Shown: in pieces, positions 1-64,000 of the stretch
Layout of the letters: every line of letters begins with the position of its first letter
How positions within the stretch are numbered: position 1 is the stretch's first letter
Assembly: GCA_012729455.1 (NCBI GenBank)
Contig: JAAYDC010000002.1
Location: 1-64,000, forward strand
Direction of reading: 5' to 3'
Length of the DNA stretch: 64,000 bases
Source: Chloroflexota bacterium
Lineage (GTDB): Bacteria > Chloroflexota > Anaerolineae > UBA1429
Program-made: the position numbers and the translations under genes
The notes under the pieces: generated by a model
What the model was told of the DNA's origin: nothing
What the model saw: the letters and a program-made list of their open reading frames with translations, nothing else
The model's database searches: none

Positions 1-110
1 CGAAGCGGAGAGGGCACACCCGGACCCATACCGAACCCGGCAGTTAAGCTCTCCAGCGCCGATGGTACTTCCCTGGTAACGGGGCGGGAGAGTAGGTCAT
101 CGCCAAGTGG
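1..110 (+). rRNA. rrf: 5S ribosomal RNA, 5' end cut by the window
   Basis: The stretch aligns by eye with bacterial 5S rRNA. It has the CCGAAC and AGTTAAGCTC segments of the loop B/C region, GCCGATGGTACT in the middle and GGGAGAGTAGGTCATCGCCA at the 3' side. Roughly the first 10-14 nucleotides are missing, so the 16S and 23S genes of this operon, if linked, lie before the window. Confidence 0.9.
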
Positions 111-121
111 CCTCTTGCTGT

Positions 122-150
122 TTGGCAGGCATGCTTCCTTATGCTACTAT
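122..150 (+). promoter_or_regulatory. Predicted sigma-70-type promoter for tRNA-Gln
   Basis: TTGGCA (122-127) and TACTAT (145-150) are separated by 17 bases. Transcription would start about 8 bases before the tRNA. The same TTGNNN-16/17-TANNNT layout recurs before other transcription units in this window. Confidence 0.5.
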
Positions 151-165
151 GAACCGCGTTCATCT

Positions 166-237
166 TGGGGCGTCGCCAAATGGTAAGGCAGCGGCCTTTG
201 GAGCCGTGATTTGAAGGTTCGAATCCTCCCGCCCCAG
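166..237 (+). tRNA. tRNA-Gln (anticodon TTG)
   Basis: The acceptor arms TGGGGCG and CGCCCCA pair fully. The anticodon loop CTTTGGA gives anticodon TTG. The T arm carries GGTTCGAATCC. The discriminator is G237 and no CCA is encoded, so the tail must be added after transcription, as for the other two tRNAs here. Confidence 0.95.
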
Positions 238-255
238 CTACCTTTGCTCTAGTGC

Positions 256-301
256 GGATGCCAACCTCCTCTACCAGTCTTGGGAGAGGTGGCATCCTTT
301 A
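256..301 (+). terminator. Hairpin between tRNA-Gln and glmU
   Basis: GGATGCC with a following ACCTC stretch pairs with GAGAGGTGGCATCC, with small bulges, followed by only TTT. This is a plausible intrinsic terminator of the 5S/tRNA unit. The weak U tract may let some transcription run into glmU. Confidence 0.55.
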
Positions 302-314
302 ATAGGAGCGCCAC

Positions 315-1688
315 ATGTCCAAACTCGCTGCTGTCATCCTGGCTGCTGGCCAGGGCACCCGTATGAAGTCATCCCTCCCCAAAGTGTTGCATCCCATCTG
401 CGGCAAGCCCCTCATCAACTGGACGCTCGACAGCGCCCGTGCTTTGGGGGCTGACCCCATCGTGCTCGTTATCGGGCATGGCTCGGATGCCGTACGCGCC
501 GCCATCGGTGAAGAGGCGTGTTACGCCTTCCAGGAACAGCGCCTTGGCACCGGCCACGCCGTCCTGCAGGCCCGCGAACAGACTGTCGGCCGTTCCGACG
601 AGGTGCTGGTGCTTTACGGCGATATGCCATGTCTGCGCCCCGAGACCCTCGCCCAACTTGTCGAGATCCAACGCACGCGCCGCTCCGCAATGACCCTGCT
701 GAGCGTCAACTCGGCCGACTCGATGGGCTTTGGAAGGGTGGTACGCGCTGCGGACGGTCGTGCTCAGGCGATCGTCGAGGAGGCCGCCGCTACCCCCGAG
801 ATCATGGCGCTGACTGAACTGAACTGCGGCGTCTATTGTTTTGATGCCGACTTTTTATGGCGCACAGTCGGTAACATCACTCCAACCCTGCCCAAAAACG
901 AGTATTACCTCACCGATATGGTCGAGCTGGCCGTCGCGCAGGGTTTACCCGTCGAGGTGCTGATGATCGACGATGTGGCCGAGGTGCAGGGCGTCAACAC
1001 GCGCGTGCATTTGGCCAACAGCGCCGTCACCCTGCGCGAGCGCATCAACATGCGTCACCAGCTGAACGGCGTGACGCTGGAGGATCCCAAAACGACCTAC
1101 ATCGACGATGCGGTCGTGATCGGCGAGGATACTGTCATCCGCGCCAACACCCACCTGGAAGGCGCCACGCGCATCGGGCGCGGTTGCATCATCGGCCCCA
1201 ACTGCATGATCAGCGATACAACGATTGCAGATGGCTGCGCGATCATCGCCTCGATGCTGGAGAGCGCCCAGGTCGATGAGGATGTGCATATGGGCCCCTT
1301 TGGCCATCTGCGCCCCGGCGCGCACCTGGGCCCCCGCGTCAAGATGGGCAACTTTGGCGAGGTCAAGAACGCCACGATCGGTGCGGATAGCTACATGAGC
1401 CACTTTTCGTATGTGGGCGATGCCTCCGTCGGCGAGCGTGCCAACCTGGGCGCCGGAACGGTGACGTGCAACTTTAACGGCAAGACCAAGAACCGCACCG
1501 AGATCGGGGCGGATGCCTTTATCGGCAGCGGTTCGCTGCTGATCGCGCCCGTCAGTGTGGGTGAGGGCAGTGTGGTGGGGGCGGGATCGATCGTCACGCA
1601 CGACGTGCCCGACCATACCCTGGCTTATGGATCGCCGGCGCGTATCAAGCGCTCCCTCACGGATGATCCCGACGATGACCAATCCTGA
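315..1688 (+). CDS. glmU: Bifunctional UDP-GlcNAc pyrophosphorylase / glucosamine-1-phosphate N-acetyltransferase
   Basis: GlmU makes UDP-N-acetylglucosamine for peptidoglycan by acetylating GlcN-1-P and then uridylating it, in the cytoplasm. The 457-residue product has the usual family length. The N-terminal nucleotidyltransferase domain shows LAAGQGTRM (residues 9-17) and the downstream PK. From about residue 250 there is a left-handed beta-helix of hexapeptide repeats. His363 in MSHFSYVGDA is the expected catalytic base of the acetyltransferase, and the same number as in the E. coli enzyme. The start is supported by AGGAG 7 bases upstream. It heads a compact run; the next gene (cdd) begins inside its last codons. 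Confidence 0.96.
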   Translation: MSKLAAVILAAGQGTRMKSSLPKVLHPICGKPLINWTLDSARALGADPIVLVIGHGSDAVRAAIGEEACYAFQEQRLGTGHAVLQAREQTVGRSDEVLVLYGDMPCLRPETLAQLVEIQRTRRSAMTLLSVNSADSMGFGRVVRAADGRAQAIVEEAAATPEIMALTELNCGVYCFDADFLWRTVGNITPTLPKNEYYLTDMVELAVAQGLPVEVLMIDDVAEVQGVNTRVHLANSAVTLRERINMRHQLNGVTLEDPKTTYIDDAVVIGEDTVIRANTHLEGATRIGRGCIIGPNCMISDTTIADGCAIIASMLESAQVDEDVHMGPFGHLRPGAHLGPRVKMGNFGEVKNATIGADSYMSHFSYVGDASVGERANLGAGTVTCNFNGKTKNRTEIGADAFIGSGSLLIAPVSVGEGSVVGAGSIVTHDVPDHTLAYGSPARIKRSLTDDPDDDQS

Positions 1689-2085
1689 GTGCTCCCCTAT
1701 CAAGGCTACCTGGCGCGCGCTGTATGAGGCCGCCTGTGACGCAAAAAAGGCAGCTTATGTGCCCTATTCGCGGTATGCAGTCGGAGCTGCCATCGAAGCC
1801 GCCGGCGGCAGCGTTTACGGCGGCTGCAACGTCGAGAATGCCTCGTCCGGGCTGACGGTGTGTGCCGAGCGTGTGGCCGTTTGGACGGCCATCTGCGACG
1901 GCGCACGCACTTTTACGCGGCTGGCGCTGGTCACGGCGGATGGCGGAACTCCCTGCGGCGCCTGCCGCCAGGTGCTGGCCGAGTTCGCCGAGGATCTCGA
2001 GGTATTGATCGCCGATGAGCGCGGTTACGGCCGGCTCACGACGCTCGCTCAACTCTTGCCCGATGCATTCAAACTAACGAGGTGA
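1675..2085 (+). CDS. cdd: Cytidine deaminase
   Basis: This zinc-dependent enzyme deaminates cytidine and deoxycytidine to the uracil nucleosides in pyrimidine salvage. The 136-residue product matches the homotetrameric class. The zinc/catalytic motifs are CAE at residues 63-65 and PCGAC at 93-97, each supplying cysteine ligands, with the Glu as proton shuttle. A longer reading frame extends upstream, but its extra residues only overlap glmU. The ATG at 1675, 14 bases before the glmU stop, gives the usual length and implies translational coupling. With deoC directly downstream it forms a nucleoside-salvage pair. Confidence 0.93.
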   Translation: MTNPECSPIKATWRALYEAACDAKKAAYVPYSRYAVGAAIEAAGGSVYGGCNVENASSGLTVCAERVAVWTAICDGARTFTRLALVTADGGTPCGACRQVLAEFAEDLEVLIADERGYGRLTTLAQLLPDAFKLTR

Positions 2086-2090
2086 TGCTC

Positions 2091-2855
2091 ATGAAATCCC
2101 AACCCCTCCCGCTCGGTAAACAACTCGGTGTTGTAGCACGCCGCACCCTGCGCGAACTGGGCGAGCTGCCCAGCGAGATCGAGCCGGCGATCCTTTCGGC
2201 CAAGAAACTGGCTGCCATGATCGACCACACTCAGCTCAAGGCCGAGGCTGACCGTGCCATGATCACGCAGCTGTGTGACGAAGCCCGCCAATATGGCTTT
2301 GCCTCGGTGTGCGTCAACCCTTATAACGTGGCGCTGTGTGCTGACTTGCTGAAAGATACCAAGGTCAAGGTTTGCTCGGTGACGGGTTTTGCCCTGGGCG
2401 CCTCGCGCACGCGCGTCAAGGTGGCCGAAGCCAAGCTGGCGATCGCCGATGGCGCCAGCGAGATCGATATGGTCATGAATATCGGCGCGCTCAAGGATGG
2501 CGACTACCGCATCGTGCGTAACGACATCCGCGATGTGGCCAACGCCTGTCACGCCCAGGGGGCGCTCCTCAAGGTGATCCTCGAGACCTGCCTGCTGAGC
2601 GAGCAGGAAAAGGTAATGGCCTGCCTGCTGGCGCAGGATGCCGGCGCTGACTTTGTCAAGACCTCCACCGGCCTGAACATGGCTGGCGCTACCGTGGCCG
2701 ATATCGCGTTGATGTCGGCAGTATGCGGCGACAGGCTTGGCATCAAGGCGGCCGGCAAAGTGCGCAGCCTGGCGACAGCGCTGCGGATGGTAGCCGCGGG
2801 CGCTACGCGCATCGGGGCTACCGCCAGCGTCAGTATTATGCAAGAAGCCCAGTAA
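2091..2855 (+). CDS. deoC: Deoxyribose-phosphate aldolase
   Basis: DeoC cleaves 2-deoxyribose-5-phosphate into acetaldehyde and glyceraldehyde-3-phosphate, ending deoxynucleoside catabolism. The class I aldolase motif VKTSTG carries the Schiff-base lysine (Lys190 counted from the chosen start), and GIKAAGK further on holds the second conserved lysine. IDHTQLK near the N terminus is typical. Three starts are possible: GTG 2082, ATG 2085 and ATG 2091. I chose 2091 because GAGG at 2079-2082 sits 8 bases before it. The product is then 254 residues, and the gene starts 5 bases after the cdd stop. Confidence 0.93.
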   Translation: MKSQPLPLGKQLGVVARRTLRELGELPSEIEPAILSAKKLAAMIDHTQLKAEADRAMITQLCDEARQYGFASVCVNPYNVALCADLLKDTKVKVCSVTGFALGASRTRVKVAEAKLAIADGASEIDMVMNIGALKDGDYRIVRNDIRDVANACHAQGALLKVILETCLLSEQEKVMACLLAQDAGADFVKTSTGLNMAGATVADIALMSAVCGDRLGIKAAGKVRSLATALRMVAAGATRIGATASVSIMQEAQ

Positions 2856-2857
2856 GC

Positions 2858-3640
2858 GTGGATCCGCAGCGCGTCCGGATTTACCATACCGAAGCGCTGG
2901 TGTTGCATGCACGCGACTTGGGCGAGGCCGACCGTGTCCTGACCCTGGCAAGTCCCCTCGGAAAGCTGCGCGCCGTCGCCAAGGGGGTGCGCCGGGTACA
3001 CAGCCGCAAGGCCGGGCATCTCGATCTCTTTATGCGCAGCGAACTGCAGCTTGCCAGGGGCAGCCAGCTGGATATTATCACCCAGGCGCAGTGCATCGAA
3101 TCATATGACGCGCTGCGCGGCGACGCGCTGCGCTTTGCCAGCGCCTGCTATGCGGCCGAACTGGTCGACGCGGTACTGCCCGAAGAAGAGCAGCCAGAGC
3201 TTTACCAGCTGATCGTGCAGGTGCTGCAGCTGATCGATCAGGCCGATTCACCCGAGCTCTGGCTGCGCTATCTGGATATCAAGCTGCTGGAAGGCACTGG
3301 CTTTCAGCCCGAGCTGTACCGCTGCGTGCGCTGCCAGGCCGAGATCCAGCCCGCGGTGAACTATTTTGGTTTCAACTTGGGCGGGCTGGTGTGCGCCGAT
3401 TGCCGCAGCGCAGGAGCGTTGGCTGTGTCGGTGCATACGCAAAAGCTGTTGCGCTACATCCAGCGCCATGGGGCAGAGGGGGTCGCCCGGTTGGTGGTGG
3501 CGCCCAGTACGCTGCGTGAGGCTGAGGCGCTGCTGGTGGCCTATTGGCAGCATGTGCTCGAGCGAGAGATCCGGTCGGCAGCGGCGATTCGCCAGTTGCG
3601 CCAGCCGGCGAGTAACGAAAACCTTTCACAGGCAGGATGA
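2858..3640 (+). CDS. recO: DNA repair protein RecO
   Basis: RecO works with RecR, and often RecF, to load RecA on SSB-coated gaps in recombinational repair. The product (260 residues) begins [16 protein letters not shown] and has the N-terminal OB-fold pattern including [20 protein letters not shown] four-cysteine zinc site, CVRC ... CADC, lies in the C-terminal half. The GTG start two bases after the deoC stop is inferred because the conserved domain begins there; in-frame residues before it translate deoC in another frame. There is no strong Shine-Dalgarno, so translation is probably coupled. Confidence 0.88.
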
Positions 3641-6630
3641 CGATGGACTTTCAGGAAGTTATCTTAAAGCTGCAGACCTTTTGGGCCGAACGAGGCTGCC
3701 TGATCTGGCAGCCGCACAACGTGCAGGTGGGCGCCGGTACCTATAACCCCGCGACGGTCCTGCGTGTGCTTGGGCCTGAGCCCTGGGATGTGGCCTATGT
3801 CGAGCCCTCGGTGCGTCCTGACGACGGCCGTTATGGCGAAAACCCCAACCGCTGGGGACAGTATTTCCAGTACCAGGTCATCCTCAAGCCTGATCCGGGC
3901 AACCCCGTCGAGCTCTACCTCGACAGCCTGCGCGCGCTGGGCATCGATACGGCAGTGCATGATGTGCGCTTTGTCGAAGATAACTGGGAATCCCCTGCTT
4001 TGGGCGCCTGGGGCCTGGGTTGGGAGGTCTGGCTGGATGGTCAGGAGATCAGCCAGTACACCTACTTCCAGCAGGCCGGCGGTATGGCGCTCGACCCGGT
4101 CTCGGTCGAGATCACCTACGGCCTCGAGCGCATCGTGATGGTGCTGCAGGGCGTGCACGCCATCCAGGATATTACCTATTCGGGCTCTCTCAGCTATGGC
4201 GACCTTTTGTTGCAAAACGAGATCGACTCGTGCATCTATAACTTTGATGCCGCCGGTGTCGATAACCTGCGCAGTATGTTTGATCTCTCCGAGGCCGAGG
4301 CGTGCACCGCTATCGAGCACAAGCTGGTGCTGCCCGCGCACGATTACGTGCTGAAGTGCTCGCACCTGTTTAATGTGCTGGATGCGCGCGGCGCGATCGG
4401 TGTGACCGAACGGGCGCGTTATTTTGTGCGCATGCGCGATCTGGCGCGCCAGGTCGCGCAGATCTTTGTGGCGCAGCGCGAGGAACTGTGCTATCCCCTC
4501 TTAAAGGGCGTAGAGGCGCCGGCTGAGCCCGAACTGCCGGCCATCATAGAACCCGTTAATCAACCTGGTCCTTTCCATTTCCTCCTTGAGTTGGGTTGTG
4601 AGGAGTTACCAACAGAAGATGCTACCCGTGCTAGTAGGCAGCTCGCAGTAGATTTACAAGATTATCTACGTGAAAAAGGGTTTTGTTACGAATGGGATAG
4701 CCAGAAAAAGATCTATACAAGCGCAACACCGCGCCGGATTGTCGCCATGACTAAACTTTCTTACGACGATACAAGCATTACCATACAGGGTCCGCCTGTG
4801 AAGGTAGCTTACAAGCAAGACGGCTCTCCAACGGCTGCTGCAATGGGGTTTGCGCGGAGTAAAGGCGTTGAAGTAACGAGTCTACACCGAGAAGGACCAG
4901 CTGGTCCAGGCTATGTATATGCTGAAGTTGAACGCACAATTACCCAACCTATTAAACTACTCTCGGAAGTGATAAGTGAGATACTGCCACGGCTGAGTTT
5001 CGTAAAGAGCATGAGATGGAACTCTCCGGATATCTCGTTCTCACGTCCTTTGCGCTGGTTTGTGGCGCTCCTGGATGACGCCGTGATCCCCTTCTCCTAT
5101 GCCGGACTGGTGAGCGGACGCACCTCGCGCGGAATCCGTTCGCAGGGCTCGCCCGACCTGGAGATCAGGTCAGCCGGCAGCTATCGCGAGCAGCTGCAGC
5201 AGACGGGCGTGATGCTGGATTTCACCGAACGGCGCAATCACATCGTCGCGCGGGCTGCCGAACTGGCCGCCGAGGCAGGCGGGCAGTTGCGCGATGACCC
5301 GGACTTAATAGCTGAGGTCGCCAACATGGTCGAGTACCCGCTGGTGTTATGCGGTGATTTCGATTCGCAGTACCTCGCTTTGCCGTCTGCTGTGCTCCTA
5401 GCGGTGATGCGCAAGCACCAGCGCTACCTGAGCGTCGAGCGCGACGGCAAGCTGCTGCCCTGCTTTATCGCGGTGGCTAACGGTGCCAATCTGGATGTGT
5501 CAGCGGTAAGACACGGCAACGAACAGGTGCTGGCGGCGCGCTTTGCAGATGCGGCTTACTTTTATGAGGAGGATCTAAAGCAACCACTTGCCGATTACGC
5601 TCCTCGGCTCGCGACACTCACTTTTCAGGAACGGTTGGGTTCGATGCTTGATAAGGCTCAGCGCGTCTGCGCACTAGTAACTGATTTAGCCGAGAAACTC
5701 GGGTTTGATGTTGAGACCACGCGAATAGCTGAGCGCGCTGCCGATTTGGCGAAAAATGACTTGGTGACCAAGATGGTGGTTGAAATGACCTCACTGCAGG
5801 GCGTGATGGGGCGCCATTATGCCCTCAAGAGTGGAGAGAGCGAGGCGGTGGCGCAGGCCATCGAAGAGCAATACCTGCCAATCGCCGCCGGCGGATGTCT
5901 GCCCTCGAGCCCCGCCGGATTGTTGTTGAGCATTGCCGACCGTCTGGATACTATAGTTGGTTTGTTTGCAGTTGGCATTAAGCCAACCAGTGTTGCTGAC
6001 CCATGGGGTTTACGACGGACGACACTAGGGTTATTGCAGGTACTACAGACTATTAGCCCGGGTATTCGGATCTCTGTGGCGCTAGAGATGACATCTAGAC
6101 ATATGCCACTTGAGGTTTCCGATGAAGTATTGAACATTATTGAAGACTATATAAAACAGCGTCATTTATTTATGTTACAAGAACAAGACATACCAGGTGT
6201 AGTCGTAAAGTCGGTGTTTAATGAACAATACGATTATCCCGGAAGGATACTGTCTGATCTTTCGGAGCTAGCGGCAACCACTCTCGCTATTGATTGGCCC
6301 CCGATCCTGGCCAGTTATGCGCGTTGTGCGCGCATTACCCGCAACCTTGATCAGGATTTCCCTTTGGATGAGGCCAACCTGTCCGAACCGGCCGCTCAGG
6401 CGCTCTTAGCGGGGTATCGCGCGGCAGCGTCTGCCCTGGCGGAGGAGCGCAGCATCGCGCGCCTGACTCGGGAGCTGGCAGAGCTCAAGCCGGTCATCGA
6501 CCGCTTTTTTGACGACCTGCTGGTGATGGCCGAGGACGAGGATGTACGTGCCGCGCGTCTCGGGCTCCTGCAGCATATCAGCCGCCTGCCCGAGGGGCTG
6601 GCCGACCTGACGCTCTTGAGCGGATTCTAG
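3637..6630 (+). CDS. glyQS: Fused glycyl-tRNA synthetase, alpha and beta subunits in one chain
   Basis: This enzyme charges tRNA-Gly. In most bacteria with the alpha2-beta2 type, glyQ and glyS are separate. Here one 997-residue frame holds both. Residues 1 to about 290 are the alpha catalytic chain ([40 protein letters not shown]). After a short linker rich in Pro and Glu (about 291-310) comes the beta chain ([46 protein letters not shown]). The start overlaps the recO stop by four bases. Base composition inside the beta part is strongly uneven (see the separate entry), yet the frame stays open throughout. Confidence 0.93.
4551..6300 (+). other. Base-composition mosaic inside the glyQS beta part
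   Basis: Three AT-richer patches interrupt GC-rich sequence: about 4551-5050, about 5570-5770 (mild) and about 5945-6300. Hand counts of G+C per 60 bases: 25 at 4921-4980 and 15 at 6121-6180. The flanking GC-rich blocks give 42 at 5401-5460, 38 at 5821-5880 and 36 at 6481-6540. Codons in the patches use ATT, ATA, TTA, CTA and AGA freely, which the flanks avoid. The patch edges are approximate. The pattern suggests recombination with a lower-GC allele or an assembly chimera. Confidence 0.7.
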
Positions 6631-6636
6631 AATGCA

Positions 6637-6668
6637 AACGCGGGGGAGTTATTACACTCCCCCGCGTT
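6637..6668. terminator. Bidirectional intrinsic terminator between glyQS and yccF
   Basis: Perfect 13-base arms (AACGCGGGGGAGT and ACTCCCCCGCGTT) enclose a short loop between two convergent genes. T-rich bases flank both sides but are short. Confidence 0.8.
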
Positions 6669-6682
6669 GTTAACATGACTAA

Positions 6683-7051
6683 CTAGTCGATGCGCGCCCC
6701 AAAGGGCACCAGCGAAAGGCGCAGCAGCTTGAAATGCTGCTTGGCAAAGGGCAGCCCGATGATGGTGATGGCAAACAGCACTCCCAGCACCAGATGCGCG
6801 ACAGCTGCCTCGACCCCGCCAAACACCCACCACAACACGTTCATCAGGATGCTCAGCAGGTTGTCGGCCGATCCAGTCGTATCGACCGTACGCCCAAAGG
6901 GCACCAGGCTGACGATCGCCAGCTTGAACAGCTGCACCCCAAAGGGGATGCCGACCACCGTCAGGCACAGCACAATGCCCCCTAAAAGGTAAAAGAGCGC
7001 CGGCACAAAGCCACCCAACACGATCCACAGCAGGTTTCCGATAATACTCAT
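6683..7051 (-). CDS. yccF: YccF-family inner-membrane protein
   Basis: The 122-residue hydrophobic protein is made of two tandem copies of a unit that ends in GIPFGVQLFKLAIVSLVPFG in the first half and GLPFAKQHFKLLRLSLVPFG in the second. This internal duplication is the hallmark of the YccF family, whose role is unknown. Two to four membrane helices are likely. The start has GGAG about 8 bases upstream. The gene stands alone, convergent with glyQS and divergent from ppdK. I see nothing that specifies a function beyond membrane location. Confidence 0.8.
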   Translation of the reverse strand: MSIIGNLLWIVLGGFVPALFYLLGGIVLCLTVVGIPFGVQLFKLAIVSLVPFGRTVDTTGSADNLLSILMNVLWWVFGGVEAAVAHLVLGVLFAITIIGLPFAKQHFKLLRLSLVPFGARID

Positions 7052-7123
7052 TTCATCTCTCCGCTAACAGGTTCATCTAATCTACGTAATATACGGTTTT
7101 GGGTTGCTGTGCTGTGGGGGTAA

Positions 7124-7152
7124 TTGCCTAAAGGCTCTTTACCGGATATAAT
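7124..7152 (+). promoter_or_regulatory. Predicted promoter of ppdK
   Basis: TTGCCT (7124-7129) and a consensus TATAAT (7147-7152) lie 17 bases apart. Start of transcription would be near 7159, leaving a leader of about 35 bases that carries GGAGG. Confidence 0.65.
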
Positions 7153-7193
7153 GGCCGAAGTTAATGTGAAAATGAACGATGGAGGTATTTTCG

Positions 7194-9863
<2,670 letters not shown>

Positions 9864-9879
9864 GCGCCACGTATCAAAC

Positions 9880-9917
9880 CAGAGCCAGGCTCGCAACAAG
9901 CCTGGCTCTGTGTTATT
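9880..9917 (+). terminator. Intrinsic terminator of ppdK
   Basis: CAGAGCCAGGCT (9880-9891) pairs perfectly with AGCCTGGCTCTG (9899-9910) around a 7-base loop, followed by TGTTATT. Confidence 0.8.
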
Positions 9918-9943
9918 GACACTCGGGGGGGCTCGGGTATCCT
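9916..9943 (+). promoter_or_regulatory. Predicted promoter of dnaG-sigA
   Basis: Consensus TTGACA (9916-9921) and TATCCT (9938-9943) are separated by 16 bases. The -35 box directly abuts the tail of the ppdK terminator. The leader would be about 11 bases. Confidence 0.65.
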
Positions 9944-9960
9944 CAGAGCATGGTGAGAGT

Positions 9961-11859
9961 ATGAGCATCTCGGACGAAATCAAGCAGCGCATCGATCTGG
10001 TCGAACTGATCGGCTCGTATGTGCCCCTCACCAAGGCGGGCGCCAACTACAAGGGACTGTGTCCCTTTCACAGCGAAAAGACGCCCTCCTTTGTGGTGTT
10101 CCCCGAGACGCAGACCTGGCATTGTTTCGGTTCTTGCGGTACTGGCGGCGACCTGTTTACCTTTATCATGCGCCGCGAGCGTTTAGAATTCCCCGAGGCG
10201 CTGCGCATGCTGGCCGAACGTGCCGGCGTGCAGCTCGCGCCGCCCTCGCCGCGCCAGCAGGAACTGCAGCACGAATTCGAAGAGCTGTGGCAGGCCAACG
10301 CGTCCGCGGCTGCTCAGTTTCATCGCTGGCTGCGCGAACACCCTGCTGCTGCTGAGGCACGCGGATACTTGGAGCGCCGCGGCGTGACAGAGGCCTCCAT
10401 CGCCCGCTTTCAATTGGGCTATGCCCTGGATGACTGGCATGCCCTCGAGCTGGCCCTCACCGGGCACAGCCAGACCAACCTGCTCGACGCGGGGCTGCTG
10501 ATCTGCAACGAGAACGGCAGCGTCTATGACCGCTTCCGCGGCCGGCTGATGTTCCCGATCCACGACCCGCAGGGCCACGTGGTGGGCTTTGGCGGGCGCG
10601 TGCTGGATGATTCCCAGCCAAAATACCTGAATACCCCGCAGACGCCCGTCTTTGACAAGGGACGCCTCCTGTACGGCCTGCACCTGGCGCGCCCCGCCAT
10701 CCGCGATAGCGCCCAGGCGATCGTGGTTGAGGGCTATATGGACGTGGTCATCCCCCACCAGGAGGGCATCCGCAATGTGGTGGCGGTGATGGGCACCTCC
10801 CTCTCTGATAACCACATCGACGCGTTAAAGAACGTGCGCGACCTGGTGCTCGCGCTCGACCCCGATATCGCCGGGCTGCGCGCTACTGAGCGCGGCTACG
10901 GCGTGGCCAGCGCCGCCATGGAGCGTGAGGTGGTGCCGGTGCCGACCGCCGAGGGCTTGATCCGTTATGAAGAGCGCCTGGCGGCCAGCATCCGCGTGCT
11001 CGAGCTGCCCGACGGGCGCGACCCCGACGAGCTGGTGCGTAGCGATCGCGCCCGCTGGGATGCGCTGGTGGCCGAGGCACCGCCGGTGGTGCAGTATTTT
11101 ATCAACAAGACCTATCAGCAGGCCGACCTGACGACTGCGCACGGCAAACGCGCTGCGGTGCAGCGCATGCTCGGCTTTATCGCCACGCTGGGCAACTCGA
11201 TCGAGCGCAGCCATTATCTGCAGCAGATATCCGAGCTCTTTCGCACCGACGAACGCCAACTGCGTAACGAGCTGGAGGCCCTGCGGCGAGCTCCGCGGGT
11301 TGTAAGTGCCCCCCCGGCGCCACGCGAGCAAAAGGTCTATACCGACCCGATCCTCGAGCAGAGCCGGCGCTGCCTGGGTTTGCTCCTTTCCGACCTGAGT
11401 GCCGCGCGCGACGTGCTCTCGGTGGTCGAGCTGGACCCCGAGATGCTGCACGACGAGCGCGACCGCCAGGTGCTCGAAGCCATCTATGCCCACCCAGAAG
11501 CTGACCAGGCCGAGGAACTGATAGAACCCGACGGGCGATTTGACAGCGAGTTGCGTGACTATGTAGAATCCTTGCGTCAGGCGTGTATTGAGCCGCAAGG
11601 TTCACCAGATTCGTTCCGCGAAGATCTCTTCAAGACGGTTTTGCGCCTCAAACGCAGCTACCTGGCTCAACAAATCCTTCAATTGCAGTATGCCCAAGTG
11701 CAGGTGCACCAGGAAGGCAGCGCCGAACAACTGCGTGAGATCGTTGTCCTCACGGATCAGGTGTTCCAGGCGTTGCGTGCTGTCGATCAGGCGATGCTCA
11801 GTATTACCTATTCTGGCCGGCGCAGTGCCCAGGGGCAGCTGGTAAATCGGATGTTATGA
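9961..11859 (+). CDS. dnaG: DNA primase
   Basis: DnaG makes RNA primers at the replication fork. The 632-residue product has the CHC2 zinc finger at the N terminus (Cys34, His37, Cys55, Cys59). The second half reads [10 protein letters not shown], one residue longer than the usual CFGCG spacing. The RNA polymerase core follows ([21 protein letters not shown]), then the Toprim segment with VVEGYMD and DPDIAG supplying the acidic metal ligands. The C-terminal region is a less conserved helicase-interaction part. A longer frame extends upstream into ppdK; ATG 9961 is chosen because the family start [16 protein letters not shown] begins there. It overlaps the sigma gene by four bases. Confidence 0.94.
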
Positions 11860-13118
11860 AAGACCATAATAAAGAAGTCGAACAGCTGGTGGCAAAGGGT
11901 CTGCGAGAAGAGTTCATCACTCGTCAGGAGGTGGAGGAGCTCTTTCCGGGTGACAGTGCGCGTCTTGACCGCGTCGAAGAAGTGATCGCGCGCCTCAATG
12001 ACGAAGGCATCCCCGTTATCGACACCAACGAAGACCCCGATAGCGAGATCAGCGACACCAGCCTGGCGACCATGCCAGAAGCAAGCGACGAGCAGCTGAT
12101 GAGCCAGGCTGAAGCCGAGGCGATCAGCGACCCGGTGCGCATGTATCTGCGCGAAATCGGCACGGTGCCGCTCCTGACGGCGGCCGAGGAATCACGCCTG
12201 GCCAAGGCGATTCACTGCGGCTACGAGGCCGAGGCACGCCTGGATAATCCCAACCTTACGCCCAACAGGCGCACCTATTATGAGCGCTGCTACGATCGGG
12301 GCCTTTTGGCCCAGCATCGTCTGGCCGAGGCTAACCTGCGCCTGGTGGTATCGGTGGCCAAGCGCTACCTGGGGCGCGGTATTTCGCTGCTTGACCTGAT
12401 CCAGGAGGGCAACCTCGGCTTGCTGCGTGCCGTCGAAAAGTTCGACTACCGCAAGGGCTACAAGTTCAGCACCTATGCCACCTGGTGGATCCGTCAGGCT
12501 ATCAGCCACGCGATCGCCGACCAGGCGCGCACCATCCGCATTCCTGTGCACATGGTCGAATCGATCAACCGTGTGCTGCGCTCCAGCCACAACCTACAGC
12601 AGCAGCTCGGGCGCGAGCCGACTGCCGAAGAGATCGCCCTTAATTTAGATATGGTGCCCGGGCTGGATAGCAGCATGATCGAGACCGCCAGAGAGTCCGG
12701 CAACGAGATGCTGATCGCCGACGTCAACCGCCGCGTTGCCCAGGCGGCTGACAAGGTGCGCCATCTGATGCGCGTCTCGCAGGAGCCCATGTCGCTGGAG
12801 ATGCCGGTGGGTTCGGAAGAAAACAGCGTGCTGGTGGATTTCATCCCCGACGATTCGATCGCCAGCCCCGTCGAGGAGACCACCCGCGAGCTGTTAAAGC
12901 AGCAGATGCAGGATATCCTCGGCTCGCTCACCGCGCGCGAACGCGAGGTGCTGGCCATGCGCTTTGGCCTGACGGACGACGAAGAGGCACACACCCTCGA
13001 AGAGGTGGGCCAACGCTTTGGGGTGACGCGCGAACGCATCCGCCAGATCGAGAGCAAGGCCCTGCGCAAGTTAAAGCACCCCTCGCGCAGCAAGAAACTG
13101 CGCGACTATCTGACGTAA
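11856..13118 (+). CDS. sigA: Primary-type RNA polymerase sigma factor (RpoD/SigA)
   Basis: The 420-residue sigma-70 protein recognises standard promoters. Region 1.2 is at [16 protein letters not shown], and region 2 includes [20 protein letters not shown] and [16 protein letters not shown], the -10 recognition helix. Region 4.2 holds the helix-turn-helix [20 protein letters not shown] and ends in the usual [10 protein letters not shown] short region 1.1-like N terminus is present. The dnaG-sigA pair overlaps at ATGA and matches the conserved macromolecular-synthesis order. Its likely targets are the TTGNNN/TANNNT promoters listed here. Confidence 0.95.
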
Positions 13119-13131
13119 CGCACGTTAGCAT

Positions 13132-13159
13132 TTGACGTTTCGGCCGGGATGGCTAGAAT
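13132..13159 (+). promoter_or_regulatory. Predicted promoter of tRNA-Asn
   Basis: TTGACG (13132-13137) and TAGAAT (13154-13159) lie 16 bases apart. The hexamers and spacing are identical to those of the pstS promoter on the other strand near 40 kb. Confidence 0.65.
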
Positions 13160-13177
13160 GCCTTTCAGTAACCGTAT

Positions 13178-13249
13178 TCCTCGGTAGCTCAATGGTAGAG
13201 CGACCGGCTGTTAACCGGTTGGTTGTTGGTTCGAGTCCAGCCCGAGGAG
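13178..13249 (+). tRNA. tRNA-Asn (anticodon GTT)
   Basis: Acceptor arms TCCTCGG and CCGAGGA pair perfectly. The D arm reads AGCTCAATGGTAGAGC. The anticodon loop CTGTTAA gives GTT, and the T arm contains GGTTCGAGTCC. The discriminator is G and CCA is not encoded. Confidence 0.96.
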
Positions 13250-13261
13250 CAGGTCCAAACA

Positions 13262-13292
13262 AAACCCCTCACCCATTATGGGCGAGGGGTTT
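13262..13292. terminator. Bidirectional terminator between tRNA-Asn and the DUF6259-like gene
   Basis: AAACCCCTC (13262-13270) pairs with GAGGGGTTT (13284-13292). Inside it, CCCAT/ATGGG extends the stem past a single A-C mismatch. It is followed by ATGTTATAT, and by a T-rich stretch on the reverse strand. Confidence 0.75.
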
Positions 13293-13314
13293 ATGTTATA
13301 TGAACTTGATACGG

Positions 13315-15390
13315 TTAGATTTTTACCAGCGCCGCCTGAAAGGCCGGCAGCGCGATCTCGCCACGATGCCCCTCGCAAGCCCATTCGCCCTGCCAGGCCT
13401 CTGCGCCCATGTTCACCAGCGCGAGTGCCAGCGAGCCGTCGTCGGCGCGCCATAGCGACCCCATCACCTGCGGTAGTGTCACAGACACGATCGGCTCGAC
13501 GGCAAAGTCGTGCGCGGCGTTCATCATGTGCCACACCGGCGTAAGAGTCGCCGGCGCGGGCGTCAATTCAGGAAAGCCCACCAGCTCGCCCAATGCCATC
13601 CACTTGGTGGCTTCGTGGCGCACCTTGGCGACCTGTTTGGCAAAGGCGGCCGCCGCGGTGTATTCGGGCTTTAAGATCTGCGCGCCCATCCAGCCCAGCT
13701 GCGCGCCAAAGATAAACATCTGTCCCAGCTTGGTGGCAAAGGCGGCCTGGTCGGCCATGTCGCCGTCGAAAATGTAACGCCCAAAGGTCAGCGACCTGCC
13801 GCTGTAGATGGCCGGGTAGAGCGGAATCAGCCCGTCGCGCGTCGAGTTGCACATTAAAAAGGCGTCCAGCTTGTCGGCAAAGGGCTCTGCGGCGTCTTCG
13901 GTGGTGAGCATCGAGTCGGGGTTGGCGCCCTTTGCCAGAGTATGCGCGCGCTCGAGCAGCTCGCGGTAGCCGCGCACCCAAAAGTCGCCGCCGCCGGGCA
14001 GGTGCGGATGCCCCGAATCGTAGCACAGCTTGGCCGGCGCCGCGCTCACCTGGTCGATGTAGACCGCATCCACGCCATACTCGCCGACCAGACGCTCGAC
14101 AATCCCCGCGATCTTGCTCTGCCACTGCTCGGTGGTAGGGCACATCACCGCCAGCGCCACGTGGCTGGCGTAAACTTCGACATATTTTGTCAGCTCTTCA
14201 TCCTTGGCACAGCTCAGCGCAGCGCGTTCGTCGCGCCACGAATCACTGCGCGGATCCCACAGCCGCCCGTTGATGTAGGGCATCACCCGCACGCCGGCAG
14301 CCTGCATGGCCCGCACGCCCTCAGCAAAGCCTTCCTTGGGCGGAAAGTATTCGGGGTAGTGGTCGTCAAAGGGGATCTCGTGCCACGAATACCAGTGCGT
14401 GGCGATGGGCACCTCAAAGTAGGCGGCAAACTGCTCTGCCAGGGGCACGGCATTGATGGCCGATCCGCCCGATTGCAGCCACATGGCAGTTTCCTTGAGC
14501 CACTGCGGTGTGCTGGCGCGCTCCGCTAGCGATTCTTGGGGCCACCAGTAGGCCTGCGGGAGCCACGCGCGGTAGAGCTTGGCGCCCGCCAGCCAGTTGC
14601 CGCGAAAGGCGCCGATCGCCGCCGGATAGGGCATGCGGTAACCCTGCGCCACCCCCACGGCTCCCATACCTTCGGGGTAGGTCACCAGCGCGTACTGCAG
14701 CGCCTGAGCTCCCTCGATCGGGGTTACGACCAGTTCCTTGTCGTAACCCTGCGGGTCGTGAGCCGTCAGGTACAGCCCGGCGCCGCCATCACACAGCGAA
14801 ATGTGCTGCAGGTCGCAGGTACCGCACGGAAAATGGCCGTGGTAGCCCTTGCTGGCGGAAGGGTTGGGGATCAGCTGGCCCCAGCCATTCGGCACAGCCA
14901 ACTCGGCGAATTCACCGGCCGCCAGCGGGCCGATCAGCGGGAACTCGACGCGTTCGACGCCCACAAAGGGCGAGTGGTTATCAACCTCCAGGCGCCACTC
15001 GGCATAAGGAGAGTCGGGCGAAAGGTCGATCAGGACGCGCACATCCAGCACATCGGTCAGCTCACCCACCGCCAAGCTGCGCCAATGCAGGGTCAACAGG
15101 TCGCCGCACATTTCGAGCTCGCACTGGGCAGGCGCGAGGCTATCGAGGCTCACGTCTTCGCGGATGATCGGCTTTTCAAAGCCGCCGGCGCGCCACTCGC
15201 GCTCATAACGCTCGTGGCGCAGCATCAGGCGCCACAGCGGTCCGCCAGGCACGCCCGCGGCGATGAATTCGTGCCCGTCGGCGCCCTGCAGGCTGGTTAG
15301 CTGCCAGTTGGGGGCGCGCTTGAAGGTAAAGCGCACCTGCTGGTTGGCCAGCGTTACGCTGGTGCGGTTGTCAGAGGTGGTGATGCTCAT
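13315..15390 (-). CDS. Putative glycoside-hydrolase-like protein, resembles DUF6259
   Basis: The 691-residue protein has no signal peptide. The N-terminal third looks like a beta-rich carbohydrate-binding or galactose-mutarotase-like domain. The centre looks like a TIM barrel: HWYSWHEIPFDDHYPEYFPP, then AGVRVMPYINGRLWDP, then GVDAVYIDQVSAAPAKLCYD, whose Asp in YIDQV sits where retaining or inverting hydrolases often place an acidic residue. This layout resembles the DUF6259 family, which I recall only by pattern. The start has AAAGGAGG 7 bases upstream. It overlaps the MBL gene by four bases and ends a run of sugar-related genes. Substrate and activity are unknown. Confidence 0.6.
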   Translation of the reverse strand: MSITTSDNRTSVTLANQQVRFTFKRAPNWQLTSLQGADGHEFIAAGVPGGPLWRLMLRHERYEREWRAGGFEKPIIREDVSLDSLAPAQCELEMCGDLLTLHWRSLAVGELTDVLDVRVLIDLSPDSPYAEWRLEVDNHSPFVGVERVEFPLIGPLAAGEFAELAVPNGWGQLIPNPSASKGYHGHFPCGTCDLQHISLCDGGAGLYLTAHDPQGYDKELVVTPIEGAQALQYALVTYPEGMGAVGVAQGYRMPYPAAIGAFRGNWLAGAKLYRAWLPQAYWWPQESLAERASTPQWLKETAMWLQSGGSAINAVPLAEQFAAYFEVPIATHWYSWHEIPFDDHYPEYFPPKEGFAEGVRAMQAAGVRVMPYINGRLWDPRSDSWRDERAALSCAKDEELTKYVEVYASHVALAVMCPTTEQWQSKIAGIVERLVGEYGVDAVYIDQVSAAPAKLCYDSGHPHLPGGGDFWVRGYRELLERAHTLAKGANPDSMLTTEDAAEPFADKLDAFLMCNSTRDGLIPLYPAIYSGRSLTFGRYIFDGDMADQAAFATKLGQMFIFGAQLGWMGAQILKPEYTAAAAFAKQVAKVRHEATKWMALGELVGFPELTPAPATLTPVWHMMNAAHDFAVEPIVSVTLPQVMGSLWRADDGSLALALVNMGAEAWQGEWACEGHRGEIALPAFQAALVKI

Positions 15391-16175
15391 GATGGCCTCC
15401 TTTCGGGCGGGTAAATCCAGGTTTCACCTTGCGAGAGCAGCACGGGTACAACCTTGGGCGCCAGCTCGCGGCAGGCCTCCAGGAACTGGGCCGGGTTGCC
15501 GTTGTGTTCGGCAAACATCCAAAAGTGGCAGGGGATGGCGTACTCGGCGCCGGAAACGGCAGCCAGCTGGGCAGCCTGCACCCCGTCGAGGTTGCCAAAG
15601 GCGCCATTGATCGGTGGGATGATGACCTGCGGATGCAGGCCGATGGCATCCTGCATGCGTTCGGGGCGGTAAGCCGTATCGCCCACCTGCCAGACCCTTA
15701 TCCCGCCGCATTCGACCACTACCCCGATGGCGTGCGGCGTGCCCTCGCCGTGGTCGGCATATACGCCCCACAGCGTCACGTCGCCCAGGGTGAGATGCTC
15801 GCCCGCAGCCAGGGCGCTGTAGCGTGCACGCGGCAGCCCCATGCGTTCATATTCGGGGATGCAATCGAGCGCGCCGACGAAATGCGTGCGCGGATTGCGC
15901 GCGATGATCGGCAGGGCGTCCAGGTCGAGGTGATCGCCATGGGCGTGCGTCGAAATGACATAATCCGCCTCGACCTCGTCCGCCTCGACGGGCGTGCCCA
16001 TCAGGCGCTTGAAGCCATGCATGCGGTAGACGTAATCGGAGAGGTAGGGGTCGACATAAAGGATCGTGCCGGCCGGCGTTTTAAAAACACAGCCGGCCTG
16101 TGCGAGCCAGGTGATCGCCAGGGTTCCCTGCGCGACCGTCAGTTCGCGCAAACGTTGGGCGGTGCGGATAGTCAT
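15387..16175 (-). CDS. MBL-fold metallo-hydrolase, UlaG-like
   Basis: The 262-residue cytoplasmic protein carries the metallo-beta-lactamase motif HAHGDH at residues 77-82 after YVDPYLSD and DYVIST. Later metal-ligand candidates are in VWQVGDTAYRP and YAIPCHFWMFAEH. It resembles COG2220/UlaG-type hydrolases, some of which open L-ascorbate-6-phosphate lactone. Its place between a mutarotase and a hydrolase-like gene favours a sugar-lactone or sugar-phosphate substrate, but that is inference. GGAG lies 7 bases before the ATG, and the stop overlaps the downstream start by four bases. Confidence 0.75.
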   Translation of the reverse strand: MTIRTAQRLRELTVAQGTLAITWLAQAGCVFKTPAGTILYVDPYLSDYVYRMHGFKRLMGTPVEADEVEADYVISTHAHGDHLDLDALPIIARNPRTHFVGALDCIPEYERMGLPRARYSALAAGEHLTLGDVTLWGVYADHGEGTPHAIGVVVECGGIRVWQVGDTAYRPERMQDAIGLHPQVIIPPINGAFGNLDGVQAAQLAAVSGAEYAIPCHFWMFAEHNGNPAQFLEACRELAPKVVPVLLSQGETWIYPPERRPS

Positions 16176-16184
16176 GTCGTCTCC

Positions 16185-17180
16185 TTAGTCCGGAATCTCG
16201 CCGATGAGGCGCTCGAGCCCCGTGCGACCGTTGCCGAGGTGCAATTCGACGTGCCACGTGCAGCTGGCATGCGGCGCCAGGGTAAAGGATGCCCCGCGCT
16301 GGCTGGCGATGTCGATGGCATCCGGCCAGCCCTTGCAGGGCTCGAGGATCACGGTATAGGCCTCTTGCCCGCGATCGGGCCAGGCTCCGCGCAGCGCGCA
16401 GACTCCCACATAGGGAATTTCGCTGCGGTCAAACGTAAAGCAGGCATAGTTCCCCGTATCAGCCTGCCAGAGGGCTGCCCAACCGGCTTCAAGCCCGCCG
16501 GTGTAGAGTTTATAGTTGCTGCCGGCGCGCGGCGGCCCCGGACGCGAGAGGTCGAGGGGTTCGCCCGAGCTGGTGATGACGTGCGGCCAGGTGTGCTTGG
16601 CGAGGAACCCGCCCAGGTGACCGCCGTCAGAAGCCTCCATGATGATCTGTGCCCCCTCCGGCACCAGAATGCGCGTCTGGGGGGTGATGTTAAAAAACGG
16701 GTGCATCGACCACAGCACCGGCATGGAGTAGGGAGAGAGGTTCTCGGCGCGGTAATCGACCCTTAGTGTGCCGGCGGAGGGTAGGCTGAGGCGCCGTTCA
16801 AAGTGATAGGGCAGTCTGACGCCGTGCACCCACATCATCACGCCGCCCTCATCGGCGCGCCATCTCCAGGGCTGCTGCCAGATCTCGCCATGGTCGGCGA
16901 TCACGGTTCCCTGCCAGGGCTCGGCTGGGTAGGGGGCCGGGTTAATGGTGGGAAAGCACTCGTCCCAGCCGGAGATGTCGTAATCGGTGAATACCGCGTC
17001 GTAGGGCGCGGGTGTGAGGGCGCGGTCGGGCTGACGCCACATGAATTCGTAACCGCTCGTGAGGTCCTTGACCGAGATGATCTTGCCGCCCAGGGCGGGG
17101 ATCGTCACGATCTGCAGGCTGGCATCCCGCAGGCAGAGTGCCTCGCGGGCCTCGTAGCGCATCTGGCAGAACTCGACCAT
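16185..17180 (-). CDS. Aldose 1-epimerase / galactose mutarotase-like protein
   Basis: The 331-residue protein has the beta-sandwich pattern of the aldose-epimerase superfamily: IPALGGKIISVKDL near the N terminus, GWDECFPTINP, a repeated strand pattern ending in HPFFNITPQTRI, and CFTFDRSEIPYVGVCALRG. Members interconvert alpha and beta anomers or act on modified sugars. The exact substrate cannot be read from the sequence. The ATG has GGAGGTG 5 bases upstream. It lies 9 bases before the MBL gene and downstream of the broken solute-binding gene, so it was probably part of one sugar-uptake and processing operon. Confidence 0.7.
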   Translation of the reverse strand: MVEFCQMRYEAREALCLRDASLQIVTIPALGGKIISVKDLTSGYEFMWRQPDRALTPAPYDAVFTDYDISGWDECFPTINPAPYPAEPWQGTVIADHGEIWQQPWRWRADEGGVMMWVHGVRLPYHFERRLSLPSAGTLRVDYRAENLSPYSMPVLWSMHPFFNITPQTRILVPEGAQIIMEASDGGHLGGFLAKHTWPHVITSSGEPLDLSRPGPPRAGSNYKLYTGGLEAGWAALWQADTGNYACFTFDRSEIPYVGVCALRGAWPDRGQEAYTVILEPCKGWPDAIDIASQRGASFTLAPHASCTWHVELHLGNGRTGLERLIGEIPD

Positions 17181-17301
17181 GGCACACCTCCGGGACGGAT
17201 GTCATGCTTACCCGGCGGCATTATATCCGAGGAGCAGGGCCTGTCCAGGAGGCCAACCCACAGGCGTCCTATTCACGCGCTGCGCGGCTGAACCCCGGCA
17301 G

Positions 17302-18600
17302 CTACTGAGCCGGCGCAGTCTCCATCTTTTTCTGGATGGCGTCCAGCACGCTCTGGAGCGGCTCGTCCTTGGCGAGGGCTGCTTCGATGGTATTGTGTAG
17401 GCGTCAAACTCGCGCCGATAAGCTGCCATGTTAAAAGCGTTATAGATCAGCAGTTTGCCCTCCAGCGCCGCACTGCCCGCTTCAAGCGCCAGCTGGTCGC
17501 CCAGTTCGGCAGGTTCGAGGGCTCTGTGCACCGAATTGCGCGCCGGCAGATAGAGCTCGGGGGGCGCTGGCGGCTGAGGCCCTCCAGCAGGCCAAAGGCG
17601 GCATCGCCATCGGCGGCCTTGGCCGACACCATGAATACATAAACCTGTGCGGTGGTGGCGGCCTGCTTGCCAACCGGCAGGGCGGTGGCGCCCCAGTTAA
17701 AGGGCCAGGCTCTGGCGGGGTCGGTAAAATCGCCCCCACGCTGCGAATACGCGTCATACCACATGCCGATGCTGCCCTGGTTGATGGCACGTTCCAGGTC
17801 AGATGCACTTTGGCCAAAGTTGCGGATCTGTTCGGCCCGGGTGGGAAAGCCGTGCTGATTGTTGATCACACCAGTCAGCCAGGCGAGCGCCTCGGTGTTG
17901 GCCGGCAGGTTAAAGGTGGGGCCGCTAAAGGTGGCATAATCGTCATACAGCGTGCCGCCGTTCTGGTAGATGAGGGTGGGCAGCACCACATTGTGGGAGA
18001 GGATCAGAGCGCCGAACACGCCCTCGTCGGGTTGGCTGATGGCGGCCGCCTTTTCGCTAAAGGTTTGCCAGTTCAGACCCTCGGCGGGCGGCTCGACGCC
18101 AACGGCCTGAAACAGGTCGGTGTTGTAATAGAGGATCACCGGGTCGACGAACCAGGGGATTGCCCACTGCTCGCCGCCGCGCTGAAAGGCCTCCAGCAAG
18201 CCGGCGGGATAATCCTCCTGCCAGGCTTTAGGGTCCAGCTCCATCCAGGTTTGAGGGTGGCAACCTCACCCGCCTCAGCCAGGCGGCCCATAAAGACGGA
18301 TGGCAGGAGCACTAGGTCAAAGTCAGCGGCGCTGAGGCTTTCGAGACTGCCGAAATTGAGCGGCACCAGCTCGACCGTCACGTTGGGATGTTCGGCAGTG
18401 TAGGCATCGGCGGCATCCTGAAAGCCCTTGGTGACGGCGTCGTTAACGGCACTGTTAGAGCTCAAAAATGTAAAGTAGCCAAAGCGAAGTGTTATCGACC
18501 TGGTGGGCACCGGAACGGCCTGGCAGCAGCCGCTCAGAGCAGCCGTCAGCAGGATGCCGCACAGGATGATCCGCAGGGTGGTGGTGATTCGTACCATCAT
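17302..18600 (-). pseudogene. ABC sugar-type solute-binding lipoprotein, broken by three frameshifts
   Basis: The start has AAGGAGG before ATG 18600 and encodes a lipoprotein signal peptide with lipobox LSGC. The mature part reads as an extracellular solute-binding protein (AYTAEHPNVTVELVPLNF, WAIPWFVDPVILYYNTDLF). The frame breaks at about 18250 (one base missing before TGGATGGAG), at a C6 run near 17561-17566, and near 17400 before NTIEAALAKDEPLQSVLDAI. The restored chain ends at the TAG at 17302. No permease or ATPase gene is adjacent. Three lesions in 1.3 kb, with intact genes on both sides, argue for real decay, although the homopolymer site alone could be a sequencing error. Confidence 0.8.
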
Positions 18601-18642
18601 CTTGCCTCCTTGACGGGCGCGGTGACGCAGCGTGTTAGCTCG

Positions 18643-18671
18643 ATGGTAACGGATTGTGACGGCGCGAGCAA
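18643..18671 (-). promoter_or_regulatory. Possible promoter of the broken solute-binding gene
   Basis: On the minus strand, TTGCTC (18671-18666) and TACCAT (18648-18643) are 17 bases apart. It is a weaker match than the others in this window. Confidence 0.35.
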
Positions 18672-18689
18672 ACGCGCCCGACTTTGTCA

Positions 18690-18800
18690 TTGTCTGTCAC
18701 CTGCTGGAGAGCACTCGACAAAACTCAGCGTGATGCCCAAAGTCAGCTCCAACAGGCGCATGGCTCGATACGGTCAGTTCGGTCGTCTCGGTGGACTGTT
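18690..18800 (-). pseudogene. Third, most degraded remnant of the small lipoprotein family
   Basis: Read on the minus strand, it gives RLLELTLGITLSFVECS, clearly related to SLFELTPGITLSFVERS in the copy at 19654-20341. The match at DNA level is also obvious (GGGCATCACGCTGAGTTT shared exactly). No start, no signal peptide and no further conserved part can be followed, and a stop appears shortly after. It lies upstream of the broken solute-binding gene. Confidence 0.6.
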
Positions 18801-18876
18801 ATGTGATCAGGTTACGCACATAACACTCCGGAAGATGTTCACCGCCTGGTGCAGCTCTTCGCTACCGGTCAGGTCC

Positions 18877-19568
18877 CTACAGTGGCAGTGGATATACCTC
18901 ATTGAGCATCGGGTAAAGCCCATAGCCCCGCCAGGGCTGCTCGGTCTCCTCCAGGGTGAGCGGGGCGCTGGGGCGCACATGGTTGATATAGTTCAGCACG
19001 GCCTCATCGAACGCGTTGGTGTTGATGTAGGTGATCCTTTGACACACCGAAAACGGGGTTACGATAACCATATCATCGATGTCATATGCGTCCATCGAGA
19101 CGATCACACCCAGCTCTCGGTAGATCAAGAGCAGCTTATGACTCGATTGCACCAAGCTGGGCCAGTCCTGCACCACCGCCACCGCGTCGGGCTTGCCGTA
19201 GAGCGCCAGCACGCGGTAGAGGTGGGTGTCTTTGAAATACGATCCTGGTAACAACATAGTTTTCGACACTCAAACCGCCCAGCATCTGACCGGGAATCCC
19301 AAAATATAGGTGGCGGGTTTCATCCCAGCCAGGATTGTCATAGTGCATCTGGATGACCGGTGAGAGCTCCAGAGTGTGCACGGCGTCCATGACATAGGTC
19401 TCACCGGGGGGTGATGCCATTCCAGCAGGGCGGCGGGCAGCTGGATTGCGAGAGGTACCGCGTGCTGGCCGAGACCCAGGCGACGAGCCCATCGCACTGG
19501 CAGGCCTGACAGCTGCAGCTGATCAGCAAAAAAACAACGATCAAGATCGCCACGGTCCTATGTGACAT
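18877..19568 (-). pseudogene. Decayed small lipoprotein gene, copy 1
   Basis: CAGGAG before ATG 19568 starts a lipoprotein signal (AILIVVFLLISC) followed by SSCPPPCWNGITP. The frame then shifts at a C6 run near 19413, continues as GETYVMDAVHTLELSPVIQM, and shifts again at GTATTTCAAAG near 19230. It continues as KDTHLYRVLALYGKPDAVAV down to LNEVYPLPL and the stop at 18877. Restored, the chain would be about 225-230 residues. It is paralogous to the copy directly upstream. The role is unknown; the C-P-x-P-C-W-x-G-I-x-P motif marks the family. Confidence 0.75.
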
Positions 19569-19653
19569 GGATCTCCTGACGGGCTATACCCCTATTCTAT
19601 ACCGATTTTATCGTTGCAGCGCCTCCAATGCGGCGGGTTGGGTGTTTGCGTTT

Positions 19654-20341
19654 TCATCGCGCTGCCTCGCTGCTTTGGAGATCTGCGTACCAGCCATAGC
19701 CCAGCCAGGGCTGCTCTGTTTCCTTCAGGGTGAGCCGGTAGCTGGGCTGATAACGGTTGATATATCTGATCAGAGTCTTGTCAAAAGTCTCGGTGTTAAG
19801 ATAGGTGATCGATTGACACAGCGAAAGCGGGGTTACCGCGACGATTTTCTCGCCAGGCACATACAATCGGGCGATCACCCCCGACTTGCGATAGATCAAC
19901 AGCACCTCTGTGCGCGACCGCAGGGAGGCGTACTTGTCCCGCACTACGGCTACCGCGTCGGGCTTGCCGTAGAGCGCCAGCACGCGAAAGGTGAAAGCTG
20001 TCCTCGAAAACACACTGCGAAACGACGTAATTCCTGGCGTTCAGCCTGCCACGCATGCCCTGGGCGACCTCAAACGCGAGATATTGGGGGTCGACTTCTG
20101 AAGAGCGCTCGACGAAACTCAGCGTGATGCCCGGAGTCAGCTCAAACAGACTTACGGCATCGATAATACGGGTCGTGCCGGGCACAATACCGTTCCAGCA
20201 GGGCGATGGGCAGCTGGATTGCGACAGGTGGCTGGTGCTGGCGGAGACCAGGACGGATACCCCATGCGCGTAATAAGCCAAGCAGGCGCAGGAGACCACC
20301 AGGAACCCCAGCAGAATCAATGCGAGCAGCTTTTTGAACAC
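19654..20341 (-). pseudogene. Decayed small lipoprotein gene, copy 2
   Basis: A GTG start at 20341 with AGGAG upstream opens a lipoprotein signal (LLALILLGFLVVSC). Then come SQSSCPSPCWNGIVPGTT and a region ending NARNYVVSQCVFEDSFH. There the frame breaks (CACCTTTCGCGTG lacks two bases relative to copy 1). The second frame continues FRVLALYGKPDAVAVVRDKY to GYGWYADLQSSEAAR. The two copies align along their whole length, so the gene arose by duplication. Each has a different lesion, so the decay came after it. Confidence 0.75.
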
Positions 20342-20356
20342 GGTTCTCCTGTTGAC

Positions 20357-21490
20357 CTATAACCACTCGAGCAGTTCTGCCAAATAGCGCGTATAGGCGA
20401 TAAAGTCGGGCCAGCTGATATCAGGGGGCACGCCGTGGTCGCAGCTGGGGATGAATCCGCCTGTCTCGAGCAAGGGCGGCACCACCCGCTCGAGCTCGGT
20501 GCGCATTACACTGCCGCCCGCCGCTAGGGCGCGCTTATCCAGCCCTCCGCGGTAGCCCATCTGCGTGCCATAGGTGCGCCGTGCCGCCACAATGTCATTG
20601 CCGGCCGCCACTTCCATCGGGTCACAGACGTTGATGCCGGCCTCTATCCAGATCGGGATCAGCTCGCTCACCTCGCCATCCGAATCCATGTCGATCACCC
20701 GCACGCCCGCCTCGCGCGCCAGTTTGACCCATGCGCGATACACCGGCAGCAGGTAGCGGCGCGTCATGGCCGGCGAGAGCATGCTGTGAGCCTTGTAGGC
20801 CATATCCTCTGATATTTGCAGCACATCGATGGGGAGCTCGTCAAAGGCGCGCGTCAGCACTCGGCAGGTAAAGCGCTGCCAGAAATCGCACAACTCGGCG
20901 ATAAACTCGGGCTGCTCGATGAACGCCAGGCAGAGGCCTTCCATGCCCATCCATTCGCGCATCTGCCAAAATGGGCCGTTGATCGAGATGACAGCGGCGC
21001 AGCCGCTTGCGTGGATGCCCTCTGCCGCCGCCGCGGGATCGACCGGGTAACGCTCAGGCGCGTCGCCATCGTAGCGCCAGGCAAGCACCTCCCAGTCGGC
21101 CGGGCTCTCCACCGGGAAGCGGTGCCAGCGGCGCGTGACGAAATCCTTGGCGGTGCGGATATAGGTATAGTCGTAGGTGTCAGAGATCTCGGTGATGGCG
21201 CCCATCCAGTCCTGCACGATATAGTGCCCGTCGCGATGCTCCAGCACGCGCTCCTCAAAGGTGGGCAGCATGCGCGTCGAGATATCAACCCCCACCGGTC
21301 CGCTAAAGGCCTCGATCGGCAAGCCCAGCTCACGGCTGAGCGCAGCCAGATAGTGCTTGTCGGATGCAAGCCCCTGGCTGTGCCAGGCGGCGAGGGTCGA
21401 TTCGCGCGGTCCGCCGGGCATCAGCGGCACGCGCTCGGGCTGCCCAAAGGTGAGGGCCTCCAGGTAGCGCTCACGCGGGGTCGTCTGCAT
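20357..21490 (-). CDS. Uroporphyrinogen decarboxylase (UroD) family protein
   Basis: The 377-residue protein begins TPRERYLEALTFGQPERVPL, the usual opening of the UroD/MtaA superfamily. It continues with VDISTRMLP, QISEDMAYKAHSMLSP, VIDMDSDGEVSELIP and GYRGGLDKRALAAG. This branch (COG0407-like) includes methyltransferases and decarboxylases of unknown substrate. No haem-biosynthesis gene is nearby, so true uroporphyrinogen decarboxylation is unlikely to be its role. The frame starts 20 bases inside the end of the DprA-like gene, so the two are cotranscribed. Family assignment is firm and function is open. Confidence 0.75.
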   Translation of the reverse strand: MQTTPRERYLEALTFGQPERVPLMPGGPRESTLAAWHSQGLASDKHYLAALSRELGLPIEAFSGPVGVDISTRMLPTFEERVLEHRDGHYIVQDWMGAITEISDTYDYTYIRTAKDFVTRRWHRFPVESPADWEVLAWRYDGDAPERYPVDPAAAAEGIHASGCAAVISINGPFWQMREWMGMEGLCLAFIEQPEFIAELCDFWQRFTCRVLTRAFDELPIDVLQISEDMAYKAHSMLSPAMTRRYLLPVYRAWVKLAREAGVRVIDMDSDGEVSELIPIWIEAGINVCDPMEVAAGNDIVAARRTYGTQMGYRGGLDKRALAAGGSVMRTELERVVPPLLETGGFIPSCDHGVPPDISWPDFIAYTRYLAELLEWL

Positions 21491-22430
21491 CGTCGGCCTC
21501 CCTCAGTTGATGGCTCTCGCGAAGACGCCTGGCAAGGGCATCCGGCACGCGCCCGGTCTTGCCGAGCTCGCTGATGGCCGACTCGACGTCGCGAAAGTGC
21601 ACCGGCCCGGCCGGCGGTAGATCGAGCGATCCCCTGCCGCCATCGTGATGGGCATCACCCGCCAGCAGGGCATCCAACTCGGCCGGGCTGCCCGATCTCA
21701 CCACTGGCGGTAATGGCGGCAGCAGCTGGGCCAGCCAGACGGCGGATTCAGCCTCGCCGTTCGAGACGAGCACATCGCCCAGGGCGGCGGCCAGGGCGCG
21801 GCAGGCGTTCAGTAAAACGGCACTGGTCTGGATGCCGGGCGCCACCGGGCTCAGCAGGAGCGCGTGGTCGGCATCACAGGCGCGCACGAGAGGTTGGGGC
21901 AGTTCGGCTGCCTGCATGCCTTCCGGCAGCACCAGAATCTGAGCGCTATCCGCTGCCTGCCAGCTACCCTCAAACACGCTGACGAGCACCACCTCGTCTT
22001 GCGTGGCTGCCCAGGCGAGTAGCTCCGGCTCTGCAGCGCTGGCCATGGTCACTGTGGGCTGCCAGAGGAGCTCCAGGTTGCCGTGCAGATACACCACGTA
22101 GGGCAGATGCGCCTCATCCAGGCGCGCCAGCCACCCTTCGGGGTAGGCGGCATCGGCGCGCGTGATCACGCGGATACCCGTGCGCGCCAGGCTGGCTTGT
22201 TCGGCAGCGGCTCGTTCTGCGCCCTTGGGCAGCTCACGCAGCGCCCGCCAGAGCTTGTCATCTACCTCGCCAAGCACAGGGTCGCCGCGCTCGGCCTGCG
22301 GCAGGTCGCTGGCGGCGCGCCCCAGCTCGACGCACCATGAGTGCAGGAGCTGCTTGGCACGGTTGCGGCGGATAACGCACGATTCCAGCAGAGCCTGCCA
22401 CCAGGCGGATTCGGGCAACGCTTTACTCAT
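21471..22430 (-). CDS. DprA-like protein lacking recognisable core motifs
   Basis: The 319-residue protein opens with ESAWWQALLESCVIRRNRAKQLL. It then has GIRVITRADAAYPEGWLARL followed by PYVVYLHGN, which matches the segment preceding the Rossmann domain of DNA-processing protein DprA. The Rossmann part is present in outline (TVTMASAAEPELL, DADHALLLSPVAPG), but the usual SGxAxGID and RNRIIAGLS segments cannot be found. It may be a diverged or inactivated DprA. A longer frame starts at 22481; ATG 22430 is preferred because conserved sequence begins there. Its upstream region is shared with the coiled-coil gene on the opposite strand. Confidence 0.45.
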   Translation of the reverse strand: MSKALPESAWWQALLESCVIRRNRAKQLLHSWCVELGRAASDLPQAERGDPVLGEVDDKLWRALRELPKGAERAAAEQASLARTGIRVITRADAAYPEGWLARLDEAHLPYVVYLHGNLELLWQPTVTMASAAEPELLAWAATQDEVVLVSVFEGSWQAADSAQILVLPEGMQAAELPQPLVRACDADHALLLSPVAPGIQTSAVLLNACRALAAALGDVLVSNGEAESAVWLAQLLPPLPPVVRSGSPAELDALLAGDAHHDGGRGSLDLPPAGPVHFRDVESAISELGKTGRVPDALARRLRESHQLREADDADDPA

Positions 22431-22474
22431 GCCGCCCAGTATAGATGCCCCAATGCTGCTTGGCAATGAACCCT

Positions 22475-22503
22475 TTGACATGCCTGCTGCGCTCAGCTAC
22501 ACT
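22475..22503 (+). promoter_or_regulatory. Strong predicted promoter of the leader ORF / coiled-coil gene
   Basis: Consensus TTGACA (22475-22480) and TACACT (22498-22503) are exactly 17 bases apart. Transcription would begin near 22510, about 20 bases before the leader ATG. Confidence 0.7.
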
Positions 22504-22529
22504 AGCGACAATCACTACCGGAGGGCAAG

Positions 22530-22574
22530 ATGAGCGAGCAACCAGGCCACCAATCCGGTCGGGAGTGGGCATGA
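22530..22574 (+). CDS. 14-codon leader ORF coupled to the coiled-coil gene
   Basis: GGAGGG (22519-22524) lies 5 bases before ATG 22530. The frame reads MSEQPGHQSGREWA and stops at TGA 22572-22574, so its stop overlaps the ATG of the next gene as ATGA. The better Shine-Dalgarno belongs to this short frame, while the long gene has a weaker GGGAG. This is the usual layout for translational coupling. The peptide has no run of one amino acid that would suggest attenuation. It could also be a chance frame. Confidence 0.45.
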   Translation: MSEQPGHQSGREWA

Positions 22575-25201
22575 ACGCGGCCGCGATTTCCTGGTGGCAG
22601 CCGCTGGTGGTCGTGCTGCAGCTCGTCATCTTGGTGATGCTGCTGTCCTGGCTGGCACTCGCGGCCCTCAAATGGTCGCTGCTGCACTCGTACCGCTCAC
22701 GCGTTTCGGTGCTGGCTTATTACGACCGCCTCCTGCTTGCACTGGAAGATCACAAGCTCTTTTGGCCCGAGCAGTCCCAGTTTGGACCCTACCAACCGCC
22801 CGTCGAGGGTGCCTTTGGGCAGCTGCAGGCTTTTGAGACCTATCTGGAAGCTGCCGGCAGCATCGCCGAACCGCTGCGCACGGCGCAACTTCCTAGCTGT
22901 AGCCTGGCGGACATCGTCACATTGCGCTGCTGGGGTATGGTGCACAGCACCTGGCAAGTCTGGAAGCAAGTCAGGTTGCTGGCCGACCGCCTGAGCGATG
23001 CCACCAGCGCCTACACCGAACTGCAGAATTATCGCGAAAGGGTGCTGGCGATCCCTTCCGACGTGCGTGCTCAGGTGGCCTTGCGCCGTTACGAGCTCGA
23101 GCAGGCTGCGCTGCACCTCGAAAGCGAACGTGTGGTGCAGACCAATGGGCTGGATGCCTACGATACGGGCATCGGCTCGCTCGACCGCCAGATCAGCTCG
23201 CTGGAGAGCGACCTAGGCGAGAGCGGCGAGGTGGATCCCGCGGTACTCGAGCGCGCAACCGAGCTGCTCGGCTCGGTGACGCAGGGCATCAGCATCCTCA
23301 CCCATGACCTCTCAGCTCTCACCACCGCGCGCACCAGCGCCGAAGAAGCTCTTGAGCGGGATGCAGAGCTCCTGAGCAGCGTGCAGGATTGCTGGCGCGC
23401 TATTCAGCGCCGCGGATTCCGCGAACAGGCTATTGACGAGGTCCTGCTGGGCCTTGCCGCCTCGCGCGATGACCTGCAAACTCGCCTGAGCCAGCGCAGC
23501 CGCGAGGCCTTTCGCACCGTGTTGGCCCAGTCGGATGCCTACAACGAGCGCGTCCAGCTCCTGCAGGCCGACCTGGAGGGTATCGAGAACTCGCTGAGCG
23601 AGGTGGATGCCAACTTGCACACGGCTGCCGACGAGCTTTCCGCCGCCGGTGTGCTCTTGCGCACCTTCCATGAGCAATCTCCCCTCACGCATGCCGATGT
23701 GACTTCTGCCCTGTACGACACAGCCTCAGCGCAGCTGGCGGCTGCCAGTGACACGCGCCAGCAGGGCACGCGCGAGGCGCTAAAGACTGCGGGTGCCCAG
23801 GCTGACCTGTCGCGCCGCCAGGCTGCCGACGTGACGACGCGCATCGCCGTATTCCAGGAGCGCACCGGCACCACTATGATGCTCTGGCAGCGCCTCAACC
23901 ACGGCGACATCAGCGATCTTCGCGAGCGCATGGCCAAAACGGTGGCGCGTCTTGACGAATACCCCAAGCACCAGCCGGCCACCACCGAACTGCAGCGCAA
24001 CATCGAGCTGGCCCAGCGCGAGGCCGAATTGGCGCTCAGCTATATGAGTGCCGAACTGCGCGAACGCGGTGAAGTGATCGAATCACAGCTGGATGACACC
24101 CTCGAAGCCCTGCAATATGCCGCGCGCGGCACCGAATACGTGGCTGGCGGGATCGGCCAGCTCAACGAGCTGATCGAGGGTATCGAGAAAAAGCGCCTGC
24201 AGACCGAGCAGGAAGTGGCGATGCTGTTGTATGTCGACCTGCCGGCCGTCGAACAGCTCTCGGGCAGCATGCTGGTGGAGCTGCGCGAGACGCTCATCAA
24301 CCTGGCGATGACCATCCGCCGCGACGGCGCGCAGCTGCTTGATCCTTCCCAGACCGAATACGACCAGGCGCTGCGCTTTGTGCTGCCCAACCTGCGCCGC
24401 CAGCTCGACCAGGTGCGCAGCGCGCACGCCACCAATATCCGCCAGATGCAGCTGCAGTACGAGGCCGAGCGCAACCAGCTGGCGCGCTCGTGGGCGCAGC
24501 TCGAGTCGATCGACCTCTCGCAGCTGAGCGTGGTGGAACCCCTGATCGCCAAAGCCGAGGCGGAATATCAGGCCTGGCAGCAGGATACCGCCGAGGCGCA
24601 GGATAACCCCTACCTGATGAGCCAGGTGCTGGGCCGGCGCAGTGCCGAGCTCGACCAACGCCTGAATGCCCTGCAGTGCGACATTGCCGACGCACGTGTC
24701 TCGTTGAAGGAACTCGACAAGGCCTTTCAGCAGCGCTACAGCCAGGCCAACGCCATGCGCGAGCGCCTACGGCAGATCAGCGCTTCCAGCATGTGGCCGA
24801 ACCTGCCGTGGGATATCGAGGCTGACCGTTCATGGGCGCAGGTGGTCGAGATGCAAAAGCGCATCCAACAAGCTGACACCCTGCCGGCTCTGCTGGATGC
24901 CTGGCAGCACGCTTTGGGGGCTAGCACCGAGCTCGTCAAGCTCTATGAGCGGGGCGAGGCGCAGGCACGTGATGGGCTGGGACATCTGCAGAATGAGCTG
25001 AAAGCGGTGCAGGCTATCAAGCAGCGCGTGCAGCATCAGGCGGATGCCGCGATGCGCCGCGACGAGACCGACGAAACCCGCAAGCTGGCCAAACTGGTGG
25101 CACAGACCGATCATCTGATCGCCCTATCGCTCAAGGAAGCCCACTTTGATGCCGCAATGCGTCACCTCAAGCAGGCGCGCGAGGCGCTTATGAGGCTGTA
25201 G
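22571..25201 (+). CDS. Large membrane-anchored coiled-coil protein, unknown function
   Basis: The 876-residue protein has one N-terminal membrane helix (about residues 8-32, WWQPLVVVLQLVILVMLLSW). The remainder is almost entirely helical, rich in Glu, Gln, Leu, Arg and Ala, with heptad-like spacing broken by short turns. The layout of one N-terminal membrane segment plus a long cytoplasmic coiled coil is that of EzrA-like division regulators, but I see no sequence match that proves this. ATG 22571 is chosen because the membrane helix begins just after it and its start overlaps the leader ORF stop. Its 3' end overlaps the convergent pgsA-like gene by 14 bases. No enzymatic motif is visible. 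Confidence 0.75.
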   Translation: MNAAAISWWQPLVVVLQLVILVMLLSWLALAALKWSLLHSYRSRVSVLAYYDRLLLALEDHKLFWPEQSQFGPYQPPVEGAFGQLQAFETYLEAAGSIAEPLRTAQLPSCSLADIVTLRCWGMVHSTWQVWKQVRLLADRLSDATSAYTELQNYRERVLAIPSDVRAQVALRRYELEQAALHLESERVVQTNGLDAYDTGIGSLDRQISSLESDLGESGEVDPAVLERATELLGSVTQGISILTHDLSALTTARTSAEEALERDAELLSSVQDCWRAIQRRGFREQAIDEVLLGLAASRDDLQTRLSQRSREAFRTVLAQSDAYNERVQLLQADLEGIENSLSEVDANLHTAADELSAAGVLLRTFHEQSPLTHADVTSALYDTASAQLAAASDTRQQGTREALKTAGAQADLSRRQAADVTTRIAVFQERTGTTMMLWQRLNHGDISDLRERMAKTVARLDEYPKHQPATTELQRNIELAQREAELALSYMSAELRERGEVIESQLDDTLEALQYAARGTEYVAGGIGQLNELIEGIEKKRLQTEQEVAMLLYVDLPAVEQLSGSMLVELRETLINLAMTIRRDGAQLLDPSQTEYDQALRFVLPNLRRQLDQVRSAHATNIRQMQLQYEAERNQLARSWAQLESIDLSQLSVVEPLIAKAEAEYQAWQQDTAEAQDNPYLMSQVLGRRSAELDQRLNALQCDIADARVSLKELDKAFQQRYSQANAMRERLRQISASSMWPNLPWDIEADRSWAQVVEMQKRIQQADTLPALLDAWQHALGASTELVKLYERGEAQARDGLGHLQNELKAVQAIKQRVQHQADAAMRRDETDETRKLAKLVAQTDHLIALSLKEAHFDAAMRHLKQAREALMRL

Positions 25202-25820
25202 GTCCGCCGCGCTCAATTTCTTTCAGGTTGCTGGCGGCTTCTGCCACTACCGGGATGCCGCGCGCCAGGCACAGCACCAGCGCGATCCAAGTCGTAACAG
25301 TAAAAATCGTGTGCGCGGTTGTCACCCAGTCGGGCGGTACCGCGGCCCCTTTGGCGAATGCGGCGAGCGCATTCGTCAGCGCCAGCCCGGCAAACGAAAT
25401 CGCCTTGATAATGGCATAGCTGCTGCGCATCCACGGGCTGCCCACCAGCCACTTGCCCACACGCGTGCGCATGGTGCTAAAAGGCGCCACCCCGCGGCTG
25501 ATGCCAACGCTGCGCACTGAATCCACCGCCACCCCGCGCACGACAAAGATAAGCGGAATCACCACCGGCACCAGACGCAGATGCGCAAACACGATCCACA
25601 GCGCGAGCTCGACGGCACGGTCTGCCATGATATCCAGCACCGATCCCAAGAGCGAGGTCTCATTGCGCGATCGGGCAACATAACCATCCAGCGAGTCCAT
25701 CACGATCAGCAGGATCAGCAGCGGGACGCTGGCCAGCTTGGCCGGAGCACTCGGCAGATACAACAGCACAATGGCTAGGATGAGGACCGGAAAGCGCGCG
25801 ATGGTGATCAGGTTAGCCAC
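25188..25820 (-). CDS. CDP-alcohol phosphatidyltransferase family protein
   Basis: The 210-residue membrane protein has the family signature D-x2-D-G-x2-A-R-x8-G-x3-D-x3-D at residues 42-67 (Asp42, Asp45, Gly46, Ala49, Arg50, Gly59, Asp63, Asp67), complete. Hydrophobic segments before and after it fit about six membrane helices. Such enzymes transfer a phosphatidyl group from CDP-diacylglycerol to an alcohol, for example glycerol-3-phosphate (PgsA) or inositol phosphate. The acceptor cannot be told here. The GTG start lies 13 bases inside the ribF end, so it is the last gene of the nusA operon, a place where rpsO is more usual. Confidence 0.8.
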   Translation of the reverse strand: MANLITIARFPVLILAIVLLYLPSAPAKLASVPLLILLIVMDSLDGYVARSRNETSLLGSVLDIMADRAVELALWIVFAHLRLVPVVIPLIFVVRGVAVDSVRSVGISRGVAPFSTMRTRVGKWLVGSPWMRSSYAIIKAISFAGLALTNALAAFAKGAAVPPDWVTTAHTIFTVTTWIALVLCLARGIPVVAEAASNLKEIERGGPTAS

Positions 25821-26761
25821 GGTTCGATTCCTTTGTCGTCGGTGCCAAGCATCTGGCGCGTCAGGGCGATATCCTGGTGGATCTGCTCAATGAGCGCCTC
25901 ACGGCTCTCAAACACCAACTCGGGGCGCAGGTACTGTATCAGCTGCAGCTCGAGTTGGGCATTGTAGACGTCGCCATCATAGCCCAACAGGTGCGCTTCG
26001 AGCAAGCGCTCGCTCTCGCCAAAGCTCGGGCGGATGCCAATGTTCAGGGCTGCCATCCGGCGCTCGCCCTTGACCAGCGCCCAAGCGGCGTAGACGCCGT
26101 TGGTGGGGATGACGCGCTCAGGGTCGCAGGCAATGTTGGCGGTGCGGACGCCCAGCGTACGCCCGACATGCCGGCCCTGAATGACGGTGCCGCCGATGGT
26201 ATAAGGCCGCCCCAGGAGGCGCGCAGCATCCGCAACCTGCCCGGCCAGCACCAGTTCACGGATGCGCGTCGAGTTGATCGGCGCTCCGCCATCCATGAGC
26301 GCTTCGATCACATGCAGTTGGTAGCCCAGCCGCTCACCATATTGTGCCAGATGCGCAGCATCGCCCTGCTGGCCGGCGCCCAGGCGAAAGTCGTGCCCTA
26401 TCCACAGTTCGCGCATGCACAGCCCCGCGCTGATGTGATCGACAAAGTCCTCGGCACGCATCGCCGCCAGCTCGGGGGTGAATTCCAGCGCGATCACGCG
26501 GTTAAAGCCGGCCGTGCGCAGCCTAGAGAGGCGTTCCTCGGTGCTGGTGAGGTAGGCAACGGGCAGCTCAGGGTGCAGCACACTGCGCGGATGCGGCACA
26601 AAGGTGATCACGATGGCCTCGCGATCGACGGCAGCGGCGCGCGCCAGCACCTGGCTGATCAGGTGCTGATGCCCGCGATGCAGCCCATCAAAGGTGCCGA
26701 TCGTCACCACGCTTTCGCGCGGCGGCGTTGGCTCAAGGGCGCTGATGAGGCGCTCAGTCAT
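25808..26761 (-). CDS. ribF: Bifunctional riboflavin kinase / FAD synthetase
   Basis: RibF phosphorylates riboflavin to FMN and adenylates it to FAD. The 317-residue product has the N-terminal nucleotidyltransferase part (VVTIGTFDGLHRGHQHLI, the HxGH-like motif, and INSTRIRELVLAGQV). The C-terminal kinase part contains GRPYTIGGTVIQGRHVGRTLG, the family PTAN equivalent as VRTANI, and NGVYAAW. The frame is open further upstream, but those residues are only truB read in another frame. ATG 26761 overlaps the truB stop by eight bases. Its position after truB is the common bacterial order. Confidence 0.94.
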   Translation of the reverse strand: MTERLISALEPTPPRESVVTIGTFDGLHRGHQHLISQVLARAAAVDREAIVITFVPHPRSVLHPELPVAYLTSTEERLSRLRTAGFNRVIALEFTPELAAMRAEDFVDHISAGLCMRELWIGHDFRLGAGQQGDAAHLAQYGERLGYQLHVIEALMDGGAPINSTRIRELVLAGQVADAARLLGRPYTIGGTVIQGRHVGRTLGVRTANIACDPERVIPTNGVYAAWALVKGERRMAALNIGIRPSFGESERLLEAHLLGYDGDVYNAQLELQLIQYLRPELVFESREALIEQIHQDIALTRQMLGTDDKGIEPWLT

Positions 26762-27632
26762 GCGCGAGCACCTTGATCGGCTGCCAGCTGGCTGCCTCCG
26801 GGACATAGCGCAGGATTGCGACCAGATCGCCATCCGGCGCCAGGGCATATCCCAGCTGATCCTCGTTCACGACGTCCTCGGCGCTTACCCGGCGGCCGTG
26901 GCGTACTTCGGCCATGCCGGCCTCGTCCAGCTGCACGGCGCGCATATAGCTTAGGCCTGTCTGCATCGGAAGCAGATGGGTTTGCCAGTTGTCGGCGCTC
27001 AGGGCATCCAGCGCGATGGCCTCGGCCAGCGTAAAGGCGCCGGCGCTCTCTCGCACCAGCCCTGCCATATATGCCCCGCATCCCAAAGCCTGGCCCAGGT
27101 CGTGCGCCAACGAGCGGATATAGGTGCCCGACGAACAGTGCACCCGCAAGGATGCCAGGGGCGGCTCCCAGCGCACTACCTCGAGGGCGTAAATGGTGAC
27201 CTGGCGCGCCTCGCGCGCCACCGAGATGCCGCGGCGCGCCATTTTATAAAGCGGTTTGCCGCGCAGTTTGACGGCCGAATACATCGGCGGGACCTGGGCG
27301 ATCTCGCCGATAAAGCGCGGCAGGGCACTCTCGAGGTCCTCTAGGGTAAGGTGCTGCCAGGGGCGCTCTTCGCTGACGGGGGTCTCGCAGTCGTAGGAAG
27401 GAGTCTGCTGGCCGAGGCGCAACTCTGCCAGATAGGTCTTGTCGCTGGCGCCCAGGTATTCGGCCAGGCGGGTGGCTTGCCCCAGACACAGCATCAGCAC
27501 GCCGCTGGCTAATGGGTCGAGCGTGCCGGCGTGTCCGGCGCGGGTCACATGCGTGGTGCGGCGCACGCGGTTGACCACATCGTGCGAGCTCATGCCACGC
27601 GGCTTGTCGATGACCAGCAGCCCGTCGCGCAT
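26754..27632 (-). CDS. truB: tRNA pseudouridine-55 synthase
   Basis: TruB isomerises U55 in the T loop of tRNAs. The 292-residue product begins GLLVIDKPRGMSSHDVVNRVR. The catalytic aspartate is Asp39 in GHAGTLDPLASGVL. Other family marks are KTYLAELRLGQ, PPMYSAVKLRGKPLYKMAR and SSGTYIRSLAHDLG. A C-terminal PUA-like region (GRRVSAEDV) is present. The ATG immediately follows the stop of the DHH gene with no gap and no clear ribosome binding site, suggesting coupled translation. Confidence 0.95.
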   Translation of the reverse strand: MRDGLLVIDKPRGMSSHDVVNRVRRTTHVTRAGHAGTLDPLASGVLMLCLGQATRLAEYLGASDKTYLAELRLGQQTPSYDCETPVSEERPWQHLTLEDLESALPRFIGEIAQVPPMYSAVKLRGKPLYKMARRGISVAREARQVTIYALEVVRWEPPLASLRVHCSSGTYIRSLAHDLGQALGCGAYMAGLVRESAGAFTLAEAIALDALSADNWQTHLLPMQTGLSYMRAVQLDEAGMAEVRHGRRVSAEDVVNEDQLGYALAPDGDLVAILRYVPEAASWQPIKVLAHD

Positions 27633-28607
27633 CTAGGGGGCGCTTTCTGCCACCAGCGGCAAGAGCATCTCAAGCAGATAGCTGCGCGCAGCCGTCAGGC
27701 TCATATGCAGCACACAGCCGGCTGCCTGCGGATGTCCGCCGCCGCCCATCGCCTTGGCTGCTGCAGAGATGTCGATCGGGCTGACAGAACGCATGCTCAC
27801 GTCCACGATCCTTGGAGCTGTTTCCCTCATCACCGCCGAGATGAGCACGCCATCCAACCCCACCAGCCACGACGAGAGGCCATTGGTGGACGAATCATCC
27901 GCCTGCACACTTGTCAGGTAATCGTGGTCGAGTGCGGTGATCAGCACACCGCGCTCATTCACCGCAGCCGTCATTGCCTGGCGCCAAACTGCCAGCGCCG
28001 AATAAGGGCGCCGATTGAGCACCGAGGAGGCGATCTCTACCAGCGGTGCGCCCAGCTGCTGCAGCTTGGCGGCCGCCAGGAGCGAGCTGGGAGCGGTGTT
28101 GCTGGTGATAAAGCACTGTGTATCGCCCACGATGCCAGCCAGCAGGCAGGTAGCCGTCTTGGAGCTGATGTTGATGCCGCGCAATTGCAGCATGTCGAGG
28201 ATCATTTCACTGGTGGCGGGCACGTCCTGCACCCAGTTAAGGTCGCCATAGCGGGTGTTGGTGACGTGGTGGTCGATCACCAGTAAGGGGGCACTGCCGA
28301 AAGCATCACGCCGGTAGAGGCTGCCCAGACGGCGCTCGTCGGAGGCATCCACCGCCAGCACCACCTCCTGGCCGCCGTAGGGGGCGGCCGAGACACGCTC
28401 GCTGCCCGGCAGAAAGTGCAGTTCGTGAGGCACGGGGTCCTGGCAGACCACCTGACAGGCTATGTCCAGTTCCTCGAGCGCCCAGGCAAGCCCCAGCGCA
28501 GCGCCGAGGGTGTCGGCATCCGGCTGGATGTGGGCGATGATATGGGCGCTTTTGGCTGCCAGCAGCCAGTCGATCAGACGGTCACGCTCATTCGTCGCTG
28601 TCGTCAT
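27633..28607 (-). CDS. nrnA: DHH-family phosphoesterase, NrnA-like (oligoribonuclease / pAp phosphatase)
   Basis: This manganese-dependent phosphoesterase degrades short RNA oligomers and often also removes the 3' phosphate of pAp. The 324-residue protein has all DHH/DHHA1 landmarks: HIQPDADTLGAALGLAWAL, AVDASDERRL, VIDHHVTN (the DHH motif), LAGIVGDTQCF and, near the C terminus, AKAMGGGGHPQAAGC. The frame is open upstream inside rbfA; ATG 28607, overlapping the rbfA end by 20 bases, starts where the conserved sequence starts. The rbfA-nrnA-truB order is common in many bacteria. Confidence 0.9.
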   Translation of the reverse strand: MTTATNERDRLIDWLLAAKSAHIIAHIQPDADTLGAALGLAWALEELDIACQVVCQDPVPHELHFLPGSERVSAAPYGGQEVVLAVDASDERRLGSLYRRDAFGSAPLLVIDHHVTNTRYGDLNWVQDVPATSEMILDMLQLRGINISSKTATCLLAGIVGDTQCFITSNTAPSSLLAAAKLQQLGAPLVEIASSVLNRRPYSALAVWRQAMTAAVNERGVLITALDHDYLTSVQADDSSTNGLSSWLVGLDGVLISAVMRETAPRIVDVSMRSVSPIDISAAAKAMGGGGHPQAAGCVLHMSLTAARSYLLEMLLPLVAESAP

Positions 28608-28983
28608 CCTCGTGCTCCGCGCTCTCGTCGCTGTTGTCAGCGGGCAAGTCGATTTCCTTGAGCAGCGCGTCGATGCGCTGGCCATAGTGCCACGAGTTAT
28701 CGGTGCGGAACTCGAGCTCGGGCACATAGTTCCAGTGCAGCAGTCGCCCCAGCTCGCGCCGCAGCACCCCGCGCGCACTGAGCAGCCCGGCCATGCCGGC
28801 GCTCAATGCCTCGGGGCTATCAAAGTGCGCCACATACACCCGCGCAATGCGCCGGTCGGGCGTCATAGAGACCTCGGTGATCACCAGCCCCTCGACACGC
28901 GGGTCGTGCACCAGGTCGCGCAGGAGGAGGGTCAGCTCGTCGCGGATAAAACTGGCTGCTTTTTGGATGCGATATCCTGGCAT
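28588..28983 (-). CDS. rbfA: Ribosome-binding factor A
   Basis: RbfA helps mature the 30S subunit and process the 16S 5' end. The 131-residue protein reads YRIQKAASFIRDELTLLLRD, then DPRVEGLVITEVSMTPDRRIARVYV, the KH-like core, then RRELGRLLHWNYVPELEFR. The C-terminal tail is very acidic (EHEDDDSDE). The ATG at 28983 is 7 bases after the infB stop. A longer open frame upstream only mirrors infB. Confidence 0.92.
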   Translation of the reverse strand: MPGYRIQKAASFIRDELTLLLRDLVHDPRVEGLVITEVSMTPDRRIARVYVAHFDSPEALSAGMAGLLSARGVLRRELGRLLHWNYVPELEFRTDNSWHYGQRIDALLKEIDLPADNSDESAEHEDDDSDE

Positions 28984-28990
28984 GGGAGAC

Positions 28991-30901
28991 TCAGCGTTTG
29001 TCCTGTTCCATGATGTAGAACTCGATGATGTCGTCGGGCTTGAGGTCCGAATAGCCCTCGATGCCGATGCCGCATTCCATACCGGTGCCAACCTCGCGCA
29101 CATCTTCGGTAAAGCGCTTGAGAGACGCTACGCGCCCCTCGTGGAGCACCTGGTTGCCGCGATGCACCCGTACCAGGGCGTTGCGCAGGGCTTTGCCTTC
29201 CTGTACCTGGCTGCCGGCGATCGTGCCGGTGCCCGAGATATGGAACAACTGCCGAACGATGGCCTTGCCCTGTTTCACCTCGTGATAGGTGGGAGCCAGC
29301 ATGCCCGTCAGGGCATTCTGGATATCTTCGATCACGCGGTAGATGATCGAGTAGGTGCGGATGTCGATCTTGTTGGTTTCAGCCAGGCGCGCGGCTGCGG
29401 CATCCACAGTCACGTTAAAGCCGATGATAAACGACTGGTCGGCCGAGGCCAGCGATACGTCCGATTCGGTAATCGCGCCGACGCCCTCGTGCACGATGCG
29501 CACCTTGAGCTCGCCGGCTTCGAGCTTGGTCAGCGAGTTGCGGATCGGCTCGAGGCTGCCTTGCACGTCGGCTTTGAGGATCAGGTTGAGCGTCTTGACC
29601 TGGCCGGCCTGTGCCTGGGCGAAAATGTCCTCTAGCGAGATCGGCGCGGCGGGGGCATTGCTGGCCTCACGGGCTGCCTGGCTGGCTGCCGAAGCACGTT
29701 CGCGCGCAATACGCTCGTTTTCCACCATCTCAAAAGAGTCGCCGGCCTGCGGAATGGTGTTCAAGCCGATCACCACCACCGGCGTAGAGGGACCCGCGCG
29801 CTTGATGGGCTTGTTCTGGTAGTTAAACATGGCGCGGATCTTGCCGGCTGCGGTGCCCACCAACAGGGCATCGCCCACCTTGAGCACGCCTTCCTGCACC
29901 AATAGGGTGGCTGTGGGGCCGCGCTGGGCATCCTGGCGGCCTTCGATCACCACACCCGTCGGATTGCGGTGCGGATTGGCTTTAAGGTCGGCCATCTCGG
30001 CCACTAGCAGGATCATCCCCAGCAGGTCGTCGATACCGCGGCGTGTCTTGGCCGATACGTTGACACAGATCGTGTCGCCGCCGTATTCCTCCACCACCAG
30101 GCCCACATCCGCCAGCTGCTGCTTGACACGTTCCGGGTTGGCGACCAGCAGATCGATCTTGTTGAGCGCCACGATGATCGGCACCTGGGCGGCGCGTGCA
30201 TGGTTGATCGCCTCGCGCGTCTGAGGCTGCACGCCGTCATCGGCGGCTACCACCAGCACGGCGATATCCGTCAGGTTGGCACCGCGTGCGCGCATGGCGG
30301 TAAAGGCCTCGTGGCCGGGGGTGTCTAAAAAGGTGATCACTTTATCCTGCGCCTCAGCCTGGTATGCGCCTATGTGCTGGGTGATAAAGCCAGCCTCACG
30401 CGCGGCCTGGTTGCTGTCGCGGATGGCATCCAAGAGCGAGGTCTTGCCGTGGTCAACGTGTCCGAGGATCGTCACCACCGGCGGACGCGTGCGCAGGAAT
30501 CTCTTTTCCTCGTCGCTATAGACCGTCTTACGGCTCTGGGGCGCCTCAGCCTCTTCGTCAGCCTCGGCGACCTGCGGCTCGGGAGCTTTGAACTCCTTGA
30601 CCTCAAAGCCCATATCGCTGGCAATGATTGCGGCAGTGTCGTAATCGATCTCCTGGTTGATGTTGGCCATCACACCGGCTGACATAAGCTGCTTGATCAG
30701 CTCGATCGGGCTGCAGCCCATACGCTCGGAAAGCTCGCGCACTGTGATACGCGCGGGCAGCACCAGGTTTTTATTAACGGGCTCAGGAGCCGGACGCGGG
30801 GTATTGTTGGGCTGGCTCGATCCGCCGGCACCCTGTCCGGGGCGGCGCTGGCTCGAACTCGGTCTGTTGCTGGAAACGGGACGGTTGGGTCGGTTTTTCA
30901 T
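28991..30901 (-). CDS. infB: Translation initiation factor IF-2
   Basis: IF-2 is the GTPase that places fMet-tRNA on the 30S subunit. The 636-residue product is a short form: a basic Pro/Ser/Gln-rich N terminus of about 50 residues, one IF2-N domain ([21 protein letters not shown]), then the G domain with [20 protein letters not shown] and NKIDL, and domains II-IV ([31 protein letters not shown]). I chose ATG 30901 because GGGGTG lies 6 bases upstream; a GTG six codons earlier would overlap that site. The gene is followed closely by rbfA. Confidence 0.95.
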
Positions 30902-31084
30902 GGGGTACACCCCTTTCACAAATTTCAGCCAAAGTGCGCTTAAGCGCTGCAGGCCGGGTGGACTGACTCAGGGGTGCGTTTTGGGCGAGGTGCTGATCAG
31001 CGACCTGTCATCACATGCCCCTGTTAATCCTTCTGGCTGCCCATCAGGGGGGCGCCAGCTGTGTTGGCTTTTGAGCTGTTCACC
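30902..31084 (-). other. 183-base spacer between ylxR and infB, no gene seen
   Basis: This is the only sizeable gap in an otherwise tight operon. It contains a 12-base palindrome GCGCTTAAGCGC and the infB ribosome binding site, but no clear promoter, terminator or conserved frame. In some bacteria an L7Ae-type gene (ylxQ) sits at this position; I found no trace of one. Confidence 0.5.
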
Positions 31085-31402
31085 TCAATCCACCTGGTTC
31101 GCGACGGCCTGCGGCTCGTCGTCATAACTGGATGCCGCGGCCTCGATGGCACTGCGGCTCTCTTCGGATACATCCACCTCGAGGGCTTTGACGATGCGAT
31201 CGCGCTGCAACGCCCCCAATATGCAGCTGCGGCGCCGGCAGACATAAGCCCCGCGGCCGGAGAGCTTGCCGGTGGCGTCCAGCACCACCTCACCCGAGGG
31301 CGTACGCACGATGCGCAGCAGCTCGCGCTTGATGCTGATGGTGCGGCAGGTGATGCAGGTGCGTTGCGGCTGTCTGCGCTGCCGCACAGGCTTTTTGGCC
31401 AT
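31085..31402 (-). CDS. ylxR: YlxR family RNA-binding protein (RnpM-like)
   Basis: The 105-residue protein shows the family marks RTCITCR, KRELLRIVRTPSGEV and GKLSGRGAYVCRRRSC. YlxR proteins bind RNA, and a role as modulator of RNase P has been reported for one member; here the role rests on homology. It lies 8 bases after nusA, the conserved neighbourhood of this family. The first ten residues are strongly basic. Confidence 0.9.
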   Translation of the reverse strand: MAKKPVRQRRQPQRTCITCRTISIKRELLRIVRTPSGEVVLDATGKLSGRGAYVCRRRSCILGALQRDRIVKALEVDVSEESRSAIEAAASSYDDEPQAVANQVD

Positions 31403-31410
31403 GGCGCGGC

Positions 31411-32961
31411 CTACTCCTCGTCGTCGTAATCCCAGCCGCTCGAACGGCCCGGCTTGCGGCGCTTTTTCGAGATCACACGTCCCAGGCGCTCGTCAAACAC
31501 CAGTGTGCGCGACTTGCTCCTGTCACGCTTTCCTCCGCGCTGGCTTGCGCGCGGTTGTTCATCATCCTCAACAATCTCGGAAAACTCTTCCTCTTCAACC
31601 TCTTCGGGCTCCTGGACGGCCGGCTCGGTCACCAGCTCCGGCTCAGAGACCACCTCGGCCATTTCCGCTGCCTCGTCGGCGGGCGTCAGGGCTGGCTCCA
31701 ACGGGTAGAGCTCTTCGACATCCTGCTCGAGCTCTTCGGCTTCTCCGGCGATGCCGTCTTCCAGGGCAAGTTCGTCAGTAGCTGCCTCCAGCTCTTCTTC
31801 TTCGTCCAGCGAGGCATTCGCCTCTGCCAACAGGGCGGCGGCGGCTTCGCGCGCGGCTTGGGCTTCCTGAGCCAGTGCGGCGGCTTGGGCGGCTTCTGCC
31901 TCGAGCTGCTCCTGATCCTCGGCGGCTTCCGTCTCGGAGCGGATATCGATGCGCCAGCCCGTCAGCTTGGCAGCCAGACGCGCGTTTTGCCCCTCTTTGC
32001 CGATCGCCAGCGAAAGCGAGCGGTCGGGCACCACCACTTTGGCGGTTTTCTCGCTCTCATTGAGGTAAACCGTGGTCACTTTGGCGGGGCTGAGGGCGTT
32101 CGAGATGTAAATGCCCATATCGGCCGACCACGCCACCACGTCGATCTTTTCGCCGTTCAGCTCGTTGACGATATTCTGGATCCGCACGCCGCGCGGGCCC
32201 ACGCAGGAACCCACCGGGTCGATGTTGGGCTGCAGGCCAGTCACCGCCACCTTGGAGCGCGACCCAGGCTCGCGCGCAATCGACTTGATCTCGACGGCGC
32301 CGTTAAAGATCTCGGGTACTTCCATCTCGAGCAGGCGCCGCAGGAGCCCCTTGTGGGTGCGCGAGACGGTAATCTGCGGGCCCTGCCCGGTACCGCGCTC
32401 GACTTCGACCAGGTAGACCTTGAGACGCTGGTTAAAGCGGTAGTGTTCGCCGGGGATCTGCTCGCTGACGTCCATGAGCGCCTCAGCCTTGCCCAGCGAG
32501 ACGGTGACCATGCGGGTGTGCGTATCGATGTTGCGGATAATGCCGGTGACGATCTCGCCGGCGCGGTCCTGGTATTCCAGGTAAACCGAGTCGCGCTCGG
32601 CGTCGCGGATCTTGCTCATGATCACTTGCTTGGCCGTTTGCGCGGCAATGCGCCCAAAGTTCTTGGGCGTCATCTCGAAATCGATCACATCACCCACTTT
32701 GGCGTTGGCTTTGAATTGGGCGGCTTCGTCAGGCGTCAGCTGGGTATCCGGGTCGGTTACCTCTTCGACCACCAGTTTTTGTACCAGCACCGTGGCGGCG
32801 CCGGTATGCACGTCGAGCTTGACAATCACATTCTGTTCGCTGTCAAAGTTGCGCTTGTACGCCGAAGCCAGCGCCTTTTCGATGGCATCGATGATGATGC
32901 TGGGCGCCAGATTGCGATCCGAACTCAGTTGTGTGATTGCGATCTCGAACTCGCTCTTCAT
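31411..32961 (-). CDS. nusA: Transcription termination/antitermination factor NusA
   Basis: NusA binds RNA polymerase and nascent RNA and controls pausing and termination. The 516-residue product has the N-terminal polymerase-binding domain ([29 protein letters not shown]), an S1 domain ([24 protein letters not shown]) and two KH domains ([19 protein letters not shown] and [17 protein letters not shown]). An unusually acidic extension of about 150 residues follows, ending in a basic KKRRKPGR patch and EE. The start has AGGAGG about 11 bases upstream. It heads the operon; rimP, which usually precedes nusA, is absent. Confidence 0.94.
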
Positions 32962-33000
32962 CAGGCAAAGCCCTCCTGCTTCAAAAGACGGCTATAACAA

Positions 33001-33026
33001 CAAAAGTGGGAGCTCGCCCACTTTTG
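33001..33026 (-). promoter_or_regulatory. Perfect hairpin in the nusA leader, possible attenuator
   Basis: CAAAAGTGGG and CCCACTTTTG form a perfect 10-base stem with a 6-base loop. It lies between the nusA promoter and start codon, beginning about 11 bases after the predicted transcript start. On the nusA strand it is followed by TTGTTATAG, an interrupted U tract. It could be a weak intrinsic terminator or a 5' stabilising hairpin. Confidence 0.55.
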
Positions 33027-33043
33027 CCCATAAACCGCTCGTT

Positions 33044-33072
33044 ATTATAGCACCCATGAACGAACTACGCAA
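33044..33072 (-). promoter_or_regulatory. Predicted promoter of the nusA operon
   Basis: Minus strand: TTGCGT (33072-33067), 17 bases, consensus TATAAT (33049-33044). The leader would be about 75 bases and contains the perfect hairpin at 33001-33026. This promoter overlaps the region upstream of the divergent TGT-family gene. Confidence 0.65.
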
Positions 33073-33090
33073 GTGTTGTCGGAGCACGCC

Positions 33091-33118
33091 TTGCTTCTCG
33101 CCACATGGGCGCTATAAT
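33091..33118 (+). promoter_or_regulatory. Predicted promoter giving a leaderless TGT-family mRNA
   Basis: TTGCTT (33091-33096), 16 bases, consensus TATAAT (33113-33118). Only 9 bases separate the -10 box from ATG 33128, and there is no Shine-Dalgarno sequence. Confidence 0.6.
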
Positions 33119-33127
33119 TCTTCTGCC

Positions 33128-34219
33128 ATGGAGATCCCCTTATTGCTCGAGACCCCCCACGGCGGCATCCGTCTGCCGGCTTTTTTGCCGGATGCCACCC
33201 GCGGAGTGGTGCGCGGCGTGGATTCCGCTGCCCTGGCTGAGTTAGGGGTGAGCGGTCTCGTGATGAGCCTCTTTCACCTTTTGCAGCGCCCAGCCCCCGG
33301 CACACTCAAGGCGTTGGGCGGCCTGCACCGCTTTTTCGGCTGGCGCAGCCCCATCATCACCGATTCGGGAGGCTTTCAGGCTTGGTCGCTGATCAGCCAG
33401 AATCCCAGCCTGGGGAGCATCACTGAGCGCGGCCTGGTCTATAAAGGCGACCTGCCCTCGCCCCTCAGGCTGACTCCCGAGCAGGCCGTCGAGCGCCAAT
33501 TTGTTGCCGGCGCGGATGTTATCATCTGCCTCGACCAGTGCACCCACGCCTCTGATCCCCCGGCCGTGCAGCGCGCCGCCGTCGAACGCACCCTCGCCTG
33601 GGCGCGCCTCGGCAAGGCTGCCTATGTGCGCCTGACGGCAGCCAGACCAGCTCCGCATCCGCAGCTGTTTGGCGTGATCCAGGGCGGTACCGACCGCGAA
33701 CTGCGCCACATCTGCGCCGAGGGCCTGCTCGAGATCGGTTTTGATGGCTACGGCCTGGGTGGATGGCCGCTGGATGCCCAGAACCAGCTGCTAACGGATA
33801 CGATCGCCTGGGTGCGTGAGCTGGTGCCGCGCGAGTTCCCGTTGCACGCCCTCGGGGTGGGGCACCCGACCAACGTGGTGACGTGCAGCGAGCTGGGCTA
33901 TAGCCTGTTCGACAGTGCCATGCCCACCCGCGACGCGCGCCACGGCCGCTTGCTGGTGTGGCAGGCCAGCCCGCACAGTGCGCTTTCACGGCAGGCGCAG
34001 TGGTTTCGTTACCTCTACATTGGCGATGCCGACCATCGCCGCAGCAGCGAGCCCGTCGACGAGACCTGCCCCTGCCCGGCCTGCCTCAGCTACTCGCGTG
34101 CCTGGCTGCACCACCTGTTCAAGATCGGCGACAGCCTCTACCAGCGCTATGCCACGCTACACAACCTGGCCTTTATGCTGCGCCTGATGGAGCGGTTGCG
34201 CGATGACGCCGCAGCCTGA
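33128..34219 (+). CDS. tRNA-guanine transglycosylase (TGT) family protein, diverged
   Basis: The 363-residue protein has the TGT fold marks: LPAFLPDATRGVVRGVDSAAL, TDSGGFQAWSL (the active-site Asp of DSGGFQ), LFGVIQGG, IGFDGYGLGGW, and FDSAMPTRDARHG, where the standard enzyme has FDCVLPTRNARNG and its nucleophile Asp. The zinc site CPCPAC with a later His is present. MAFDDP of the queuine enzyme is replaced by ICLDQCTHASDPP. It is clearly a family member, but the base it inserts or its target is uncertain. The open frame upstream is nusA antisense, so ATG 33128 is the start. It overlaps the next gene by 17 bases. Confidence 0.82.
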   Translation: MEIPLLLETPHGGIRLPAFLPDATRGVVRGVDSAALAELGVSGLVMSLFHLLQRPAPGTLKALGGLHRFFGWRSPIITDSGGFQAWSLISQNPSLGSITERGLVYKGDLPSPLRLTPEQAVERQFVAGADVIICLDQCTHASDPPAVQRAAVERTLAWARLGKAAYVRLTAARPAPHPQLFGVIQGGTDRELRHICAEGLLEIGFDGYGLGGWPLDAQNQLLTDTIAWVRELVPREFPLHALGVGHPTNVVTCSELGYSLFDSAMPTRDARHGRLLVWQASPHSALSRQAQWFRYLYIGDADHRRSSEPVDETCPCPACLSYSRAWLHHLFKIGDSLYQRYATLHNLAFMLRLMERLRDDAAA

Positions 34220-35018
34220 GGGGCCGAAACAGGTCGCCGCGCGCATTTTGAATAGTTACAAGTACCGCGGAGTGCTGCCCGAGCTGGTGTGCAGGGTGGC
34301 CGAGCGCGAATGGGCCAAGACGCCCAACCTCAAGCAGGCCGAGGGCTCTGCGCGCCGCAAACTGCATCAGGTGGCAGGCGCGTATTGGACGTATGCTCCG
34401 CGCTACACTGCCTGGCTTGCGCAGCTTGAGCATGCCCGGGATGCGGGCCCGGATGCCCTGCGCGCAGCCTGCCGCGAGATACTGGCAGGGCACGCCTCCA
34501 CCCGTGAGCGTCTGGCACAGCTCGAGCCGCTATATGCCGAGACCCTTGCCGATCTGGCGCCCATCCATAGCGTGCTGGATCTGGCCTGCGGGCTCAATCC
34601 GCTTGCGGCGCCATGGATGCCGTTGGCCCCCGAGGCTCGCTACACGGCGGTGGATATCTATCCGGCACTGGCGGACTTTATGGGGCAGGCTTTGCCGCTG
34701 CTGGGCTACCGCGGCGAGGGGATTGCTGCCGATGTGCTATCCGGCGTGCCGGGCGAACCCGTCGAGCTGGTGCTGCTGATGAAGGCCTTGCCCTGTCTGA
34801 TGCAGCTGGATCAGGCAGCCTCCTCTGCGTTGCTCACAAGCCTGAACGCGCCGCACATCCTGGTGACATATCCGGCCGCCAGCCTGGGCGGACGCGACGT
34901 CGGGATGCTCGCCAACTATAGCACACAGCTCGAACGGCTGGCCGAGGGACAGCCCTGGCAGCTCAAGCGCTGGGTATTTGGCAACGAACTGGTCTACCGC
35001 ATCGACCGCCAAAGCTAG
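34203..35018 (+). CDS. FmrO/Arm-type 16S rRNA (G1405-N7) methyltransferase homologue
   Basis: Members methylate N7 of G1405 in the 30S A site and thereby confer resistance to 4,6-linked aminoglycosides. The 271-residue product carries the family pattern in order: HASTRER (97-103), the SAM-binding LDLACGLNPLAAPWM (125-139), VDIYP (150-154), MKALPCL (193-199), YPAASLGGR (223-231) and ANYS (237-240). This closely follows the order seen in ArmA, RmtB and Sgm. An N-terminal helical domain of about 95 residues matches the family's 30S-binding extension. The ATG overlaps the TGT-family gene by 17 bases, so both share one transcript. Nothing suggests recent transfer: base composition matches the neighbours. 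Confidence 0.85.
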   Translation: MTPQPEGPKQVAARILNSYKYRGVLPELVCRVAEREWAKTPNLKQAEGSARRKLHQVAGAYWTYAPRYTAWLAQLEHARDAGPDALRAACREILAGHASTRERLAQLEPLYAETLADLAPIHSVLDLACGLNPLAAPWMPLAPEARYTAVDIYPALADFMGQALPLLGYRGEGIAADVLSGVPGEPVELVLLMKALPCLMQLDQAASSALLTSLNAPHILVTYPAASLGGRDVGMLANYSTQLERLAEGQPWQLKRWVFGNELVYRIDRQS

Positions 35019-35704
35019 TTTGAGCCGCTGGGCGGCTGCGCGGCGTGCCCGGCGTCGAACTCGGTCATACGGCCTTCTACCACAAAGATGATCCGCTCGC
35101 AGATGTTGACGGCGCGGTCGCCGGCGCGCTCGAGGTTGTGCGCCACCCACATCAGCATATTGGCTTGCTCCATGTGGTCGGGGTTCTTGATCACCCGCTC
35201 GATCAGGTCGCGATAGACCTGGTTATACAGCTCGTCCACCTGGTCATCCATTAAGGGGATACGCTTGGCGGCCTCTACGTCCAGCGCGGCAAAGGCCTCA
35301 AGCGACGACGCCAGCATATCCAGGGCGATATCGGCCATTTTGGGGATATCCACAAGCGGTTTGATCAGATACTGCTGTCCGAGCATCAGGTTGATTTTGG
35401 ATATTCCCTTGCCGTAATCGCCCATGCGCTCCAGCTCGGTGATGATCTCGAGCATGGCCGCCAGGTTGCGCAGATCGCTCGCCAGGGGCTGCTGGGTGGC
35501 GATCAGCACCAGGATATCATGCTCCAGGCGAAAGCGCTTGTCGTTGATCAGCTGGTCATCGGCAAGCACCTCGCGTGCGGCATCCAGGTTGCGATCCTGC
35601 AACGCGACCACGGCTTTGCGGATGGCCGTCTTGACCATCATACCCAGCTGGGCAACATCAGCCTGCAAACGGTTCAGTTCGGCGTGAAAGGCGACTCGCA
35701 GCAT
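35015..35704 (-). CDS. phoU: Phosphate-uptake regulator PhoU
   Basis: PhoU links the Pst transporter to the PhoR sensor and represses phosphate uptake when phosphate is plentiful. The 229-residue all-helical protein holds two PhoU repeats, each with the metal-binding E/DxxxD-like pattern: LEIITELERMGDYGKGI and LMWVAHNLERAGDRAVNICER. The ATG has AAAGGAG 6 bases upstream. It ends the pst operon and its stop overlaps that of the convergent methyltransferase by four bases. No phoR/phoB pair is in the window. Confidence 0.94.
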   Translation of the reverse strand: MLRVAFHAELNRLQADVAQLGMMVKTAIRKAVVALQDRNLDAAREVLADDQLINDKRFRLEHDILVLIATQQPLASDLRNLAAMLEIITELERMGDYGKGISKINLMLGQQYLIKPLVDIPKMADIALDMLASSLEAFAALDVEAAKRIPLMDDQVDELYNQVYRDLIERVIKNPDHMEQANMLMWVAHNLERAGDRAVNICERIIFVVEGRMTEFDAGHAAQPPSGSN

Positions 35705-35746
35705 TTCGATACTCCTTTCGAGCGTCAGTGCGGCCCTGTCCGGCTC

Positions 35747-36517
35747 CTAGCCAAAGCGGCCGGTGACGTATCCTTCAGTACGGGCGTCGCGCGGATGGGT
35801 GAAAATTTCGCGCGTTGGGCCATATTCTACCAACACACCCACTTGGTCGTCATCCACCATAAAAAAGGCGGTCTGTTCCGAGACCCTGGCGGCTTGCTGC
35901 ATGTTGTGGGTCACGATGATGATCGTGTAATCCTCGACCAGGGCGTGCATCAGGTCCTCGATCTTTAACGTTGCTATCGGGTCGAGCGCCGAGGCGGGCT
36001 CGTCCATCAGGATCACCTCGGGGCGCACCGCGATCACGCGCGCGATGCACAGCCGCTGCTGCTGTCCGAGCGACAGGCTCAGGGCGTTGTGATGCAGCAC
36101 GTCCTTGACCTCATCCCACAGGCTAGCTCCGCGCAGGCTGGTCTCGACGACCTCGTCCAGGCGGCCAAATTGGCGCGCGCCCAGCACCCGCGGGCCGAAC
36201 GCGACGTTATCATAGATCGATTGCGGAAAGGGGTTGGGGCGTTGAAAGACCATCCCCACCCGCCGGCGCAGCTCGACCACATCCATATCTGTGCCATAGA
36301 TATCGCGCTCGTCCAAAAAGGCCTGCCCGGTGATGCGCGAGTTTGGGATGGTGTCGTTCATGCGGTTGAGGCAGCGCAAAAAGCTGGATTTTCCGCAGCC
36401 GGATGGCCCGATCAGGGCAGTGATCTGATGCTCCGGGATTTCCAGCGAGACCTTGCGCAGGGCCTGTTTGCGGCCGTAAAACACGTCCAGGTCGCGTACT
36501 GCGAATTTCGCGCTCAT
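35747..36517 (-). CDS. pstB: Phosphate ABC transporter ATPase PstB, copy 1 (non-consensus signature motif)
   Basis: The 256-residue ATPase energises phosphate import with PstA and PstC. Walker A is GPSGCGKSS (37-45), the Q-loop glutamine is Gln92 in [11 protein letters not shown], Walker B is [13 protein letters not shown] and the H-loop is VTHN. The signature motif is LSLGQ (148-152) where almost all PstB proteins have LSGGQ. It starts four bases inside the end of the second PstB gene. Two adjacent PstB genes that differ in which motifs are standard suggest a heterodimer. Confidence 0.93.
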
Positions 36518-37314
36518 CCGAACCGCCCCGTCACATAATCTTCGGTGTGGCTGTTTTGCGGACGGTTGAACACCTCACGGCCGTCGCCCTTTTCGATCAG
36601 TTCACCCATCAGGAAAAAGCCGGCATAGTCGGCAATGCGCGCGCCCTGCTGCACATTGTGCGGCACGATAATGATCGTATAGCGCTTTTTGAGCTCCAAC
36701 AGCGATGCCTCTACCTTGGCCGTCGAGACCGGGTCGAGGCCAGAGGTGGGCTCATCCAGGAGCAGGATTTCTGGCTCGAGTGCCAGACTGCGCGCGATGC
36801 AAAGCCGTTGCTGTTGCCCGCCCGAGAGCTGGTTGGCGGGCGTATCCAGGCGGTCCTTGACCTCGTCCCACAGGGCGGCCTGGCGCAGGCTGGATTCGAC
36901 CAACTCGTCCAGCCGGCTGGCCTGGCGGATGCCGGCCAGCTTGGGACCATATACCACGTTGCTGCGGATAGTGCCCGGCAGTGGCAGCGGCAGGGCAAAT
37001 ACCATGCCGATGCGCCGGCGCAGGGCGGCTACCTGCGTTCCGGGGGCGTAAATGTCGTCGCCATCCACCCAGATGTGTCCGCTCATGCGGATGTTATCCA
37101 CCAGGTCGTTGAGGCGGTTGATCAGGCGCAGCATGGTGGTCTTACCGCCACCGGCCGGCCCGAAAAAGACCGTCACAGCATGCAGCGGCACGTCGATGGT
37201 CACATCTTTGAGGGCGTGCACGTCGCCGTAAAACAGGTTGACGTTTTCGGTGCGGATCTTGACGGGATGCTGCAGGGCGCTGAGCGCCTCGGAGGCCGGG
37301 TCGTGCGTTACCAT
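36514..37314 (-). CDS. pstB: Phosphate ABC transporter ATPase PstB, copy 2 (no Q-loop glutamine)
   Basis: The 266-residue paralogue of the neighbouring PstB has Walker [10 protein letters not shown] (52-60), signature LSGGQ (163-167), Walker [14 protein letters not shown] and H-loop VPHN. The Q-loop position holds alanine (Ala107 in [12 protein letters not shown]). Both PstB proteins end in the same YVTGRFG tail. The N terminus has about 20 extra residues. It overlaps pstA by seven bases upstream and copy 1 by four bases downstream, so expression is coupled. Confidence 0.9.
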
Positions 37315-38153
37315 TGGCGCCGCCTCCTGAAGTATGAGCGGATCAGCGAAGAGACCACGTTCATCGAGAGCACCAGCACCAGGAGCACCAGCGCGGTGCC
37401 GTATTGCATCTGCGGCGGCATGCCGGGCACCTGCGTGCTGACGACATACAGGTGGTACGGCAGCGCCATCACCGGGTCGAGCGGCGAGGTCGGCAGCTTG
37501 GGCAGGTAAAAGGCCGCCACGGTGAACAGGATCGGGGCCGTCTCGCCGCCGGCGCGCAGCAGCCCCAGCAGGATACCGGTGATGATCCCTGAGGTGGCCT
37601 GCGGCAGCACCACGTGGCGGATGCCCTGCCAGCGCGTGCCCCCCAGGCTGGCCGAGACGGTGCGGAACTCCATCGGCACGGCCCTTAGAGCTTCTTCCGA
37701 GGTCGAGATGATCACCGGCAGGGTCATAATCGCCAGCGTCAGCGAGCCGGCCAGGATCGAGGTGCCCATGCGCAAAAAGAGCACAAACAGCCCCAGCCCG
37801 AACAGGCCGTAAACCACCGAGGGCACGCCTGAGAGGTTGACCAGTGCCAGGCGGATGGCGCGCGTCAGCCAGGTATCTTTGGCATATTCCGAGAGATAGA
37901 TCGCACCGCCCACCCCGATCGGGATCGAGACCACTGCGGTTCCCATCGTCAGCAGCAAGGTGCCGACGATGGCCGGAAAGATGCCGCCGGCTTTCATGCC
38001 GTCATAGGGCATTGTGGTCAGGAATTCCCACGAGATGGCGCCTGCGCCGCGCACCACGATCAGGGCAATGATCAGCACGATCGGGATCACCACCACCAGG
38101 GCGACAAACCCCAGCAGACCAAAGCCCAGGCGTTGTATGGCGTGGCGGTTCAT
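37308..38153 (-). CDS. pstA: Phosphate ABC transporter permease PstA
   Basis: The 281-residue inner-membrane permease has about six hydrophobic segments. The ABC-permease EAA loop is at ALRAVPMEFRTVSASLGGTRWQGIRHVVLPQA, read across residues around 170-200. The opening hydrophobic stretch LGFLGFVALVVVIPIVLIIA is replaced here by FGLLGFVALVVVIPIVLIIA, typical of the family. It pairs with PstC to form the channel. Its start overlaps the pstC stop by one base (TGATG). Confidence 0.94.
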   Translation of the reverse strand: MNRHAIQRLGFGLLGFVALVVVIPIVLIIALIVVRGAGAISWEFLTTMPYDGMKAGGIFPAIVGTLLLTMGTAVVSIPIGVGGAIYLSEYAKDTWLTRAIRLALVNLSGVPSVVYGLFGLGLFVLFLRMGTSILAGSLTLAIMTLPVIISTSEEALRAVPMEFRTVSASLGGTRWQGIRHVVLPQATSGIITGILLGLLRAGGETAPILFTVAAFYLPKLPTSPLDPVMALPYHLYVVSTQVPGMPPQMQYGTALVLLVLVLSMNVVSSLIRSYFRRRRQW

Positions 38154-39064
38154 CAGCGCAGGCCTCCGCGGTAGCGCTTTTTAAAGATGCTCTTGGCCGC
38201 AAAGAGGTTGATCACAAAGGTCACCAAAAACAGGATAATGCCGATGCCAAACAGCACGTGATAGTGCACGCTGCCCTGCGCCACCTCGCCCATCTCGGCG
38301 GCCACCGTGGCCGTCATGGTGCGCACCGGCTTGAACAGCGCGTCCAGCCCCAGCGGCATCCTGGCGGCGTTGCCGGTGATCATCATCACCGCCATGGTCT
38401 CGCCGATGGCGCGCCCCAGGCCCAGCATCACAGCCGTTACAATCCCCGAACGTGCTGCCGGCACCACCACGCGCCAGATCGTCTGCCAGCGCGTGGCGCC
38501 CATCGCCAGCCCGGCATCGCGATAGCTCTTGGGCACCGCGTCGAGGGCGTCTTCCGCCACTGAGATGATCGTGGGCAGCGCCATATACGCCAGCACCAGC
38601 GCGCCAGAGAAAGCCGTCAGGCCGGTGGGGATATTCAGCAGGGTGCGTATCGCCGGCACCAGGATCGTCATGCCAAAAAAGCCCAGCACCACCGAGGGGA
38701 TGCCGGCCAGTACTTCGATCAGCGGCTTTAATACCTCGCGCACCCAGTTTGGGGCAACCTCTCGCACAAACACCGCCGAGGCGATCCCCAGCGGCAGGGC
38801 GATCACCACCGCCGTGAGGGTCACCAGGAGCGACCCGAGGATCAGCGGGATGGTGCCATAGTAACCAAAAGTGGGATACCACGCGGTGCCGAACAGGTTA
38901 CTGAGCGGTACCTCAAAGAGGGCGGGAATACCCTCGCGCAAGAGAAAGAAAAAGATCAGGATCACAAAGCCGATCGTCGAAAGGCCTGCCAGGCGCACAA
39001 ACCATTCGATCAAAAAAGCGCCCAGTTTGATCGGCTCACGGCGGTCGACCGGTGAAGTCATCAT
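38153..39064 (-). CDS. pstC: Phosphate ABC transporter permease PstC
   Basis: The 303-residue membrane protein is the second permease of the Pst importer. Marks include FFLLREGIPALF, FGTAWYPTFGYYGTIPLI, the EAA loop near DALDAVPKSYRDAGLAMGAT and the end AKSIFKKRYRG. ATG 39064 overlaps the pstS stop as ATGA; a longer frame exists upstream but covers only pstS sequence. About six membrane helices are visible. Confidence 0.94.
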   Translation of the reverse strand: MMTSPVDRREPIKLGAFLIEWFVRLAGLSTIGFVILIFFFLLREGIPALFEVPLSNLFGTAWYPTFGYYGTIPLILGSLLVTLTAVVIALPLGIASAVFVREVAPNWVREVLKPLIEVLAGIPSVVLGFFGMTILVPAIRTLLNIPTGLTAFSGALVLAYMALPTIISVAEDALDAVPKSYRDAGLAMGATRWQTIWRVVVPAARSGIVTAVMLGLGRAIGETMAVMMITGNAARMPLGLDALFKPVRTMTATVAAEMGEVAQGSVHYHVLFGIGIILFLVTFVINLFAAKSIFKKRYRGGLR

Positions 39065-39987
39065 GGCTCGTCTATCAGCGGCACAAAGCCGAGTTTGGGG
39101 ATCAGCTCCTGCCCGTCGGTGCGGATCCATTCCAGATAGGCTGCCAGCTCACCGCTGGGCTCGCCGGGGGTGTACATGTAGAGTTCGCGCGAGATCGGGT
39201 AGGAGCCGTCGTTAACCGTCTCGACCGAAGGCTTGACATAAGGACTGTTTTCGTCGATGGCGACAGCCAGCACCTTTTGGTCGGGTGTTACATATCCCAG
39301 CCCGTCATAACCGATCGCGTTGGGGTTCTGGCGCACCTCGACGCTGATCCCTTCCGACGAGGGCATCAGCAAGGTATCGGGCGCAAAGAGCAGCTTGCTG
39401 TCGCTATCTCCCAGGCGGATGACGTTTTCCAGAAAGTAGACATAGGTGCCCGAGTTGGATTCGCGCGAAAGCAGCACAATCGGCAAGTTGTCGCCGCCCA
39501 GCTGGCTCCAATTGGTGATCTGCCCGGTATAGATAGCCGAAAGCTGCGGCAGGGTGATGCGGTCGACCGGGTTTTCCAGGTTGACGACGATGGCAATGGC
39601 ATCCAGCGCCACCACATACTCGATCGGCTCGATTCCCAGCTTGGCTGCCTGGTCGAGCTCTTCCTGCTTGATGCTGCGCGAGGCGTTGGCCAGGTCGATG
39701 GTGCCGTTCAGCATGGCTGTCAATCCGGTGCCCGAGCCGCCGCCCGTCACCGAGATGGTCACTTCGGGATGCAGCGCCATATAGGCTTCTGCCCAGGCCA
39801 GCGCCAGGTTGACGAGGGTATCCGAGCCCTTGTTAATGATCGTCCGGCTGCTGCCGGGCTGAGGGGTGCTCTGTTGCGGCGCGCTGCAGCCGCTCAGCAG
39901 GATGCCCAGCAATATCAGCCAAACGAGCAGCGAGCGCCAGGGAGCCTGACGCGCGCGCGCGAACTCGAGACCAGTTGCCCATTTCAT
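39061..39987 (-). CDS. pstS: Phosphate-binding lipoprotein PstS
   Basis: PstS captures phosphate outside the membrane for PstCA. The 308-residue precursor has a basic start, a hydrophobic stretch and lipobox LLSGC, so the mature protein is lipid-anchored at Cys. The phosphate-binding pattern is present: INKGSDTLVNLALAW, GGGSGTGLTAMLNGTID and SRESNSGTYVYFLENV. The gene leads the pst operon. Its predicted -10 box ends only 8 bases before the ATG and there is no Shine-Dalgarno, so the mRNA is probably leaderless. Confidence 0.93.
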   Translation of the reverse strand: MKWATGLEFARARQAPWRSLLVWLILLGILLSGCSAPQQSTPQPGSSRTIINKGSDTLVNLALAWAEAYMALHPEVTISVTGGGSGTGLTAMLNGTIDLANASRSIKQEELDQAAKLGIEPIEYVVALDAIAIVVNLENPVDRITLPQLSAIYTGQITNWSQLGGDNLPIVLLSRESNSGTYVYFLENVIRLGDSDSKLLFAPDTLLMPSSEGISVEVRQNPNAIGYDGLGYVTPDQKVLAVAIDENSPYVKPSVETVNDGSYPISRELYMYTPGEPSGELAAYLEWIRTDGQELIPKLGFVPLIDEP

Positions 39988-39995
39988 CAGCTGCC

Positions 39996-40023
39996 ATTCT
40001 ATCGACGTTTAGGCACCCGTCAA
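39996..40023 (-). promoter_or_regulatory. Predicted promoter of pstS
   Basis: Minus strand: TTGACG (40023-40018), 16 bases, TAGAAT (40001-39996). The same hexamers and spacing precede tRNA-Asn. The -35 box lies in a palindrome shared with the divergent promoter. Confidence 0.65.
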
Positions 40024-40037
40024 GTAACTGACTTGAC
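40019..40037. promoter_or_regulatory. Palindrome between the divergent pstS and DUF4446 promoters
   Basis: GTCAAGT (40019-40025) and ACTTGAC (40031-40037) form a perfect inverted repeat around AACTG. It overlaps both -35 boxes. Part of the symmetry follows from two head-to-head TTGAC boxes, but the outer G-C and inner GT/AC pairs go beyond that. Operator function is a guess. Confidence 0.4.
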
Positions 40038-40061
40038 CGAACCTGCCGCCAAGTTTACAAT
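40033..40061 (+). promoter_or_regulatory. Predicted promoter of the DUF4446 gene
   Basis: TTGACC (40033-40038), 17 bases, TACAAT (40056-40061). A leader of about 20 bases carries GAGGTGG 9 bases before ATG 40091. Confidence 0.65.
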
Positions 40062-40090
40062 GCCACAAAACCTGCGAGGTGGTCGATGCG

Positions 40091-40564
40091 ATGCCAATCA
40101 GCTCCGAAACCCTTGTCATGCTCCTGCTCGGCATCGTCGTCGTCGTTTTAGCGGTGATGAATATCCTGTTGTTGCGCCGTCTCAACCGCGCCAACAGCGC
40201 CGCGTCGACGGCGGCGCTGCAACCGCGAGTCAGCGCAGATGGTGAGGTGTTGGGCACGATGCAATCCAGCCTGGTGCAGGAACTGCAGGGGCTCGATCAG
40301 CGCCTTGCGGCGCTGCACTTGGCCGAGCAGCGCGACCTAAGCCGTTATGGTCTGGTGCGCTTTAGCCCATACGATGATACTGGCGGTGACCTTTCGTTTG
40401 CCCTGGCGATTGTCAGCCAGGAGGGCAACGGCGTCCTGCTTTCGAGCCTGCATGGGCGCACCACCACGCGCTTTTATGCCAAGACGATCGAATCGTGGGG
40501 CTGCCAGCAGATGCTTTCGGATGAAGAGGCTGAGGCGGTCCGCCGTGCCCAGGAGATGCGCTAG
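40091..40564 (+). CDS. DUF4446 family membrane-anchored protein
   Basis: The 157-residue protein has one N-terminal membrane helix (about residues 8-28, MLLLGIVVVVLAVMNILLL). A short coiled region follows, then the family core YGLVRFSPYDDTGGDLSFAL, NGVLLSSLHGR and TRFYAKTIE, ending in LSDEEAEAVRRA. DUF4446 proteins occur in many Gram-positive-type bacteria and have no assigned function. I chose ATG 40091 over GTG 40079 because of the ribosome binding site spacing. It is followed after 9 bases by a HAD-like membrane protein, probably in the same unit. Confidence 0.8.
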   Translation: MPISSETLVMLLLGIVVVVLAVMNILLLRRLNRANSAASTAALQPRVSADGEVLGTMQSSLVQELQGLDQRLAALHLAEQRDLSRYGLVRFSPYDDTGGDLSFALAIVSQEGNGVLLSSLHGRTTTRFYAKTIESWGCQQMLSDEEAEAVRRAQEMR

Positions 40565-40573
40565 AGGAGTGCT

Positions 40574-41521
40574 GTGAAAGCGGTTTTTATTCACACCAAC
40601 TGCATCCTGCGCGATAGCCACTGTGATACCGAGCTGCCGCCCGAGGGCTGGCGGCTGGAACCGGCCACTCTGGAGGCCGTGCGCAGCCTGAGCGGCCCCG
40701 ACCAGCTGGTGATCGTTTATGGCGAATCTACGCTAGATCAACCTGTCAACCCGCTGCAGAGCGAACTGCTGCGCCAGGTTGAGGCCGGCGGCGGGCAGAT
40801 CGACGTGGTGCTCAACTGTCCGCACGGCGATAATCCCGCCTGCCATTGCTGGGGTGAGCAGCCCTGCCTGCTGTGGCGCCCGGCTGCCATGCTCGAGCTG
40901 GCACTGCCGGATTCGTTCGTGATCGCCGATAGCAAACGCGACCTCAACACCGCCATTGCCGCCGGCGTGCGTCCCCTCATGACGCTCAACGGCCGCACGA
41001 TTGCCGAGGTGATCGGCGAAGCTCCCAGCACCAAGGATTTCCCGATCGCGCCCGACCTGACCACCGCGGTGTCCTATATCCGCGCCGAACAGGATATCAC
41101 CCAGGCCAACGGCCAACCGCGCCAGCCGGCCAAGCCGCAGCCAAGCATCTATGAGCTCGAGGCGCGTGCCGCCACCCTGCCCACCCTGGAAGTCACCTCG
41201 CAGCGCCTGCTGGCATTGCGCCAGAAACAGGCCGAGGTGCGCATCAAAACGACAGACCTGGCGCGCTGGCTGAGCTTTTTCGTCATCGGCGCCCTGGGTG
41301 TCACCCTGGGGATCGCCTATCTGCTCACCCACCTCTACCGCGTCCAGCCCTTTCCCAGCTTTATCTACTGGGTGACGCTGCAGTTCATCCCGCGCACCTG
41401 GCGCGGACTGCTCTTTATCGTCATCGGCATGGGAGTGATCTGGCTGGCGGTGCGCAGCTTTGTCCGCTCCGACCTGTACGACCGCTTTCAGCGCTTTATC
41501 AAGCGCATGCGGGAGCGTTAA
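40574..41521 (+). CDS. HAD-like (GmhB/HisB-N type) protein lacking nucleophile, with C-terminal membrane anchor
   Basis: The 315-residue protein opens KAVFIHTNCIL where GmhB-type phosphatases have FLDRDGVLN. Both catalytic aspartates are replaced (His7 and Asn9). A GmhB-like zinc site follows (Cys82, His84, Cys90, Cys92, Cys98), then IADSKRDLNTAIAAG, which keeps the motif IV aspartates (Asp119, Asp123). After a linker come two membrane segments (WLSFFVIGALGVTLGIAYLL and GLLFIVIGMGVIWLAVRSFV) and a basic tail. The fold looks retained and the chemistry lost, so a binding or scaffold role is likely. AGAGGAG precedes the ATG by about 6 bases. Confidence 0.65.
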   Translation: MKAVFIHTNCILRDSHCDTELPPEGWRLEPATLEAVRSLSGPDQLVIVYGESTLDQPVNPLQSELLRQVEAGGGQIDVVLNCPHGDNPACHCWGEQPCLLWRPAAMLELALPDSFVIADSKRDLNTAIAAGVRPLMTLNGRTIAEVIGEAPSTKDFPIAPDLTTAVSYIRAEQDITQANGQPRQPAKPQPSIYELEARAATLPTLEVTSQRLLALRQKQAEVRIKTTDLARWLSFFVIGALGVTLGIAYLLTHLYRVQPFPSFIYWVTLQFIPRTWRGLLFIVIGMGVIWLAVRSFVRSDLYDRFQRFIKRMRER

Positions 41522-42498
41522 GTCTGCGCTAGCTCGAGTACCATCTGCTTCAGGACGCGCTGGCTGACCATGCCGCGCTCGGTGAGGGCGGCGATGGCCT
41601 GCGGATGGCTCTGCGAGATACTGGCATGCACATTGCGCGCCCCCCATGCGTGTGTCTGGTTGATCAGGGCATCCGCCAGGCGCGCCTCCCAGCCGACCCC
41701 GCGTGCCTCGGGGCGCACCCGCAGCTCAATGGTATAGGGCGAGCGCGCCGATTCCGCCCAGATGGCGCCATATGCCGCCAGCGGGCTGGTTGATTCCGCC
41801 ACCAGGGCGTGCTCACGCCGTCCCCCAAGGGCCGCCTCGATGGCGTTATCCAGGCGCGAGAACAAGCCCAGACGGTAGCTCGCGGGTTGCAGTACGGCGC
41901 GCTCGATCAGCAGGGGCGGGCTGGTAGCGCACACCAGCTGCCACAGGGCGCGGTTATCGCGCATGCTACGCCTACGCAGGCCCTCGGCAGAGCCCCGCGC
42001 CGCGTGCGGAACGAGATGCGCGTCCAGGCGCAGCTCTTCGGTGATGTCGGTGGTGTAAAAGCCGCGCCGTTCGTAAAGCCCGAGTGCGATCGGCCGGTTG
42101 ATGCGCACCTGCAGGCGAATGAGCCTGCCGCCTGCGGTGCGGATGGCATCGATAGCGGTATCCAGGAGCCGTCCGGCGATGCCGCGCCCGCGCACAGCGG
42201 GGGCGGTGGCCACATTGCTGATAAACCAGTTGGCGCGGTTGGCCTGGTCCTGCGACAGGCTGATGTTGCCCAGCACCTGACTGCCCTCGGCGTACACATA
42301 GCCGCGCATATAGTCGCCGCCCGGCATACGGATCAGTCCGCCCAGGTTGGCAGCGGTGTACAGGTCACACACCATGCTCGAATCGCTCTGGCGCAGCTCT
42401 TCGCCAAAGGCGTTCTCGAGCAGCTCTGCCAGCTGAGCAAAGTCGTGCGGCACACGCAGCGGACGGATGATGCCTTTGGGGCGTAGATGGTCCGACAT
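41518..42498 (-). CDS. GNAT-family N-acetyltransferase, two-domain
   Basis: The 326-residue protein has an N-terminal GNAT domain with the acetyl-CoA loop VATAPAVRGRGIAGRLLD, then RPIALGLYERRGF. A second, more diverged GNAT-like half contains LRVRPEARGVGWEARLADALI. Tandem GNAT proteins act on small molecules or protein termini; the substrate here is unknown. ATG 42498 is preferred to a TTG two codons earlier. The stop overlaps that of the convergent HAD-like gene. Confidence 0.8.
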   Translation of the reverse strand: MSDHLRPKGIIRPLRVPHDFAQLAELLENAFGEELRQSDSSMVCDLYTAANLGGLIRMPGGDYMRGYVYAEGSQVLGNISLSQDQANRANWFISNVATAPAVRGRGIAGRLLDTAIDAIRTAGGRLIRLQVRINRPIALGLYERRGFYTTDITEELRLDAHLVPHAARGSAEGLRRRSMRDNRALWQLVCATSPPLLIERAVLQPASYRLGLFSRLDNAIEAALGGRREHALVAESTSPLAAYGAIWAESARSPYTIELRVRPEARGVGWEARLADALINQTHAWGARNVHASISQSHPQAIAALTERGMVSQRVLKQMVLELAQT

Positions 42499-42529
42499 GC
42501 GCAAAATCTAGCGCACGGCGTTTTGCGTG

Positions 42530-43333
42530 TCAACTGCGGCCGCGCAATGTCACATCGCCGGCCAGAATCGTCACCAGCTTGCCCGAGGGCGTGCGTACCA
42601 GCAGGGCGCCATCGCCATCAACGTCCTCCGCCACGCCCGTCACCAGCCCTTCGGGTGTGCCCACCTCGACGTTTTGCCCGAGGGTTGCCAGCCGCGCGCG
42701 CCAGGCGTCCACCGGCAGCCAGCCGGCGTTTATTTTGACATAATACTGCTCAAAGCGCCGCAAGAGTGCTACCAGCAAGGCCGCGCGTGGCACCGGATGT
42801 CCCAGAGCATCCGAGAGACTGGCGGCGGGGATGAGCACCTCGCCCAGGGTAGATGGGGCCAGGTTGACGTTGATGCCCAGCCCCAGCACCACATGGCGCA
42901 GCGTGTGGCCCTGCAGGGCGGCCTCGCACAGCATCCCGCCCACTTTGCGGCCATGCAGCAGCAGGTCGTTGGGCCACTTGATCTCAACCGGCAGGGTGTG
43001 CAGCTCACCGATCGCCTCGGCTGCCGAGAGGGTGGCGATCATCGTCAGGCGATGTAGGCTGCGCGGATCAAGCCGCGGGCGCAGAACCAGCGAACACAAG
43101 AGCGCGCTGCCGGCGGGAGCCAGCCAACGGCGCCCCAGGCGTCCGCGTCCGGCGGATTGCTCCTCGGCCAGCACCACGAGACCCTCGGGGGCGCCCGCGG
43201 CCGCCAGCTCGGCGGCGTGCCAGTTGGTCGAATCGATCAGGCGGTGGTGTTCGATGGCGCCACCAAACAGGCTGCCCGCCAGCGCACGGGAGAGCGCGGT
43301 GGGGTCAAGCGGGGCATCAGCTTTCTCATGCAT
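42530..43333 (-). CDS. birA: Biotin-[acetyl-CoA carboxylase] ligase, single-domain type
   Basis: BirA activates biotin to biotinyl-AMP and attaches it to carrier lysines. The 267-residue protein has the ligase motifs STNWHAAELAAAGAPEGLVV, QSAGRGRLGRRWLAP, LLCSLVLRP, VEIKWPNDLLLHGRKVGGML and a short C-terminal beta domain (VDGDGALLV). There is no N-terminal helix-turn-helix, so it is not expected to act as a repressor. TATGCT (43345-43340) lies six bases before the ATG without a good -35 box or Shine-Dalgarno; a leaderless start is possible but weakly supported. Confidence 0.9.
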   Translation of the reverse strand: MHEKADAPLDPTALSRALAGSLFGGAIEHHRLIDSTNWHAAELAAAGAPEGLVVLAEEQSAGRGRLGRRWLAPAGSALLCSLVLRPRLDPRSLHRLTMIATLSAAEAIGELHTLPVEIKWPNDLLLHGRKVGGMLCEAALQGHTLRHVVLGLGINVNLAPSTLGEVLIPAASLSDALGHPVPRAALLVALLRRFEQYYVKINAGWLPVDAWRARLATLGQNVEVGTPEGLVTGVAEDVDGDGALLVRTPSGKLVTILAGDVTLRGRS

Positions 43334-43361
43334 ACAGTTAGCATACCTTCAAGATGCGCAA

Positions 43362-43389
43362 TTGACCAGCAATCTGAGACGGTTATACT
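43362..43389 (+). promoter_or_regulatory. Predicted promoter of the methyltransferase at 43414
   Basis: TTGACC (43362-43367), 16 bases, TATACT (43384-43389). The same hexamers and spacing occur before the sugar-isomerase operon on the other strand. Confidence 0.6.
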
Positions 43390-43413
43390 CGTTCAGGGGC
43401 AGGGAGGTGCTGA

Positions 43414-44205
43414 ATGCCCGAATCGCGCGAGTGGGATGAATTCGCCGTAGCCGACATGTGGGATGCCAACGCGCCCGTGTGGGGCGAGCTGGCCCGTTTG
43501 GGCTATGACCAATTCCGCGATTACATCAACGCGCCGGCCTTTATGGCGGCATTGCCGTGTGTGGAGGGCTTGCTCGGGCTGGATGTGGGCTGCGGCGAGG
43601 GGTATCACACCCGCCTGGTGGCCAAGCGCGGGGCGCGCCTGATTGCCTTGGACATCGCCCCCAAGTTTATCGAGCAGGCCGCCGCGGATGGCGGTCCGAT
43701 CGCCTGGATGATAGCCAGCGGCTGCGCCATCCCTTTGGCGGATCAATCCGTCGATTTCGTCATCTCTACCATGTGCCTGATGGATCTGCCCGACTATGAA
43801 GGCGCCCTGGACGAGATCTGCCGCGTGCTCAAGCTAGGCGGCTTTTTGCTGTTCTCGATCCTGCACCCCTGTTTCAGCGTCGCGGGCAGCGAGTGGCAGC
43901 TGGATAGCTTTGGACGCCGCAACGGCTTGCTGGTGCGCAACTATTTCGACCAGGCCTCGGGCTATGTGGAGGAGTGGATCTTTGGGGCCGCCCCGCGCGA
44001 GCTGGTGGCCGGCAAGCGCCACTTTCGCATTCCCCGCTTTCGGCGCACGTTAGCCGGCTGGCTCAATCCGCTCTTTGAGCGCGGCCTGGTGCTGGAGCGC
44101 CTCGAGGAACCGCACGCCAGCAAACGCCAGGCACAGCGTAACCCGCGCCTGGCTGCTTCGCGCATCGTGCCCTATTTTATGCTGCTGCGCTGCCGCAAGC
44201 CCTAA
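43414..44205 (+). CDS. Class I SAM-dependent methyltransferase
   Basis: The 263-residue protein shows the SAM-binding core LLGLDVGCGEGYHTRLVAKRG, IALDIAPKFIEQA, and the motif IV/post region VDFVISTMCLMDLPDYEGALDEICRVLKLGGFLLFSI, of the Methyltransf_11 type. No substrate-specific motif is visible. GGGAGGT lies 6 bases before the ATG. It stands alone between birA and the sugar kinase, whose stop it overlaps by four bases, so genomic context gives no hint of the substrate. Confidence 0.85.
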   Translation: MPESREWDEFAVADMWDANAPVWGELARLGYDQFRDYINAPAFMAALPCVEGLLGLDVGCGEGYHTRLVAKRGARLIALDIAPKFIEQAAADGGPIAWMIASGCAIPLADQSVDFVISTMCLMDLPDYEGALDEICRVLKLGGFLLFSILHPCFSVAGSEWQLDSFGRRNGLLVRNYFDQASGYVEEWIFGAAPRELVAGKRHFRIPRFRRTLAGWLNPLFERGLVLERLEEPHASKRQAQRNPRLAASRIVPYFMLLRCRKP

Positions 44206-45725
44206 CTGGCGGTCGCCTCGGCGGCCAGCTCGCGCAACAGCTCACGCAGCGGTTCATACAGGCGCTGATACTGCCCGAAACGCGCCGTGTAGCGTGCCCC
44301 CAGCTCGATGTTGGGCTCAAAGGTGGCGTCGGGCTGTACCATCATGGAAGCCCCCTCAGCAGCATCGCCAAACACACCTGCGCCCACCCCCGCCAGGATG
44401 GCAGCTCCCAGCGTGCCGGCCTCGGTGACCTTGAGGCGCGTGAAGGGCTTTTGCAGGATATCGGCGCCCAGCTGGATCCAGGGCTCAGATTTGGCGCCCC
44501 CGCCCACCGCCACATAGCGTTCGATGGCGATGCCGGCGCCCGGCAGCTGCTCGGTGGATTCGCGCAGATAGTAGGTGGCGCCCTCAAGCAGCCCTTTTAG
44601 CACCGCCCCGCGCGGCGTCTCCAGGCGCAGGCCTGCCAGCACGCCGCCCGAATCGTCGATAAAGTTGGGCGGGCCGGTGGCGGTAAAGTGCGGCAGCGCC
44701 AGCACCCCTGAGGGGCCTTCGGGCATCTCTGCCAGTAGGGTGCGGTAGATATCGCCGCCGGTTTCTGCGGCCAGGCGCTTGTCCATCACCGCAAAGGTGT
44801 CGCGGTACCACTTTAACAGCGCACCGCCCTGGTTATAGATAAAGCTGACAAAAACCCCCGGCGCGGCGTGGTGCTCGGTATTGAGGCCGCGCTCGAGCAT
44901 GGCGGCTGCCGGCGGGATCTCGCGGTAGACCGGCACGATGCAGATATAGGTGCCCATCCCGTACATGGCCTGTCCGGCGGAGGTCACACCGGCACCCACC
45001 GCGTTAGCGCACTGGTCGTGCGCGCCCGAGACGATCACCGTCTCGGGGCTCAGGCCCAGTTCCTCGGCCATCTGCGCCGAAACCCGGCCGATCGCCGTGC
45101 CGGATGGCACCGTGCGCGGCAGTTTGGCGCCGTCGATGCCGCCCCAAGCGAGCAGCTCGGACGACCAGTCGGCGCTTTGCAGGTCAAACAGCAGTGTGCG
45201 GTTGGCCAGGCTATAGTCGACAGTGGCCTCACCGCCCAACAACCTGCCCACCAGGCCGCCCCACAGCATGAATTTGTCCGCCTTGTCGTACAATTCTGGC
45301 TGGTACTGGCGCACCCACTTGAGCTTGGTCAGGCCATAGTGGTTGCCCAACGGGTTGCCGTTCAGGCTGTAGAGCCGTTCAGGGGTGATGCCCGCGCGCA
45401 GCTCGGGCAGGAATTCCGCCCCGCGCGCGTCAAAGTTGAGGATCGAGGGGCCCAGGATCTCGCCATCTGCCGAGATCGGCACGAGCGCCTCGCCCAACGA
45501 ACAGATCGCCAGGGCCTGCACCGCGTCGTTGCCAGCTTTAGCCGCCACCGCCGCAATACAGGCCTTGATTTTGTTCCAAACCTCGAGGCTATCGAGCTCC
45601 GCCCAGCCCGGCTGGTGGCGCTGCACGTCATATTCCTGATAGCTGCTGGCCAGTGCTGTGCCGTACACGTCAAACAACACCGCTTTGCAGCCCGTCGTGC
45701 CGATGTCGATCCCCAGCAGGCTCAT
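44202..45725 (-). CDS. FGGY-family carbohydrate kinase, xylulokinase-like
   Basis: The 507-residue kinase phosphorylates a ketose or polyol. N-terminal ATPase-fold motif LLGIDIGTTGCKAVLFD, then QPGWAELDSLEVW, the hinge DARG in LNFDARGAEF, GAHDQCANAVGAG, and near the C terminus YVAVGGGAKSEPWIQ with EAGTLGAAILAG. It resembles xylulokinases and related FGGY kinases. With the aldolase and isomerase just upstream it completes an isomerase-kinase-aldolase sugar route. It begins 9 bases after the aldolase stop. Confidence 0.85.
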   Translation of the reverse strand: MSLLGIDIGTTGCKAVLFDVYGTALASSYQEYDVQRHQPGWAELDSLEVWNKIKACIAAVAAKAGNDAVQALAICSLGEALVPISADGEILGPSILNFDARGAEFLPELRAGITPERLYSLNGNPLGNHYGLTKLKWVRQYQPELYDKADKFMLWGGLVGRLLGGEATVDYSLANRTLLFDLQSADWSSELLAWGGIDGAKLPRTVPSGTAIGRVSAQMAEELGLSPETVIVSGAHDQCANAVGAGVTSAGQAMYGMGTYICIVPVYREIPPAAAMLERGLNTEHHAAPGVFVSFIYNQGGALLKWYRDTFAVMDKRLAAETGGDIYRTLLAEMPEGPSGVLALPHFTATGPPNFIDDSGGVLAGLRLETPRGAVLKGLLEGATYYLRESTEQLPGAGIAIERYVAVGGGAKSEPWIQLGADILQKPFTRLKVTEAGTLGAAILAGVGAGVFGDAAEGASMMVQPDATFEPNIELGARYTARFGQYQRLYEPLRELLRELAAEATAS

Positions 45726-45734
45726 GGCGGCTGC

Positions 45735-46637
45735 CTACTGGGTCAGCTGCGACGCTGTGCCGTGCAGCCCGAGGTATTCATCCAGCACCCAGCAAGTGCG
45801 CGTGTAGCAGGTTTCCTGGCCGCGCTGCACCCCGCCTTCGCGCAGGCCCTCTTCGTAGGCTTGACGGATCTCGGTGCCGATGTTGATCTTGGCAATGCCG
45901 CGCTTGATGCCGGCGCGCACGTCTTCCTGCACCACGCCCGATCCGCCGTGCAGCACCAGCGGGATGCCGGTAGCCTCCGCCAGCTGGGCGAGGTGATCGA
46001 GCTGCAGGTGAGCAGCTACCTTTTTCTGGTCGCGCAGGCCGTCGGCGATGGCGCCGTGTACGTTGCCCACCGCCACCGAAAGCCAGTCGCAGCCCGATTC
46101 GTTGACAAAACGCGATGCGTCGTCCACGGCAGTAAAGCCCTTGCCGGAGGCGAACAGGGTGGCATAGTCGGGCAGAGGGCCGGCCTCGTGGCCCAGCACC
46201 GCGCCCAGCTCAGCCTCAGCCACGGCACCGGCCTGGTGAGCCATGTCGGCCACTTCGCGTGTGATGCGGATGTTTTCTTCCAGATCCAGGCGCGAGCCAT
46301 CCACCATGATGGAGGGGTAGCCCAGGCTGAGGGCTTCCTCAAAGAGTGGGCGATAGTCGACGCGCTGCTGATCTTCGTCGATGACGGGCACATGGTCGAG
46401 GTGCAGGCTCACATGCGCCGGGTTGCGGTAGCGCGCGTATTCATGATACACCGCTGCCAGGCTGCGCGCCTGGAATTTGATCCATTCCAGGCGCGCGGTG
46501 GCGATAAAGCCAAAAGCATCTTGGTCGACCAAGGCACGCACCACCGGTTCGACCATCGGCAGATAGGGCACATTAAAGGCCGGCACTACCAGCCCGAGCT
46601 CGCGGGCACGCTGCATCACACGGTTGTTGATCGACAT
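45735..46637 (-). CDS. Class II fructose-bisphosphate-aldolase-like enzyme (GatY/KbaY type)
   Basis: The 300-residue zinc aldolase shows VVPAFNVPYL at the N terminus, the metal-binding HLDHVP, GYPSIMVDGSRLDLEENI, EAELGAVLGHE, the later His in AVGNVHGA, and PLVLHGGSG near the end. Such enzymes split ketose phosphates into DHAP and an aldehyde. The standard central-glycolysis role is less likely because it sits between a sugar isomerase and an FGGY kinase. ATG 46637 is chosen; the longer frame overlaps the isomerase. The preceding gene stops 4 bases upstream. Confidence 0.83.
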   Translation of the reverse strand: MSINNRVMQRARELGLVVPAFNVPYLPMVEPVVRALVDQDAFGFIATARLEWIKFQARSLAAVYHEYARYRNPAHVSLHLDHVPVIDEDQQRVDYRPLFEEALSLGYPSIMVDGSRLDLEENIRITREVADMAHQAGAVAEAELGAVLGHEAGPLPDYATLFASGKGFTAVDDASRFVNESGCDWLSVAVGNVHGAIADGLRDQKKVAAHLQLDHLAQLAEATGIPLVLHGGSGVVQEDVRAGIKRGIAKINIGTEIRQAYEEGLREGGVQRGQETCYTRTCWVLDEYLGLHGTASQLTQ

Positions 46638-46641
46638 CGTC

Positions 46642-48066
46642 CTAGCACCCGAATCCGCACTGCGGCACGTTGACCTGGTAGCCCAGGTAGTTGACCATCG
46701 CATCCAGGGTGGGGGCCATGACGTCGCCCGGCGTTACCGACACATGGTGGCGATGCCCGGCTCTGCAGATGTGCAGGAGCACGTCCTGCAGCCGGTCGAT
46801 CTGTGCCACACCGGCGCAGCCAAAGTAGTCATCCGGGATCGATTCGCCCGTAAAGGTGCCCTTGCCCAGGTAAAAACGCATCTGGCCGGCTTCGGTCATC
46901 AGGCTGCCAAAGGTAAAGTCGCCGGGGAGAATGCGCCCGACGTTGCAGCCAAAGGTGTTTTCGTAACCCAGGGTGGTGCCGAGGATGGCATGGTCGCTGA
47001 CGCGCCCGGCATTCGTCATCAGCGAGGTGGGCACTGGCCCGCAGTGGAAGAGGATCACCTTGTCGTCGTCGTCGCCATAGTTGTTGTTCCAATCCAGGCA
47101 GGTGGCCGGCTTGCCGGAGGCCAGCGAAAGTGCCCGCATGGCGATGGCGTTGCCCGTATCCAGCTCGCAGGCGGTGGGGATGCCGCGGTTGTTCAGCTCT
47201 GAGAGCAGCACACACGGCGAGACGCCTATCTCGGCCTGCATCTCTTCCCAGCAGCGGAGCGAGACTGCATCCATCTTGTATTTCTCGATAAAGTAATCGA
47301 GCACCACGCTCATGCGCACCAGCTTGTCAAAGGCGCGCTCGGGAGCTGACGACCAGTTGGTATAGGCCTTCAGAGAGGCTGCCTTGTTGACATAAGCGTC
47401 GTCCTTGGGGTTGATCTTGTCCATGCGGTAGAACAGCTCGGAAAGGTCGAGCGTCTCGGTATTGATGCTGTGGCGCTGCAGGGCGATCTCGTCGATGCGC
47501 ACCGTCTTGAAAGCGGTGGTGCGCGCGCCGATCGCGCCGACGATGATGTCCTTCATGCCGTTAACGACGCGGCACAGGCGGTCGAAATAGACCACATTTT
47601 CGGCAAAGCGCGGGCTGAGGGGGTGCACGGTGTGCGGTTTTAGCACCGTGAACTTGACGCCGTATTGGGTAAACACGTCGGTGATCGAGAGCTTGCCGCA
47701 ATAGCTGTCGCGGCGGGTAGCCGGAGCCATCTTGTCCATATCGTCGGGGTAGGCCTGGATGAGGATCGGCTTGCCGGCATGCTTGAGTCCCGCCAGGGCG
47801 CCGTTTTCGTCGCCAAAGTTAGGCAGGCACAGGATCACTCCGCCATACTCGCCCTCGTGCGATTTCAGCCAGCGCGCATACTTTTCACCGTCTTCGGCGC
47901 TATCTACGCCGCCAAAGCGGGTCTGGTCGTCAGGCATCATCAGCACTTTGTGGCCCATGCCCTCGAGCAAGGAGCGCATCGTATCGCGCGCCTCGTACAT
48001 CAGCTCGCCGGGGAAAAAGGTGCGGTTGCCGAAAAAGAGTGCAAAGGTGGTTTTTTCGCTGAACAT
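46642..48066 (-). CDS. L-fucose/L-arabinose isomerase family protein
   Basis: The 474-residue protein resembles COG2407 (fucose isomerase-like) enzymes: ALFFGNRTFFPGEL, GVDSAEDGEKYARWL, VILCLPNFGDENG, VGAIGARTTAFKTVR, a central DAVSLRCWEEMQ and a C-terminal HRHHVSVTPGDV whose histidines may bind metal. These enzymes interconvert aldoses and ketoses with a divalent metal. The substrate is unknown; the family includes enzymes for fucose, arabinose and less common sugars. AAGGAG lies 8 bases before the ATG. It leads the isomerase-aldolase-kinase operon under its own promoter. Confidence 0.8.
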   Translation of the reverse strand: MFSEKTTFALFFGNRTFFPGELMYEARDTMRSLLEGMGHKVLMMPDDQTRFGGVDSAEDGEKYARWLKSHEGEYGGVILCLPNFGDENGALAGLKHAGKPILIQAYPDDMDKMAPATRRDSYCGKLSITDVFTQYGVKFTVLKPHTVHPLSPRFAENVVYFDRLCRVVNGMKDIIVGAIGARTTAFKTVRIDEIALQRHSINTETLDLSELFYRMDKINPKDDAYVNKAASLKAYTNWSSAPERAFDKLVRMSVVLDYFIEKYKMDAVSLRCWEEMQAEIGVSPCVLLSELNNRGIPTACELDTGNAIAMRALSLASGKPATCLDWNNNYGDDDDKVILFHCGPVPTSLMTNAGRVSDHAILGTTLGYENTFGCNVGRILPGDFTFGSLMTEAGQMRFYLGKGTFTGESIPDDYFGCAGVAQIDRLQDVLLHICRAGHRHHVSVTPGDVMAPTLDAMVNYLGYQVNVPQCGFGC

Positions 48067-48094
48067 GCGGCTACTCCTTGAGTGGTTTGTTGCC

Positions 48095-48122
48095 AGTATA
48101 GTACAGTCGTAATTAAGGTCAA
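48095..48122 (-). promoter_or_regulatory. Predicted promoter of the sugar-isomerase operon
   Basis: Minus strand: TTGACC (48122-48117), 16 bases, TATACT (48100-48095). The leader would be about 22 bases with AAGGAG. No clear operator palindrome is seen around it. Confidence 0.65.
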
Positions 48123-48228
48123 GCCAAACGCGGCATCAGCCGGCGGAGTGAGATGTCGCTGCCCTTTTTCTCGGAAGAGATGAGGTATCCTTGTATATCT
48201 GTCGGGTGTTATAAGCCTGGATGAATGA

Positions 48229-48257
48229 TTGATCCAGTCTGCAGGCCGATATACAAT
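48229..48257 (+). promoter_or_regulatory. Predicted promoter of the alpha/beta hydrolase gene
   Basis: TTGATC (48229-48234), 17 bases, TACAAT (48252-48257). The leader of about 25 bases carries GAGGAG. Confidence 0.55.
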
Positions 48258-48288
48258 ATCTCCGGAGTTGTTCTTACGAGGAGCAGCA

Positions 48289-49302
48289 ATGAAACGCTCA
48301 ACCCGCATTGCTCTGACGGCTCTCGGCGGCCTGGCTGCCGCAGCCGCATTGGCACCGCTTTTTATTCGCGTGGCTCCGCTGGCCGACACCCTCCCGCCTG
48401 AGAAGCTTGCTGATGAGGATTCGCGCTTTCTCACCCTGCGAGGGATACACCTTCATTATTCCGATGCCGGTGAGGCGCCGCAAAGTTTGTTCATCCTGCA
48501 CGGCTTTGGCGAATCGATCGCGGCCTGGCGCCACCTGCAGCGGCCGCTTGGCGAACACTTTCGCGTCGTCGCTGTCGACCGGCCCGGCTTTGGGTTGACA
48601 GAGCGCGTCTCGGCAGATCCGCGCGACCCTGTCAACCCCTATGGCGTCGCTGGCCAGACGGAGCTCTTTAGCGCCATGCTGACAGAGCTTCAAGCTGCGC
48701 CGGCGGTGGTGGTGGCTCATTCGGCGGGCGCCGCGATTGCCCTGCGGCTGGCAATTATGCATCCCGAGCAGGTGCGCGCGCTGGTGCTGGTAGGTGCGGC
48801 GGTTTATACCGTGCGCCGCACTCTGGGCATCTGGCGGCGCCTGATGAACACGCGCTGGGCCAACAAGATAGGCATCCTGGCGATGCGCATCTCCCCGCGG
48901 CTGTTTGGGCACATTGCAGAACGCTCCTGGCATGACTATAGTAAGGCTGGCGATGCCTATGTCGATATGATTCGCTATCCGCTGCGCTCCGAGGATTGGG
49001 ACCGCGGCCTGTGGGAAGCCGCACGGGTGCTGCCGGATACCTCCATTCTGCGGCGCCTGGGCGAGGTGCGCATGCCGGTGCTGGTGATCACCGGCGATAA
49101 CGACCGCCTCGTGCCGCCTGCCGACGCGCGCAGCCTGGTGAATGCCCTGCCGAACGCGATCCTTTCGGTGATCCCCAACTGCGGGCACCTGCCGCACGAA
49201 GAATGCCCCGACGAGTTCCTGGCCGAGCTGTTCAGCTTTGCTGCCAAACTGCCGCCCGAAACGCCGCAGCAACATTTGTCAGGCACGGCGGCTATGCTAT
49301 AG
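48289..49302 (+). CDS. Alpha/beta-fold hydrolase with N-terminal membrane anchor
   Basis: The 337-residue protein has a short N-terminal hydrophobic segment (IALTALGGLAAAAALAPLFI), which may act as signal or anchor. The hydrolase fold follows: LFILHGFGESIAAWRHL with the oxyanion HGFG, then the nucleophile Ser145 in VAHSAGA, the acid in VITGDNDRLVPP and the His in NCGHLPHEE. It could be an esterase, lipase or peptidase; the substrate is unknown. ATG 48289 has CGAGGAG 6 bases upstream. The promoter of the P-type ATPase lies within its last bases. Confidence 0.85.
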   Translation: MKRSTRIALTALGGLAAAAALAPLFIRVAPLADTLPPEKLADEDSRFLTLRGIHLHYSDAGEAPQSLFILHGFGESIAAWRHLQRPLGEHFRVVAVDRPGFGLTERVSADPRDPVNPYGVAGQTELFSAMLTELQAAPAVVVAHSAGAAIALRLAIMHPEQVRALVLVGAAVYTVRRTLGIWRRLMNTRWANKIGILAMRISPRLFGHIAERSWHDYSKAGDAYVDMIRYPLRSEDWDRGLWEAARVLPDTSILRRLGEVRMPVLVITGDNDRLVPPADARSLVNALPNAILSVIPNCGHLPHEECPDEFLAELFSFAAKLPPETPQQHLSGTAAML

Positions 49303-49303
49303 T
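49276..49303 (+). promoter_or_regulatory. Predicted promoter of the P-type ATPase operon
   Basis: TTGTCA (49276-49281), 16 bases, TATAGT (49298-49303), overlapping the 3' end of the hydrolase gene. The leader would be about 70 bases. Confidence 0.5.
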
Positions 49304-49381
49304 ACATAGCTTGGAATCCGCAGCGGCTCGTTCTGCCGTACCGCCCAGAGTGGTGTTGCACGGTTCCGAGGAGAGTAACTG

Positions 49382-52198
49382 GTGAGTTTTGCGGATGCCA
49401 GCCCTGACGATGAGCTGGTCAAGCGCCTTGCAGCATTGCCCGTCGATCAACTATATACCGCCCTGGATAGCAGCCCGCAGGGGCTGGAGCCGCGCCAACT
49501 GTCCGCGCTGCGCGAGCGATACGGCCCCAATACCATCCGCGAGGTCAAAGGGTGCCCCCTGATCATACGCTTCCTCTCGCAGTTCACCCACCTGATGGCG
49601 ATCATGCTGTGGGTGGCCGGCATAGCCGCTGTTATCGGCAAGATGCCCGAGCTCGCTGTGGCTATCTGGGTGGTGGTGATCATCAACGGCGTTTTCAGCT
49701 TTTGGCAGGAATTCCGCGCCGATAAAGCCGCCGAAGCCCTCAAGAATATGATGCCGCTGCAGGCCAGAGTCCTGCGCGGCGGCGAGGAGGCGCGTATCAG
49801 CGCCGAAGAGCTGATGCCTGGCGACCTGCTGTTACTATCCGAGGGCGACCGCATCTCGGCGGATGCGAGAGTGCTCCAGGAATCCGAGCTCTCGGTTGAC
49901 CAATCGACCCTGACGGGCGAATCACACCCGGTGCGCAAGACCGCCGATGCCCTGCAGCGCTCCGATCTGGCGCGCCACGAGATGCCCAACCTGGTGTTTG
50001 CCGGCACCAACGTAGCCTCCGGCACCGGCAAGGTGCTGGTGTATGCAACCGGCATGAACAGCGAGTTCGGGCGCATTGCCGGGCTGACCCAATCGGTGCG
50101 CGAAGAGCTTTCGCCCTTGCAGCGCGAGGTGCAGCGCGCTACGCGCATCGTGCTGGCCATTGCCATCAGCATCGGGCTGGTCTTTTTCGTGCTAGCGCTC
50201 TTTGTCGCCAAAGTCACGCTCATTGAGAGCTTTATCTTTATGATGGGCATGTCGGTGGCGTTCGTGCCCGAGGGCATGCTGCCGCTGGTGACGCTCTCGC
50301 TGGCGATGGGCGTGCAGCGAATGGCCAAACGCAACGCCCTGGTGAAAAAGCTCTCCTCGGTGGAGACGCTCGGCTGCACCACGGTCATCTGCACCGATAA
50401 AACCGGCACCCTCACCCAGAACGCCATGACGGTCCGTTCGCTGTGGGCGGCTGGCCGCAGGGTGAATGTCTCCGGCGGAGGCTACGTCCCCGAGGGCAGC
50501 TTTGATGTAGCCGGCACACCGCTCGAGCTTTCGCACGAAGAGGACCTGCGCGAGCTCTTGCGCGCCGGGTCACTCTGCAACAACGCCCGACTGGTGCCGC
50601 CCAGCACGCCCGGAACTGCCTGGAGCATCCTGGGCGACCCTACCGAGGGCGCCCTGCTGGTCTCGGCGCAAAAGGCCGGCATCCTGCTGGATACCGAGCT
50701 GGCCGCCGCCCCGCGGGTGCGCGAGCTGCCCTTTGATTCGCGCCGCAAGCGCATGACCACCCTGCATCAGCGCGGCCGCGAGTTGGTGGCTTATACCAAG
50801 GGGGCGCCCGCCGAGGTGCTTGCCCTTTGCACCCACATACTGCAGGGCGGCAAACGCGTGCCGCTAGATGACGAACAGCGTCGCGCCATCATGGCCGCCA
50901 ACGATGACTATGCCCGCGCCGGTCTGCGTGTCTTGGCTGTGACGCACCGCGACCTGCACGATGGCACCAGCGCCCAGCCGCCGCTCAACAGCTGGTCGAC
51001 CGAACTCACCGAACAGGACCTCACTTTTCTCGGCTTGCAGGCGATGATGGATCCGCCGCGCCCGGAAGTGGCTGAGGCTGTCGAACGCTGCCACCATGCC
51101 GGTATCCGCATCATCATGATCACCGGCGACTATGGCCTGACGGCCGCCAACATTGCCCAGCGCATCGGGATCGTCTCCAGCCCGCAGGCGCGCATTATCA
51201 CCGGCCTCGACCTGGAGTCGATCACCGACGATGAGCTTAAACAGGCCCTCGCCAGCGAGGTGATCTTTGCGCGTGTGGCGCCCGAACACAAGCTGCGGGT
51301 GGTTAAGAACCTGCAAGAGCTCGGGCACGTGGTGGCCGTCACCGGCGACGGCGTGAACGACGCGCCGGCCCTCAAAAAGGCCGATATCGGTGTGGCGATG
51401 GGCATCACCGGCACAGACGTGGCCAAAGAGGCCGCCACGATGGTGCTCTCTGACGATAACTTTGCCTCGATTGTCAACGCCGTCGAAGAAGGCCGTGCGG
51501 TGTATGCCAACATCAAAAAGTTCTGCACCTATATCTTTACCAGCAACACCCCCGAGGCGTACCCCTTTATCCTGTATGTGCTCAGCGGCGGGCGTATCCC
51601 GCTGGGAATGACGATCATGCAGGTGCTGGCGGTTGACTTGGGCACCGACATGGTGCCGGCTCTCGGCCTGGGCGCCGAACTGCCCGAGCCCGGCTTGATG
51701 GACCGCCCTCCGCGCAACCTGCAGGAGCACGTCATCTCGGGTCCGCTTTTGGTGCGTGCCTTTCTTTTCCTGGGCACATTTCAGTCCTTGGCGGCATTGG
51801 GCGCCTTTTTCTTTCACTACTGGACGCATGGCTACCCGGTGGGCCAGTTCCTGGGCCTGCCCGATTCGGGCAACATCTATGTGGTAGCCACCACCATGAC
51901 CCTGGCCGCCACCGTCATGACCCAGATCGGCAACCTGTTTGCCCAGCGCACCACCCTCATGTCGGCCTTTCGCGTGCCGCTTTTTAACAACAGGCTGCTG
52001 TGGGTGGGCATTGTCACCGAGGTGCTGATGCTGCTCGCGCTCAGTTATATCCCGGCGCTCAACGGCATCTTTAACACCGGCCCTCTGCCGCCCGAAAACA
52101 TTCCTTTTTTAATCGCCCTTATCCCGCTCTTGTTCGTGGTTGACGAAATACGCAAGGCCATTCAGCGCCGCCACAACCGGCGCACCATCAGGAGGTAA
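49382..52198 (+). CDS. P2-type cation-transporting ATPase
   Basis: The 938-residue pump has an N-terminal cation-ATPase domain ([20 protein letters not shown]), actuator motif LTGES, a fourth membrane helix with [15 protein letters not shown], and the phosphorylation site DKTGTLT with Asp339. KGAPAEVL follows in the nucleotide domain, then the hinge [21 protein letters not shown] and a C-terminal four-helix part. This is the P2 group (Ca2+ or Na+/K+ type); the exact ion cannot be fixed. The GTG start has GAGGAGAG about 8 bases upstream. Two RCK proteins follow at 4 and 9 bases, so they are made together. Confidence 0.9.
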
Positions 52199-52202
52199 GT
52201 CG

Positions 52203-52850
52203 GTGCTGACGATCATCGTGGGCTGCGGACGCATGGGCTCTGGCCTGGCCCAGTACCTCTCGTTGCAGGGCCAGACTGTGCACGTGGTGGATGCCTCCGC
52301 CGAGGCCTTTGAGCGCCTCTCGCCGACCTTTAAAGGCAAGACCTTTGTGGGGGTCGGGTTCGACCGCAATGTGCTGGAGTGTGCCGGCATCCTTAAAGCG
52401 GATGCCCTGGCATCCCTCACCCCCTCGGATGAGACCAACGTGGTGACGGCGCGTGTCGCCAGCATGGTCTACCGCGTGCCCAAGGTGGTGGCACGCCTCT
52501 ACGACCCATTAAAGGCCGATATCTATCGCCGTCTGGGGCTCAACACCATCGCACCGGTCAGCTGGGGTATCCATCGCATCGCCGATATGCTCTCCAACTC
52601 GCCGCTCAACACCGTCTATTCGCTGGGGACCAATGTCGACATGGTAGAAGTGCAGGTATCCGCCCAGCTGGAGGGCCGCAGCGTCAAGGATGTGACCATC
52701 CCGGGCGAGGTGACGGTGGCAGCCATCACCCGCGGCGGACGCACCTTTTTACCCACCTTGGCCACTGCCCTGGCCGCCGGCGATACTCTGCATCTGGTGG
52801 TGCAGGCCAGCGCCTCGGCCAAGCTCGTGGCAATGCTCAATCTGGCCTGA
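52203..52850 (+). CDS. TrkA/KtrA-type RCK protein, first copy
   Basis: The 215-residue protein has an NAD(H)-binding RCK_N domain: VGCGRMGSGLAQYL, then a DA at the ribose-binding site (VVDASAEAF) and KADALASLTPSDETN. An RCK_C domain follows (EVQVSAQLEGRSVKDVTIPGEV). Such proteins form octameric rings that gate K+ channels or transporters. The GTG start has AGGAGGT 5 bases upstream and lies 4 bases after the ATPase stop. No TrkH/KtrB channel gene is near. Confidence 0.85.
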   Translation: MLTIIVGCGRMGSGLAQYLSLQGQTVHVVDASAEAFERLSPTFKGKTFVGVGFDRNVLECAGILKADALASLTPSDETNVVTARVASMVYRVPKVVARLYDPLKADIYRRLGLNTIAPVSWGIHRIADMLSNSPLNTVYSLGTNVDMVEVQVSAQLEGRSVKDVTIPGEVTVAAITRGGRTFLPTLATALAAGDTLHLVVQASASAKLVAMLNLA

Positions 52851-52859
52851 GGAGGAAGC

Positions 52860-53534
52860 ATGAGCATGTTTGTAATGATCGCAGGGGGCGGCAAGGTGGG
52901 GGCGCATCTGGCCGAATTGCTGATCGCCGAGGGGTATCGGGTGCGCCTGGTGGAACAGCGCCGCGAGCGCGCTGAGGCTCTCCTGCAGGAATTTCCGGCC
53001 GAGCTGATCGCCTATGGCTCTGCCAGCGACCCGGTGGTGCTGGAGGCGGCCGGCATCCGCCAGGCCAATGTGGTGGCGGCTGTCACCGGAGACGACCAGA
53101 CCAACCTGGTGATCGCCTCATTGGCGCGCTTTGAGTTCGGCGTGCCGCGCATCATCGGGCGCGTCAACAACCCCAAGAATGCCTGGCTGTATACCCCTAC
53201 CATGGGCGTGGATGTCGCGCTCTCCCAGGCCGATTTCATGGCGCACCTGATCGCCGAAGAAATGTCGCTGGGCGATATGATGACGCTGATCAAGCTGCGT
53301 CAGGGGCAGTTCTCGCTGGTGCAGGAAAAGGTGCATCCTGAATCTGAGGTGTTTGGCAAACAGGTCAAGGATGTGTCGCTGCCAGTCAATGTGGTGCTGG
53401 TGGCGATTCTGCGCAAGGGCGAGATGCTGATCCCCAAGGGCACGACCGTCTTTCAGGAGGCAGACGAGGTCATCGCGCTGGTGCACTCGAGCTCGGCAGC
53501 CGCGCTCAACGCGCTATTATCGTTCCCGCACTAA
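52860..53534 (+). CDS. TrkA/KtrA-type RCK protein, second copy
   Basis: The 224-residue paralogue of the preceding gene has nucleotide-binding loop IAGGGKVGAHLAELL, the ribose-binding acid in RLVEQRRERA, and AAVTGDDQTNLVI, then an RCK_C half (FSLVQEKVHPESEVFGKQVKD, AILRKGEMLIPKG). It keeps the Glu that typically selects NAD(H). GAGGAAG lies 4 bases before the ATG. Two RCK proteins in a row may form a hetero-ring. Why they follow a P-type ATPase rather than a channel is unclear. Confidence 0.87.
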   Translation: MSMFVMIAGGGKVGAHLAELLIAEGYRVRLVEQRRERAEALLQEFPAELIAYGSASDPVVLEAAGIRQANVVAAVTGDDQTNLVIASLARFEFGVPRIIGRVNNPKNAWLYTPTMGVDVALSQADFMAHLIAEEMSLGDMMTLIKLRQGQFSLVQEKVHPESEVFGKQVKDVSLPVNVVLVAILRKGEMLIPKGTTVFQEADEVIALVHSSSAAALNALLSFPH

Positions 53535-53538
53535 GGCG

Positions 53539-54126
53539 TCAGAGCCAGTTCCTGCGTACCGCCACAATCAGCAGGATGCCCCCCACCCCCAGGACGATCC
53601 AGCCCCACGGGAACCAGCCCTCCACGGCAACTGCGGGTAGCCAGGGCATCCAGGGCACATAGCGGAGTATAGTTGGCTGCCCTTCTTTGGGCGGTGTGTA
53701 CTCGTAATCGGCATAGCTCCAGTGATATTCGCCCGTGCGCACATTGCCGCGGTTATCGATGAATTCATAAGTGACACGGTATTGGCAATCTCCCCGGCAG
53801 TGGAGCGCCTCAAACTCGACTATCTGGCCTTCGACCTGCACACCAATGATGTACGGCAAAAAGGTATAGATCGAGATCGCCACCAGCACTATGCTCAGGA
53901 TCAGCAAGATGGAGTGGAACGACGTGAGCGTCTCCAAAAAACGGCCGATCTTGCTACGCGCGCGGTAGAATTCTTTAACACGAGGATTCTGCAGGACGTA
54001 CGGGGATTCTGTCAGGTTAGCTTCATCATCGAATGGATGACCGCAGGAGAAACATTTTTTTGCTCCCTGCTGGCGCATTGCGCCGCACGACGAACAAAAA
54101 TACTGTGACCTCGGTGCAGATCCCAT
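53539..54126 (-). CDS. Zinc-ribbon membrane protein, DUF3592-like
   Basis: The 195-residue protein starts with a zinc ribbon (CSSCGAMRQQGAKKCFSCGH, two CxxC pairs). A membrane helix follows (ILLILSIVLVAISIYTFLPY), then an extracytoplasmic beta-rich loop (YRVTYEFIDNRGNVRTGEY) with the spacing of DUF3592 proteins, and a second helix (WGWIVLGVGGILLIVAV). The role is unknown. AAAGGAG lies about 9 bases before the ATG. It lies downstream of the tRNA-Val terminator and ends just after the second RCK gene, on the opposite strand. Its base composition is visibly lower in G+C than its neighbours. Confidence 0.7.
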   Translation of the reverse strand: MGSAPRSQYFCSSCGAMRQQGAKKCFSCGHPFDDEANLTESPYVLQNPRVKEFYRARSKIGRFLETLTSFHSILLILSIVLVAISIYTFLPYIIGVQVEGQIVEFEALHCRGDCQYRVTYEFIDNRGNVRTGEYHWSYADYEYTPPKEGQPTILRYVPWMPWLPAVAVEGWFPWGWIVLGVGGILLIVAVRRNWL

Positions 54127-54162
54127 AGTGGTCAGCTCCTTTTAGCTAGTCTGCACTGAAAA

Positions 54163-54185
54163 GAAAAAACCCTCGATAGCGAGGG
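54163..54185 (-). terminator. Intrinsic terminator of tRNA-Val
   Basis: On the minus strand, CCCTCG and CGAGGG pair with a 4-base loop, followed by TTTTTTCTTTT. Confidence 0.85.
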
Positions 54186-54189
54186 CGTG

Positions 54190-54263
<74 letters not shown>

Positions 54264-54272
54264 AATAATTCA

Positions 54273-54301
54273 ATGATACTCGTTTTTTTGCCAGATGCCA
54301 A
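54273..54301 (-). promoter_or_regulatory. Predicted promoter of tRNA-Val
   Basis: Minus strand: TTGGCA (54301-54296), 17 bases, TATCAT (54278-54273), ending 9 bases before the tRNA. Confidence 0.65.
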
Positions 54302-54317
54302 ACTCTCGCGATTGGGC

Positions 54318-54422
54318 TCAGCGCAGCATTGCCAAAAACCCGCAGATCATACTCGCTGCCACCAGCACACTGATGATAATCAGCACGATGCGGTAGGTTT
54401 GGTCGCGTTTTTGTTTATTCAC
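54318..54422 (-). CDS. 34-residue single-helix membrane peptide
   Basis: A GTG start at 54422 overlaps the stop of the TPR gene (GTGAATAA shared) and reads MNKQKRDQTYRIVLIIISVL in its first 20 residues, if the GTG is read as Met. It then reads VAASMICGFLAMLR to TGA at 54318. The layout is a basic, polar N terminus of 11 residues followed by a clean hydrophobic stretch of about 21 residues, the pattern of a single-pass small membrane protein. AAAGG precedes the start closely. Coupled translation from the TPR gene is likely. Function is unknown. Confidence 0.55.
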   Translation of the reverse strand: MNKQKRDQTYRIVLIIISVLVAASMICGFLAMLR

Positions 54423-55557
54423 CTTTACTCAGCTCGTTTTGACAAAACTCCAGCCCGGTCTGGGCGACTTTGGAATTCGGGTTGATCTCGAGGGTCTTTT
54501 CAAACCACGGTATGGCTTGTTCGCATTGTTCGTTGTATTCGTAACTCATCGCCAGCACTAGCAGGTATTCTTCTTTTCGCAATCCCAGTTCGTAAGCCTT
54601 TTCAAGCTGGGCGACGGCCTCTTCGTAATAGCGGTGGCTGTAGAGCACCACACCATAATGGGCGCGCGGCAGGGCGTAATCCGGGTCGAGCTCGATAGCC
54701 CTTTTGAGCTGCGTGACGGCTTCGTCATAGGCGCCGGTGGTATAGTAGAGCCACCCCAGCTGGTCAAAGGCCTGCGGGTCGTTGGGGTCGGCCTTGGTGG
54801 CGCGCTCGAGCTGAATAATGGCGTTTTCGTTATCCACCGTGATGCGGTAAATGCGCGCGATATCCAGATAGATAAAGGCCAGCTTGGGGTTGAGTGCGAC
54901 CGCCTTTTCGTATTCGATGACAGCCTCGTCATACTTGCCCGAGGTCTCGACTACATAGGCGTAGCTGCGCTGTACGAACGCGTCGCGCGGAGCCAGCTCG
55001 ATGGCTTTTCTGGCGGCTACATCCGCATCCGCCAGGCGGCCTGTATCAGCATAGGCCTCGGCCAGGCAGGCTTGTGCTAGGGCGTAGAGCGGATCGAGAT
55101 CAGCGGCCTTGCGGCACGAATCGAGCGCATCCAGCGGCTTGGCTGACCAGTCTTGCGCCAAGCCCAGCGCAGTCTGTGCCTCGGCCGATTGTGAATCGAT
55201 CTCGACGCCGCGGCGTGCCACCGCCACTGCCTCAAGCGGCTTGCCGCGCATGATCAGTATCCTGGCCCAGCGCGCATAGGCCTGCGGATTGGCAGGGTCG
55301 AGCTCTGCCGCGCGTTGGTAGGCTGCCAGGGCCTCGCTGTTGCGGCCGGCCGCCATGGCTTCATCGCCGAGCGTCAGGTACGAGCTGGCCGGCAGCTCGG
55401 TGGCAGTGGGGGTCGGCAGTTCAAAGCCCACCCAGGTGATGATGCCCTGTTGGTTCTTCCACAACATATAGCCGACTGTGATGGCGATGATCGCCGAAAG
55501 AAACCACTGCCAGACGCCGCGGCGCCGGCTGCGGATTGGTTTGGATTCCAGATACAT
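54415..55557 (-). CDS. Membrane-anchored TPR-repeat protein
   Basis: The 380-residue protein has a basic N terminus (KPIRSRRRG), one membrane helix (VWQWFLSAIIAITVGYML), a Thr/Pro linker, then about eight to nine tetratricopeptide repeats. These show the A-x-Y-x-A-x-x-L-x-P pattern (YQRAAELDPANPQAYARWA, YEKAVALNPKLAFIYLDIA, LKRAIELDPDYALPRAHYG). Such proteins serve as protein-binding scaffolds. ATG 55557 is chosen because the upstream part of the open frame has no start or conserved sequence near the promoter. It is followed by an overlapping 34-residue membrane peptide. Confidence 0.83.
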   Translation of the reverse strand: MYLESKPIRSRRRGVWQWFLSAIIAITVGYMLWKNQQGIITWVGFELPTPTATELPASSYLTLGDEAMAAGRNSEALAAYQRAAELDPANPQAYARWARILIMRGKPLEAVAVARRGVEIDSQSAEAQTALGLAQDWSAKPLDALDSCRKAADLDPLYALAQACLAEAYADTGRLADADVAARKAIELAPRDAFVQRSYAYVVETSGKYDEAVIEYEKAVALNPKLAFIYLDIARIYRITVDNENAIIQLERATKADPNDPQAFDQLGWLYYTTGAYDEAVTQLKRAIELDPDYALPRAHYGVVLYSHRYYEEAVAQLEKAYELGLRKEEYLLVLAMSYEYNEQCEQAIPWFEKTLEINPNSKVAQTGLEFCQNELSKGE

Positions 55558-55582
55558 GCGCTCAGCTCTCTTCTCTGGGTTG

Positions 55583-55610
55583 ATTATAATGCAGCTTTTC
55601 GATGCGCCAA
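55583..55610 (-). promoter_or_regulatory. Predicted promoter of the TPR gene
   Basis: Minus strand: TTGGCG (55610-55605), 16 bases, consensus TATAAT (55588-55583), about 25 bases before ATG 55557. Confidence 0.6.
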
Positions 55611-55624
55611 CTATCAGATAGCAA

Positions 55625-55660
55625 GCGCGCTGCAGCCTGGAGAGGGGGGCTGCAGCGCGC
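55625..55660 (-). terminator. Hairpin after nrdR, probable terminator
   Basis: GCGCGCTGCAGCC (55625-55637) and GGCTGCAGCGCGC (55648-55660) form a perfect 13-base stem. On the nrdR strand only TTGC follows, so the U tract is weak. Confidence 0.6.
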
Positions 55661-55681
55661 GGGAATAGTCGCTGTAACGGT

Positions 55682-56149
55682 TTACGGTTCAGGCGCATCC
55701 GTGCGGCGCTCGATCATCTCGTCGACCTCGCGTTTGAGCGATTCGAGGTCGGTGAACGAGCGATACACCGATGCAAAACGCACATATGCTACCGGGTCAA
55801 GCCTCGAGAGCCCCTCCATCACCATCTCACCGATCGTACGGCTCTCGACTTCGGCCTGTCCCAGGCTGTAAAGGCGGTTTTCGATCTCTTTCACAAAGTT
55901 CTCGACCACCTCGGCACCGATCGGGCGCTTGGTGCAAGCCCGCCAGATGCCCTCAAAGAGCTTGTTGCGGTCAAAATCCTCGCGCCGGCCATCACGCTTG
56001 ATGACCTGCAGGGTGACCTTGACCACCGACTCATAGGTGGTATAGCGCTGGATGCAGGCCTGGCATTCGCGCCGCCTGCGGATCCCGTCGCCCACTTCAC
56101 GCGTATCGATCACCCGCGATTCGTCGGCACCGCAATAGGGGCACTTCAT
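55682..56149 (-). CDS. nrdR: Transcriptional repressor NrdR
   Basis: NrdR represses ribonucleotide reductase genes in response to dATP/ATP. The 155-residue protein has an N-terminal zinc ribbon (CPYCG ... CQACIQRYTTYE), then the ATP-cone domain (VIKRDGRREDFDRNKLFEGI) and the C-terminal DPVAYVRFASVYRSFTD. Length and motifs are standard. It follows ftsZ by about 20 bases and so is expressed with the division cluster. No nrd gene or NrdR-box was seen in the window. Confidence 0.95.
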   Translation of the reverse strand: MKCPYCGADESRVIDTREVGDGIRRRRECQACIQRYTTYESVVKVTLQVIKRDGRREDFDRNKLFEGIWRACTKRPIGAEVVENFVKEIENRLYSLGQAEVESRTIGEMVMEGLSRLDPVAYVRFASVYRSFTDLESLKREVDEMIERRTDAPEP

Positions 56150-56167
56150 CGCTTGACCTCCCCAGTT

Positions 56168-57340
56168 TTACACACGCGGCTGGGTTTTACGCAGGAACGA
56201 CGGCACCTCTTCGTTTTGGCGCAGTTTGCTCGAGGTGCTCTGGAAGTCGATAATGCTGTTCGAGCGCCGGAACTGCTGCGTGGTGGTGGTTTGGGCCGGT
56301 TGGGCAACCTGCGCCGATGGCGTGGTCGAGTGCAGGTTCTGCGCTACCTCATTGCTCCGGATCGGCGCGCGTCCTGCGGATGGCTTGCTGGCCTGCGTAA
56401 AACCGGTGGCGATCACCGTCACCTGCACCATATCGCCCAGGGCTGGGTCGATGGCGGTACCAAAGATGATGTTGGCCTCCGGGTCGACCGTCTGCTTGAT
56501 CAGCTCGGCAGCCTCGTTGACCTCGATCAGCGTCAGCGAGTGGTCGCCCTTGATATTGTAGAGCACGCCCTTGGCGCCGTCGATCGAAACATCCAGCAGG
56601 CGGCTGGTGACGGCAGCCATGGCAGCGTCGGCAGCGCGGTTTTCGCCCTGGCCCACGCCGATCGACATCAGCGCCGATCCTCCGTTTGACATAATGGCGC
56701 GTACGTCGTTAAAGTCGACGTTGACCAGGCCGGTGCCGGTGATCAGCTCCGAGATGCCCTGAATGCCCATGCGCAGCATCTCATCAGCCGAGAAAAAGGC
56801 ATCCGCCAGTGAGGCGTTCTTATCGACAAACTGCAGCAGGCGGTCGTTGGGCACCACGATCAGGGTATCCACGTTGGCCTGCAGGGCGTCAATCCCGTCC
56901 ATGGCCGATTTCAGCCGGCGTGGGCCCTCAAAGGTAAAGGGCTTGGTAACGACGCCCACCGTAAGGGCGCCCAGCGACTTGGCAATTTTGGCCACCACCG
57001 CGGCGCCGCCGGTGCCGGTGCCGCCGCCCATGCCGGCCGTCACAAAGACCATGTCGGCTCCGCGCAAGAGTTCGGTAATATCCTCGGACGATTCCTCGGC
57101 CGCTTTGGTGCCGATGCTGGGGTTGCCGCCTGCACCCAGGCCGCGCGTGACCTGTGCGCCGATCTGCAATCTCATGGTGGCGTGGCTGTTACGCAACGCC
57201 TGTGCGTCGGTGTTGAGCGAGATATACTCGACACCGTCCATCTCGGTCTCGATCATGCGCTCGACGGCATTGCAGCCGCCGCCGCCGATCCCGACCACCT
57301 TGATCCTCGCCTTGCCGTTGTTGTCCTGATACACTGCCAT
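56168..57340 (-). CDS. ftsZ: Cell division protein FtsZ
   Basis: FtsZ is the tubulin-like GTPase that builds the division ring. The 390-residue product has the GTP-binding loops [15 protein letters not shown] and the tubulin signature [14 protein letters not shown]7 loop [15 protein letters not shown], a linker rich in Thr and Gln (TTTTQQF), and a conserved C-terminal peptide around VPSFLRK that recruits FtsA. GAGGAGAGG lies 8 bases before the ATG. It lies 21 bases downstream of ftsA. Confidence 0.96.
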
Positions 57341-57361
57341 GATTTCTCCCTCTCCTCGTTT

Positions 57362-58594
57362 CTATTTGGGTAAAATGTTCCTGAACAAACGTATCACTCG
57401 TGATAGTAAACTGGGATTGCCTTCCATTACCGGTATCGCTCGATCAACTGTCTCCCTCCTCATGCCATGCAGGAGCAAACCGACGGCCGTGGCATAGGCC
57501 GGGCTGCTGATCGTTTCGGTCAAACCGTGCAGGCGGCGCGGCAACGCTACCCTGGCCGGCAGATGCAGGGTGCTCTGCACCATCTCGGCCATGCCAGGCG
57601 ACAAGGATGCCCCGCCCGTCAGCACGATGCCGGCTGCCAGCAAACCGTCATAGCCCGAGCGCTTGATATCGCGCAGGATAAAATGGTCGAGGATATCCTC
57701 CATGCGCGCGCCCATGATCTCTGCGACAAAGCGCCTTTGGATGCTGCTGATCACCTGCTCGCCAAAGGTGCTCACGTCGATCTTTTCATCCGCCGGCACC
57801 GCGCTGGGCAATAGGTGCCCGTAACGCAGCTTGATCTCTTCAGCCGTCGCGATGGGGGTGTGCAGGCCCACCACCATATCATTGGTAAAGTGGGTGCCGC
57901 CGACCGGGTAAACCCTGGTATCAAAGGGCGTGCCCAGTACATAGATGCTCAGCGAGGTGGTTTCGGCGCCGATATCCACCACCGCCACGCCGTCATTCAT
58001 CTCTTCCGCCGAGAGCACCGCCGTGGCCGAGGCGATCGGCTGCGGCACATACTCGACAATATCTACATGGTTACGCCGCACGCAGTTGGCCAGGTTGCTG
58101 ATCGAAGTAGCGTTGGCGGTGATCACATGCGCATCCACCAACAGGGTGTAACCCAGCAGCCCAAGCGGGTTCTTGGTGACGGCTTCTTCGTCCAGGGTGT
58201 ATTCGCGCGCCGTGCAATAGATGATCTGGCGGTTGTGCGAGACGGGTATTGTCTGGGCAGCATCCAGAGCACGCTGCAGGTCCTCGCGGTCGATCGGGCG
58301 GTCGCCCTTGCCGATCGAGGTGCTGCCCGACTTGTTCTGCGACGAGATATGCGGTCCGCCGGCCGAGATATAGGCGCGTGTCACCGTCATCTGGGCGATG
58401 CGCTCGGCTTTTTGGATGCTCTCGCCGATCGCCAGGGTGGCTTCTTCGAGATCGGTGATCACCCCGTGGCTGACACCGCGCGAGGGCACCACGCCGATGC
58501 CGATCACGCGCACCACGTCAGGCTCTGTCACCTCGCCGATGAGGGTGCAGATCTTGCTGGAACCGATGTCGATCGCCGTTATGGTGCGTGCCAA
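57362..58594 (-). CDS. ftsA: Cell division protein FtsA
   Basis: FtsA is an actin-like protein that tethers FtsZ to the membrane. The 410-residue product has TAIDIGSSKICTLIGEV (phosphate 1), the 1C/SHS2 part (TRAYISAGGPHISSQN), VAVVDIGAETTSLSIY (phosphate 2), VLTGGASLSPGMAEM (adenosine) and a C-terminal amphipathic membrane-targeting helix (SLLSRVIRLFRNILPK). The ftsQ-ftsA-ftsZ order is the usual one. Confidence 0.94.
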   Translation of the reverse strand: MARTITAIDIGSSKICTLIGEVTEPDVVRVIGIGVVPSRGVSHGVITDLEEATLAIGESIQKAERIAQMTVTRAYISAGGPHISSQNKSGSTSIGKGDRPIDREDLQRALDAAQTIPVSHNRQIIYCTAREYTLDEEAVTKNPLGLLGYTLLVDAHVITANATSISNLANCVRRNHVDIVEYVPQPIASATAVLSAEEMNDGVAVVDIGAETTSLSIYVLGTPFDTRVYPVGGTHFTNDMVVGLHTPIATAEEIKLRYGHLLPSAVPADEKIDVSTFGEQVISSIQRRFVAEIMGARMEDILDHFILRDIKRSGYDGLLAAGIVLTGGASLSPGMAEMVQSTLHLPARVALPRRLHGLTETISSPAYATAVGLLLHGMRRETVDRAIPVMEGNPSLLSRVIRLFRNILPK

Positions 58595-58605
58595 GTTGCT
58601 GCTCC

Positions 58606-59409
58606 TCAGGCCGACTTTTTGTAGGCCGGCCGTATTTCGTTGCGTAAATCAATAAATACGATCGTTTCCTGGGATGCCTGCAGGCGCTTGACCAGCGCGC
58701 GCAGGATCTCGACCTTTTTAGCGCAGTCGCCCTGGGTACCCAGATACACCGGCCACTGCGCATCGGTGACATACACCACCAGGCCTTCGGGCCGGGTGTA
58801 ATCGAACGCCACAATACCGGGCAGCACCTCGAGCATGTCGTTGGCCAGCTCCCAGGGAATGCCCGGGATATAGCCCCGCGGCTCGCGGTAGAGCGCCTGC
58901 ACATCGTGGATTACCGGCAGCCCGCCGGCATCCGGCATCTCGGTGATGACGGTGCCGTCGTCGCGCAGCCACCAGTAGCGCCCGCCCGATTCCCACACCC
59001 AGCGCGCGGCGTGCTCACGCACCTGTACCGTCACCTTGTTGGGCATCTCGCGGCGTACCGTCACATCCTGCAGCATGCCGTAGCGTGCCAGCAGGTCGCG
59101 TTTGACGCGGCTAGTGTTGACGGTGACAATGCTGCGTCCAAACAGGCCCGAGCCGTTACGGATATCTTCGGCCTTTAACAGCTCGGTGCCTTCGACCTGC
59201 ACGAACTGTACCCGGAAATCGCGCCCAAACAGGATAAAGGCCGCCAGCACTACCACCAACGCCAGCATCGCCAATCCCAGCACACTCAGGAGCCGTGCAC
59301 GCACCCATTGACTGGCACGCGCCGCGCCGACTGCGGCCGCCCGCGTATCCAGCCCGGAGCGCACTGATGCGCGCCGTTTTTGCGGCCGAAACCGCAAATT
59401 GAGTCGCAT
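58606..59409 (-). CDS. ftsQ: Cell division protein FtsQ/DivIB
   Basis: The 267-residue bitopic protein has a basic cytoplasmic N terminus (RPQKRRASVR), one membrane helix (LLSVLGLAMLALVVVLAAFI), then the POTRA domain (VQFVQVEGTELLKAEDIR) and the FtsQ beta domain (VTVRREMPNKVTVQVREHAA). It links the early and late division proteins. GGGAGAGGA lies 2-9 bases before ATG 59409. Length and neighbours support the name over other POTRA proteins. Confidence 0.9.
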   Translation of the reverse strand: MRLNLRFRPQKRRASVRSGLDTRAAAVGAARASQWVRARLLSVLGLAMLALVVVLAAFILFGRDFRVQFVQVEGTELLKAEDIRNGSGLFGRSIVTVNTSRVKRDLLARYGMLQDVTVRREMPNKVTVQVREHAARWVWESGGRYWWLRDDGTVITEMPDAGGLPVIHDVQALYREPRGYIPGIPWELANDMLEVLPGIVAFDYTRPEGLVVYVTDAQWPVYLGTQGDCAKKVEILRALVKRLQASQETIVFIDLRNEIRPAYKKSA

Positions 59410-59422
59410 GTTCCTCTCCCGT

Positions 59423-60514
59423 TTACTGCAGCACCGGATGCTGGCGCGCCTGGTGCCGTTCTTCGGCGCGTTCGAGTGCCAATTCGATCAGCTGGTCAAG
59501 CAGCTTGCTATAGGGCAGGCCGCTGGCTTCCCACAATTTCGGATACATGCTGATGCTGGTGAACCCCGGCATGGTGTTGACCTCGAGCAGATACACCTCG
59601 CCGCTGGCGCGATCCAGCAAAAAGTCGACTCGCGCCAGGCCCGCACAATCCAGCGCCATAAAGGCCTGCACCGCCAGGCTGCGGATGCGTTCCGAGGTGG
59701 CGGTCGGAATCTCGGCCGGAATGAACAACCTGGACTGGTTATCGATATATTTGGCGCGATAGTCGTAAAATTCGCGGTTGGAGACCACCTCGCCGCACAC
59801 CGAAGCCCTGGGGGTGTCGTTGCCGAGCACGGCGCACTCGATCTCGCGCGCGTCTACGCCCTGCTCAGCCAGCAGGCGCCGGTCATAGCTGGCGGCCAGG
59901 TTCAAGCCGCTGGCCAGATCGGTGCGATCGTACGCCTTGGTAATTCCTACCGACGAGCCCAGGTTGGCGGGCTTGACAAAGATCGGGTAGGTGAGCCTGG
60001 CCTCGATCTCGTCCAGACAGGCCTCGGGTTCTGCCTGCCAGCGGCTGCGCAAAAGCCCCACGTGCGGCACCACAGGCAGCCCGTGCGCGGCAAAGATGTC
60101 CTTCATGACGAGTTTGTCCATGCCCGCTGCCGACCCGAGCACCCCCGAACCAACATAGGGCAGGCCGGCCAGCTCAAAGAGCCCCTGCACGGTGCCATCC
60201 TCGCCCATCGGCCCGTGCAGCACCGGAAAGACCAGGTCGACAGCCGGAAAGTGCTCTGCCTCCCACCCCGGCACCAGCGCGCCCGATCCGGTGTTAACGG
60301 CGGTGTCGCAGTCAGAGTCTTCGCCATCCGAGAGGCGCTGCCAGGGGTCGCCGGCCGTCAGCCAGCGTCCGCAGGTAGAGATGCCCACCGGCAGCACGCT
60401 GTACTTGGTCTTGTCGAGGGCCTGCATCACCGACCTGGCTGAGAGCAGCGAAACCTCGTGTTCGCCCGACTGCCCACCAAACACGACGGCCACGCGCAGC
60501 CTGCTTCTCATCAT
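59423..60514 (-). CDS. ddl: D-alanine-D-alanine ligase
   Basis: Ddl joins two D-Ala for the peptidoglycan stem. The 363-residue ATP-grasp enzyme shows [92 protein letters not shown], all characteristic. It overlaps murB as ATGA; an ATG one codon later is equally possible. GGAG lies about 7 bases upstream. Confidence 0.95.
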
Positions 60515-61455
60515 TTTGTGCTCCTCGTATCCGGCTCAGCTGGCCAATCGCCCACGAATTCGATCTCGAGTTCCAACTGCAAGCCATGGTTCTCCCACAC
60601 CTGGCGGCGCATGTGGTTGATCACCTGTGCCACATCGGCGGCGCTGGCGTTGCCAGTGTTGATCACCACGTTGGCGTGCAGTTTAGAGACCTGCGCTCCT
60701 CCCACCTGGTAGCCCTTTAAGCCGCACTGCTCCACCAGAAAGCCGGCCGGGAATTGCAGCGTGCGCTTGAATACGCTGCCTGCGGATGGCTCGCTGGGAA
60801 TGCGCTCGGTACGCTGGCGGGTATAGCTCTGCGCCCTGCGTTCTAGCTCTGCCGTGTCGCCCGGCTTGAGGTTGAATGCGCAGCGCAGCACCAGCGGGCG
60901 CTCCAAGGAAGGCACGCGCTTGAGCACGCTCGACCGGTAGGAGAACTCGAGCTGTGCGGCGCTGGCGCATTCGATGCGCCCGTCGGTATGCAAGAGATCA
61001 GCCCACGCCAGATTATCGGCGATGCAGCCGCCATAGGCGCCGGCGTTGCCCACTACCGCACCGCCCACCGTGCCGGGCACACCGCAGGCCCATTCCAGGC
61101 CTTCCCAGCCGCGCTCGATGGCATAACGCGAAGCAGCCTTTATCGGTACGCCGGCCTCGCACTCGAGCGTGCCGGCAGTGGGCATTTCGATCGCTTCGCA
61201 GCGGTTGATGATCACAAAACCGCGGATTCCCTTATCCGCTACCAGGATATTGCTGCCGCCGCCGACCACCATGGCTGGGATGCCCGCCTTGCGTGACAGA
61301 CCCACCAGTTCGATCATCTCATCGAGCCTGGTGACAACCAGCATCCAGTCGGCCGGGCCGCCCACCCTGATGGTGGTGTGGTTCGCCATCGGCTCATTTA
61401 TAAGCAGGCGCTCGCTATAACCGCGAACCTGGAGTAACTCTACAAAGGCGTGCAC
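60511..61455 (-). CDS. murB: UDP-N-acetylenolpyruvoylglucosamine reductase
   Basis: MurB reduces UDP-GlcNAc-enolpyruvate to UDP-MurNAc with NADPH and FAD. The 314-residue protein has the FAD-binding [15 protein letters not shown] and [63 protein letters not shown], where Ser of AGSVFK is the proton donor, and [12 protein letters not shown]. The short-loop type I pattern fits. A GTG start at 61455 with GAGGT is used, 2 bases after the murC stop. Confidence 0.94.
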
Positions 61456-61457
61456 TG

Positions 61458-62870
61458 TTAACCTCGCTCACGTAATACTGACAGGATCTCTTCACCCACC
61501 AGGTAATCGTCGCCCGCCCCGAGGGTGATAAGCACGTCGCCTGCGCGCAATGCCTCCGCCAGATGCGCCACCACGGCGGCACGGTCGGGCAGGTAATGCA
61601 CCTGGCTGTGCTCGATGGCAGCGGCCAGGTCGGAGGCGGCCAGGGCATCCACCTCGCGGGTGCGTGCGCGGTAAATATCCATCACCACCACCTCGTCGGC
61701 GGCGCCAAAGCAGCGCGTAAAGTCATCCCACAGCGCCCTGGTGCGGCTGTAGGTGTGCGGCTGAAAGATGGCCCACACCCGCCGATCCTGATAGCGCGTG
61801 CGCGCCGCCTGCAGGGTGGCCGCGATCTGGGTGGGGTGGTGGCCGTAATCGTCGATGATCGTCACCCCGCCGGCTTCGCCTTTGATCTCAAAGCGCCGCC
61901 GTACCCCGCTGAACTCTCCCAGCGCCCGCACCGCATCGGGCAGAGCAACGCCCGCATGTTCCAGTGCCATCAGCACGGCTGTGGCATTCAGCGCGTTGTG
62001 CGCGCCGGCCAGCTGCAGCCGCGGCGAGAGCCAGTCGGCGCCCGATTTCAGGATCTTCCAGGTGATGTGCCCATCTGCCTCGCTGGTGATATCCGCCACA
62101 TGGTAATCGGCCCATGGCACAGTGCCATAGGTTAGCACCTGGGCAGGATATTGGCGCTCGTGCAGCAGTTTGGTGATCTGCGGGCTGTCGGCGCATACGA
62201 TCAGCTTGCCATCCGCCCTGGTATGGCGCATAAAGCCGTCAAAGGCCTCAGCCACGTCCTCGATGGCCGCGTACACGTCGGGGTGATCCATCTCGATGTT
62301 GGTGACAATGGCGGTGCGCGGCTCGAGATCCTGGAAAGCGCCGTCGTACTCGTCGGCCTCCAGCACAAACACCTTGCCGGCGCCCGCGCGCGCGTTGGTG
62401 CCCAGCTCGCTGATCACCCCGCCCACGATAAAGGTTGGGTCGGCGTCCAGGCGCGCCAGGGTGGCGGCCAGCATCGCAGCCGAGGTGGTCTTGCCGTGCG
62501 TGCCGGCGATGGCGATGGCGTGGTAGCCGTCGATCAAGCGCGCGAGCAGCCCGCGCCGTTTGGTCACGGGGATGCCGCGTTCCTCGGCCGCGCGCACCTC
62601 GGGGTTATCGGCCGGCACGGCGGATGAGATCACCACCAGCTCTGCCTTCCCGATGTTTTCCGCCCGATGGCCGATCGCTACCTTGATGCCCATCCCGTGC
62701 AGCATGGCGATCAGGTCGGAATCGGCTTGGTCAGAGCCCGTCACAATATGTCCGCGCCCATGCAGTACCTGCGCGATCGCCGAAATGCCGATCCCGCCGA
62801 TGCCCACCAGATGGATGCGCTCGGGCAGCCCGGCAACGGGCGAAAGACGGGAGCGTGTTGTCGTTGACAT
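61458..62870 (-). CDS. murC: UDP-N-acetylmuramate-L-alanine ligase
   Basis: MurC adds L-Ala to UDP-MurNAc. The 470-residue Mur ligase shows IHLVGIGGIGISAIAQVLHGRG at the N terminus, the P loop AIAGTHGKTTSAAML, EADEYDGAFQ, NIEMDHPDVY, HNALNATAVLMA and DDYGHHPTQIAATLQA. The ATG comes one base after the CvpA stop, indicating coupling. Confidence 0.95.
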   Translation of the reverse strand: MSTTTRSRLSPVAGLPERIHLVGIGGIGISAIAQVLHGRGHIVTGSDQADSDLIAMLHGMGIKVAIGHRAENIGKAELVVISSAVPADNPEVRAAEERGIPVTKRRGLLARLIDGYHAIAIAGTHGKTTSAAMLAATLARLDADPTFIVGGVISELGTNARAGAGKVFVLEADEYDGAFQDLEPRTAIVTNIEMDHPDVYAAIEDVAEAFDGFMRHTRADGKLIVCADSPQITKLLHERQYPAQVLTYGTVPWADYHVADITSEADGHITWKILKSGADWLSPRLQLAGAHNALNATAVLMALEHAGVALPDAVRALGEFSGVRRRFEIKGEAGGVTIIDDYGHHPTQIAATLQAARTRYQDRRVWAIFQPHTYSRTRALWDDFTRCFGAADEVVVMDIYRARTREVDALAASDLAAAIEHSQVHYLPDRAAVVAHLAEALRAGDVLITLGAGDDYLVGEEILSVLRERG

Positions 62871-62871
62871 C

Positions 62872-63411
62872 TCAGCGAATCACCTTGGCCATAATCAACA
62901 GCACCGAAAGATACAAAAGCATGTTCTGGCCCAGCAACACCGGCTGTCCCAGCAGCGCGGGCGGCAGATACGGCTGCAGCGCCTGTGCGACGCTCGAAAG
63001 TCCCTGGGAAGTGATCCCCAGAAAGCGGATCGGGTAGTTGAACCTTGCCATGTAGTACCACAGCGACCCGGAAATCAGGTAGCCATTCACCAGCCCGATC
63101 AGCAGGTTCAGCACCGCGCCGGTGACGCCCTGCGGTGAGACGCCGGCAAAGGCGAGCGTCTCGCCATGGTACGAGACCAGCGCCGCGACGATGATGATCA
63201 CCAGGTACCCGGCGCTGAAGACTGCGGCGCGGTTGGCAGTCAGCGGGTCGCCCCCCAGGATGCGCTCAAGCAGCGGGCCGATCAGGCTGAGCACAAAGAG
63301 GGTCCACACCATTACGGCCGTCACGCCCAGCTCGCGCAAAAAGCCGCGCGCATAGCCGATTAGCGTAAAGATTGCTACCATGATGCCAAAGAGCACCTCG
63401 ATCGGCGCCAC
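62872..63411 (-). CDS. CvpA-family membrane protein
   Basis: The 179-residue protein has four predicted membrane helices with the CvpA-type opening (FGIMVAIFTLIGYARGFLREL) and repeated glycine-rich segments (NLLIGLVNGYLISGSLWYYM). CvpA proteins are linked to colicin V production and envelope stress in Gram-negative bacteria; the role here is unknown. GGAGGGTC lies just before the GTG start. It lies between the division/murein genes and another CvpA-like gene. Confidence 0.65.
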   Translation of the reverse strand: MAPIEVLFGIMVAIFTLIGYARGFLRELGVTAVMVWTLFVLSLIGPLLERILGGDPLTANRAAVFSAGYLVIIIVAALVSYHGETLAFAGVSPQGVTGAVLNLLIGLVNGYLISGSLWYYMARFNYPIRFLGITSQGLSSVAQALQPYLPPALLGQPVLLGQNMLLYLSVLLIMAKVIR

Positions 63412-63418
63412 GACCCTC

Positions 63419-64000
63419 CTACTTTTTCACCACTGGCCGGCGCGCGCTATAGAGCCCGAACGCCACCAGCACCACTACACTGATCACCACCGCCACCGCC
63501 ACCACCTGGGTGTTTTGCAGGATATCGCCCGTCTGCCCGGTATTGAGCACTAGGCTGGTGACGCCCGACGGGAACAGCACCGGCTGCACCTTGCGCGCCA
63601 CGAAAAAGCCCGTCAGGCAACCCACTAAAAAGCCCAACAGACGCTGCCCAAAGTTGACGGGGCGCGCCAGGCGCATGCCGACCCAATACGACAGCAGGAT
63701 CGGCAGCCCAAAGAGCACCAGCCCCAGCCACTTGCGCGATTCGGGCGAGCTGACCAGATCGGGGCGCTGCTGAGCCGTCAGCCAGGCACCGCCCGAGCCG
63801 CTCAATCCTCCTCCCAGCGCAAAGCTGACAATGCGCGCCAGCCGGTTGACGGCCGGCACCAGAACATCGCCCAGCAGGGCAGAGATCGCCAGCCCTACCA
63901 GCACCGCGCCAAAGGTCAGCAGCTCGCGGTTGACTCCGCGGCGAAAGCCAAGCAGGCCAAACACCAGCAGCCCAAAGCCGATCAGCACATACTCGTTGAT
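63419..64000 (-). CDS. CvpA-like membrane protein, N terminus beyond the window
   Basis: The visible part, about 193 residues, continues past the window edge; the frame is open at base 64000 (INEYVLIGFGLLVFGLLGFR). It has several hydrophobic segments (LLTFGAVLVGLAISALLGDV, FGLPILLSYWVGMRLA, VVAVAVVISVVVLVAFGLY) and a short basic tail ARRPVVKK. The overall pattern resembles the adjacent CvpA-family protein, suggesting a related pair. Function unknown. Confidence 0.6.
   Translation of the reverse strand: MNEYVLIGFGLLVFGLLGFRRGVNRELLTFGAVLVGLAISALLGDVLVPAVNRLARIVSFALGGGLSGSGGAWLTAQQRPDLVSSPESRKWLGLVLFGLPILLSYWVGMRLARPVNFGQRLLGFLVGCLTGFFVARKVQPVLFPSGVTSLVLNTGQTGDILQNTQVVAVAVVISVVVLVAFGLYSARRPVVKK

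Follow-up and report, generated by a model that had tools for sequence, protein, structure and literature searches.

What kind of protein is encoded by a long, almost entirely helical reading frame that fits no family in the databases, and what could it do at the bacterial membrane? This question is raised by an 876-codon gene in the window, which is the whole 64,000-nucleotide stretch of Chloroflexota DNA analysed here. An earlier note had described the product as a single-pass coiled-coil protein laid out like EzrA, preceded by a near-consensus promoter and possibly an envelope or division scaffold specific to Chloroflexota. According to the available parts of the published descriptions, EzrA has an N-terminal membrane anchor and a rod of three-helix units (PMC4243239, PMC5354558, PMC4113482), and its bundles are right-handed (PMC5354558). 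In 2014, the available text of that report introduced it as the founder of a family of bacterial spectrins whose structural homologues were found in eukaryotes only (PMC4243239). A C-terminal patch with the QNR motif matters for the interaction of EzrA with FtsZ and FtsA, as far as the available portions of two papers go (PMC4113482, PMC12288466).

The gene, its start and its upstream region

The reading frame occupies 22571..25201 (+), from an ATG at 22571 to a TAG at 25199-25201, and encodes 876 amino acids. It is a real gene with a predicted membrane-anchored, spectrin-like product, and it is present as one copy in the source genome (2.64 Mb, 30 contigs, 99.2% complete). The frame is open upstream of the ATG as far as 22445. 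We favour the start at 22571 because the N-termini of several relatives read M-x-W-W or M-x-W; GGAG stands five bases 5' of this ATG.

The near-consensus promoter site reported earlier was found again. It is a sigma-70-like TTGACA-17-TACACT at 22475..22503 (+), recognised purely by its match to the consensus (10/12), and it is placed back to back with a promoter-like site on the minus strand (22466-22438), both standing between the 876-codon gene and its divergent neighbour. Within 22300-25500, the scan recognised 2 promoter-like sites, where shuffled sequence averaged 0.7. An exact TTGACA with TANNNT at a spacing of 16-18 bases was counted 5 times across the window, and 0.32 would be expected. 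The plus-strand site is plausibly the promoter of the 876-codon gene and local to the window's locus. An enolase-superfamily gene of the mandelate-racemase type lies just 5' on the same strand in nine of the 12 loci with upstream DNA from the window's taxonomic family (hereafter the first family), and is absent from the remaining three, those of the window, G006 and G010.

A 14-codon candidate leader frame (MSEQPGHQSGREWA) lies behind GGAGG at 22530..22574 (+), and its stop overlaps the main start as ATGA. It could possibly be a leader for translational coupling; inspection by eye of the upstream stretches of eight relatives revealed no similar frame. On the minus strand, 21471-22481 encodes a DprA-like protein with weak DprA scores (E 0.049 in Pfam and 0.21 in NCBIfam). 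This protein may really begin near 22430, in which case a promoter-like site would directly precede its gene.

Searches against known families

Pfam gave no significant match to the window protein, the best one (E 0.24) reaching 12.1 bits where the cut-off is 27, and NCBIfam gave none up to E 1. Over 20 members of the family, the Pfam matches were scattered and weak, including PF00435 (spectrin) in three members with a best E of 0.027. PF06160 (EzrA) was among the comparisons proposed in the earlier note, for which a clear hit to a characterised family would have been the refutation; this model matched a single member at E 0.002 and 16.9 bits, under the cut-off of 39.6, and found nothing above cut-off in the window's own genome. 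The earlier statement that the protein has no recognisable family thus stands, as no Pfam or NCBIfam family covers it and the hits among the 20 members are weak or reflect coiled-coil likeness. Against solved structures, phmmer listed a phage capsid chain (E 0.087) and the EzrA fragment 4uy3 (E 0.37), and a 14-row family profile found apolipoprotein A-I (E 0.0015) and other generic helical chains, with EzrA absent among the profile's matches up to E 10. We took these sequence-only matches as composition and not as kinship.

The coiled-coil matches suggested a protein of the SMC, Rad50 or Lamassu type. TIGR02168 (SMC) matched nine of the 20 members (best 2.9e-8), Rad50 and SpiroCoCo models of NCBIfam matched others, and LmuB models of PADLOC matched up to 11 of the 20 (best 3e-10). 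The members resemble SMC, MukB and Lamassu LmuB in their long coiled-coil content, but they carry a membrane helix, and the Walker A and LSGG motifs of those ATPases occur in none of the 20. Moreover, matches to so many unrelated coiled-coil families look like composition; a separate paper, going by its available part, deals with how coiled coils match one another across families (PMC3695513). The ATPase reading is refuted by the missing motifs, generic coiled-coil likeness is what remains, and we give membership in these families almost no credence.

Distribution within Chloroflexota and two remote groups

A protein search found homologues in 14 of 60 relatives, all from the first family, with 57% identity to the window protein for the closest and 18-28% for the others. 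By profile search, 14 of the 15 first-family genomes carry a homologue, of which 10 are full length without internal stops and four are cut by contig ends (G005, G009, G011 and G013, the match in G011 with one TAA). The only first-family genome without a match, G004, is 82% complete. Among 80 loci with the neighbouring gene, 11 hold a family member, all from metagenome-assembled genomes labelled Chloroflexi or Anaerolineae bacterium.

In a class-wide sample, the first-group profile matched 17 of 298 genomes, comprising the 14 first-family genomes, G212 from another family (E 2.1e-7) and two matches judged to be chance. That second family of the class has a homologue in 11 of 28 genomes, forming a remote sister group at 12-15% identity. 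The gene may be dispensable in the second family or too diverged to detect, since 17 of the 28 genomes gave no match and FtsZ is present in all six of the non-matching genomes that were tested for it. A further class sample yielded matches in 8 of 298 genomes, seven of them accepted and all from the second family, and a phylum sample of 400 genomes, with at most two candidates scored in each, yielded nine matches, of which four were accepted and five judged to be chance. The weak matches in G109, G066, G318, G425, G467, G542, G588 and G287 were rejected as chance; by reading, the rejected matches sit in seemingly unrelated frames for efflux-adaptor-like, chemotaxis-like, zinc-ribbon and other proteins. 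The suggestion of a Chloroflexota-specific protein agrees with these samples and can, within their scope, be narrowed, because the profile searches, which covered Chloroflexota genomes, gave accepted matches in two families of one class only.

The two group profiles aligned with each other by hhalign at 99.2% and a score of 171. Two reversed controls reached 20.7% (E 0.0011) and 41, and three shuffles of the columns 0.0-0.1% and 14-17. Composition must account for some of the raw score, since the reversed control still reaches 20.7% at E 0.0011. In the class sample, where no more than three candidates were scored in each genome, the second-group profile failed to match any of the 15 first-family genomes; likewise, a single second-group protein used as a query did not match any of the 10 first-family genomes that its sample listed. 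We consider the two groups to be related because the first-group profile finds G212, the profiles align and the predicted models match. The shorter g178 group did not match the window's group clearly on its own (24.1% against 0.3% for the control) and was joined to it through the second group (99.9%).

A predicted rod of three-helix units

We compared two AlphaFold2 models that were built from alignments sharing no sequence. The model of the window protein, from 14 aligned sequences, has a mean pLDDT of 89.4 and a pTM of 0.38 and is almost entirely helical, and the model of the remote group has a pLDDT of 89.9 and a pTM of 0.37. In both, an N-terminal membrane helix is followed by tandem three-helix units that share long helices. 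The helices of the first and second models nearly coincide up to about residue 360 (75-104 and 75-104, 195-215 and 195-214, 223-280 and 222-279, 286-306 and 285-307), helix 120-188 of the first corresponding to 119-186 in two pieces in the second. Past residue 360 or so, the helix lists drift apart and the long-short pattern of the second model becomes less regular. The pTM values of 0.37-0.38 leave the curvature of the rod unfixed by the models.

In the first model, a helical unit at residues 40-158 (22688..23044, +), less regular than the rest, precedes about eight three-helix units at residues 159-876 (23045..25198, +), the borders being drawn by hand from the helix list. Eight long helices begin at residues 120, 223, 311, 401, 504, 597, 689 and 771, with a spacing of 82-103 and near 90, and alternate with short helices of 17-26 residues, such that every unit is made up of the final part of a long helix, a short one and the opening part of the long helix that follows. 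When the unit 157-250 was searched alone, it found designed antiparallel three-helix bundles (Z 13.2-13.5, rmsd 1.6-1.7). At the level of sequence, pairwise hhalign comparison of units with hand-drawn borders gave a mean of 10.4 against 8.4 for the reversed units, with 26 of the 36 pairs scoring higher, and only the last two units stood out slightly (31.6%). The repeats are thus visible in the predicted structure and barely in the sequence. The coiled coil proposed earlier holds insofar as the model is almost all helical, but the arrangement is better read as tandem three-helix bundles.

Structural comparison with EzrA, spectrin and vinculin

EzrA (PF06160; 4uxv and 4uy3) was the best natural structural match by VIA-align with both models. 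For the first model, 4uxv ranked fifth behind four designed bundles (Z 10.1, 481 of 522 residues, rmsd 19 Å); for the second, it ranked first (Z 12.7, 480 of 522 residues, rmsd 11.7 Å), and the S. aureus EzrA fragment 4uy3 ranked third (Z 11.3). Foldseek placed 4uxv second for the first model (E 0.17, probability 0.97), after vinculin (E 0.077, probability 0.28), and 4uy3 seventh for the second (E 0.53, probability 0.97). For helical repeats, however, a VIA-align Z below about 13 may indicate a common arrangement, and the EzrA alignment begins at residue 40 of one model and at residue 160 of the other. Because of these low Z values and the differing register, we read the fold match as the same kind of rod and not as common descent. 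The EzrA-like layout proposed in the earlier note is borne out in this sense by the fold comparison of the two predicted models with Foldseek and VIA-align.

The likeness to EzrA comprises the single N-terminal membrane helix with a rod probably on the cytoplasmic side, the predicted rod, whose three-helix units are connected through long helices that neighbouring units share, and a conserved patch near the C terminus. Conversely, EzrA has 562 residues and five units, whereas the window protein has 876 residues and about eight or nine predicted units. The EzrA units are bent in a semicircle that ends in a four-helix bundle; at a pTM of 0.38, the bend of the modelled rod is too uncertain for comparison with this shape. 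EzrA comes from Firmicutes in the available parts of the papers cited, and the present family from Chloroflexota relatives. Near its C terminus, EzrA bears QNR, letters that are absent in 22 of 23 members here; the single QNR, in L029 at residue 589 of 757, was judged to be chance. Because the motif is missing and the PF06160 score is under the cut-off, we do not file the protein as EzrA.

Eukaryotic spectrin repeats (PF00435), in which the connectivity of the three helices is left-handed, likewise form a tandem series of three-helix units linked by a continuous helix, but their profile scores weakly here and the present protein is membrane-anchored. Vinculin and talin rods are long and all-helical as well, and are built of four- and five-helix bundles. 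Vinculin has a better E-value than EzrA in both Foldseek lists, the best in the first, but with a lower probability (0.11-0.33), and vinculin and talin reach a VIA-align Z of at most 8.2 among the matches listed, under that of EzrA.

Membrane topology and conserved patches

The model and the hydropathy profile agree on one N-terminal membrane helix at about residues 9-39 (22595..22687, +), as claimed earlier, with positive charge on its C-terminal side; the best later 19-residue stretch reaches 1.15 against 2.86, leaving no second candidate. We counted charges in the 20 members with an intact N terminus, after dropping three 5'-cut rows from 23. Over the 15 residues that follow the most hydrophobic stretch, the charges sum to a positive value in 19 members and to zero in one; before the membrane helix the net charge ranges from -1 to +1. 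By the positive-inside rule, the positive flank of a membrane helix marks the cytoplasmic side. We therefore infer from the positive charge after the helix that the rod is cytoplasmic, as in EzrA. Were the helix inserted the other way, the rod would stand on the outer side of the membrane and act as an adhesin or a spacer, and helical-repeat surface proteins do occur in the fold list (the BibA fragment 6poo and EbhA 2dgj); the charge distribution speaks against this orientation, as do cysteines in 18 of the 20 members and LPxTG in none, and we consider it improbable.

Conservation measured in 25-residue segments peaks at 851-875 (0.61); segments 51-75 and 176-200 come next (0.57). The alignment consensus WPxxPRxGRY defines a motif after the membrane helix at residues 65-74 (22763..22792, +). 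A C-terminal patch occupies residues 859-875 (25145..25195, +). Its usual form in the first group is F-[DE]-[ADE]-A-[LM]-R-x-L, of the F-E-D-A-L type, and in the second group it reads Y-A-E-G-L, Y-A-E-A-L, F-E-E-A-R or W-E-D-A-L. In 18 of 23 members, a pattern written after the alignment was seen falls within the C-terminal 50 residues, against a shuffled rate of 0.014 and 7 of 347 other sequence windows. Five members are without it, including one (L027) that is without its C terminus.

Gene neighbourhood and division genes

A CDP-alcohol phosphatidyltransferase gene (PF01066; 25188-25820) is convergent with the 876-codon gene. BLAST places a relative of it close to the family gene, on the opposite strand, in 11 of 15 first-family loci; a twelfth locus with one, L028, is on the same contig as L082. 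A lipid A-type acyltransferase gene (PF03279), often convergent, was present in 11 of the 16 sequences searched, including the protein's own source. Two loci from Thermoflexales and Anaerolineae (L084 and L086), in which no family member was found, show by reading a phosphatidyltransferase gene, then an acyltransferase-like gene, then an SMC-like gene.

The second group has other neighbours. Its gene lies directly behind lon on the same strand in G212, G164, G257, G230 and G305, and in G110 a dGTPase-like gene stands between the two. An M16 peptidase gene is also among its neighbours, and the g178 members adjoin other genes. The second-family loci with the gene directly after lon are L054, L053, L058, L059 and L060; in L054 a gene with a Mur-ligase domain (folC-like) precedes lon, and L053 looks alike by reading.

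No division gene was noticed beside family members in the loci of either group. In the window, the ftsZ match begins about 31 kb past the end of the gene and the ftsA match about 32 kb past it. Of 28 genomes tested, 27 have FtsZ and 26 have FtsA above cut-off, G002 and G305 having weak FtsA matches only, and none has SepF in a search that was positive in seven control genomes. At least two FtsZ-family matches were found in 11 of 15 first-family genomes (up to four, fragments counted), and 12 of the 13 second-family genomes tested have one such match and the other none. FtsZ-family matches were seen in the window at 56369-57328 (-) and at G000:C12:5919-6884. Few bacteria carry two ftsZ copies, according to the available part of a published account (PMC9871819).

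Discussion

Computation supports the gene, the family, the membrane helix, the conserved patch and, through predicted models, the design of the rod. Taken together, they make it very probable that the protein is a membrane-tethered rod of tandem three-helix units and represents a new family; it is best read as another family, besides EzrA, of spectrin-like scaffolds at the bacterial membrane. The N-terminal helix would anchor the protein once in the membrane and hold a long cytoplasmic rod of about eight, or with the N-terminal one nine, spectrin-like bundles, in which the last helix of one bundle continues as the first of the next. Like that of EzrA, the rod may span or bracket FtsZ/FtsA filaments or other membrane-bound partners, and the conserved C-terminal patch may dock a partner.

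By analogy with EzrA, the likeliest job, which we propose tentatively, would be that of a membrane-tethered scaffold at the FtsZ/FtsA ring; FtsZ, FtsA or another divisome protein is suggested as the partner by analogy only. Since FtsA, the usual anchor, is present in most of the genomes, an EzrA-type scaffold could work together with it, but equally elsewhere. Nearly as likely is a spectrin-like membrane scaffold that serves the envelope in general (cell shape, lipid-synthesis enzymes or filament stiffness) and not the FtsZ ring, a possibility for which the structural evidence is the same and to which the lipid genes near the first-family loci and the absence of a division gene seen adjoining lend support. 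These lipid genes are on the opposite strand and hence not in one operon, the second group adjoins lon or an M16 peptidase gene instead, and the closest build among proteins of known function is that of a division protein, all of which tells against it. The position behind lon in five second-group genomes, and one gene off in G110, could also point to a membrane-bound helper or organiser that recruits proteins to the Lon protease, but the g178 members adjoin other genes, and in the first-family loci, which were compared with the window's proteins only, we noticed no neighbour resembling lon; this role seems a long shot.

Returning to the scaffold at the FtsZ ring, its most specific form would hold that an Anaerolineae lineage in which SepF gave no match possesses a second spectrin family, distinct from EzrA in sequence and with more units, acting as a Z-ring scaffold in which an F-E-D-A-L docking patch replaces QNR. 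As a whole, this form is rather unlikely. Among the literature matches listed, with subscription papers and preprints outside the scope, we found no paper reporting a spectrin- or EzrA-like family in Chloroflexota. If our reading of the protein is correct, a second membrane-tethered family would mean that this design is older and wider than the Firmicutes, or that it arose twice, and it would provide a concrete candidate scaffold for a poorly studied phylum.
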